Part shown: positions 1 through 33,311 of the stretch, piece after piece
Position numbering within the stretch: the first letter of the stretch is position 1
How the letters are laid out: each line of letters starts with the position of its first letter
Origin: Nanobdellota archaeon
GTDB taxonomy: Archaea; Nanobdellota; Nanobdellia; Parvarchaeales; Parvarchaeaceae
DNA length: 33,311 nucleotides
Direction of reading: 5' to 3'
NCBI GenBank assembly: GCA_021846665.1
Contig: JAJZWM010000008.1
Location: forward strand, 1-33,311
Notes under the pieces: model-generated
Told to the model about the DNA's origin: nothing
The model's input: only the letters and a program-made list of their open reading frames with translations
Database searches by the model: none
Translations under genes and position numbers: made by a program

Positions 1-57
1 AAAAAATAACAAAAGAGCAATAATAAGATGACTACTTTTCGTTTTTATTTTTACCAT
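1..57 (-). CDS. N-terminus of a secreted or membrane protein (partial, runs off left edge)
   Basis: An ATG on the minus strand at 57 opens a frame of 19 codons that stays open to the window edge. The peptide starts MVKIKTK, followed by SSHLIIALLLFF. That is a basic stretch then a hydrophobic stretch, as in a signal peptide or first membrane anchor. AAAGGT lies five bases upstream of the ATG, and an AT-rich TATA-like stretch lies near 75-84. It is divergent from the helicase at 164. The function cannot be told from this fragment. Confidence 0.5.
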   Translation of the reverse strand, partial: MVKIKTKSSHLIIALLLFF

Positions 58-163
58 ATTACCTTTTGTAATACTAATAAATAATTAAAGAAGACAGACT
101 ATTTAAGAACATAATCAAAGCTTTTAGACTTATATTTTTATAATAAGTTATACATTTATTAGC
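58..163. promoter_or_regulatory. divergent promoter region between the left-edge gene and the helicase
   Basis: This 106-bp AT-rich spacer separates two divergent starts. For the plus-strand helicase, TTTTTATA at 135-142 is centred about 25 bp from the ATG at 164 and there is no Shine-Dalgarno, so the transcript is probably leaderless. For the minus-strand gene, a TATA-like stretch near 75-84 lies about 23 bp from the ATG at 57, and AAAGGT may act as a ribosome binding site. No repeats or RNA structures were seen. Confidence 0.5.
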
Positions 164-2884
164 ATGGATCTAAGTAAAAACATACTTATAAAAGCAAATC
201 CTGGAACAGGAAAAACAACTTCTTTAGCTAATAGAGTAATAGAACTTATAAAGAATGGCGTAAGTGAAAACGAAATTCTATGCCTGACTTTTACAAACAA
301 GGCTGTTGATGAAATGTTTGAAAAAATAGGCCAGAAACTAAAGGAAAACAATCTAGAAGTTTCAAGGATAAACGGTATTACAATTTCTACATTTCATAGT
401 TTCTGTAATTCATACTTTTCTGAGCAAGGAAAAGAATACGAGCTGGTTAGCAACAACTTCATAAGATTTTCAATATTTAAGAGTTTTGAAAATAACAATG
501 CATTCAATTATGAAAGAGATTACATTATACAGGAACTAGTTCCTAAAGTAGAGAATGCAATTAGATATATAAAAAGCTTCGGGATAACTCCAGAAGAGAT
601 AAACATAAAAATGACTAAAGGAGAATTGATAAACAAGTCTTTTTTAGAGAATATGAGCAGCATAACAGTAGAAGAGATTCTAGCTTTTCTCGATTATTTT
701 ATAATAGCTTTCAAAGACTACGAAAAAGAGAAAGGGTCTGCAAAAATAGATTATAATGATCTTTTAAAGAAATTTTTACAAGAATATGACCCATTAAAAA
801 AACATTACAAATATGTTTTAGTAGATGAATTGCAGGACTTAAATGATGTAGAAGCAGAGATAGCAAGGCTTTTGGGAGATTACCTATTTCTTGTGGGAGA
901 CAGAAAGCAATCCATATTCGGTTTTCAAGGTGGTAGCCTAAAAAATTTCACAGAATTTCAAAAACTAAGCAATTTAGATCAATTAACAAAAGGGCTTAAC
1001 TATAGAAGTTATAGTGAAATTCTTGACTATTCCAAACAGTATTTTCTCAGTAAAATAAATGATCCAAGTTATAAAGAGGAACTAATGGATTTTAAAAGCA
1101 ATAAAGGAACTGGCGGAAAGGTAAAACAGCTTGTAGGAAACAATACAGATGACATAGCTGTAAAGCTTGCTATAGATCTTATATCACAGGGTAAAAATGC
1201 AGCAATAATAACCCGAACAAATGAACAGATAGTAAGTATTTCCCGTGTTTTAGACTCAAAGAATATAAAATATGCCACAACTGCAAGCGCTTCTGTTTCA
1301 ACAAGAGCAAAGAACTCCATAATTGATTATTTGAAAGGCATATTCAACGCCGATGAAAAGGATATTTTAAAGGCATTGTTCACGCCATTTTCTGGCGTTT
1401 CACTTAAAAAGGCATTTGAAATTGAAGAAAAGTACAGAAAAAAGGAGATAGGCATAGATGACATAAAAAGACTTGCAAAGCCTTTTTTTGATAGAAAAAA
1501 CGCTGCAGAGCTTAACATATTTAATGTAAATAAACTTTTCAATGAAACTATACTTCCTATCTCTGTAGCCTTGGATAATGACTATTACATAAGTGCAGCA
1601 GCAATACTTGAAAACATAAACCAATACATGGACAGCACTGAACTGCCCAGTTTTTCGGACATGCTTGTATATCTTTACACGGCAGAAGACAGCTATGAAT
1701 CAAATGACAAACAGGAAAATCTTGTACTTACAACAGTTCATAAAGCAAAAGGATTAGAGTTTGACAATGTTATATATGTTCCAAAAAAACAAAGCAATAA
1801 AACGAGCTTTATTGATTTAGTAACCAATTCAATAATTAAACAGACCAAGGATATAGACGTAAAGGAGGAATTGGCGGATGAAAGCATAAGAGTGGATTTT
1901 GTCGCATTTACAAGGGCAAAGGAAAACCTTTTTGTTGTTACTCCTCCAGCTCTTGCTGAGGATTACTATGTTGAGGGATTTATTGAAAAAAATATCGCAG
2001 AAATGGAAGACGAGCCTGCTCCCTTTAAGAAAAAATACGCTGAAGCTTATTCTCTTTTTGTTAATAAAGAATATGATGCAGCAAAGGCCTTGCTTGAAGA
2101 AAACGAGGAATGGCTTATAAACAGAATAAATAGCTATTTCAGCCAGCTTAAAAGTATATCCTTTTCACTACTTGATGCAATGTCAGATCCATTAAACTTT
2201 ATAAAAACAAATGTTTTGAAAATAAGGGAAGTAACAGAAAGCACAAAATTCGGTTTAAATGCACATAAAATAGCAGAGGATTACTTCAAGCATACCTTAA
2301 AAGAAGAGGAATTGGATGAAACGCAGAAAAAAATTCTCCAGAATATAATAAGCATTCTTGAAGAGATAAAAAGAAAATACAATGCTGTAGAGATAGACGC
2401 TGAAAAAACGTTGGAAATGCCTCTTGAAGCAGTATTCCCTGACATAAAAGTTGATTTAAAGGTCTCTGCAAAGCTGGATGCTGTATTCCTTAACAAAGAA
2501 AAGAACAAATATTTAATAATAGATTTCAAGACAGACAGATCAGATGATAACGGATCAAAACATAGAAGACAACTTGCACTTTACCGCAGATTATTTGCAA
2601 TAGAGAAAAAGATCGATGAAAAAGAAATAGACTCAGCAATAGCATACATAAATTTAACAGGAAAGATAAACACCGGAAAGTTTGAATACGAATTAGATAC
2701 GCAGAAGATAAAAGATATGCAAATAGACACGGTTAAAAAGCATACTCTGCAGCTTTTGGAATATAAAGAAAATACAAAAAAATTCATTGAGAGAGCAACT
2801 GAAAAGTACTATTATTCTGACAGCCTAAATGATGAGATATTCAAGAAATTAAGAGAAGAATACGAACATACTAAAGTGGTATGA
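164..2884 (+). CDS. UvrD/AddA-type superfamily 1 helicase with C-terminal RecB-like nuclease
   Basis: An ATP-dependent DNA helicase fused to a PD-(D/E)XK nuclease, expected to process double-strand ends or repair intermediates. Seen in the 906 residues: Walker A NPGTGKT (12-18), motif Ia LTFTNKAVDEM, TFHSFC, motif II VDELQD (near 220, for the usual DEFQD), motif III VGDRKQSIFGFQGG (near 243), motif IV NYRS, motif V TTVHKAKGLEF (near 522) and motif VI FTRAKEN (near 582). The C-terminus has DAVF (near 772), IIDFKTD (near 787) and QLALYR (near 803), the RecB-family nuclease signature. No iron-sulfur cysteine cluster and no AddB-like partner are seen in the window. The stop overlaps the next gene as ATGA. 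The ATG at 164 is supported by the TATA spacing. The family is clear. Whether it works in an AddAB-like complex or alone is unknown. Confidence 0.9.
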   Translation: MDLSKNILIKANPGTGKTTSLANRVIELIKNGVSENEILCLTFTNKAVDEMFEKIGQKLKENNLEVSRINGITISTFHSFCNSYFSEQGKEYELVSNNFIRFSIFKSFENNNAFNYERDYIIQELVPKVENAIRYIKSFGITPEEINIKMTKGELINKSFLENMSSITVEEILAFLDYFIIAFKDYEKEKGSAKIDYNDLLKKFLQEYDPLKKHYKYVLVDELQDLNDVEAEIARLLGDYLFLVGDRKQSIFGFQGGSLKNFTEFQKLSNLDQLTKGLNYRSYSEILDYSKQYFLSKINDPSYKEELMDFKSNKGTGGKVKQLVGNNTDDIAVKLAIDLISQGKNAAIITRTNEQIVSISRVLDSKNIKYATTASASVSTRAKNSIIDYLKGIFNADEKDILKALFTPFSGVSLKKAFEIEEKYRKKEIGIDDIKRLAKPFFDRKNAAELNIFNVNKLFNETILPISVALDNDYYISAAAILENINQYMDSTELPSFSDMLVYLYTAEDSYESNDKQENLVLTTVHKAKGLEFDNVIYVPKKQSNKTSFIDLVTNSIIKQTKDIDVKEELADESIRVDFVAFTRAKENLFVVTPPALAEDYYVEGFIEKNIAEMEDEPAPFKKKYAEAYSLFVNKEYDAAKALLEENEEWLINRINSYFSQLKSISFSLLDAMSDPLNFIKTNVLKIREVTESTKFGLNAHKIAEDYFKHTLKEEELDETQKKILQNIISILEEIKRKYNAVEIDAEKTLEMPLEAVFPDIKVDLKVSAKLDAVFLNKEKNKYLIIDFKTDRSDDNGSKHRRQLALYRRLFAIEKKIDEKEIDSAIAYINLTGKINTGKFEYELDTQKIKDMQIDTVKKHTLQLLEYKENTKKFIERATEKYYYSDSLNDEIFKKLREEYEHTKVV

Positions 2885-3075
2885 TAGAAAAGGAAGATAT
2901 ATTTTATGCCTTTTTTGCTGGAATTGCTTCACTTGTAACTGCATTTATAATAATTTTTCTTGCTTTTCCAAACCAGTTTCAAAATAATCCATCTCTGCTT
3001 TCTATATCTTTTATAGTAGTAATGGAAGTAGTTGTGTTCTTTGCCTTCTTTTTTGCGATGCGCAGACGCAGTTAA
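2881..3075 (+). CDS. small two-TM membrane protein coupled to the helicase
   Basis: A 64-residue protein with two hydrophobic segments (about 9-29 and 41-59), a short polar loop (PNQFQNNPS) and a basic C-terminus (MRRRS). Its ATG lies inside the helicase stop as ATGA, so translation is probably coupled. Its TAA stop shares the four bases TTAA with the stop of the convergent gene on the other strand. I recognise no family. It might anchor something at the membrane, but a link to the helicase rests only on position. Confidence 0.7.
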   Translation: MIEKEDIFYAFFAGIASLVTAFIIIFLAFPNQFQNNPSLLSISFIVVMEVVVFFAFFFAMRRRS

Positions 3076-3551
3076 TCTTTTTCTGTATAACTCATTTTTA
3101 ATTCATTGTTTCTTTCACTGTAAGTATAGTTCTCTTTAAATTTTGATGTATATTTATCTATAGCAGAATACAAGCTGCTTGAAAATTTGTCATACTTATC
3201 AGTTAAGTAATTCTTTATCTTTGAAATATATCCTATTTTTGCAGACTCAAAGAACTTATTCATTTTATATTTTTCTGCAATGTTGTTCCATGCAGCTTTG
3301 TTGTATGTGCTTAAAAGCTTCTTCTCTTCATCTGAACTTGCTTCTCCTATTTTTTCTCCAACAAAGTAGATCAATTCTCTGGGAGTATATCCTTCTATAT
3401 GTTTAACCAGATAATTAGTGTATTTTTCCAGCTGATTTTCCTTTATCCTGCTGTTCTTTAGCTTTTCAAAGGTATTGTAAAGCCCATAATAGCCGCTATT
3501 TTCAATGTTTTTTGGCTCTTTTTCATTTTTTAAGATATCATTTAGTTTCAT
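3072..3551 (-). CDS. hypothetical protein, Tyr/Lys/Glu-rich
   Basis: About 159 residues, mostly charged and predicted helical, with many tyrosines (NSGYYGLYNTF near the N-terminus, SSSLYSAIDKYTSKF and ENYTYSERNN near the end). There is no signal peptide or membrane segment. I chose the ATG at 3551 over the in-frame GTG at 3560 because AAGGGTGA sits six to seven bases before the ATG and overlaps the GTG. It ends convergently with the small membrane protein, sharing TTAA. A TATA-like TATTTAAA lies at 3576-3583. No family was recognised. Confidence 0.7.
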   Translation of the reverse strand: MKLNDILKNEKEPKNIENSGYYGLYNTFEKLKNSRIKENQLEKYTNYLVKHIEGYTPRELIYFVGEKIGEASSDEEKKLLSTYNKAAWNNIAEKYKMNKFFESAKIGYISKIKNYLTDKYDKFSSSLYSAIDKYTSKFKENYTYSERNNELKMSYTEKD

Positions 3552-3605
3552 ATTTTTCACCCTTCTTTGTTAAGATAATAACTAGTATTTAAAGCTTTGT
3601 ATTAC

Positions 3606-5075
3606 TTATAAGTAATTACTTTTAATGTTTTCTGTCATATTTTCATTTCCCCTTATAAGAGAAAGAAGAGCTGCTATCACAAGCATTAATATAAGAAATA
3701 AAAAGGAGAAATGCATGCCTGTTATAAAGCCCTTTGTTATTCCTCCTATTAATTTAGAAGTTCCTACAAATATCTCGAAAGCAAGGTATCTTGGAATAGC
3801 TAAAGTCGCAGTAACTATTACTATTATAAAACTACCCATTATACCCATACTACCGAAAAGTCTTAAAACACCAGAAGCTGTACCAAATCTGCCTGCTTCA
3901 CTGCTTTTCATTACTGCACTGTTATTAGCGGGCCAGAACATCGAGCCTCCAAAGCCTGTTATGGCAGAACCAATAAGTACAATGTATACGCTTGAGGTTG
4001 CAGTTAACGCAAAATAGACAGTTATACCTATTATCATTATTATAAGACCTAATGTTGCAAGAAGTCTTGCACCGTATTTATCAGAGTACCTTCCCATGAA
4101 AGGAGAAAGCACACCACTTAATATATAACCTGGAAGAAGAAGCAATGAAGCATCGAAAGGAGTTAGACCTCTAACTCCCTGCAAATACATTATAAGCATA
4201 AAAGCTACACCCATAAATCCAAGGCCCTGAAACATTGAAGCTAAAACTGAATTCTTGAATATTCTGTTCTTGAACATTGATAATTTTACTACAGGATTTA
4301 CAAAAATCTTTTCCCTGAAATAGAAAGGTATCACTAGTATGAAACCAACTATAAGAAGCGAAAGATTTGTGTAGTTCAATCCAACTGAAGCTATTCTTAC
4401 GCCTGCATACAATATCATTGAAAGAGATACGCCCAAAAAGCCCATCCCGAGTATATCAAGCTTCTCATGCTCTCTTTTATCATCTTTTATGTATTTAATA
4501 GCAAGAACTAAAAGAACTATCCCTATAGGAACGTTAATGAAAAATATATATCTATAGCCTATAAAAGTAGTTATTATACCACCAAGCACTATCCCTAGCA
4601 TCGCACCAACATTCCAGCCCATGCCTGTAAATCCGTACGCTTTGCCAAGCCTTTCTCTTTTAAATGTATCCGCTATTATTGCTCCACTATTAGCAGTCAT
4701 CATCGCGCCACCAATAGCTTGAAAACCTCTGAATATTATTAAAGTAATATCTGTCGGAGCGATACCACACATGAATGAGAAGATAGTAAATATTGCTATA
4801 CCCGAATTAAAAATTCTTGATCTCCCAAAGATATCTCCTATTCTACCAAGCTGAGTAGCTGCAACTGCTGTAATAAGAAGGTATATTAAGATAACCCATA
4901 TTATAGTTGAAAGATTTGAATGAAGAGCTTGAGTTATTGCCGGAAAAGCAAGCAGAACTATTGTTGAGTCTATTGAAGCCATCAATACGCTTATTACTAA
5001 AACTGAAAGTATTAAATTTTCATTTTTAACATTGGTATCTATACTTAAATCTTTGGTAGCTTTAGAGAGTTTCAT
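3606..5075 (-). CDS. MFS transporter, DHA2 (EmrB/QacA) drug:H+ antiporter type
   Basis: A 489-residue inner-membrane exporter with a 14-helix architecture. After a 20-residue polar N-terminus, ASIDSTIVLLAFPAI matches the DHA2 motif D1, GRIGDIFGRSRIF is MFS motif A, and IIFRGFQAIGGAMM corresponds to motif B (R plus G-x-GGA). GWNVGAMLGIVLGGII stands where motif C (antiporter motif) lies. Members of this family expel drugs, dyes or metabolites using the proton gradient. Substrate cannot be read from sequence. It is transcribed alone. Upstream is AT-rich (5076-5150) with several possible TATA elements. No regulator gene is adjacent. Confidence 0.88.
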   Translation of the reverse strand: MKLSKATKDLSIDTNVKNENLILSVLVISVLMASIDSTIVLLAFPAITQALHSNLSTIIWVILIYLLITAVAATQLGRIGDIFGRSRIFNSGIAIFTIFSFMCGIAPTDITLIIFRGFQAIGGAMMTANSGAIIADTFKRERLGKAYGFTGMGWNVGAMLGIVLGGIITTFIGYRYIFFINVPIGIVLLVLAIKYIKDDKREHEKLDILGMGFLGVSLSMILYAGVRIASVGLNYTNLSLLIVGFILVIPFYFREKIFVNPVVKLSMFKNRIFKNSVLASMFQGLGFMGVAFMLIMYLQGVRGLTPFDASLLLLPGYILSGVLSPFMGRYSDKYGARLLATLGLIIMIIGITVYFALTATSSVYIVLIGSAITGFGGSMFWPANNSAVMKSSEAGRFGTASGVLRLFGSMGIMGSFIIVIVTATLAIPRYLAFEIFVGTSKLIGGITKGFITGMHFSFLFLILMLVIAALLSLIRGNENMTENIKSNYL

Positions 5076-5153
5076 AATTTAAGTGTATATTCAAAAATAA
5101 TAAATATATAATATAAAAAACTTATATATAAACTAGCTTATTCTTCTTTAAAA

Positions 5154-5618
5154 TCATTTAAGCATTTTCTTTAGGTTATCTACTGTCTGATTTACGACAT
5201 CGGTTACAGCCTGATTTACAATATCTTCTCCGAAAAGCTTTGCCATCTTACCAAGTTCTATATCAGCCTTCCAATCTATCTTAGTAGAAGAATCCTGTGT
5301 ACTTATATCAATATAAAGAGCAATAGAAAACTTCAAACCTATAGTAGAACCATCTCCCTGTATTAATACATGCTTGTTTTCCTGTTTTTCTTTTAATTGC
5401 GCAGAAAATTTAATGTTAAGATTTGAAAGATAACCTGCACCAAGAAACTTTGAAGTATACTTTTTTGCATCTACCTTGAACTGTAATTGAAAATTGTCTC
5501 CGTTTACCTCTGTCGATACTACGTTAGGTAGACATTTTGCAAATTTATTAGCATCTGCGATTATATCCCAAACCTTTTCAATTTTATAATCTACTGTAAA
5601 ACTCCCTTTAATTTCCAT
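5154..5618 (-). CDS. CoxG-like SRPBCC-fold protein
   Basis: This 154-residue protein begins MEIKGSFTVDY, continues with VWDIIADANKFAKCLPNV and ends in an amphipathic helix (LGKMAKLFGEDIVNQ onward). This is the layout of the CoxG/SRPBCC family, in which a helix-grip fold encloses a hydrophobic ligand. CoxG itself helps anchor CO dehydrogenase to the membrane, but no CO dehydrogenase genes are in the window. The ATG at 5618 is one base after the stop of the GlpA-like gene (TAATATG), so the two are co-transcribed and probably coupled. A lipid- or quinone-binding role beside a membrane-linked flavoenzyme is an inference. Confidence 0.75.
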   Translation of the reverse strand: MEIKGSFTVDYKIEKVWDIIADANKFAKCLPNVVSTEVNGDNFQLQFKVDAKKYTSKFLGAGYLSNLNIKFSAQLKEKQENKHVLIQGDGSTIGLKFSIALYIDISTQDSSTKIDWKADIELGKMAKLFGEDIVNQAVTDVVNQTVDNLKKMLK

Positions 5619-5619
5619 A

Positions 5620-6924
5620 TTAATTAAATAATTCTCTTGAATACAATAAATCTATTGCATTCGAATACATATCAGAATAGGTTTTACCTGTTGATTCATT
5701 TAACATTTCGTAAAGAAAGCCCTTATCCAAGGATAATGATTTTGCCATTTCGCCGATATTTTGACTATTTACACGCGGCCAGTAAAGCTTTATTTTATCA
5801 GTATTTGATTCGGTTTTATTGCCTAATTTATCTCCTATAAAATCGCCTATATCCTTTGCCATTATCCTTGAAGTACTCAATTTACCACCTACTATGCTTA
5901 TTATCCCACCCATATTATCGGTAACGGAATGATCAAATATCTTGAAATCTCTGCTAGCTTTTCTACTATCATCATTTTCTCCTGCAGCTATTAAAGGTCT
6001 TACACCTGCGTAGTATCTGGAAACTGGGTAATTTGCAAGAATAGGCAGCATTTCACTACCAGCTTTCTGCAGAAAGCCAATATCCTCTTTGTCAACATCA
6101 AATTTATCTGGATCATCAACAATAAAGGCAGTAGTTCCTATAATCGAATCATTGAAAAATGGCACAACTATATCGCCATCAGAAGGCTCTCTAAGCCTGT
6201 TTATTATGTGTTTTGTGAATCTTCTGTTTATTACTGCCATTGTACCTGCTGAAAGTATCATTTCTATGCTTTTTATACCCAACTTTTCGTCTATAAGTTT
6301 TGATGCCCATGCCCCGCTCGCATTTACAACTAAATCAGCTTTTAATTCACTTGTTTCTCCAGTATTATTGTTTTTTACTTTAACGCCCTTTATATCATTT
6401 CCTTCTTTTATGAAATCTATTACCTCAGTGTTTAACATAATTTTTGCGGATTCCCTCTTTGCAGTCAGTAATAAACTTGTTATGAATCTAAATGAGTTTA
6501 TTACCTTATCCGGTACTCTATAAACTGCTTTTACTGAACTGTTAAGAAAAGGCTCATCCTTAAGAGCAGTTTCTATACTGATAGATTCTATGGGAATATT
6601 AGACTGTTTGCAACCATTTTCAAACTTACCTTGAAAAGAAAGATCTTCATCATTCAAAGCTACAAATAGACCACCAGTATTTTCTATACAGAATGAAGCT
6701 ATATCGGAGATAACTTTATTATCTAATATACTTTCCTGAGCTGCTTTAACATCATTCATTGCGTATCTTGCTCCACTATGAAGCATTCCATGAAATCTTC
6801 CGCTTGTCCCACCTATTATATTACCTTTCTCTATAACTGTAACATCAAAGCCACGACTAGCTAAATCATGTGTAATGAAAGAACCTGTTGCGCCTGCACC
6901 TATTACGATTATTTTGTTTGACAT
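5620..6924 (-). CDS. glpA: FAD-dependent glycerol-3-phosphate dehydrogenase, GlpA type
   Basis: A 434-residue flavoprotein of the DAO family. The N-terminus has the dinucleotide-binding motif VIGAGATGSFITHDLASRG and an acidic VIEKG strand end. GGTSGRFHGMLHSGARYA and INRLREPSDGDIVVPF are characteristic of GlpA, which oxidises sn-glycerol-3-phosphate to dihydroxyacetone phosphate and passes electrons to the membrane. The C-terminal GGIISIVGGKLSTSRIMA is the FAD-contact region. E. coli GlpA is about 100 residues longer, and GlpB/GlpC partners are absent here, so its electron route is unknown. TATA-like TTAAATAT (6947-6954) is about 26 bp from the ATG with no Shine-Dalgarno. The CoxG-like gene follows after one base. 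Another 2-hydroxy-acid oxidase of the same fold is possible but less likely. Confidence 0.82.
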   Translation of the reverse strand: MSNKIIVIGAGATGSFITHDLASRGFDVTVIEKGNIIGGTSGRFHGMLHSGARYAMNDVKAAQESILDNKVISDIASFCIENTGGLFVALNDEDLSFQGKFENGCKQSNIPIESISIETALKDEPFLNSSVKAVYRVPDKVINSFRFITSLLLTAKRESAKIMLNTEVIDFIKEGNDIKGVKVKNNNTGETSELKADLVVNASGAWASKLIDEKLGIKSIEMILSAGTMAVINRRFTKHIINRLREPSDGDIVVPFFNDSIIGTTAFIVDDPDKFDVDKEDIGFLQKAGSEMLPILANYPVSRYYAGVRPLIAAGENDDSRKASRDFKIFDHSVTDNMGGIISIVGGKLSTSRIMAKDIGDFIGDKLGNKTESNTDKIKLYWPRVNSQNIGEMAKSLSLDKGFLYEMLNESTGKTYSDMYSNAIDLLYSRELFN

Positions 6925-7012
6925 GCTAATAATAAATGATATTTACTTAAATATCTAGATTATATTTAAAATGAATAATAATTAAATGATAAATTTGCGC
7001 AAACTTTTTCAA

Positions 7013-7726
7013 CTAATTTAATTTAAGATACAAACGCTTATTCTGTTTTCCTTTGTTTTCAAAGCGTTCTAAAGTAATGTGCCCGACTTCATTTGTGTTT
7101 TTAACATGTGTTCCGCCGTCCATTTGCTCATCAAGCCCAGAAATCTCTATAACTCTTACAATATCTAAAGTATTCATCAATTCTCTTCCTGGCTGCGTTC
7201 TAACAAGGTTCTTATTCGCGGCTTCTTCTTTTGTTAAGAACTTTACATTTACTTCATGACCTTCAGAAATGATAGTATTGGCCTTTTCTATAATTTCAGA
7301 GGCCAATTCCTTTGTCAAGCCATCCATACTTATATCTATCCTTGCTCGATCATCATATATCTGATTGCCGGTTATTAAACTTGAGTTATAATCCCTTTCG
7401 AGTACACCATCAATTATATGTATAGCAGTATGCAGCTTCATATGTGCGTATCTTTTTTCCCAATCAAGAATTTCTTTTATTTCATCCGCTTCATTTGCAG
7501 CTATCTCTCTATCTAATACTAAAACAATATCTTTTCCGTCTTTTTTAATGTCTTTAACAGAATATTCCTCTTCTTTATACAAAACTTTTCCACTGTCAGC
7601 TGGCTGGCCCCCTCCTTCGGGATAAAAGATATCTATATCTACTGTAATTTCACTACCATCTTTATTTATTATCTTTGCGTATGTCTCCTTTAGATATGAG
7701 TCTTTAAGGTATAATTTTTCTGTCAT
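7013..7726 (-). CDS. alaX: AlaX-type alanyl-tRNA editing protein
   Basis: A free-standing homologue of the alanyl-tRNA synthetase editing domain. It hydrolyses Ser- or Gly-tRNA(Ala) in trans. At 237 residues it has the size of the medium AlaX-M class. FYPEGGGQPADSG near 34-46 is the typical N-terminal loop. Metal-site motifs are LHTAIH (H99, H103) and MDGGTH (D203, H207). In the classic synthetase site the residue at D203 is cysteine. The gene has its own TATA-like element (ATTATATAAATAA at 7744-7756, about 24 bp from the ATG), suggesting a leaderless mRNA. Confidence 0.9.
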   Translation of the reverse strand: MTEKLYLKDSYLKETYAKIINKDGSEITVDIDIFYPEGGGQPADSGKVLYKEEEYSVKDIKKDGKDIVLVLDREIAANEADEIKEILDWEKRYAHMKLHTAIHIIDGVLERDYNSSLITGNQIYDDRARIDISMDGLTKELASEIIEKANTIISEGHEVNVKFLTKEEAANKNLVRTQPGRELMNTLDIVRVIEISGLDEQMDGGTHVKNTNEVGHITLERFENKGKQNKRLYLKLN

Positions 7727-7776
7727 ATTGTAGAGAATTACTAATTATATAAATAATTAAGATAGTGCTACAATAA

Positions 7777-8520
7777 TCAAACTATTATATTTCTTAAGTC
7801 CTTTATTTTCCCAAAATTTAGATTTTCTCCTTCAGATATACAGATCGCATTTAATTCATCAACATCGCACATTTCCTTTAAAAACGGAGAGAGGAGTTCT
7901 TCCCTTTTCTCCTCATTTATATTGCTGCCTGGTGCAAATATGCTGCAGGCGGGCAAAACTAACAGTTTTTTTCCGTCTTTTGTATTACCATAAAGAAAGG
8001 CCTTCATTTTCTCACCTGCACCGATATATCTATATATTATAACACTTGGATGTTCATGGCCTATTATATAAATTTCAGCTTCACATTTAGGAAGCTCATC
8101 TCCGTGTGCAATGTAAAAACCTTCCTCAAGCAGATAATCCTTTATTATTTCTACATCATAAGTGTTTTTTATCCTATCAAGGTAATTGTCATGATTTCCT
8201 TTTATAAGGAGGAGTTTTATTGATATACTATTACAGAACTCAATAAGTTCTCCTATCTCTTTTCTTTCATAGTATTTTAAATCTGAAAAATCATTCTTTA
8301 GATCCCCTGTTACTATAAGCCTGTTTGCTCCCGTAGCTATTACGGCCTTTCTTATTATGTCTTCTATAAACTGCAAATTTCTGCTTGGTATCAGAGTACC
8401 GGCCATTGACATCTGGCCTTCGTAACCTAAATGAGTATCCGATATTATAAGCGAATTAAGTGGCTTAATATAAGCTATAGGCATGCCTTCCAAAAGCTCT
8501 ATTGATTCAGTTATTTGCAT
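7777..8520 (-). CDS. metallophosphoesterase of the Lhr/ligase-associated type
   Basis: A 247-residue calcineurin-like phosphoesterase. Metal-binding motifs appear in order: SDTHLGYEG (near 28), VTGDLKNDF (near 70), KGNHDNY (near 106), AHGDELP (near 138) and IGHEHPS (near 153). Such proteins cleave phosphodiesters or nucleic-acid ends with two metal ions, and relatives lie beside Lhr helicases and DNA ligases. Here the ATG lies inside the end of lhr (14-nt overlap), with GGTGA eight bases ahead, so the two are translationally coupled. DNA-end or cyclic-phosphate processing with Lhr is likely but inferred. Confidence 0.87.
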   Translation of the reverse strand: MQITESIELLEGMPIAYIKPLNSLIISDTHLGYEGQMSMAGTLIPSRNLQFIEDIIRKAVIATGANRLIVTGDLKNDFSDLKYYERKEIGELIEFCNSISIKLLLIKGNHDNYLDRIKNTYDVEIIKDYLLEEGFYIAHGDELPKCEAEIYIIGHEHPSVIIYRYIGAGEKMKAFLYGNTKDGKKLLVLPACSIFAPGSNINEEKREELLSPFLKEMCDVDELNAICISEGENLNFGKIKDLRNIIV

Positions 8521-11143
8521 CTTGCTTCACCTTTATTTTTTCTAACACTAGTTTATGTAATCTTCTGATATATTCTTTCTTATTTTTAATCGAAACCACA
8601 TCACTTTCTCCAATTGTTATAAGGTTATGTGAGAAAGGAGAAGGCACAGAAGTATCTATTATTGAATATTTTATCTTTTTGGTTTTTATCGCTTTTAATA
8701 TGTTCGAAGCATTACTTATATCCATTACATCCTCTTCTATCTCTCTATAAGCTTCCTTTAATATTGGAAAGTTCTCATCCATCTCGCTTATTATTCTTAA
8801 TAAAGCTTGAGCATTTATCTGCTGTCTCTCTACTCTTATTCTGTGACCTTTGTAATTCCTAAGTATCATAAGACCTCTTGCTGCTGCATGTCTAAATCTC
8901 CTTCTTAGTATCTCTGTTCTTTTTATGTTCTCTGTTATTATTTTTCGTATATCAGATTTAGAAGCTAGCTCTATAATCTTTCTAACAACAGAACTATCAA
9001 TTCTTTCATTTGAAACCAATGCAAATCCATTATCATTTATTACCAAACCAACCTCCTCTTCTAAACTATCACTTAAGATAAAGGCAAAAACTCTGGATAA
9101 TGCATCATTAACTCGCCTACCAAATAGAGAATGAAATATTGTATACTCTTTTTCATTGTATCTTGTCCTTTCTATGAGAATAAGCTTATCAGATGGTACT
9201 TTTTCTGTAAAATAAACCTGCTCTTTTATATATTCATATATTGAAGCTATTGAATTTTTATCAGCTGGCATAGAAGCAAGATATCTACTTGCCTTTTCCG
9301 GTATATCTTTCTGGTTTTTATAAACAAACTTTTCTCTTGGAAGTCTACTTATAATTGATGAAAATTCTCTTCTAAATTTACCTATATCCAATGCTAGTTC
9401 ATAACTTAATGGAAGCTGCTCTGAAAACCATGGCGGAATATTTGGTTTTTCTCCTGTTGCCGGTAAAACAAAACAGTCTGCAGCACTAGATCTTTGGAAT
9501 TTGTAGACTTTCCCACTTAACACAAAAACGTCCCCTTTTTTAAGTTTTTCGAGGAACTCTTCTTCTATATTGCCTATTTTCTTCTTTGTACCCCAAATAT
9601 AAACATTTATTGCGACTTCATCGGGTATTGTCCCTATATTTGTATAATATATAAGTCTTGTGAGCCTTCCTCTTCTCCCGAATTTATTTGAGCTGCTATC
9701 AAACCAAATCTTTCCATAAACAGATCTTTCACGTAATGGAACATATTCGCCTGCAAGATATTTTATAAGTCCGATAAAATCTTTTTTATTTAGATTTCTA
9801 AATGGATAAGCATTCTTTATCAGTAGATATGCCTCATTTAAATCCCATATTCTATTTAGAGCCATTCCAACTATATGCTGAGCTAGTACATCCAATGGGC
9901 TTTCAGGCATAGTAAATGAATCTAATTTTCTTCTTAATCCATCATAAAGCATGACAGTACATTCTATTAAGTCATCCCTGTTATTTATTATTAAATCTCC
10001 ATTTGCAGTGTCCTTAAAGCCGTGCCCGCTTCTTCCTATTCTTTGTAGTGCTCTTGTTATACTTTTTGGGGAGTTTATCTGTATAACATTGTCTATGCTA
10101 CCTATATCAATTCCTAGTTCTAAACTGGTAGAAGAGACTACACACCTAAGTTTTCCATTCTTTAATTTTTCTTCAACAGAAAATCGCTCATCTCTTGATA
10201 AGGAACCGTGATGTGCAGATACTTCTTCATCTGTATAACCGAACCTTCTTTTAAGGTTAAAAACGAGCCTTTCTGTACCACTTCTAGTATTTGTAAATAT
10301 AAGTGTAGTTCTATTCTTTTTTATTATATTATTAATTATCCTATACATTGATCTATCTATCTCAGCGTCATCTGAATATATAAGATCTTTAACAGGAGAT
10401 ATAACCTTTGCGTTTATTTTCTTGCTCCAGGATGCATCTACTACGACACAACTTCTTTTTGTGCCTACAAGAAAACTTGCTGCTTTATCCAAAGGATATA
10501 TTGTAGCACTTAAACCTATTCTTATGAAATCATGCTTTATTGAATCTGATAATCTTTCTAGAGAAACAGCAAGATGTGAACCTCTTTTGCTGTTAGCAAG
10601 CTCATGTAGCTCATCAACTATTACATACTCCAAATTGACAAATTTCTGTATGAATTTTGGTGAATTTAACATTATAGCAAGGGATTCTGGTGTGGTAACG
10701 AATATGTTTGGTGGATGAACGAATTGCTTTCTGCGCTCATTTTGGGGAGTATCACCCGTTCTAAGACCTATAGTTATCTTCTTTTTATCTACTAATTCTG
10801 GGCTTTTATATAGATCCTCAATTGGTAGGATAATATTTTTGTATATATCATTGTTCAATGCCCTTAACGGAGAAATATAAAGGCACTTTATCTCATCGTT
10901 TAGCTTACCATTAATCGAAAGATCTACTAAATTATTTATTATAGGTATAAAAGCAGAAAGAGTTTTACCACTCCCAGTAGGTGCAGTTATAAGGACATTT
11001 TTTCTGTCCTTTATTACCTTAAAAGAAAACTTTTGAGGGGGTGTTAACTCTTTAAACTTTGAGATAAACCATTTTCTCACAATTGGATTCAAGGCTTTAA
11101 GATTGCTTTCATCAGAGTATTGCTTTTTCAAGATTGTTATCAT
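8507..11143 (-). CDS. lhr: Lhr-family superfamily 2 DNA/RNA helicase
   Basis: An ATP-dependent helicase of the large archaeal Lhr group, linked to DNA repair and replication stress. From the ATG at 11143 it has 878 residues: LTPPQ Q-motif region, Walker A APTGSGKT (54-61), motif II DELHEL (DEVH type), motif III GLSATI, motif IV FTNTRSGTERL, motif V SSTSLELGIDIG and motif VI QRIGRSGHG. A winged-helix and Lhr C-terminal region follow. I reject the longer frame from a TTG at 11221, which would overlap the methyltransferase by 35 nt and adds a non-conserved leader. The start at 11143 lies 43 nt after the methyltransferase stop. AAAAAGG abuts the ATG too closely to be a normal binding site. The metallophosphoesterase follows with overlap. 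Confidence 0.9.
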   Translation of the reverse strand: MITILKKQYSDESNLKALNPIVRKWFISKFKELTPPQKFSFKVIKDRKNVLITAPTGSGKTLSAFIPIINNLVDLSINGKLNDEIKCLYISPLRALNNDIYKNIILPIEDLYKSPELVDKKKITIGLRTGDTPQNERRKQFVHPPNIFVTTPESLAIMLNSPKFIQKFVNLEYVIVDELHELANSKRGSHLAVSLERLSDSIKHDFIRIGLSATIYPLDKAASFLVGTKRSCVVVDASWSKKINAKVISPVKDLIYSDDAEIDRSMYRIINNIIKKNRTTLIFTNTRSGTERLVFNLKRRFGYTDEEVSAHHGSLSRDERFSVEEKLKNGKLRCVVSSTSLELGIDIGSIDNVIQINSPKSITRALQRIGRSGHGFKDTANGDLIINNRDDLIECTVMLYDGLRRKLDSFTMPESPLDVLAQHIVGMALNRIWDLNEAYLLIKNAYPFRNLNKKDFIGLIKYLAGEYVPLRERSVYGKIWFDSSSNKFGRRGRLTRLIYYTNIGTIPDEVAINVYIWGTKKKIGNIEEEFLEKLKKGDVFVLSGKVYKFQRSSAADCFVLPATGEKPNIPPWFSEQLPLSYELALDIGKFRREFSSIISRLPREKFVYKNQKDIPEKASRYLASMPADKNSIASIYEYIKEQVYFTEKVPSDKLILIERTRYNEKEYTIFHSLFGRRVNDALSRVFAFILSDSLEEEVGLVINDNGFALVSNERIDSSVVRKIIELASKSDIRKIITENIKRTEILRRRFRHAAARGLMILRNYKGHRIRVERQQINAQALLRIISEMDENFPILKEAYREIEEDVMDISNASNILKAIKTKKIKYSIIDTSVPSPFSHNLITIGESDVVSIKNKKEYIRRLHKLVLEKIKVKQDANN

Positions 11144-11186
11144 CCTTTTTATAGGATAGTTACAGTATTTAATTTTTAGTACAGCT

Positions 11187-11942
11187 CTACTTCCTACATT
11201 TGAATATGATGGTAGGTGCAATTTTGTTTACAAGTGCCCGCCTGTAGCCCATACCCCATATCTTGTCTTGCCTATCAAAAGGCTCTATTATTCTTTCAAG
11301 CTTTAAACCAGAGTTTATTATAATATTCACAATATCACTTATTTTCCTTTCATAATAAGCGAAGTAATGAATACTTTTATCAGGCCACTTATCTTTTTTA
11401 ATTTTAAGTCCTACATCAAAGTAACTTTCCTTTATTTTCATGTCATTTGGATCTATAAGCAAATAAAAAGGGTGTTCTATACTAAATACGAAAATACCAT
11501 TCTTTACCAGCAAATCTTTGACATTTTTTAGCAAGAGGTTTGTATCAGTACAGTATTGAATTGCCATTACAGATATTACAACATCAAATTTCTTTGGCCT
11601 TAACCTATTTATCTTTGAAAAAGGAAGCTCCATGAATTCAACAGCTACTCCTTCCTTTTTAGCATTTTTTCTTGCAAATTCTATCTGTTTATAGGAGATA
11701 TCTATCCCAGTACATATCGCTCCTTTCTTTGCTAAAGCTATTGATGTCTGCCCGCCTCCGCATCCTAGTTCCAAAATCTTTTTACCTTTTATTTTTCCAA
11801 GTAATTTTAATTTTCTTTCATTTGAGCCGAATGGGCCGTATTGAACATCTGCCATTTTATCTGAAGAAATTTCTTTCTGGTAATAATTAGAAGCCGCATC
11901 CCACCATTCTTTTATGATTTCTTCGCCTTTTTCTTTATACAT
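11187..11942 (-). CDS. class I SAM-dependent methyltransferase
   Basis: A 251-residue Rossmann-fold methyltransferase. Motif I ILELGCGGGQTSIALAKKG binds AdoMet, TGIDIS is the acidic strand end, FDVVISVMAIQYC is motif IV, and FVFSIEHPFY follows strand 5. The N-terminus KEWWDAASNYYQKE resembles UbiE/COQ5-like and small-molecule methyltransferases. The substrate cannot be told. TATA-like ATATAAAA (11966-11973, minus-strand promoter) is centred 27 bp from the ATG, so it is probably leaderless. Lhr follows 43 nt downstream and may share the transcript. Confidence 0.85.
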   Translation of the reverse strand: MYKEKGEEIIKEWWDAASNYYQKEISSDKMADVQYGPFGSNERKLKLLGKIKGKKILELGCGGGQTSIALAKKGAICTGIDISYKQIEFARKNAKKEGVAVEFMELPFSKINRLRPKKFDVVISVMAIQYCTDTNLLLKNVKDLLVKNGIFVFSIEHPFYLLIDPNDMKIKESYFDVGLKIKKDKWPDKSIHYFAYYERKISDIVNIIINSGLKLERIIEPFDRQDKIWGMGYRRALVNKIAPTIIFKCRK

Positions 11943-11986
11943 AGTGTATTTATATCAAAAGAGCAATATAAAACTGTAAAATAGAT
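11943..11986. promoter_or_regulatory. compact divergent promoters: methyltransferase / DEAD-box helicase
   Basis: These 44 bp hold two opposing promoters. ATATAAAA at 11966-11973 is about 27 bp from the minus-strand ATG at 11942. ATTTATAT at 11948-11955 is about 35 bp from the plus-strand ATG at 11987, leaving a leader of about ten bases. Each TATA element lies on the far side of the other gene's transcription start, so the two are likely mutually exclusive in binding. No Shine-Dalgarno is seen for either gene. Confidence 0.5.
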
Positions 11987-13252
11987 ATGTTTGATTCGAT
12001 GAATTTAAGAAAAGAGATATTAACTGCATTGCATGAAATGAAGTTTGATGAACCTACTGAAGTGCAAAAACAGGCTATTCCACTTGAATTGGAAGGTAAA
12101 GATGTAATTGTAAAATCAAAAACTGGCAGTGGAAAAACCGCTGCTTTTGTAATACCTATATTAAATAGCTTAGAAAAAAGTGAAAAACAAGCTGCAATGA
12201 TAATAACCCCTACTAGAGAGCTTGCACTACAAGTAACAGAGGTTGTACGGGATATTGGAAAGTATCTTCAACTAAAAGCAGTTACAATTTATGGCGGAGC
12301 TTCAATAAATTATCAGATAAGGGAGATAAAAAATGGAGCAAATATAATTATTGGGACTCCTGGAAGGATAATAGATCTAATCAAAAGAGGAGAATTACTT
12401 ACTACTTCAATAAGGTTTCTTGTTTTAGACGAGGTAGATATAATGTTGGACATGGGCTTTATAGATGATATAAAATATATATTATCTAAATTACCTAAAA
12501 AAAGACAAACTATGTTCTTTTCCGCAACGATTCCGGAAGAAATAAAACATATAACATTCAACTATACTAATAATCCAATAAATGTAAATATAGGTACAGG
12601 AGAAGTTACTGTAAGCACAATACAGCATTTTTATTCTATCGCAAGTGGAAGTGATAAATTTGCAACATTACTTGCATACTTGGATGAGAAAAAACCTGAA
12701 AAAGCAATAATATTTTGTAAAACACAGAGAAACGCCGAAAAGATATATTCAATGATGCAGGATATAGGTATAAGAGCCGTTTTAATGCATGGTGGCTTAA
12801 GTCAAAATAGAAGAGAACACTCCCTTAATATGTTTAAAGATAACATAAACATGCTCATAGCTACAAACGTAGCTTCACGTGGGTTGGACATAGACAATGT
12901 CTCCGATATAATAAATTTTGATGCTGAAACTGATCCAAAGGCTTATGTTCATAGAGTCGGCAGAAGTGCAAGAATGGGAAAAAGTGGCAGAGCTTTTACG
13001 ATATTTACTCCATCAGAAAAATATTTAGTTTACGAAATAGAAAACTACGCTAAAATAAAGCTTTCTTACGTGGAATTTAATATTTCAACTTACAAAGAAA
13101 AAATAAATGAATTATATAAAGAAGATTTTAAACATGACACTGAAAGTGCATTAAGAAGAAATAACTTTAATTCAAATAGAAGTTTCAATAGAAATAAACC
13201 GTATAAAAAGAGGTTTGGTAGTAGAGGATATCATTCTACATTTAAAAGATAA
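11987..13252 (+). CDS. DEAD-box family ATP-dependent RNA helicase (DEVD variant)
   Basis: A 421-residue RNA helicase that would unwind or remodel RNA, for example in ribosome assembly or at cold. Motifs in order: Q motif (EPTEVQKQAIP), Walker A SKTGSGKT (44-51), PTREL, GG, TPGR, motif II D148-E-V-D151, SAT, FCKTQRNAEKI, ATNVASRGLDI and HRVGRSARMG. Motif II reads DEVD instead of DEAD; the two acids that coordinate Mg-ATP are kept. The C-terminus from about residue 385 is an Arg/Asn-rich, disordered tail (RRNNFNSNRSFNRNK) typical of RNA-binding extensions. It is transcribed alone, divergent from the methyltransferase. Confidence 0.92.
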   Translation: MFDSMNLRKEILTALHEMKFDEPTEVQKQAIPLELEGKDVIVKSKTGSGKTAAFVIPILNSLEKSEKQAAMIITPTRELALQVTEVVRDIGKYLQLKAVTIYGGASINYQIREIKNGANIIIGTPGRIIDLIKRGELLTTSIRFLVLDEVDIMLDMGFIDDIKYILSKLPKKRQTMFFSATIPEEIKHITFNYTNNPINVNIGTGEVTVSTIQHFYSIASGSDKFATLLAYLDEKKPEKAIIFCKTQRNAEKIYSMMQDIGIRAVLMHGGLSQNRREHSLNMFKDNINMLIATNVASRGLDIDNVSDIINFDAETDPKAYVHRVGRSARMGKSGRAFTIFTPSEKYLVYEIENYAKIKLSYVEFNISTYKEKINELYKEDFKHDTESALRRNNFNSNRSFNRNKPYKKRFGSRGYHSTFKR

Positions 13253-13368
13253 TTTAATAGATTTACCTTAATTTTTATGTACTGCCCAATGTTATGGATA
13301 TCATATAATAATAAACTAAAAATATTAAATACGCTAGTAATAAGAAAACTATCTATTATATTATAAGA
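13253..13368. other. convergent spacer, nothing recognised
   Basis: A 116-bp AT-rich gap between the convergent DEAD-box and HAD genes. There is no open frame with a credible start, no tRNA-like structure and no clear hairpin. It probably holds the transcription ends of both genes. Confidence 0.4.
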
Positions 13369-14169
13369 TTATAAATCTTTTATCTGATAATAAAGAGCAT
13401 CAATAGAATGCACTTTTTCAGTCGGAGCGTACTCTTCTTTATTTTTTACGCTTTGATCATTCATTATCCAGATAGAATCTATACCGCTTTCATTGGCCAT
13501 TTTTATGTCAGTGTTTATTCTGTCCCCTATTATCAGCATTCTGCTCCGTTTAATTTTATATTTTTTGGCGATATAATCTATGGTGGACTTGAATGGTTTT
13601 CCGAATGTGTAATCAGGTTCTCTTTTTACAGCTAGTGTTATAAGGTTTATTATCGATCCTGCATCCGGTATCTCTTTCCCCCCTTTGTAAGGGCACAACG
13701 GATCATTGTGTGTAAGCAGAAACTTGGCTCCTTTGTTTATATGTTCTATATTTCTTCTTAATTTTTCGTAGGTGAGATTTACATCAAATCCAACTATTAC
13801 TATCTCTGGGTTTTCCCTATCAAATATAAATCCCTTTGACAAAAGTTCCCTTAGAAAATCATCTGATATTACTCCATCAAATCTTTTGATTTTCTTTTTA
13901 ATTAAAAAATCCTCCACTAAATCATTTGGAAGTAGCAACTGCTCTTCTCTTAACTTAATCTTTAACATTTTATCTAGAACTCTTAACCTTTTTTCCTTGC
14001 TTTCTGAATCATTATTGCTTAGAATTATGAACTTTTTGTTCAGTGCAATAAATTTACTTAAAAAGGCCGGAGAAGATGAAAAGGGGGTATCCCAAAGGTA
14101 TAAAGTTCCATCCCCATCTAAAAGAAAGAGCTCTTTGTTTTTTATAAGCTCTTTTATCTTATTGTCCAT
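13369..14169 (-). CDS. HAD-superfamily phosphatase, NagD/PGPase-like
   Basis: A 266-residue hydrolase of the HAD class IIA (NagD/4-nitrophenylphosphatase) group. Motif I LLDGDGTLY gives the nucleophile D18 and general acid D20. Motif II is ILSNND (near 50), the lysine motif is in FGKPF and motif III is IGDRINTDIKMA. The cap is of C2 type, between motifs II and III. Members dephosphorylate small phosphates such as phosphoglycolate, glycerol phosphate or nucleotides. The substrate is undetermined. A TATA-like AGTATAAAATG sits about 20 bp upstream, in the 36-bp gap after the ABC permease. Confidence 0.87.
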   Translation of the reverse strand: MDNKIKELIKNKELFLLDGDGTLYLWDTPFSSSPAFLSKFIALNKKFIILSNNDSESKEKRLRVLDKMLKIKLREEQLLLPNDLVEDFLIKKKIKRFDGVISDDFLRELLSKGFIFDRENPEIVIVGFDVNLTYEKLRRNIEHINKGAKFLLTHNDPLCPYKGGKEIPDAGSIINLITLAVKREPDYTFGKPFKSTIDYIAKKYKIKRSRMLIIGDRINTDIKMANESGIDSIWIMNDQSVKNKEEYAPTEKVHSIDALYYQIKDL

Positions 14170-14205
14170 TTATTTTAATATCTCATTTTATACTTTTATA
14201 CTATT

Positions 14206-15405
14206 CTAATTACCGCTACCTTTCTTTACAAGAAATACAGGAACTGCAATTGCAAGTGAGACTGCACCGAATAAGAACAATATAAGCATAGACGACCATA
14301 CTGAAGATAATGATGCGTTAAAAACAACTACTTGCCTGAAAGCTTGAACACCGTAAGTCAATGGTAGGAATTTTGCTATATCTGCTATAACAGTAGGCAA
14401 TTCCTGTAATGGATAAAGTACTCCGCTCAAAAATAACATGGGAAAGAAAACCAAGTTTAGTAATAACTGAGAAGTTTCCTGGTCTTTAGTGAGTGCAGTT
14501 ACTAAAAGCCCTAAGCCAAGAAAACCGAATATTCCAAGTATAAGTATAGCAGCTGTAAGTAAAATATTTCCATTGAAGCTCATGTGAAACAGAATAATTA
14601 CAAGAATAACTACTACTGCAGACTGTATCAAACTCCTTACCAGCTGTGAAAGCATCTTTCCAGTCAAAAAAGAACCTGTCCTTATAGGTGAAAGCATTAC
14701 AGCAGTAATGGTTCCGTCTTCTTTTTCCCTGCTTAATGCTGATCCTAAAGCAGTTAACCCAGCCATCATACTAAGAAGCATTATTAATCCTGGGCCTATA
14801 AAATCAAAATAATTACCTGAAAGTATTGGCACTGAACTTACTACAACAGGTGAAATTACAAATTGTGGATCTATTTTTGGTAAACCTACAAGCTCAGAAT
14901 TCAATTTAGAAACTGTTCCATTGATTATTTCTGCAGAAAGCAAAGTTGATGCCACTGATACTTTAGAATCAATATATTCTTCTAATGTTGGAGAAGTTGG
15001 ATTTGTTACAAGTTTTAATTGAGTTGGTTTACCAGAAAGACTTGCACTTGTGAAATTTGCTGGAAAATAGATAATGGAGTCTATAGTCCCGCTTCTTAAT
15101 TCCGATTCTGCTGAGGTCAGCGAAGAATAATTATTAAAAGTAATACTTGAGTTGTATTTTACTAATGAGATAAATGAATTACTTAAGTAAACTGTCTGGC
15201 CGTTTAAAGTAAATCCGCTATCGTTATTTATTATACCTATGTGAACACCATTAAAACTTGAAGCAGAAGGAAACATAAAACCAAATAGCATTATTATAAG
15301 TATGGGAAAAATAAACATCATTACAAGTCTGAATGGTGTCCTATAAAGTTCAATTAAATCTCTTTTAGCAACAATAAATGCATCATTTAAAGCTTTTAAT
15401 ACCAT
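14206..15405 (-). CDS. ABC-2 type exporter permease
   Basis: A 399-residue ABC-2 permease. One transmembrane helix at the N-terminus (RLVMMFIFPILIIMLFGFMF) is followed by a large Ser/Thr/Asn-rich external domain (about 45-205). Five hydrophobic segments then run to the C-terminus, with LSREKEDGTITAVMLSPI as the conserved cytoplasmic coupling helix. With its ATPase it would export drugs, lipids or other hydrophobic compounds. The ATG overlaps the ATPase stop by one base (TAATG) and is preceded by GAGAGGT, so the pair is co-translated. Confidence 0.9.
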   Translation of the reverse strand: MVLKALNDAFIVAKRDLIELYRTPFRLVMMFIFPILIIMLFGFMFPSASSFNGVHIGIINNDSGFTLNGQTVYLSNSFISLVKYNSSITFNNYSSLTSAESELRSGTIDSIIYFPANFTSASLSGKPTQLKLVTNPTSPTLEEYIDSKVSVASTLLSAEIINGTVSKLNSELVGLPKIDPQFVISPVVVSSVPILSGNYFDFIGPGLIMLLSMMAGLTALGSALSREKEDGTITAVMLSPIRTGSFLTGKMLSQLVRSLIQSAVVVILVIILFHMSFNGNILLTAAILILGIFGFLGLGLLVTALTKDQETSQLLLNLVFFPMLFLSGVLYPLQELPTVIADIAKFLPLTYGVQAFRQVVVFNASLSSVWSSMLILFLFGAVSLAIAVPVFLVKKGSGN

Positions 15406-16184
15406 TACATACCTCTCCTTGGAGCCAGACTCATCTTTTCTGTTTCATCTCTTAACTGTTCACCAGCATAATGTATAAAAACGTTTTCTAAAGTTGCATT
15501 TTTACCTATTTTTTTCTTAAGATTCTTAGGAGTATCGCATGCCATTAAATTGCCATGATCTATGAGTGCGACTCTATCTGAAAGTTCATCTGCATCCTGC
15601 ATTATGTGTGTTGTAAGTATTATAGTACTCCCTTTTTTGTTTATATCGCGTATTTTTTTCTTTATAAATGAAACGGTTATTGGATCTAAACCAACAGTTG
15701 GTTCATCCAAAAAGAAAACCTTAGGCTCGTTCAATAGAACTCTAACAAGATCTAACCTTCTTTTCATACCCAAAGAGAACGTACCGACTGGTCTTTTTCT
15801 GAATTTTGAGAGCTGAAACTCTTCTAAGCCATTATTTATCCTTTCTTCAAGTTCTCTCTTATTTATTCCATATAACCTTCCAAAAAACATTAAATTCTCT
15901 TCTGCAGTAAGCGGCGGATACATAGTAACCTTCTCTGTTATAACTCCTATAGATTTTCTAACTTCCAACGCATTTTTTATTACATCATATCCAAGTACAG
16001 AAGCATGTCCACTAGTAGGTTTTATCAATGTAGTAAGCATGCTTATTAAAGTAGTTTTTCCAGCTCCGTTGGGGCCAAGAATGCCGAATATCTCTCCTTT
16101 TTTTACTTTTAAACTTATTGCATTATCAGCAGTAAAATCTCCGAATTTCTTAGTCAATTTGTCTGCAATTATAGAGTATTCCAT
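15405..16184 (-). CDS. ABC transporter ATP-binding protein (DrrA-like)
   Basis: A 259-residue ABC ATPase with Walker A GPNGAGKT (37-44), Q-loop region GVITEKVTMYPPLTAEEN, signature FSLGMKRRLDL (for LSGGMKRRL), Walker B VFFLDEPTVGLDP and the switch histidine in LTTHIM. The C-terminal extension of about 45 residues resembles DrrA-type exporters. It is the third gene of the PadR operon, starting two bases after the stop of the fused remnant and overlapping the permease start. The F and L changes in the signature motif are mild and do not suggest loss of function. Confidence 0.92.
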   Translation of the reverse strand: MEYSIIADKLTKKFGDFTADNAISLKVKKGEIFGILGPNGAGKTTLISMLTTLIKPTSGHASVLGYDVIKNALEVRKSIGVITEKVTMYPPLTAEENLMFFGRLYGINKRELEERINNGLEEFQLSKFRKRPVGTFSLGMKRRLDLVRVLLNEPKVFFLDEPTVGLDPITVSFIKKKIRDINKKGSTIILTTHIMQDADELSDRVALIDHGNLMACDTPKNLKKKIGKNATLENVFIHYAGEQLRDETEKMSLAPRRGM

Positions 16185-16186
16185 GA

Positions 16187-16399
16187 TTATTCTGCTTTAA
16201 GCCATTTCCTAGATAAAAATGCTCCTACCCCTAAGAATAGGAAACAAAATATAACAAGATACAAAAGGAAAAGGAAGTTCGTAGGAGTATTCAGCACAAA
16301 TGATCTACCCAGTCCGACAGCAAATGATATATTATCTACTGCCTTAAAATTACCGTATTGTTTGCTAAGATCCCTAACATTTACTGTTATTTCATCCAT
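16187..16399 (-). pseudogene. in-frame fusion remnant: ABC ATPase N-terminus joined to ABC-2 permease C-terminus
   Basis: Seventy codons that read as two unrelated halves. Residues 1-28 (MDEITVNVRDLSKQYGNFKA, then VDNISFAV) align without gaps to the start of the next ATPase (LTKKFGDFTADNAISLKV) and stop just before Walker A should begin. Residues 29-70 read as the last helix and tail of an ABC-2 permease (FLFLLYLVIFCFLFLGVGAF, then SRKWLKAE). The join is near 16305-16316. The simplest reading is a deletion of over 1.5 kb, removing most of an ATPase gene and most of its permease and fusing the ends in frame. It starts one base after padR (TGATATG) and ends two bases before the intact ATPase. 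It could still make a 70-residue single-TM protein. Confidence 0.75.
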
Positions 16400-16400
16400 A

Positions 16401-16919
16401 TCACTTTAGTATGCTGTGCAGTCTATCATCTATATTTTTCAGTGTTTTCCTATTTTCCTTGCTAAGAAGCTTTTCCTTTTCCAATATAAACTCAGATAAG
16501 TTATCTAAAGTCTCTATTGTTTCGTCTATACTTGTTCTTTCATCCTTATTCATAAATGAAGAAGCAGATCTCCAAGGAAACCATGAACTATCTAAGTATT
16601 CCTTTCCTTTGTCAGTAATTGAATAATATTTTTTATTGTCATTTTGTTCTATCTTTACAAATCCGCTTTCGGATAAGTACTTTAATATAGAATAAATACT
16701 GCCTGGAGAAGGTCTCCAAAAACCAAAGCTCATCTCATATATCTTGTCTATCATCTGCGCACCCGTCATCTTCTCCTTTGAAACAAGCATTAGTATCCAG
16801 TACTTTATCCCAAAACCACGAGTCATGCCATGCATAGAATGCGCAAATTTATGTACTATATTTGGGTCTATATTAAATCCAAAATTTACTTCATTAAAGT
16901 CATCTTCTTTGTTTTTCAT
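16401..16919 (-). CDS. PadR-family transcriptional regulator
   Basis: A 172-residue repressor. The winged-helix domain (about 37-110) shows the family pattern: YWILMLVSKEKMTGAQMID, then FWRPSPGSIYSILKYLSESG, then KKYYSITDKGKEYL. The C-terminal third is helical and charged, for dimerisation. PadR proteins commonly repress drug-efflux genes and release DNA on binding a hydrophobic compound. Here it leads an operon with the ABC exporter. GAGGT seven bases before the ATG is a clear ribosome binding site, and a perfect inverted repeat lies in its promoter. Confidence 0.9.
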   Translation of the reverse strand: MKNKEDDFNEVNFGFNIDPNIVHKFAHSMHGMTRGFGIKYWILMLVSKEKMTGAQMIDKIYEMSFGFWRPSPGSIYSILKYLSESGFVKIEQNDNKKYYSITDKGKEYLDSSWFPWRSASSFMNKDERTSIDETIETLDNLSEFILEKEKLLSKENRKTLKNIDDRLHSILK

Positions 16920-16933
16920 ATTTTTACCTCTTA

Positions 16934-16950
16934 ATATCGTTTTACGATAT
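16934..16950. promoter_or_regulatory. candidate PadR operator (ATATCGT-TTT-ACGATAT)
   Basis: A perfect 7-bp inverted repeat with a 3-bp spacer, 15 bp upstream of the padR ATG. It lies about 25 bp downstream of the TATA-like TTTAAATA (16971-16978), so a bound dimer would cover the transcription start. A second, looser repeat (ATATC-7 bp-GATAT, 16947-16963) overlaps it. Autoregulation by the adjacent PadR protein is inferred from position and symmetry. Confidence 0.6.
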
Positions 16951-16999
16951 CTATTACAGATATTTTAGCATTTAAATACTTTTCTATAATTACATAAAA

Positions 17000-17040
17000 T
17001 TTTATATACTATAACTGTGTTATATTGACAGGGTGATTTT
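17000..17040 (+). promoter_or_regulatory. sod promoter with Shine-Dalgarno
   Basis: TATA-like TTTATATA at about 17001-17008 is centred some 37 bp before the sod ATG. AGGGTGAT, at 17030-17037, matches the GGTGAT part of the archaeal Shine-Dalgarno consensus. This gives a leader of about ten bases, unlike the leaderless genes nearby. Confidence 0.55.
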
Positions 17041-17661
17041 ATGACAAACTATGATGACCAGTATGAAGTACAGAAACTTAATTATAAGTCTCTGGAAGGA
17101 TTTTCTGAGAAACAGATAAGCTTTCATCACGATGTGCATTATGCAGGCTATGTCAAAAAGAGAAACGAAGTACACACAAAACTAAAGACTGTTGATAAAT
17201 CTGCTGCAAACGCAAATTATAGTGAGTTCAGAGCATTAAAAAAGGAGGAGACATTTAATGCAAGTGGGCAGTTACTTCATGAGTTATATTTTGAAATGTT
17301 TGGTGGAGACGGGAAATACTCCGATGATATGCCTATTATAAAAAAGATAAATGAAGACTTTGGAAGTTTTGAAAATTTTAAGCTTGATATGATGGCAACT
17401 GCCAAAGCAGCTAGAGGATGGGCGATACTTACAATAGATCCTACAGACAATAAGCTAAGAACCTTTTTAGCGGATGCACACAATGATGGAGCGGTATGGG
17501 GTTCAATACCTATAATAGCCTTGGATGTTTATGAACATGCATTTTACGTCGATTACGGCCCAGATAAAGCTAAATATTTAGAGCCGTTTTTCAATAACTT
17601 GGACTGGAAAAAGATAAACGATAGATTTGTTAAATTTCAAGATGTCTACAAAAAACAGTAA
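17041..17661 (+). CDS. sod: Fe/Mn-family superoxide dismutase
   Basis: A cytoplasmic enzyme converting superoxide to hydrogen peroxide and oxygen, at 206 residues the usual length. Metal ligands can be placed: H29 in FHHDVHYAGYV, H80 in GQLLHELYFEM, and D162 and H166 in DVYEHAFYVDYG. GWAILTIDP and the C-terminal WKKINDRF are typical. Whether it uses Fe, Mn or either cannot be fixed by eye. It is single-gene, divergent from padR, and ends 22 bp from a convergent unknown gene. The peroxide it makes could be removed by the PrxQ protein encoded at 21126. Confidence 0.95.
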   Translation: MTNYDDQYEVQKLNYKSLEGFSEKQISFHHDVHYAGYVKKRNEVHTKLKTVDKSAANANYSEFRALKKEETFNASGQLLHELYFEMFGGDGKYSDDMPIIKKINEDFGSFENFKLDMMATAKAARGWAILTIDPTDNKLRTFLADAHNDGAVWGSIPIIALDVYEHAFYVDYGPDKAKYLEPFFNNLDWKKINDRFVKFQDVYKKQ

Positions 17662-17683
17662 TTAATAAATAAGGCATTATTTT

Positions 17684-17980
17684 TTAATCTTTAAATTTAC
17701 TTATTTTATAAGATAAACCGAATGAGTACTTCTTTGCAAGATCATTAAGCCTGCTTTTTAATTCATATTTATTTGAAATGATATAAAAGTTAATATCAAT
17801 GGCAACGGTCTCGGAATTCAAAAGGTTATAGCTAGAAGAATAAACCAAGGAATCTCTTAATAAATCTCTCTTAAAATTATCGGCCTTTGAAAAAACATCT
17901 AGATTTGACTTACCAAGTAATGTTAAATTACAATCAAAGAGAAATTCATCTAAACTTTCATTTTTTTTATTTAGTACCAT
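17684..17980 (-). CDS. hypothetical protein, second gene of the pseudokinase operon
   Basis: A 98-residue soluble protein, rich in Asn, Ser and Leu, with a likely helical N-terminal half and strand-forming VAIDINFYII. It has no signal peptide and no recognised motif. Its ATG follows the pseudokinase-like gene by three bases, so the two are one transcription unit. Function is unknown; the pairing is the only clue. Confidence 0.6.
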   Translation of the reverse strand: MVLNKKNESLDEFLFDCNLTLLGKSNLDVFSKADNFKRDLLRDSLVYSSSYNLLNSETVAIDINFYIISNKYELKSRLNDLAKKYSFGLSYKISKFKD

Positions 17981-17983
17981 TTT

Positions 17984-18883
17984 TTACAAATTTGGATAAA
18001 TTGATATATATTTTTCAGTATAATTATTAATTAACATCTTATTTTTAAGCTCTGCCCATTTTATGCTACGATTTATTGATTTAATTCTACGCTCATCTGA
18101 CGCAAAAAAGTGTGATTTTATATCCTGGCTATTTATAGGATTTATGAAGCCTACTTTTACTTTCTTATTTTCATCCCAATAAATAACTATATTTTCAAGG
18201 TAAAGATTATTGTGTGATAAACCTTTTTCATTAACATCTTTTATAGTCTCATTTATCTGCTTTTTTATTTCATTTAGTTCTTCTATCCTTGCTTTGTAAA
18301 CGTCTATCCTTACTTTGTATTCTTTTAGATACTTCTCGCCATATGCAAGTTTTTTAATACCTTTTTTGAGTATAAAGTCCTTAAGTTCGTTTTTTGGAAT
18401 TAGATCTTGTAGAGAGGTTACTTTACTAATCTCTTCCGAAATTAATTTTTCATCCCAATCTTTGTAATTTTTAAGGTATTCTTCTAGAGATACTGACCTT
18501 GGAATATAATTTCTTACCTCGCTTCCACTAAAAGGAGCAGTTATATAGCCAACACGCTTATTTGAATCATCTATTATTAATGCAACTGGCTTTGAGAAAT
18601 TATCTGGTCTACTAGCGTAAAGATTATTTAATAATTTATACTGTCTTGCAAAATAATCATCAAAGAAACCTGTATTATAGAGATTATTAAACTGTAGATA
18701 TTCTCTACTTTTTATATTAGGAAATGTATCTGTTGCATATCTTTCATTTACCAGTAACCCAGAATCATTAAAGTAATTTGAATTCTTTACAAATTCCTTT
18801 TTCAAAGTTGGATTACCGTCTATATCATTCTTGTACGGTAATGACTTAAGCAATTTTTCGATGCTTGATAATTTCTTTGCCAT
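17984..18883 (-). CDS. protein-kinase-like fold, probable pseudokinase
   Basis: A 299-residue protein I do not recognise as a named family. Residues 224-231 read HNNLYLEN and line up with the kinase catalytic loop HRDLKPEN, followed by IVIYWDE and then VGFINP where the DFG (or DxD) strand should be. The catalytic Asp is replaced by N226 and the metal-binding Asp by G245, so it probably cannot phosphorylate. The N-terminal part (KPVALIIDDSNKRVGYITAP) resembles the first strands of kinase-like proteins in which a linker follows GY(I/V). A glycine loop is not evident. It is the first gene of a two-gene operon, with a TATA-like element near 18931-18940. A nucleotide-binding or scaffold role is possible. 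Confidence 0.6.
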   Translation of the reverse strand: MAKKLSSIEKLLKSLPYKNDIDGNPTLKKEFVKNSNYFNDSGLLVNERYATDTFPNIKSREYLQFNNLYNTGFFDDYFARQYKLLNNLYASRPDNFSKPVALIIDDSNKRVGYITAPFSGSEVRNYIPRSVSLEEYLKNYKDWDEKLISEEISKVTSLQDLIPKNELKDFILKKGIKKLAYGEKYLKEYKVRIDVYKARIEELNEIKKQINETIKDVNEKGLSHNNLYLENIVIYWDENKKVKVGFINPINSQDIKSHFFASDERRIKSINRSIKWAELKNKMLINNYTEKYISIYPNL

Positions 18884-18972
18884 ATTTTAATTTAATTACT
18901 TTTTAATTGTAAATTAAGGATAATTTCTAATATAAATACTTAACTATTTCTGATATTTAACCAAAATAATTA

Positions 18973-19012
18973 TACTCTTATAATCTAATAATCTAATAGT
19001 CTAATACTCTAA
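18973..19012. repeat. 8-bp tandem repeat TANTCTAA, five copies
   Basis: The copies, in order, are TACTCTTA (one mismatch), TAATCTAA, TAATCTAA, TAGTCTAA and TACTCTAA. The third base varies while the rest is kept. Copies are directly abutting. This may be a simple microsatellite or a set of protein-binding iterons. Confidence 0.75.
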
Positions 19013-19098
19013 TACTAATCACTACTATAATTTTTTTAAATGATTCCTTATCTAGATCTTTTATAATTTCATAATTTAAGTATATTTTATAATTCTCG

Positions 19099-19134
19099 AA
19101 ATTTAAATGAGTACTCTAAATTTGGATCAGATCC
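19099..19134. repeat. two adjacent palindromes
   Basis: AAATTTA (19099-19105) and TAAATTT (19117-19123) flank the perfect palindrome GAGTACTC (19109-19116). Directly after this comes GGATC-A-GATCC (19124-19134), followed by CGTTTT. Both could be protein-binding sites or form short hairpins. Nothing ties them to a known element. Confidence 0.55.
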
Positions 19135-19207
19135 CGTTTTATATCTTATAAACATGTCTTTTAAAAGAAAATTAATTTTATAAAAATATCTTCTATTTTA
19201 AACTGAA

Positions 19208-19525
19208 TTAATCTGTTTTGTATTTCTTAGATATAATATTTGCAAGAGCAAAAAAGAAAAAAGAAGTGCCTAAAGCATACACCAATATGCCTATCAAGTC
19301 GGGATTATTTACGAAATTAAATAACTGTAACACATAACCCGCTAAAAATACAAGGTTCATTGACAAGAATATTACAAATACACTGATTGAATGCTTGTTA
19401 AGCCTTATTAACTGCATTGCTTTCAATGGATTTCTATAAAACGCAGCTGTAAATCTTATTACAGATATGGTTATGATAACACCTATAACTGCGATTGAAG
19501 CCGCTTCATAAAGTGCGTTTCCCAT
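19208..19525 (-). CDS. three-TM membrane protein, pair 1 second gene
   Basis: About 105 residues from the ATG at 19525, with three hydrophobic segments: IAVIGVIITISVIRF, then VFVIFLSMNLVFLAGYVL, then LVYALGTSFFFFALANI. They are separated by a basic loop (NPLKAMQLIRLNKHS) and a short polar loop (NFVNNPDL). The longer frame from a TTG at 19555 is less likely; the ATG is preceded by GGGGGT. It overlaps the upstream partner by 20 nt. The layout matches the gene at 20416-20721. No family is recognised. Confidence 0.65.
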   Translation of the reverse strand: MGNALYEAASIAVIGVIITISVIRFTAAFYRNPLKAMQLIRLNKHSISVFVIFLSMNLVFLAGYVLQLFNFVNNPDLIGILVYALGTSFFFFALANIISKKYKTD

Positions 19526-19868
19526 AAACCCCCAAAAAAGAACTAGACCACCCAATTATTACATAGCTGACAAGAAGATAGGTAAACGTTCCCAAAAGCT
19601 CTGCGACCATCTTTATTAAATCATTACTCATAAATGAACCGACTGAGTAAACTGTAAAAACCACAATGAATAAAAGCGAAGCAAATAAAAGAACCGAGAA
19701 ATTTTTTTTTGAATTTTTCTCATTTAATGCCCATCTAACTAAAGGAGCTTTATCCTTCCCATGTTTATAGAGCGTATATATGTTTATTGTACTTAAAACA
19801 GAGACAATAAACCCATTTATTACCTCAAAGATTACCCAGTAAAAATGGAAGTCTTCATATAATACCAT
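19506..19868 (-). CDS. three-TM membrane protein, pair 1 first gene (KHGKDKAPL motif)
   Basis: A 120-residue membrane protein. TM1 is about 9-33. A cytoplasmic-looking basic loop KHGKDKAPLVRWALNEKNSK follows, then TM2 and TM3. The loop is shared with the gene at 20718-21083 (KHRKDKAPLTSFFLNKD), so the two are paralogues. TATA-like TATATAAA (19888-19895) is about 24 bp from the ATG, with no Shine-Dalgarno. The next gene overlaps its 3' end. A two-subunit membrane complex is a reasonable guess, but the function is unknown. Confidence 0.7.
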   Translation of the reverse strand: MVLYEDFHFYWVIFEVINGFIVSVLSTINIYTLYKHGKDKAPLVRWALNEKNSKKNFSVLLFASLLFIVVFTVYSVGSFMSNDLIKMVAELLGTFTYLLVSYVIIGWSSSFLGVYGKRTL

Positions 19869-19928
19869 AAACTATAATTTAATTATCTATATAAAAATAT
19901 TTCGTTTATTTGGATTGAATTTAGCTAC

Positions 19929-19954
19929 TTTAAATAGATAATTATTTAAATAGA
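19929..19954 (+). promoter_or_regulatory. speD promoter with duplicated TTTAAATAGA
   Basis: TTTAAATAGA occurs twice, at 19929-19938 and 19945-19954, 16 bp apart. The second copy is centred about 25 bp from the speD ATG at 19973 and probably is the TATA element of a leaderless mRNA. The first may be an alternative TATA or an activator site. Confidence 0.45.
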
Positions 19955-19972
19955 ACTTTTCAATAATAAAGA

Positions 19973-20419
19973 ATGAGAAAAAATAGTAAAAAATTAGGTC
20001 TGTTTGAAAGTAATTTAGTTCCAGTAATAGGAAAGCATGTTTTCGGTAATTTGTACGATGTAGATGACTCTATTCTAAAAAATCTTGAATATCTTAAAGA
20101 ATCGGTAATTGCTGCAGCGAATGCAGGTAATCTTCACATAATTGATATAATGGAAAGACAGTTCAATACAATTAACTCTCCTGACATCGGAGGAGTGTCA
20201 ATAATAGCATTAATAGCTGAAAGTCATATATCATTGCATACTTGGCCAGAAAGCAGGTATGCTACAATAGATATATATTCCTGCGGTAATGAAAGCAATC
20301 CTTCGCTTGCATTTGACTACCTTGTTTCCATTATGAAACCTAAGAGCTATAGAGTTTTCACTGCAGACAGAAGCAACCCATCAAGTGAAAATGAAACTAA
20401 GGTATTCAATGACTTTTAA
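19973..20419 (+). CDS. speD: S-adenosylmethionine decarboxylase-family pyruvoyl enzyme
   Basis: A 148-residue proenzyme of the bacterial/archaeal SpeD type (class 1B). IAESHISLHTWPE holds the self-cleavage site between E83 and S84; S84 would become the pyruvoyl cofactor. H89 (+5) and C104 (+20, in DIYSCG), with S76 (-8), match the spacing of the processing and catalytic residues known from the Thermotoga enzyme (S63, H68, C83, S55). The usual product is decarboxylated AdoMet for spermidine synthesis. Some archaeal homologues decarboxylate arginine instead, so substrate is not certain. No other polyamine gene is in the window. Its stop shares TTAA with the convergent membrane gene. Confidence 0.88.
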   Translation: MRKNSKKLGLFESNLVPVIGKHVFGNLYDVDDSILKNLEYLKESVIAAANAGNLHIIDIMERQFNTINSPDIGGVSIIALIAESHISLHTWPESRYATIDIYSCGNESNPSLAFDYLVSIMKPKSYRVFTADRSNPSSENETKVFNDF

Positions 20420-20721
20420 GAAAAGGACATAAATAAGAAAAATAAAGTAAGTGCGGTGAATAATATAATATTGCCGTATTCCCATATAAGAGTCGTTGGA
20501 TTGCTTAATGAAACGAACATAGCTATACCGTAATTTATTGCTAAAACTAAAGTAGTCAGAAAGAAGAATACAAATGCATATTGCTTGTATTTTTTAACGT
20601 AAAATGAGGATAAAAATAAAGTTTGATTTTTATTCAGTTTTTTTTTGAGAATTAAAACAAACAGCAGCATCAAAGCTCCTAAAATTAATGATATAACACC
20701 GTATATAAAATCGATATTCAT
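20416..20721 (-). CDS. three-TM membrane protein, pair 2 second gene
   Basis: A 101-residue membrane protein: TM1 (IYGVISLILGALMLLFVLIL), a basic loop (KKKLNKNQ), TM2 and TM3, ending in LFFLFMSFS. Its layout and order match the gene at 19208-19525. The ATG overlaps the partner's TGA stop (ATGA), so translation is coupled. Its stop shares TTAA with speD. No family is recognised. Confidence 0.7.
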   Translation of the reverse strand: MNIDFIYGVISLILGALMLLFVLILKKKLNKNQTLFLSSFYVKKYKQYAFVFFFLTTLVLAINYGIAMFVSLSNPTTLIWEYGNIILFTALTLFFLFMSFS

Positions 20722-21083
20722 ACAAACCTCTTAAATAGCTTAAACCAGCGGAAAGATATGTATACAACAACAAACAATGCTATTATCCCGAATATATATG
20801 CAAGATAGAAGGAAATCTGATCAATACTGTATAAAGAAGGATAGCTATTAAGTATCTTCTGAAGAAATGTAAATACTCCAGTCAAAAAAAGCATAAAAGC
20901 AGGATAAATAAACATATTTAACTCTTTTGTAGCCAAATCTTTATTTAGAAAGAAAGAAGTTAATGGCGCCTTATCTTTCCTGTGCTTTAATATAGCAAAG
21001 AAACTTACACCAGAGAATACTGTGCTTATAACCCCTCCTATAAAAAGAACAGAAAATATTACTGTGTAGACTGTATTTAGCAT
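20718..21083 (-). CDS. three-TM membrane protein, pair 2 first gene (KHRKDKAPL motif)
   Basis: A 121-residue membrane protein. TM1 (about 5-30) is followed by the loop KHRKDKAPLTSFFLNKD, TM2 and TM3, and the basic end FRWFKLFKRFV. The loop identifies it as a paralogue of the gene at 19506-19868, which has KHGKDKAPLVRWALNEK. It is the first gene of a coupled pair. The substrate or partner is unknown. The positively charged loop is on the side expected to be cytoplasmic. Confidence 0.7.
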   Translation of the reverse strand: MLNTVYTVIFSVLFIGGVISTVFSGVSFFAILKHRKDKAPLTSFFLNKDLATKELNMFIYPAFMLFLTGVFTFLQKILNSYPSLYSIDQISFYLAYIFGIIALFVVVYISFRWFKLFKRFV

Positions 21084-21125
21084 AATATTATTTATTAATT
21101 TAACCTATTTATAATTTTACTACAA

Positions 21126-21569
21126 TTACATATTTCTTAAAAACTCTAATATTTCTTCTGCATGCTTGTCAGGAGAAACTTTTGGGTATATTTTCAGTAT
21201 TTTACCATTTTCATCTAAAATGAATGTTACTCTAGAAGCAACGCCTGAAATAGATTTTATTCCGAGTTCTGTAACGATTTTTTTATCGGAATCACTTAAC
21301 AATGTAAAGGGAATAGAGTACTTGCTTTTGAACTTTTTATGTGATTCTATGTTGTCAACGCTTATTCCAAACACAGGAATTCCCAAAGATTTAAATGAAT
21401 TGATATTATCACGGAAACTGCATGCCTCCTTTGTGCACCCTGGAGTGTTATCTTTGGGATAAAAGTATACAATGCTTTTTTTGCCTTTTAAATCAGATAA
21501 AGAAATTTCCTTTCCGTCATCTGCCTTAAGCCTAAAATCAGGAAACTTGTCTCCTTCCTTGACTTCCAT
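21126..21569 (-). CDS. bcp: peroxiredoxin, PrxQ/Bcp type
   Basis: A thiol peroxidase of about 147 residues that reduces hydrogen and organic peroxides. YFYPKDNTPGCTKEAC carries the peroxidatic C45 and the resolving C50 four residues further on, the PrxQ CX4C pattern. FTLLSDSDKKI and RVTFILDENG are also typical. I start it at the ATG at 21569 (MEVKEGDKFPDF) because the TATA-like TATATAAA (21591-21598) is centred 25-26 bp away. A longer frame to 21659 would run through the divergent nth gene. It pairs functionally with the SOD in this window. Confidence 0.93.
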   Translation of the reverse strand: MEVKEGDKFPDFRLKADDGKEISLSDLKGKKSIVYFYPKDNTPGCTKEACSFRDNINSFKSLGIPVFGISVDNIESHKKFKSKYSIPFTLLSDSDKKIVTELGIKSISGVASRVTFILDENGKILKIYPKVSPDKHAEEILEFLRNM

Positions 21570-21604
21570 ATGCATATAAAGAAAAATAGATATATAAAGG
21601 TTAT
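21570..21604. promoter_or_regulatory. interleaved divergent leaderless promoters: bcp / nth
   Basis: Only 35 bp separate the two divergent start codons. ATATAAAG at 21574-21581 is centred about 27 bp from the nth ATG at 21605. TATATAAA at 21591-21598 is centred about 25 bp from the bcp ATG at 21569. Each spacing puts the transcript start at the start codon. The two promoters overlap, so only one polymerase could bind at a time. Confidence 0.6.
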
Positions 21605-22255
21605 ATGACAGAATTTGTTTTACTTGATCATAAAAAAGCAGAGATAGCAATAGAGACACTTGAGAACAGATACAAAAATGTGGGTTATTACCTTAATTTT
21701 AACGGGCCTTTGCAGCTCTTAGTTGCTGCGATACTTTCTGCGCAGACAAAGGATACTGTTGTAAATGAATTAACTCCGCAGCTCTTTAAAAGATACAAAA
21801 CAGTAGAAGAATTTGCAAATGCAGACCCACATGCACTTCTAGAATATGTAAAACGGGTTAGTTTTGCAGAAAACAAGGTGAAAAATATAATAAGCTGCTG
21901 CAAAATAATAAAAGAAAAATACGGCGGAAGGATACCCGATAAAATGGAAGAATTGCTTTCTCTGCCGGGCGTAGGAAGAAAAACTGCGAATACTGTTTTG
22001 ATAAATGCTTTTGGCATAGTAGAAGGGATACCTGTAGATACGTGGGTGATAAAACTGTCCTACAGAATAGGATTAAGCAAAAGCAAAAAACCAGACGAAA
22101 TAGAAAATGATCTTAAAGGGCTTGTTAATAAAAAATACTGGAAGAATTTTGCTTATGTACTTAAGGAGCATGGCCATCAGATCTGTCAATCTATAAGACC
22201 AAAATGTGAAATATGCCCTATAAAAGACTTATGTCAAAAAAATGGAGTTAATTAA
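21605..22255 (+). CDS. nth: endonuclease III (DNA glycosylase/AP lyase)
   Basis: A base-excision-repair enzyme removing oxidised pyrimidines and cutting at the abasic site; 216 residues, near the usual length. The helix-hairpin-helix LPGVGRKTA gives the catalytic K126, and PVDTWV gives D145. The usual residue after VDT is His; here it is Trp. The C-terminal cluster C194-X6-C201-X2-C204-X5-C210 binds [4Fe-4S]. The ATG is supported by a TATA element 27 bp upstream. It is followed by a tiny membrane gene and Dcd. Confidence 0.94.
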   Translation: MTEFVLLDHKKAEIAIETLENRYKNVGYYLNFNGPLQLLVAAILSAQTKDTVVNELTPQLFKRYKTVEEFANADPHALLEYVKRVSFAENKVKNIISCCKIIKEKYGGRIPDKMEELLSLPGVGRKTANTVLINAFGIVEGIPVDTWVIKLSYRIGLSKSKKPDEIENDLKGLVNKKYWKNFAYVLKEHGHQICQSIRPKCEICPIKDLCQKNGVN

Positions 22256-22385
22256 ATATTACTTTTTCACTTCATTATATAGTGAATAATTAAAAATAGA
22301 TTATTTCATCATGCAAAAGAGAGAAAAAAAGCAAAAAGTATTTATGTAAGTTCTATTCTATTATAGAGTAAGGGGGAATGAAAAT
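22256..22385 (+). promoter_or_regulatory. spacer with promoter and ribosome binding site of a micro-ORF
   Basis: A 130-bp AT-rich stretch. AGTATTTAT near 22338-22345 could be a TATA element, about 44 bp from the ATG at 22386. AGGGGG at 22371-22376 is a strong Shine-Dalgarno-like site nine bases before that ATG. The ATG at 22378 is out of frame and stops after six codons. Confidence 0.45.
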
Positions 22386-22481
22386 ATGTCAAGCATAGTT
22401 TTGGTAGGTGCAGCGGTTTTGTACTTATTGATACTTATAGCCATAATACTTAGAAACAATTCCCTTGCCTCAAGGGTTTGA
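22386..22481 (+). CDS. 31-residue single-TM microprotein
   Basis: A small frame of 31 codons ending in TGA. It starts MSSIVLVGAAVLYLL, continues as an unbroken hydrophobic stretch (about residues 4-22) and ends RNNSLASRV, a polar tail with two basic residues. That is a textbook single-pass peptide. AGGGGG nine bases before the ATG and an upstream TATA-like element suggest it is really made. A 6-bp inverted repeat, CCCTTG-CCT-CAAGGG (22462-22476), overlaps the last codons and could be a transcript-end hairpin. It could instead be a small RNA. Function unknown. Confidence 0.5.
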   Translation: MSSIVLVGAAVLYLLILIAIILRNNSLASRV

Positions 22482-22520
22482 GAATTCAAAAATTGGCTGA
22501 GTATCATTTATTTGTAATTA

Positions 22521-23039
22521 TTAAGGTTTGTATTGATTTGAAAACTTACCTGAATACTTTGCTTTTCCTTTTAGCTCTTCAAATACTATTTGGCAGATTT
22601 TAGTATTTGGCTTTATGGCAAGCGCTATCGGTGATAAATTGGCCATCTCTAGTACTATCTTTCCAGAAGTACCTGGCTGCATAAAACCGCTGCTTATGTG
22701 TGTTAGCAGCCCTAGCCTAGCAAACCTTGACCTGCCGTCTATCCTTGCAGAGATATTCTGCGGAAGCGATACTTTTTCTATTGTTATTGCATGAACTAAT
22801 TCTCCGGGTTGAATGAGAAAACTTTCGCCTTTCTTTATCTTTATCTCTTCTGTAAGTTCCTTGTAATCAGTAGAATCGTCAACTATAACCATTTTATTTA
22901 CCTTTTTGAACACCCTGAAAACATAACCTAACCTAAGATCAACGGATCCGGGACCTATCTGCTTTCTGTTTAATGGCTCTATACTCAATTCCTTGGAATC
23001 CAGAAGTTTTATTATTTCATCATGCGATAATACAGCCAT
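22521..23039 (-). CDS. dcd: dCTP deaminase (dUTPase-like fold)
   Basis: A 172-residue trimeric enzyme converting dCTP to dUTP (or directly to dUMP in bifunctional forms), feeding dTMP synthesis and keeping uracil out of DNA. IGPGSVDLRLG, GRSRFARLGLLTH and PGTSGKIVLEM (with the catalytic Glu) are family motifs; KPNTKICQIVFEEL follows. It is somewhat shorter than E. coli Dcd. Whether it also has dUTPase activity is uncertain. It is single-gene, and its upstream region lacks a clear binding site. Confidence 0.92.
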   Translation of the reverse strand: MAVLSHDEIIKLLDSKELSIEPLNRKQIGPGSVDLRLGYVFRVFKKVNKMVIVDDSTDYKELTEEIKIKKGESFLIQPGELVHAITIEKVSLPQNISARIDGRSRFARLGLLTHISSGFMQPGTSGKIVLEMANLSPIALAIKPNTKICQIVFEELKGKAKYSGKFSNQYKP

Positions 23040-23234
23040 AACTTATTAAATAATTACATTAATTAAAACATTTACTTCCATTATGGCATAACTGTGCCTG
23101 TGGTATTTTATATGCTAATATAAGAATACTATATTTCTATCTTTTCTTCCTTTCCTTTATTTTTAAGGATTTAAACTTAGATAAAACTAAATTCCATTAA
23201 TAAACATTAATGAATATAAATTTGTATAATTAAT
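23040..23234. promoter_or_regulatory. divergent spacer between dcd and xthA
   Basis: A 195-bp AT-rich gap. CATTAAT is repeated directly at 23194-23200 and 23205-23211. AATATAAA at 23213-23220 is the likely xthA TATA element, but it is only about 18 bp from the ATG. A pyrimidine-rich tract lies near 23135-23165. No RNA gene was recognised. Confidence 0.35.
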
Positions 23235-23993
23235 ATGAAAATACTTTCGTGGAATGTAAATGGATTAAGAAGCGTTGCAAGAAAAAACGAAATACAAAAG
23301 ATAATAAATTCGCAGATTTACGACACAATACTCCTACAGGAAACAAAGATCGAAGAAGCGAGTAATACAATAAAAACAGATCAATACTTGCAGTATATTA
23401 TGCCTTCCACTATTAAAAAAGGATACAGCGGGGTAATGACAATGTGCAAAGAGAAACCGATCAATGTTATCTACGGAATCGGAGATGAAAAATATGATAA
23501 AGAAGGAAGAGTATTAACACTAGAACTTACCGACTACTTTATAGTGAACAGCTATTTTCCTAATTCTAGGAGAGATTTGAGCAGACTTGATTATAAGATA
23601 GAATTCGATAAAAAAATACTTGAATTTATAGAAGAACTAAGAAATAAAAAACCTGTGATAGTAGGAGGCGATTTCAATGTTGCGCACACTGAACTCGATA
23701 TAGCAAGACCTAAACAAAATGAGGGAAACGCAGGTTTTACCATCCAAGAAAGGAAATTTATTGATGAAATTATAAAAAAAGGATACATTGATACCTTTAG
23801 GCTATTCAACAAAGAAGGAGGAAACTATTCCTGGTGGACTTATTTATACAAGAGCGCAAGGGAAAATAATATTGGATGGAGGATAGATTATTTTTTTGTA
23901 TCAAATGAGCTTAAAAATAGAGTAAAGGCAGTGGGCATACTTGAAAAGCAGGAAGGGTCTGATCACGTACCTGTATTCGTAGAAATTAATTAA
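23235..23993 (+). CDS. xthA: exodeoxyribonuclease III / AP endonuclease
   Basis: A 252-residue member of the ExoIII/APE1 family that cuts DNA at abasic sites and trims 3' ends. The motif series is complete: SWNVNGLRS at the N-terminus, LLQETKIEE (metal-binding Glu), VIVGGDFNVAHTELD, RIDYFFVS and GSDHVPVFVEI at the C-terminus (Asp-His pair). It works after Nth in base-excision repair. Its stop shares TTAA with the convergent KaiC-like gene. Confidence 0.95.
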   Translation: MKILSWNVNGLRSVARKNEIQKIINSQIYDTILLQETKIEEASNTIKTDQYLQYIMPSTIKKGYSGVMTMCKEKPINVIYGIGDEKYDKEGRVLTLELTDYFIVNSYFPNSRRDLSRLDYKIEFDKKILEFIEELRNKKPVIVGGDFNVAHTELDIARPKQNEGNAGFTIQERKFIDEIIKKGYIDTFRLFNKEGGNYSWWTYLYKSARENNIGWRIDYFFVSNELKNRVKAVGILEKQEGSDHVPVFVEIN

Positions 23994-24685
23994 AAGACTG
24001 GTTGATCCTGGAATATGTTTATGCCGTTATTCCCGATATCAAAAGGATGCATTCCTGTGCTGTGGGAAGAGAATCTCATCTTCACTATAGATATAGCTTT
24101 TTGATAGAAATTCTGATTATATATCATTGAAAGCAGTATTACCATGTCAGAAAGATAAATTGGTATTGCTATATCCTCTGATAATCCCATCGTGTTTATA
24201 TTACCGTATCTTTCTATTGTAACTAAGGCCGTACCAAATTCCCTAAGCATTTTAAATGTATCTGTAAGTATATTTCTCTGCAAAGTAGGATCTTTAACTT
24301 CCCAAAGAAAAGGAGTAAGAGGATCTATTACGATTCTTGCATGTTTTTCCTTTCTTGTTTCAAGTATCTTTGGTAATTCTATAGAAAGAAAATTCTTGAA
24401 ATCATGACCACTCATCCTTGAAAAAACAAAATTTGAATTTAAATTATCCTTAAATTCATTGAACCCAAATGAATCGCACTGCTCTAAAAAGGAATCTATA
24501 TCCTGCTCCATGCTTATGTAAAAAACTTTTTCATTGTTTTTTAGTCCTTCTCTAAGAAATTCTGTACAGAAGATACTTTTACCAGCACCAGGAGAACCGT
24601 ATATTGCTACTACGCTGTTTTTTACAAATCCACCATTTACTATTGCATCAAAACCATTCACTCCGCTTTTGATTCTTTCAACCAT
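23990..24685 (-). CDS. single-domain KaiC/RadA-like RecA-fold ATPase
   Basis: A 231-residue RecA-fold ATPase with Walker A GSPGAGKS (30-37), KVFYISMEQD (the catalytic acid region) and Walker B RIVIDPLTPF. It ends with the KaiC-type FSSHSTGMHPFDIGNNG. Archaea have many one-domain KaiC-like proteins of unassigned function, with roles suggested in signalling, DNA repair or archaellum assembly (FlaH). No archaellum genes are here. TATA-like AAATTATA lies about 23 bp upstream. PolX lies 31 bp upstream on the same strand. Confidence 0.85.
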   Translation of the reverse strand: MVERIKSGVNGFDAIVNGGFVKNSVVAIYGSPGAGKSIFCTEFLREGLKNNEKVFYISMEQDIDSFLEQCDSFGFNEFKDNLNSNFVFSRMSGHDFKNFLSIELPKILETRKEKHARIVIDPLTPFLWEVKDPTLQRNILTDTFKMLREFGTALVTIERYGNINTMGLSEDIAIPIYLSDMVILLSMIYNQNFYQKAISIVKMRFSSHSTGMHPFDIGNNGINIFQDQPVF

Positions 24686-24716
24686 ACATAATATAACATT
24701 TACTATAATTTATTAA

Positions 24717-26423
24717 TTATCTCCTAAGCTTTAATATCTCTTTATACCCTAATGTATTTATAACATCCTTTTTCTCTAGCCAACCTCTTCTGGCTATAGC
24801 TGTAGCAAGATTTAAAAACCTTAGATGCTCCGTTCTATGAGAATCGCTTCCAAGAGAAAACTTTATTGAATAACTTTTTGCCTTTTTCACTAAATCAAAC
24901 GGTAAATCTGATCTCTCTGGATAACCATCTATCTCCAATAAAACATCATTATTTTTACAAGCTTCTATTACCTTATCAAAATCAAGCTTCAATCCCTCTC
25001 TTTGCCCAATTATTCTATCAGTTGGATGAGCAACTGTATTTATCATTCCGCTGTTTATTGCTTTAATTAGTCTATCAGTCAATTCTTTGCTACTCATGTT
25101 AAGATTCTGGTGCATTGCGCCTATAACAAAATCTAACTCCTTTAAGGACTCATTTTTTAAATCTAATGAGCCATCTTTCAATATTTCAAGTTCCACCCCT
25201 TTCAATATTTTTATGCTACTTTTTTCATTGAATGAATCTATTTTTTTATTTAATTCATAGAAACGCTTCTCATCTAATCCATGCGCAACCGGCAGACTCT
25301 TGCTATGATTCGTAAGAGCAATGTATTTTAAACCCCTTTTTTCGGCTGCACTAGCCATCTCTTGTAGTGAATTTATTCCATCACTGTCTTTAGTGTGAGC
25401 ATGTAAATCACCAATAACCTCATTATACTCTACAATTTTTGGAAGTTTGTGTTCCTGCGCCGCTTCTATTTCTCCAGTATTTTCCCTTAGTTCTGGAAGT
25501 ATAAAATCCATTCCCAATTTATTATATATCTCTACTTCACTTTTACCTGCTATAGAATCCTTTCCTTTAAACAAGCCATACTCATTTAGCTTTAAACCTT
25601 TTGATATAGCTATTTTTCTTAATTTCACATTATGATCTTTATTGCCTGTGAAATACTGCATAGCGGCACCAAACGATTCTTTTGAAAGCACCCTTATATC
25701 ACAAGTTGTGCCTATGCCTAATTCCACTGTTGTTTTTGTAATTCCCTTAACTACAATGCCTTTAACTTCATCCATCTTTGAAAAGAAATCCATAGCTGCT
25801 TCGGGTTTTTCTGAAATCGCAAGTATATCTATATCTCCTATTGTTTCCCGCATTCTACGCATTGAGCCTGCTATCTCCACTCTTTCAAAAGGGCCGCTTT
25901 TCCTTAATTTTTCTACTAACGAATTGGCGTACTCAATTACATAACCTAGAAGAAGCCTATCATTTTTAATGCTCATAAATGACTCAAGATTTTTTTTAAG
26001 CTCTTCTTCGCTTTTATTGCCAAATCCTTCTATGTTCTGTATCTTTCCTTCGTCCAATGCTTTCTTAAGGTCATCTACTGTTTTTATTCCTAATTTATTA
26101 TAAAGAATATAAACTCGCTTTGGGCCCATCCCCCTTATTTTCCTGAAGCTGTCAAAATCTATTGGATATTTCTTTTTCAAATCTTCATATTTACTTATCT
26201 TTCCTGTTTCTACATATTCCTTTATTGAATTCGCAATTGACTTACCAACGCCTTCTAATTCAAGAAGCCTTCCCTCCTTGTACACCTTACTTATGTCTTC
26301 TGATAAACCCGAAATAGTTAACGCAGCCGTTCTATAAGCCCTTGGTTCCCATTTGATGCCCTCAATATCAAGAATATCAGCAATGTCATTCAGCTTTTCA
26401 GCCAAATCCTTGTTTGACTCCAT
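24717..26423 (-). CDS. polX: family X DNA polymerase with PHP domain (PolX)
   Basis: A 568-residue repair polymerase. The N-terminal part has two helix-hairpin-helix units (LEGVGKSIANSI near 55, IRGMGPKRVYIL near 96). Then comes the nucleotidyltransferase core with GSMRRMRETIGDIDIL (first two catalytic Asp) and TCDIRVL (third). The C-terminal PHP domain has DLHAHTKDSDG, ALTNHSKS, AHPTDR and LGSDSHR, the metal ligands of a 3'-5' exonuclease/phosphoesterase. It fills short gaps in base-excision repair. Length is typical. TATA-like ATATTTAA (26444-26451) is about 24 bp from the ATG, so it is likely leaderless. Confidence 0.95.
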   Translation of the reverse strand: MESNKDLAEKLNDIADILDIEGIKWEPRAYRTAALTISGLSEDISKVYKEGRLLELEGVGKSIANSIKEYVETGKISKYEDLKKKYPIDFDSFRKIRGMGPKRVYILYNKLGIKTVDDLKKALDEGKIQNIEGFGNKSEEELKKNLESFMSIKNDRLLLGYVIEYANSLVEKLRKSGPFERVEIAGSMRRMRETIGDIDILAISEKPEAAMDFFSKMDEVKGIVVKGITKTTVELGIGTTCDIRVLSKESFGAAMQYFTGNKDHNVKLRKIAISKGLKLNEYGLFKGKDSIAGKSEVEIYNKLGMDFILPELRENTGEIEAAQEHKLPKIVEYNEVIGDLHAHTKDSDGINSLQEMASAAEKRGLKYIALTNHSKSLPVAHGLDEKRFYELNKKIDSFNEKSSIKILKGVELEILKDGSLDLKNESLKELDFVIGAMHQNLNMSSKELTDRLIKAINSGMINTVAHPTDRIIGQREGLKLDFDKVIEACKNNDVLLEIDGYPERSDLPFDLVKKAKSYSIKFSLGSDSHRTEHLRFLNLATAIARRGWLEKKDVINTLGYKEILKLRR

Positions 26424-26466
26424 AACTTATCTAAAAATTTTGTATATTTAAGAATAATTTAAATTA

Positions 26467-27717
26467 TCAAATTGACATAACAAAAGGCATTATATCTACG
26501 GCCTTTTTGATTTCCGTTATATGATTTTTTGAACAGTTGACTTCACTAAAATTGCTGCTGAAACCAAACTTTTTGTTGGATATCATTACAGGGATATTTG
26601 CGTTTATATGCCTCCTGAGCTCGCTAGAAGTAGCATGATCACATGTAAGCACTAATGTGTCTTTTTCATGGTCTAAAGCGCCTGCCAGTTTTGATATTAT
26701 TATCTTATCGATGCTCTCTATTATAGCGTACTTATCCCTGAATTTACCAAGGTGCGAAACTGCATCAGTCTGTTTTATGTGAAGATAAACTGCATCGAAT
26801 TTTGAAAGTGCCTTTACTGTCTTTTCTGCTTTAGCATAAAAATCCTTTTTTATATCGTTTTCTTCAGTAGTATCAACAAGAGTCATACCTGTAGCTGTTG
26901 CTATTCCTTTTTCGAGTGGCATACCAACAACTGCTGCCCACTTCTTACCATATTTTTCATTTATATTATAAAGTTTAGGATCTTTGCTTGCAACATCTCT
27001 TAAAAATATATAATTTGGTAGATCCAAACCTCTCTTTTTCCTTTCTTTGTAAACTTTTGAGTTTTTTATTACGATAGCAGCTTTTGATATGAAGTCATTA
27101 AGAAGCGAAGCAGTATACTGGGCTTCTTTTCTTACTGCCTTTATCTTATGTATTCTTCTATCCGTTATACCTGTTGCAAAGCTTAATTTTACTTTATCTC
27201 CAAAGAATTTGGCAGTATAACCTGGCTCATTATTTGATACAAAAGAAGAAAAAGCTTTTTTCCCGGAACGAAAAACTAACCCAGCTCTGTAGCCTTCTCC
27301 TGCCTTAAATTCGAAATCTGCGCCTACCTTTACTTTTCTGTTTATCTCATCAGAAAGATCTTGTAATTCCTGTTTTGACATGTAAGTTCTGACTGAATTT
27401 AGCTTGCCGTTTACAACCGAACCAAAATTAACTCGTATACTTAATTCACCGTCCTTTGGCTGCATGTTAAGTCCGAGGCATTCAAACCAACCCCTCCCTG
27501 TAGAATATTTCAAAGGATCATATCCTAAATCTGCCATAACACCAGAATCGCTTTGCGGTGCAAACTTGCCTAGTACAGTAGGATATGCAAATTCAGCATT
27601 CCTTAGAAATTTATAAAGATTAACCTTTATGGCATAATCAAGTGGAGTTTTATTTTTTAGCTGCTTAATTGGTAGGTCTGCCATCCCGTCTACTATTATG
27701 AAAACAGTTTTACCCAT
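26467..27717 (-). CDS. apgM: cofactor-independent phosphoglycerate mutase, archaeal type
   Basis: The glycolysis/gluconeogenesis enzyme interconverting 3- and 2-phosphoglycerate. The 416 residues show alkaline-phosphatase-superfamily motifs: IIVDGMADLP (metal D10), FAPQSDSGVMADLGYDP (with the phosphoserine), STGRGWFECLG, HIKQTDAVSHLGKFRDK and LTCDHATSSE. These identify the archaeal ApgM family rather than bacterial GpmI. AAAGGCGGTAGAG just before the ATG is a ribosome binding site, and the TATA element (27748-27757) is about 36 bp away. Confidence 0.95.
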   Translation of the reverse strand: MGKTVFIIVDGMADLPIKQLKNKTPLDYAIKVNLYKFLRNAEFAYPTVLGKFAPQSDSGVMADLGYDPLKYSTGRGWFECLGLNMQPKDGELSIRVNFGSVVNGKLNSVRTYMSKQELQDLSDEINRKVKVGADFEFKAGEGYRAGLVFRSGKKAFSSFVSNNEPGYTAKFFGDKVKLSFATGITDRRIHKIKAVRKEAQYTASLLNDFISKAAIVIKNSKVYKERKKRGLDLPNYIFLRDVASKDPKLYNINEKYGKKWAAVVGMPLEKGIATATGMTLVDTTEENDIKKDFYAKAEKTVKALSKFDAVYLHIKQTDAVSHLGKFRDKYAIIESIDKIIISKLAGALDHEKDTLVLTCDHATSSELRRHINANIPVMISNKKFGFSSNFSEVNCSKNHITEIKKAVDIMPFVMSI

Positions 27718-27760
27718 CTCTACCGCCTTTTAGATAGATAGGTAGCCGAGATATTTAAAT

Positions 27761-28534
27761 TTAGCTTAGATTGCTATTTGAGCCAAGTATAGCTAATTTC
27801 TTTATAAGTTCATTATTCTTACTTACTTTGCTGTCGTCAGTTCTCTGTTCACTAAGTAATTCATTCAATTTATCTGCTATTTCTTTATTTGATCTTAACA
27901 ACTCATCAAGCTTAGATATCAACTCTGACATTGAATGAAGATCATTTTCAGTTATATTTACAGTATTTGGATTAACTTTACTTGGTTCACTGTAACTTTC
28001 CACTTTACTTACAGGGCTATCAACGGAAGACTTATTTGTGTAATCCTCTGTTTTTTTATTATTAATAGAATTTACGTTTTTTGATTTAATTTCTGTTTTA
28101 TTTTGAACCTTTTTAATCTCCTGTTCTGCATTGATTTTTTCCTGTTCTAAAGCATTTTTCTTGAGCTTCTCAAGCAAGGCATTTATATTCTCAACTTCCT
28201 GCTTTTCCATTTCAACCTTGTTTATTGTTTTCTTTATGTCTGTATGTGGCTCTTTATCTTTTAATTCTGGAGCAATAGAATTAAACGTTTCTATCTTTCT
28301 ATTAGATAAAAGAGGTTCTTGCTCTATTGGGTATGTAGTTTTGTTATTTACAACATCCTTTTCTATATTATTTATTCTACTCTTGTAGCTCTCTATTTGA
28401 TTTATTAGTTCATTATTTCTATCAACAGTTACCTTATCTATGTCTATAGAATTTATATTAAGATTACTTTCAAATTCTGCTATTTTTTCTTTTACTTCTT
28501 CTATCCTATCTATAAGACTATCCTTATTATCCAT
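27761..28534 (-). CDS. coiled-coil hypothetical protein
   Basis: A 257-residue, highly charged protein without membrane segments or cysteines that I could see. Heptad-like helices occupy about 1-45 (IDRIEEVKEKIAEFESNL), 105-145 (NALLEKLKKNALEQEKI) and the C-terminus (LISKLDELLRSNKEIADKL). They are joined by a Ser/Asn/Lys-rich disordered linker. No family is recognised. TATA-like ATTTATAT (28557-28564) is about 26 bp from the ATG, so it has its own leaderless promoter although it follows fibrillarin by 67 bp. A structural or adaptor role is plausible. Confidence 0.7.
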   Translation of the reverse strand: MDNKDSLIDRIEEVKEKIAEFESNLNINSIDIDKVTVDRNNELINQIESYKSRINNIEKDVVNNKTTYPIEQEPLLSNRKIETFNSIAPELKDKEPHTDIKKTINKVEMEKQEVENINALLEKLKKNALEQEKINAEQEIKKVQNKTEIKSKNVNSINNKKTEDYTNKSSVDSPVSKVESYSEPSKVNPNTVNITENDLHSMSELISKLDELLRSNKEIADKLNELLSEQRTDDSKVSKNNELIKKLAILGSNSNLS

Positions 28535-28601
28535 ATTATTATTTTAATCTTTATCCATTTATATCTTTGCCGAGCGCTTTAACTGTATAAATTAAAACTT
28601 T

Positions 28602-29270
28602 TTATTTTTTACGTAATATTAGCAAAGAATGGTCCTTTTGGTATGGATAAATATTTATCTCTCTTATAACATCAAACTTTGACCTTAATTTTTTCACTTC
28701 GTTTCTTATTACTTCTCTTGGATCCAAAGAAACATTTATGCTCCTTGTTTTTACAGCAAAAGCCCCTATTTTTCCACTTTTTAAAAAAAGATCTGCATTC
28801 TTTATAAAAATGTCTGTCTGATCCCTTTGTGCAACATCTTGATAAAGAAAATCGCATTTCGGTATACTTGGATAGTTCTCAGGCTTCCTTGCATCACCGA
28901 CAATTGGAAATATGTTTTTCCTTCGTTCTGCAAGTAATATTAAATTTACTGCCATCTCCTCTGCTATTTCCACCGCATATACCTGCCCATTAACACCGAT
29001 TATATCAGAAACATGAGAAACTGTAGTTCCAGAAGAAGCCCCAAGATAAAGCACTTTATAACCATCCTTTATATCAACTCCATTCAGACCTTTATAAAAT
29101 GCAGCTGCAAACTTGCTTCTGTATGGAACCCATTCTCTATATATCTTACCATCCAAATTGAAAATTTTTTCACCATAAACTGAATCTCCACCATAAGCAC
29201 TTAAAGTTACAAGCGTACGTCTTCTATCTAAAAGCCAGTAGACTCTATCAATTATCCTTTTAAGTTCCAT
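28602..29270 (-). CDS. flpA: fibrillarin-like rRNA/tRNA 2'-O-methyltransferase
   Basis: The catalytic subunit of C/D-box RNPs, methylating rRNA and tRNA riboses. It has 222 residues, the usual archaeal length. VLYLGASSGTTVSHVSDIIG is the AdoMet motif, YAVEIAEEM the acidic strand end, FPIVGDARKPENYP follows, and LYQDVAQRDQ and AVKTRSINVS carry the catalytic region. AAAGGT lies seven bases before the ATG, within the end of nop5; the genes overlap by 19 nt. It needs Nop5 and L7Ae to act; L7Ae is not in the window. Confidence 0.95.
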   Translation of the reverse strand: MELKRIIDRVYWLLDRRRTLVTLSAYGGDSVYGEKIFNLDGKIYREWVPYRSKFAAAFYKGLNGVDIKDGYKVLYLGASSGTTVSHVSDIIGVNGQVYAVEIAEEMAVNLILLAERRKNIFPIVGDARKPENYPSIPKCDFLYQDVAQRDQTDIFIKNADLFLKSGKIGAFAVKTRSINVSLDPREVIRNEVKKLRSKFDVIREINIYPYQKDHSLLILRKK

Positions 29271-30001
29271 TTCTTTACCTTTTCTACGTCTTTAAGCATC
29301 TTTTCCATAATAATACTACTCTTGTCCTCTTTTGAAAGCACATCAGTTTTTATTGCAAGAGAGGTATAAGCTGCAATCACTTTTGCCATCTTGCCTTTTA
29401 AGTTCTCAGGTACGGAAAGCATAATTTCGTGGTTGTATATTACGCCGTATTTCGGAGTAGCTTTCTTTTTCCTTGCAGCGAACATTGCTTTTTCAGCCCC
29501 TAAGACCTGTATTTTTGAAGATGGCATAAGCATGAGCGAACTTGAGCTGCCTGCTAGATAGATAATTCTTGCGGATAACTCTGAGCCTAAAACTGCATTT
29601 AAATTTGGATACTTTTTCTTAATTATATCATTAAGTCTGTCATTAACTACCTTTCTTAAATCAGAAATATTACTTAACTCATTTACTGAAAGCGATAAAA
29701 GTTGAATGTCCTCGTCATTCAAGTCAAAACCCATGCTTTCTATAGAAATAGCTAACTTCTCTGATATGCTTTTTCTATCACATGATTCTTTTAAGGCCGC
29801 TATAAACTTGTCTCTTTCCTTTAGTTTATCCGCAGCCTCCGGATAATAAAGGAAGTAAAGATCATTTAACTGCTCGAATATTGTGTTTTCTCCTTTTTCA
29901 AGTGAATCGGAGAATGCTATAAGTTTTCTTATAAGGTCATCAACCGATAGGCCATCTTTTATCTTCTTCCTTGCTTTTTCTATAAATTCATTATTGTCCA
30001 T
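29252..30001 (-). CDS. nop5: Nop5/Nop56-58 C/D RNP scaffold protein, lacking the N-terminal domain
   Basis: The protein that links fibrillarin to the guide RNA. The Nop domain is clear: YPNLNAVLGSELSARIIYLAG, MLMPSSKIQVLGAEKAMF, KYGVIYNHEIML and GKMAKVIAAYTSLAIKTDV. The preceding coiled-coil region (FEQLNDLYFLYYPEAADKL, near 43-61) is also present. It has only 249 residues; archaeal Nop5 is usually near 370-420. The roughly 120-residue N-terminal domain that binds fibrillarin is missing, and I see no upstream frame that would hold it. The Lys-rich tail is short. TATA-like sequence lies near 30041-30048, about 43 bp from the ATG. Confidence 0.9.
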   Translation of the reverse strand: MDNNEFIEKARKKIKDGLSVDDLIRKLIAFSDSLEKGENTIFEQLNDLYFLYYPEAADKLKERDKFIAALKESCDRKSISEKLAISIESMGFDLNDEDIQLLSLSVNELSNISDLRKVVNDRLNDIIKKKYPNLNAVLGSELSARIIYLAGSSSSLMLMPSSKIQVLGAEKAMFAARKKKATPKYGVIYNHEIMLSVPENLKGKMAKVIAAYTSLAIKTDVLSKEDKSSIIMEKMLKDVEKVKKWNLKG

Positions 30002-30162
30002 TTTATGTACTTTGTACCCTTTTTAATTTTCTACTTTTTATTATATATAAAAAGCATAAGCGTTAAACGATATCATACTACTAATTTGTACTCTACTTAT
30101 TAATATATTCTGAAGCAATAAAATTATAAATCTAAGATATTATAAACATTAAAAATTGTAAA
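30002..30162 (-). promoter_or_regulatory. nop5 promoter and spr spacer
   Basis: A 161-bp AT-rich gap between the end of the SpoVR gene and nop5. TTTATATA on the minus strand near 30041-30048 is the likely nop5 TATA element, and AAAAAGGG lies 13-20 bases before the ATG. The rest probably holds the end of the SpoVR transcript. No RNA gene was seen. Confidence 0.4.
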
Positions 30163-31743
30163 CTATTCATCAAATTTAGGGCCTTCCCCATCATTAGACT
30201 TAGATATATCAGATCCATCGCTTTCTATTGTTAAAGGAATCCCATCGGCATCCATAGTTTGAAGTTCTATAGGTATTTTCCAGATCTTTGAAAGCCTGCG
30301 CAATGATACTGAGGTATATTTATTATCAAGACTAAACATCTGCGCTGCCTGTTCTTCAAAGGCTTCTCTTTCTTCATCAGATAATTTTCCAATGTATCTT
30401 TTAAGAAAACTTAAATCCTGCCTTAAAGTAAGTTTATCGCCTTTAAAACTACCTTTAGGAACATATACCATTGGGCCATAATTCTCTGTCTCTAAAAGGA
30501 GCTGAAAACGCAGTATATTCGGATCTAGTTTCGAGTTATTCGCAGCCTTTATCTCGTCTAGTATATGTTTAGGGTATTTTCCACCGTAAAGATTGTCTAT
30601 CATCATATTAGTTTTTTCTTCTATTTCCCTTGTTAGAGATTTGAAAAAGTTTAGATCTGCATATGAAAATATAAATTCCCAATCCGTGTAAGATTTTGTT
30701 ATCTCCAAAATCTCCGATAAACCCTTATTTTCATTTTTTAGATAGTTTCTTTTTTCTTCTTCTGAAAGTAAATCATAAAGTATGCCATGCCTGCCTTCAT
30801 CCCACCTCTTTTCTATGTCTTTGAACAACCTAAAACCTAGATAATAAGGTAACTGGGCAGGAGACAAAACATCAGCTACTTCCAGTATTCCTTTTCTCAT
30901 CTTGAATGCTGTGTTTATATCATATTTGGCTACTTCTTCTGCATATTTATCTTGAACGAAAGTTGCAAAACCTTCATGCATTATTTTTATTCTTGCACCT
31001 TTTCTAAGTTGATTTATATCATACATCATTTCAAGCAGCTCTTTCTCCCATGGATTAAATCTTACATTTTCAAGCGTAAACTTGTAAACGTCATAGATGT
31101 CTTCCTCTGGGTATACATGTTCCTTGCTGTAATAATCATTCTTTTTGTTCTTATGAAAGTCTGGAAACATATCAATTAACCCACTTAATGTCTGCGCATA
31201 ATCATACATTTTTTCCACAGTTTTTATGTCAAGCCTACTCTCTATTTCTCTGTATCTGTCTCTGTAATAAGAAAACTTATTTGAATTTGCATCTATGCTT
31301 TTTGAAAGTCTATTATTATGTTCTATATGTAAATGTCCGTAAACATGAGCCATTACACTTAATATTTCATCATAAGTATCGTTTTGATTTATGTAAACTG
31401 CTGTATACTCCTCTTTTTTAATATTATCATAGAATTTATGCCCAACCATCTCATACAAAACGCCTTGCCTGTACTTCATATTATTTTCTTCTATTACTTT
31501 CTCCTGCCCTGCTTCCCACGTTGGAAGAGGCGTACCGTAAAGAGCTACTTTCTCTGCAAACTGTTCATTATCCAGTATCTTAAATTCTACGTTTCCAAAT
31601 GAAAGTCCTAATTTATTTATCATAAAAGAGGCTATCTTTCTTGCTTCTGCTGTGTATTTTTCATCTATTATAGAGCCATGTGTGGCTATTACATCTATTT
31701 CTTTTCCGTCTACCAACAACTTTTCAAGAGATTTCTTTACCAT
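30163..31743 (-). CDS. spoVR: SpoVR family protein (YcgB-like)
   Basis: A 526-residue protein matching the SpoVR/YcgB family, which in E. coli has about 510 residues. Recognisable parts are YTAEARKIASFMINKLGLSF near the start, LYEMVGHKFYDNI, VMAHVYGHLHIEHNN (near 132), NPWEKELLEMMYDI, RIKIMHEGFATFVQDKY, YLGFRLFKDIEKRWDEGRHG and LRQDLSFLKRYIGKL. The biochemical activity is not known; bacterial homologues are linked to sporulation cortex formation and stress. It starts one base after the DUF444 stop (TGATATG), as the third gene of a coupled operon. Confidence 0.9.
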   Translation of the reverse strand: MVKKSLEKLLVDGKEIDVIATHGSIIDEKYTAEARKIASFMINKLGLSFGNVEFKILDNEQFAEKVALYGTPLPTWEAGQEKVIEENNMKYRQGVLYEMVGHKFYDNIKKEEYTAVYINQNDTYDEILSVMAHVYGHLHIEHNNRLSKSIDANSNKFSYYRDRYREIESRLDIKTVEKMYDYAQTLSGLIDMFPDFHKNKKNDYYSKEHVYPEEDIYDVYKFTLENVRFNPWEKELLEMMYDINQLRKGARIKIMHEGFATFVQDKYAEEVAKYDINTAFKMRKGILEVADVLSPAQLPYYLGFRLFKDIEKRWDEGRHGILYDLLSEEEKRNYLKNENKGLSEILEITKSYTDWEFIFSYADLNFFKSLTREIEEKTNMMIDNLYGGKYPKHILDEIKAANNSKLDPNILRFQLLLETENYGPMVYVPKGSFKGDKLTLRQDLSFLKRYIGKLSDEEREAFEEQAAQMFSLDNKYTSVSLRRLSKIWKIPIELQTMDADGIPLTIESDGSDISKSNDGEGPKFDE

Positions 31744-31744
31744 A

Positions 31745-32824
31745 TCAATTTAAAAGACTATCGAGGACTTTTTTCACATTTCCATAAGAGATATCATTAC
31801 CAGATTTTACTTCATTTACTTTATCCCTGTCAACTGATTTTATCATTTTATAAAACTCATCGGAATCACTCCCAACTTGCAAATAAAATACTTTTGTAAG
31901 CCGTGGAAACAGCTTTTTAAGAGTATTGTAAAGTTCACCATTATCCTCATAGTTATCTCCATCCGTTATATGAAGCAGAAAAACATCTTCAGATTCATAA
32001 GCTATTCTTTCTTTGTATGGTGACATTGAGGGATATGCAATTCCATCTGTCATATCCATAACTAATTTATAAGCAGGCTGAAATGAAGTCCCCCCGTTAG
32101 CAACAAGCTTGTAAAAATCATCTTTTTTACGTGGATCAAATTCAAATGCCTGATTAGTATGCGCTAAATACCTTATCTTAACAGTGTCTTCATACTTTTG
32201 TTTTAGCCAAAATTCTATCAAACCTGCAATTGTAGCAGAGAATTCTCCGTATGTGTCCATAGACCCGCTTATATCTCTCATTATAACAAATGTAGCTGAT
32301 AAATTTGGGATAAGTTTTTCTTCAATAAAGTTATAACGCATATCTTCATCCCTTACATCAATTTTAAAGCCATTCTTTTCAAAGTAGCCAGTTGCCATCT
32401 GCCTATCTAGCATTGCTTCTATAGTTTTTTCTTGGTTTTCATCTACACCATTTTCGGTGGTCAACAACTTATAAAGCTTTTTATCTTTCTTTCCTGGTTT
32501 AGAAAAAGATAATCCCCAATTTTCCATCATTTGCTTTAATCTTCTCTTGTCTACACCAACTTTTACCTTTGAATTGTCGCCTTTACCGCCTTCTCCATTA
32601 TTACCTTTTCCATTACCATCCCCATTATCGCCGTCGCCATCTCCTTCGCCATTACCGCCCAAGCCATTGTAGGATATGGTTGGATTTGCCTTAACAGGTA
32701 TGGTCTTTATAACAGTTTTACCATCATTAATGTCTCGTATATCTGTAGAACTTAGTATAAGGTCATCTTCCTCATCTATTTTTTTCCTGTATTTATCTTC
32801 TGCATCTCCCAATTCACTAGTCAT
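31745..32824 (-). CDS. yeaH: DUF444/YeaH-like von Willebrand factor A protein
   Basis: A 359-residue protein of the YeaH/YhbH (DUF444) family. After a charged N-terminus comes a Gly/Asp/Asn linker (about 53-84, GDGDGDNGDGNGKG) and then the vWA domain. Its metal site reads MRDISGSM (DxSxS), GGTSFQPAY (Thr) and HITDGDN (Asp), so it is likely functional. ENWGLSFSKPGKKDKK is a family region. In bacteria it sits between the PrkA/YeaG kinase and SpoVR. It overlaps the upstream gene by eight bases and is one base from SpoVR. Confidence 0.88.
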   Translation of the reverse strand: MTSELGDAEDKYRKKIDEEDDLILSSTDIRDINDGKTVIKTIPVKANPTISYNGLGGNGEGDGDGDNGDGNGKGNNGEGGKGDNSKVKVGVDKRRLKQMMENWGLSFSKPGKKDKKLYKLLTTENGVDENQEKTIEAMLDRQMATGYFEKNGFKIDVRDEDMRYNFIEEKLIPNLSATFVIMRDISGSMDTYGEFSATIAGLIEFWLKQKYEDTVKIRYLAHTNQAFEFDPRKKDDFYKLVANGGTSFQPAYKLVMDMTDGIAYPSMSPYKERIAYESEDVFLLHITDGDNYEDNGELYNTLKKLFPRLTKVFYLQVGSDSDEFYKMIKSVDRDKVNEVKSGNDISYGNVKKVLDSLLN

Positions 32825-33311
32825 AAAACAACTTTCCCTCCTTGTATATTTTTAATGCTTCTTCTACCGCTTCATCGAAATAACCGCGCTTTGTAACCAG
32901 AAAATTCTTTATGTACGAATACAGTTCAGAGTTTCTGTCTATATCTTTTCCAGATTCTCCAATAAAGTTCTTAAATTTATTTTCTGTTTTTATAAATTCT
33001 TTACCTGTAGATTCTAAGAAATGCAGGAGATCTTCAAATTTTGTCTTGTAATTTACTATCCCTAGAGGGACTTTTTTAAATTTAAACAAACTAACCTGAT
33101 TTTTCAATCCATCTACGTCGAAATATCTGCCTGCTTCCGTAAGGTAGCCCTCTGTATCCTTGAATTCCTGTGATTGCTTTACCGAAATCATTGAATCTAC
33201 ATATTTAGATATAATATTTACATAATCGTTAAAATGCTCACCGAAATAAAATGAAAGTAATGCATAATCTATTTCAGAGCGCACATCATTTGTTATAATT
33301 GAATTTATATA
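32817..33311 (-). CDS. prkA: probable C-terminal part of a PrkA/YeaG-like serine kinase (partial at right edge)
   Basis: The frame is open from the window edge to the TAG at 32817, at least 164 codons; the GTG at 33284 is an internal possibility, but coding continues above it (YINSIITND before RSEIDY). YFGEHFNDYVNIISKYVDSM and LVTKRGYFDEAVEEALKIY resemble the end of PrkA-type proteins, where a GY motif lies in the last helices. The AAA+ and kinase domains would lie outside the window. Gene order (PrkA-DUF444-SpoVR) supports the call. The name rests on weak similarity plus context, so it is tentative. Confidence 0.5.
   Translation of the reverse strand, partial: YINSIITNDVRSEIDYALLSFYFGEHFNDYVNIISKYVDSMISVKQSQEFKDTEGYLTEAGRYFDVDGLKNQVSLFKFKKVPLGIVNYKTKFEDLLHFLESTGKEFIKTENKFKNFIGESGKDIDRNSELYSYIKNFLVTKRGYFDEAVEEALKIYKEGKLFYD

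Follow-up and report, generated by a model that had tools for sequence, protein, structure and literature searches.

Much is known about eukaryotic pseudokinases, and bacterial ones have now been described. A locus in a small archaeal genome raises the question of whether a kinase-like protein has lost catalysis there as well, and whether the small gene next to it encodes its partner. The locus lies in a window (the whole stretch of DNA analysed, 33,311 nucleotides) that makes up contig 5 of a genome of 725 kb, and the nearest named relatives of this genome are Parvarchaeota/Nanoarchaeota MAGs. An earlier reading made without database searches (the sequence-only reading) had described here a two-gene operon, in which a kinase-like protein without catalysis and a small partner would form a sensor or scaffold module. 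The two open reading frames (ORFs) that it reported, three bases apart, were recovered at the same coordinates:

17684..17980, minus strand: SM, a 98-aa protein with a predicted beta-alpha-beta-beta-alpha-beta fold (ORF, AF2, Foldseek)
17984..18883, minus strand: PK, a 299-aa pseudokinase-like protein (ORF, profile alignments, paralogue comparison)

A kinase-like protein is counted as a pseudokinase when at least one of the beta-3 Lys, the HRD Asp and the DFG Asp has been lost (PMC12599244), and such proteins are known in all domains of life (PMC8141879). Our limited literature search found no description of an archaeal pseudokinase family. From the homology, residue loss, monophyly, purifying selection and gene order set out below, we consider it probable that PK is a pseudokinase from a family of kinase-like proteins restricted to one genus, that it would have a non-catalytic binding or allosteric role, and that a third gene, A, is its most widely kept neighbour.

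Homology of PK to kinases

Searches of Pfam and PDB with the single PK sequence returned only sub-threshold matches or chance coiled-coil matches, so that a PK profile was needed. The window protein has no match to the Pfam Pkinase family (PF00069), and its orthologue L025 scores 14.4 bits against the gathering threshold of 31.7; a weak match of PK to the Kdo/WaaP kinases (PF06293), over residues 205-248, likewise falls below the cut-off (15.9 versus 21.3 bits). When a profile of ten PK orthologues was compared with PDB, the best 60 of 67 matches were all protein kinases (best E 0.0035), and most of these 60 align over the catalytic-loop segment including HNN.

The closest relatives of PK were found within the same genus, which encodes many paralogues of 180-260 aa with the motifs HGD....N and IDP. 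Lys36, His136, Asp138, Asn143 and Asp156 are invariant in all 16 of these HGD paralogues analysed. Twelve of them reach E<=0.01 against Pfam Pkinase, and at least one passes the gathering score (36.5 versus 31.7 bits). An hhalign comparison of PK with the 16 paralogues gave a match of 99.5% (E 2.4e-22), spanning alpha-C, beta-4/5, the catalytic loop and the DP position. PK thus shares with the HGD/IDP kinases, including the one in the window's own genome (L106), the kinase core, the beta-4/beta-5 block KP.AL....GY....G and the context of the catalytic loop; the HGD/IDP kinases keep Lys, the HGD Asp and the DP Asp, whereas PK lacks the two Asp residues and probably the Lys, and carries a long helical insert (around residues 137-203). 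Likewise, the catalytic-loop region of PK aligns with Pkinase (PF00069) and with PK_Tyr_Ser-Thr (PF07714), but PK stays below the Pkinase cut-off that a paralogue passes. These profile comparisons indicate that PK derives from kinases.

An AF2 model of PK built on ten sequences reached a pLDDT of 82.6 and a pTM of 0.80. The fifty Foldseek matches listed for it are all kinase or pseudokinase domains, in agreement with the fold that the sequence-only reading had expected, with weak scores throughout (E>=0.033, query-normalised TM<=0.33). As the E and TM values are weak, the model backs the kinase reading only loosely.

Loss of the catalytic residues

The segment HNNLYLEN (PK residues 224-231) had been read as the kinase catalytic loop, and this assignment holds, as most of the listed PDB profile matches align there and the aligned paralogues read HGD. 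H224-N225-N226...N231 thus takes the place of the HRDxxxxN loop, with Asn226 in the window for the catalytic Asp, as the sequence-only reading had stated. In the merged alignment, the catalytic Asp is present in 16/16 paralogues and lost in 10/10 PK orthologues, nine of which have Asn and one Arg (L010, at position 226); Asn231 is kept in all ten. Homologues without a conserved HNN motif had been named as evidence that would count against a pseudokinase, and the orthologues do not supply it, because the loss of the catalytic residue is conserved in all ten.

For the metal-binding Asp a correction is required. The earlier assignment of this position to Gly was misaligned by three residues (G245); within VGFINP (residues 244-249), the DFG/IDP position is I247-N248-P249, so that N248 stands against the IDP Asp invariant in the 16 paralogues. 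Eight PK orthologues, including that in the window, have Asn here, one has His and one, L007, retains Asp; a further departure from the motif is the loss of His in L008. The beta-3 Lys is probably missing from PK too: N66 aligns to it in two alignments (hhalign and merged), in a part of the N-lobe that AF2 models as a helix with low confidence. The placement is uncertain because Asn46 offers an alternative match; neither residue is Lys. Around alpha-C, a set of residues invariant and specific to PK was found (D52, P55, N66, G72, F74, F78 and R80-Q81-Y82).

The PK orthologues form one clade in the tree (support 99/95). A second degenerate kinase-like clade (L044, L047, L049) lies near it with modest support (82/80), and has one member in the window's genome. 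This paralogue (L047:1297-1998, contig 11) has the loop PESTFSIKD and NM at the DP position, and overlaps the last part of the coding region for a 309-aa protein that contains hydrophobic segments.

By features alone, PK resembles the bacterial ActPs2 pseudokinases (PMC12599244) in having Asn for the HRD Asp, a probably replaced beta-3 Lys, a lost DFG and an insertion between beta-3 and alpha-C. It differs in that ActPs2 proteins are mostly actinobacterial, often membrane-associated, and carry Arg for Lys.

The dN/dS ratio of PK, where it could be estimated, is about 0.09-0.11 when the window is set against the nearest relatives, and 0.07-0.12 among the closest genomes, so that PK is under purifying selection; for SM, the window gives about 0.12-0.17 against the nearest relatives, again where it could be estimated. 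Because orthologues exist and dN/dS is low, both ORFs are taken, on this comparison, to be real genes. A putative promoter element also lies 5' of the PK start, and is kept in most orthologous leaders:

18931..18938, minus strand: TATA-box-like element TATTTATA

Gene order and a deletion scar

In relatives with the full locus, the genes are A (~170 aa), PK, B (241 aa), C (131 aa) and SM (98 aa), followed on the opposite strand by a gene which, from its sequence alone, we take to be superoxide-dismutase-like (SOD). SM lies ~1.15 kb from PK in these relatives, with B and C between them, compared with 3 bases in the window. About 1158 nt of the related locus L024, covering the end of PK and genes B and C, are missing from the window; on the two flanks, the window DNA agrees with L024 at 82% (as far as the end of PK) and at 85% (SM and beyond). 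Two further features were located:

17984..17993, no strand: deletion junction (window_rc 1908 = L024 892; window_rc 1917 = L024 2051)
18993..19109, minus strand: gene A remnant, about residues 128-165 of 172 (71% identity to the A of L025, with a stop)

Neither B nor C, nor an intact gene A, was found in the window's genome. With only a remnant of A left in the window and both B and C lost, PK and SM adjoin there only by deletion, and the alignment marks their 3-base spacing as a deletion scar, not an ancestral operon. The proposed two-gene operon is thereby contradicted, since B and C intervene in relatives and the adjacency is not kept in orthologous loci. A caution follows for similar loci, as tight spacing in one reduced genome may mark a deletion and not an operon.

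Elsewhere in the window, a second scar was noted at 16187-16399, where an ABC ATPase start (16317-16399) is joined to a permease end (16187-16329); this region is ~1.5 kb shorter than in L025, and L026 has a similar fused 84-aa ORF. In the full locus, genes B and C (L025:5916-6641 and 6682-7077) share the ordered motifs V-W/F-G..Y and Y..F....F..GY/GR, a weak hint from sequence of a common origin.

Distribution of PK, A and SM

Across 371 genomes sampled from the phylum, PK and gene A occur in the window's genus alone, and no relatives were found in viral contigs. At least seven genomes have gene A beside PK, and among these is the distant pair L009/L010, which occupies another chromosomal site; in G011 and G018, a distant A-PK pair lies beside a PEP-synthase-like gene. 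In G008 and G010, where A-PK is retained and C runs in the reverse direction, SM was not found. SM occurs without PK in three genomes (G003, G005 and G009), which also retain A, and PK occurs without SM in four. Gene A is intact in G003 and G009, its stop being the terminal one; PK is reduced in G003 to a stub, of which the leader and first codons remain, and is absent from G005 and G009. In G021, A and PK are on separate contigs. Given these gene orders across genomes, A is the most widely kept neighbour of PK, and SM appears to have once been an operon neighbour of PK rather than a partner dedicated to it. A consistent retention of the PK-SM pair across orthologues, which the sequence-only reading had proposed to look for, is therefore not seen.

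On a tree of the SOD gene, presence and absence of PK are interleaved such that about three changes are required; no branch of this tree is strongly supported. In G001, where the frame of gene A is broken, the neighbouring 401-aa ORF (L064:170-1375), presumably TnpB-like, gives a hint of transposon activity near the island.

The SM protein

SM has no Pfam match up to E=5, no meaningful PDB sequence match, and no homology was found to A, B or C. Its AF2 model (pLDDT 86.8) has the order beta-alpha-beta-beta-alpha-beta, and Foldseek gave a probability of 1.00 for matches to ACT domains and to ferredoxin-like domains related to them, with MgtC C-terminal domains and NikR among its matches; the TM-score to GcvR (1u8s) is 0.67. 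The resemblance to ACT proteins such as GcvR is one of predicted fold, with no sequence match. SM may sense a small molecule, a role that the fold does not settle because ferredoxin-like folds are too common.

Role of PK and alternative explanations

PK would have arisen from the small HGD/IDP kinases of one Parvarchaeota (DPANN) genus by loss of the phosphoryl-transfer residues, with Asn for Lys (in the best alignment), for the HGD Asp and for the DP Asp, and with Asn231 kept. Its most likely role is non-catalytic, in binding or allosteric control (as a regulator or scaffold), within an island that appears to be eroding and to vary between strains. The adjacency of the genes suggests the product of A as the likeliest partner; against this, A persists without PK in three genomes and lies on a separate contig in one.

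Several other explanations have been weighed against this one. Kinase folds can support other chemistries, such as SelO-type AMPylation and SidJ-type glutamylation, and PK might be such an enzyme, its conserved Asn residues forming a rebuilt active site. The presence of Asn at the catalytic position in 9/10 orthologues, of N225 and N231 in 10/10, and of several invariant polar residues specific to PK fits this idea, as a decayed pocket would not need such conservation; however, loss appears to have affected all three classical residues at once, and the motif variation in L007, L008 and L010 exceeds what a strict active site would tolerate, which makes this explanation improbable. We hold it to be similarly improbable that PK is a functionless gene decaying in an eroding island: its neighbours in the window are deleted or remnants, and it is a stub in one genome and absent from two, but its frame in the window is open, its dN/dS against the nearest relatives is ~0.1 and its TATA-like leader is retained.

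The half of the sequence-only reading that saw a kinase without catalysis is upheld by the hhalign match and the residue loss; the half that made it a two-gene module fares worse. A dedicated PK-SM sensor module, in which SM would be the ACT-like ligand sensor, would suit the adjacency in the window, the presence of both genes in several genomes and the predicted fold of SM, but the adjacency is a deletion product and each gene is found elsewhere without the other, which makes it decidedly improbable. The idea that PK has no relation to kinases, being mostly helical, with HNN arising by chance, draws on the weak Foldseek scores and sub-threshold Pfam matches, and has very little left in its favour given the strong profile match to the HGD kinases and the PDB profile matches listed, which are only kinases.

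If the pseudokinase account is followed, an active-looking HGD kinase in the same cell would be a plausible target of PK, and the window's genome encodes one (HGDLVGGN, L106:1498-2064) besides matches of Bud32/RIO size. A bolder version, which we regard as possible though doubtful, is that PK founds an archaeal pseudokinase family specific to this genus, where Asn has taken the place of the Lys, of the catalytic Asp and of the metal Asp, and whose neutral pocket would bind a ligand or partner, or catalyse a non-kinase reaction, and control the HGD kinases of the genus itself. A 0.7-Mb DPANN genome carries active-looking and apparently dead paralogues of one kinase family, and therefore the loss of catalysis may be traced within one genus. 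Several HGD-type kinase-like genes per genome occur in many genomes of this genus, of 0.6-0.9 Mb, with scores far above those in the other genera sampled. A separate locus (L118:393-1832) encodes a 479-aa protein with two tandem kinase-like domains, the first with HGDIHPSN and the second with YGDLNDRK, in which the loop Asn is lost.
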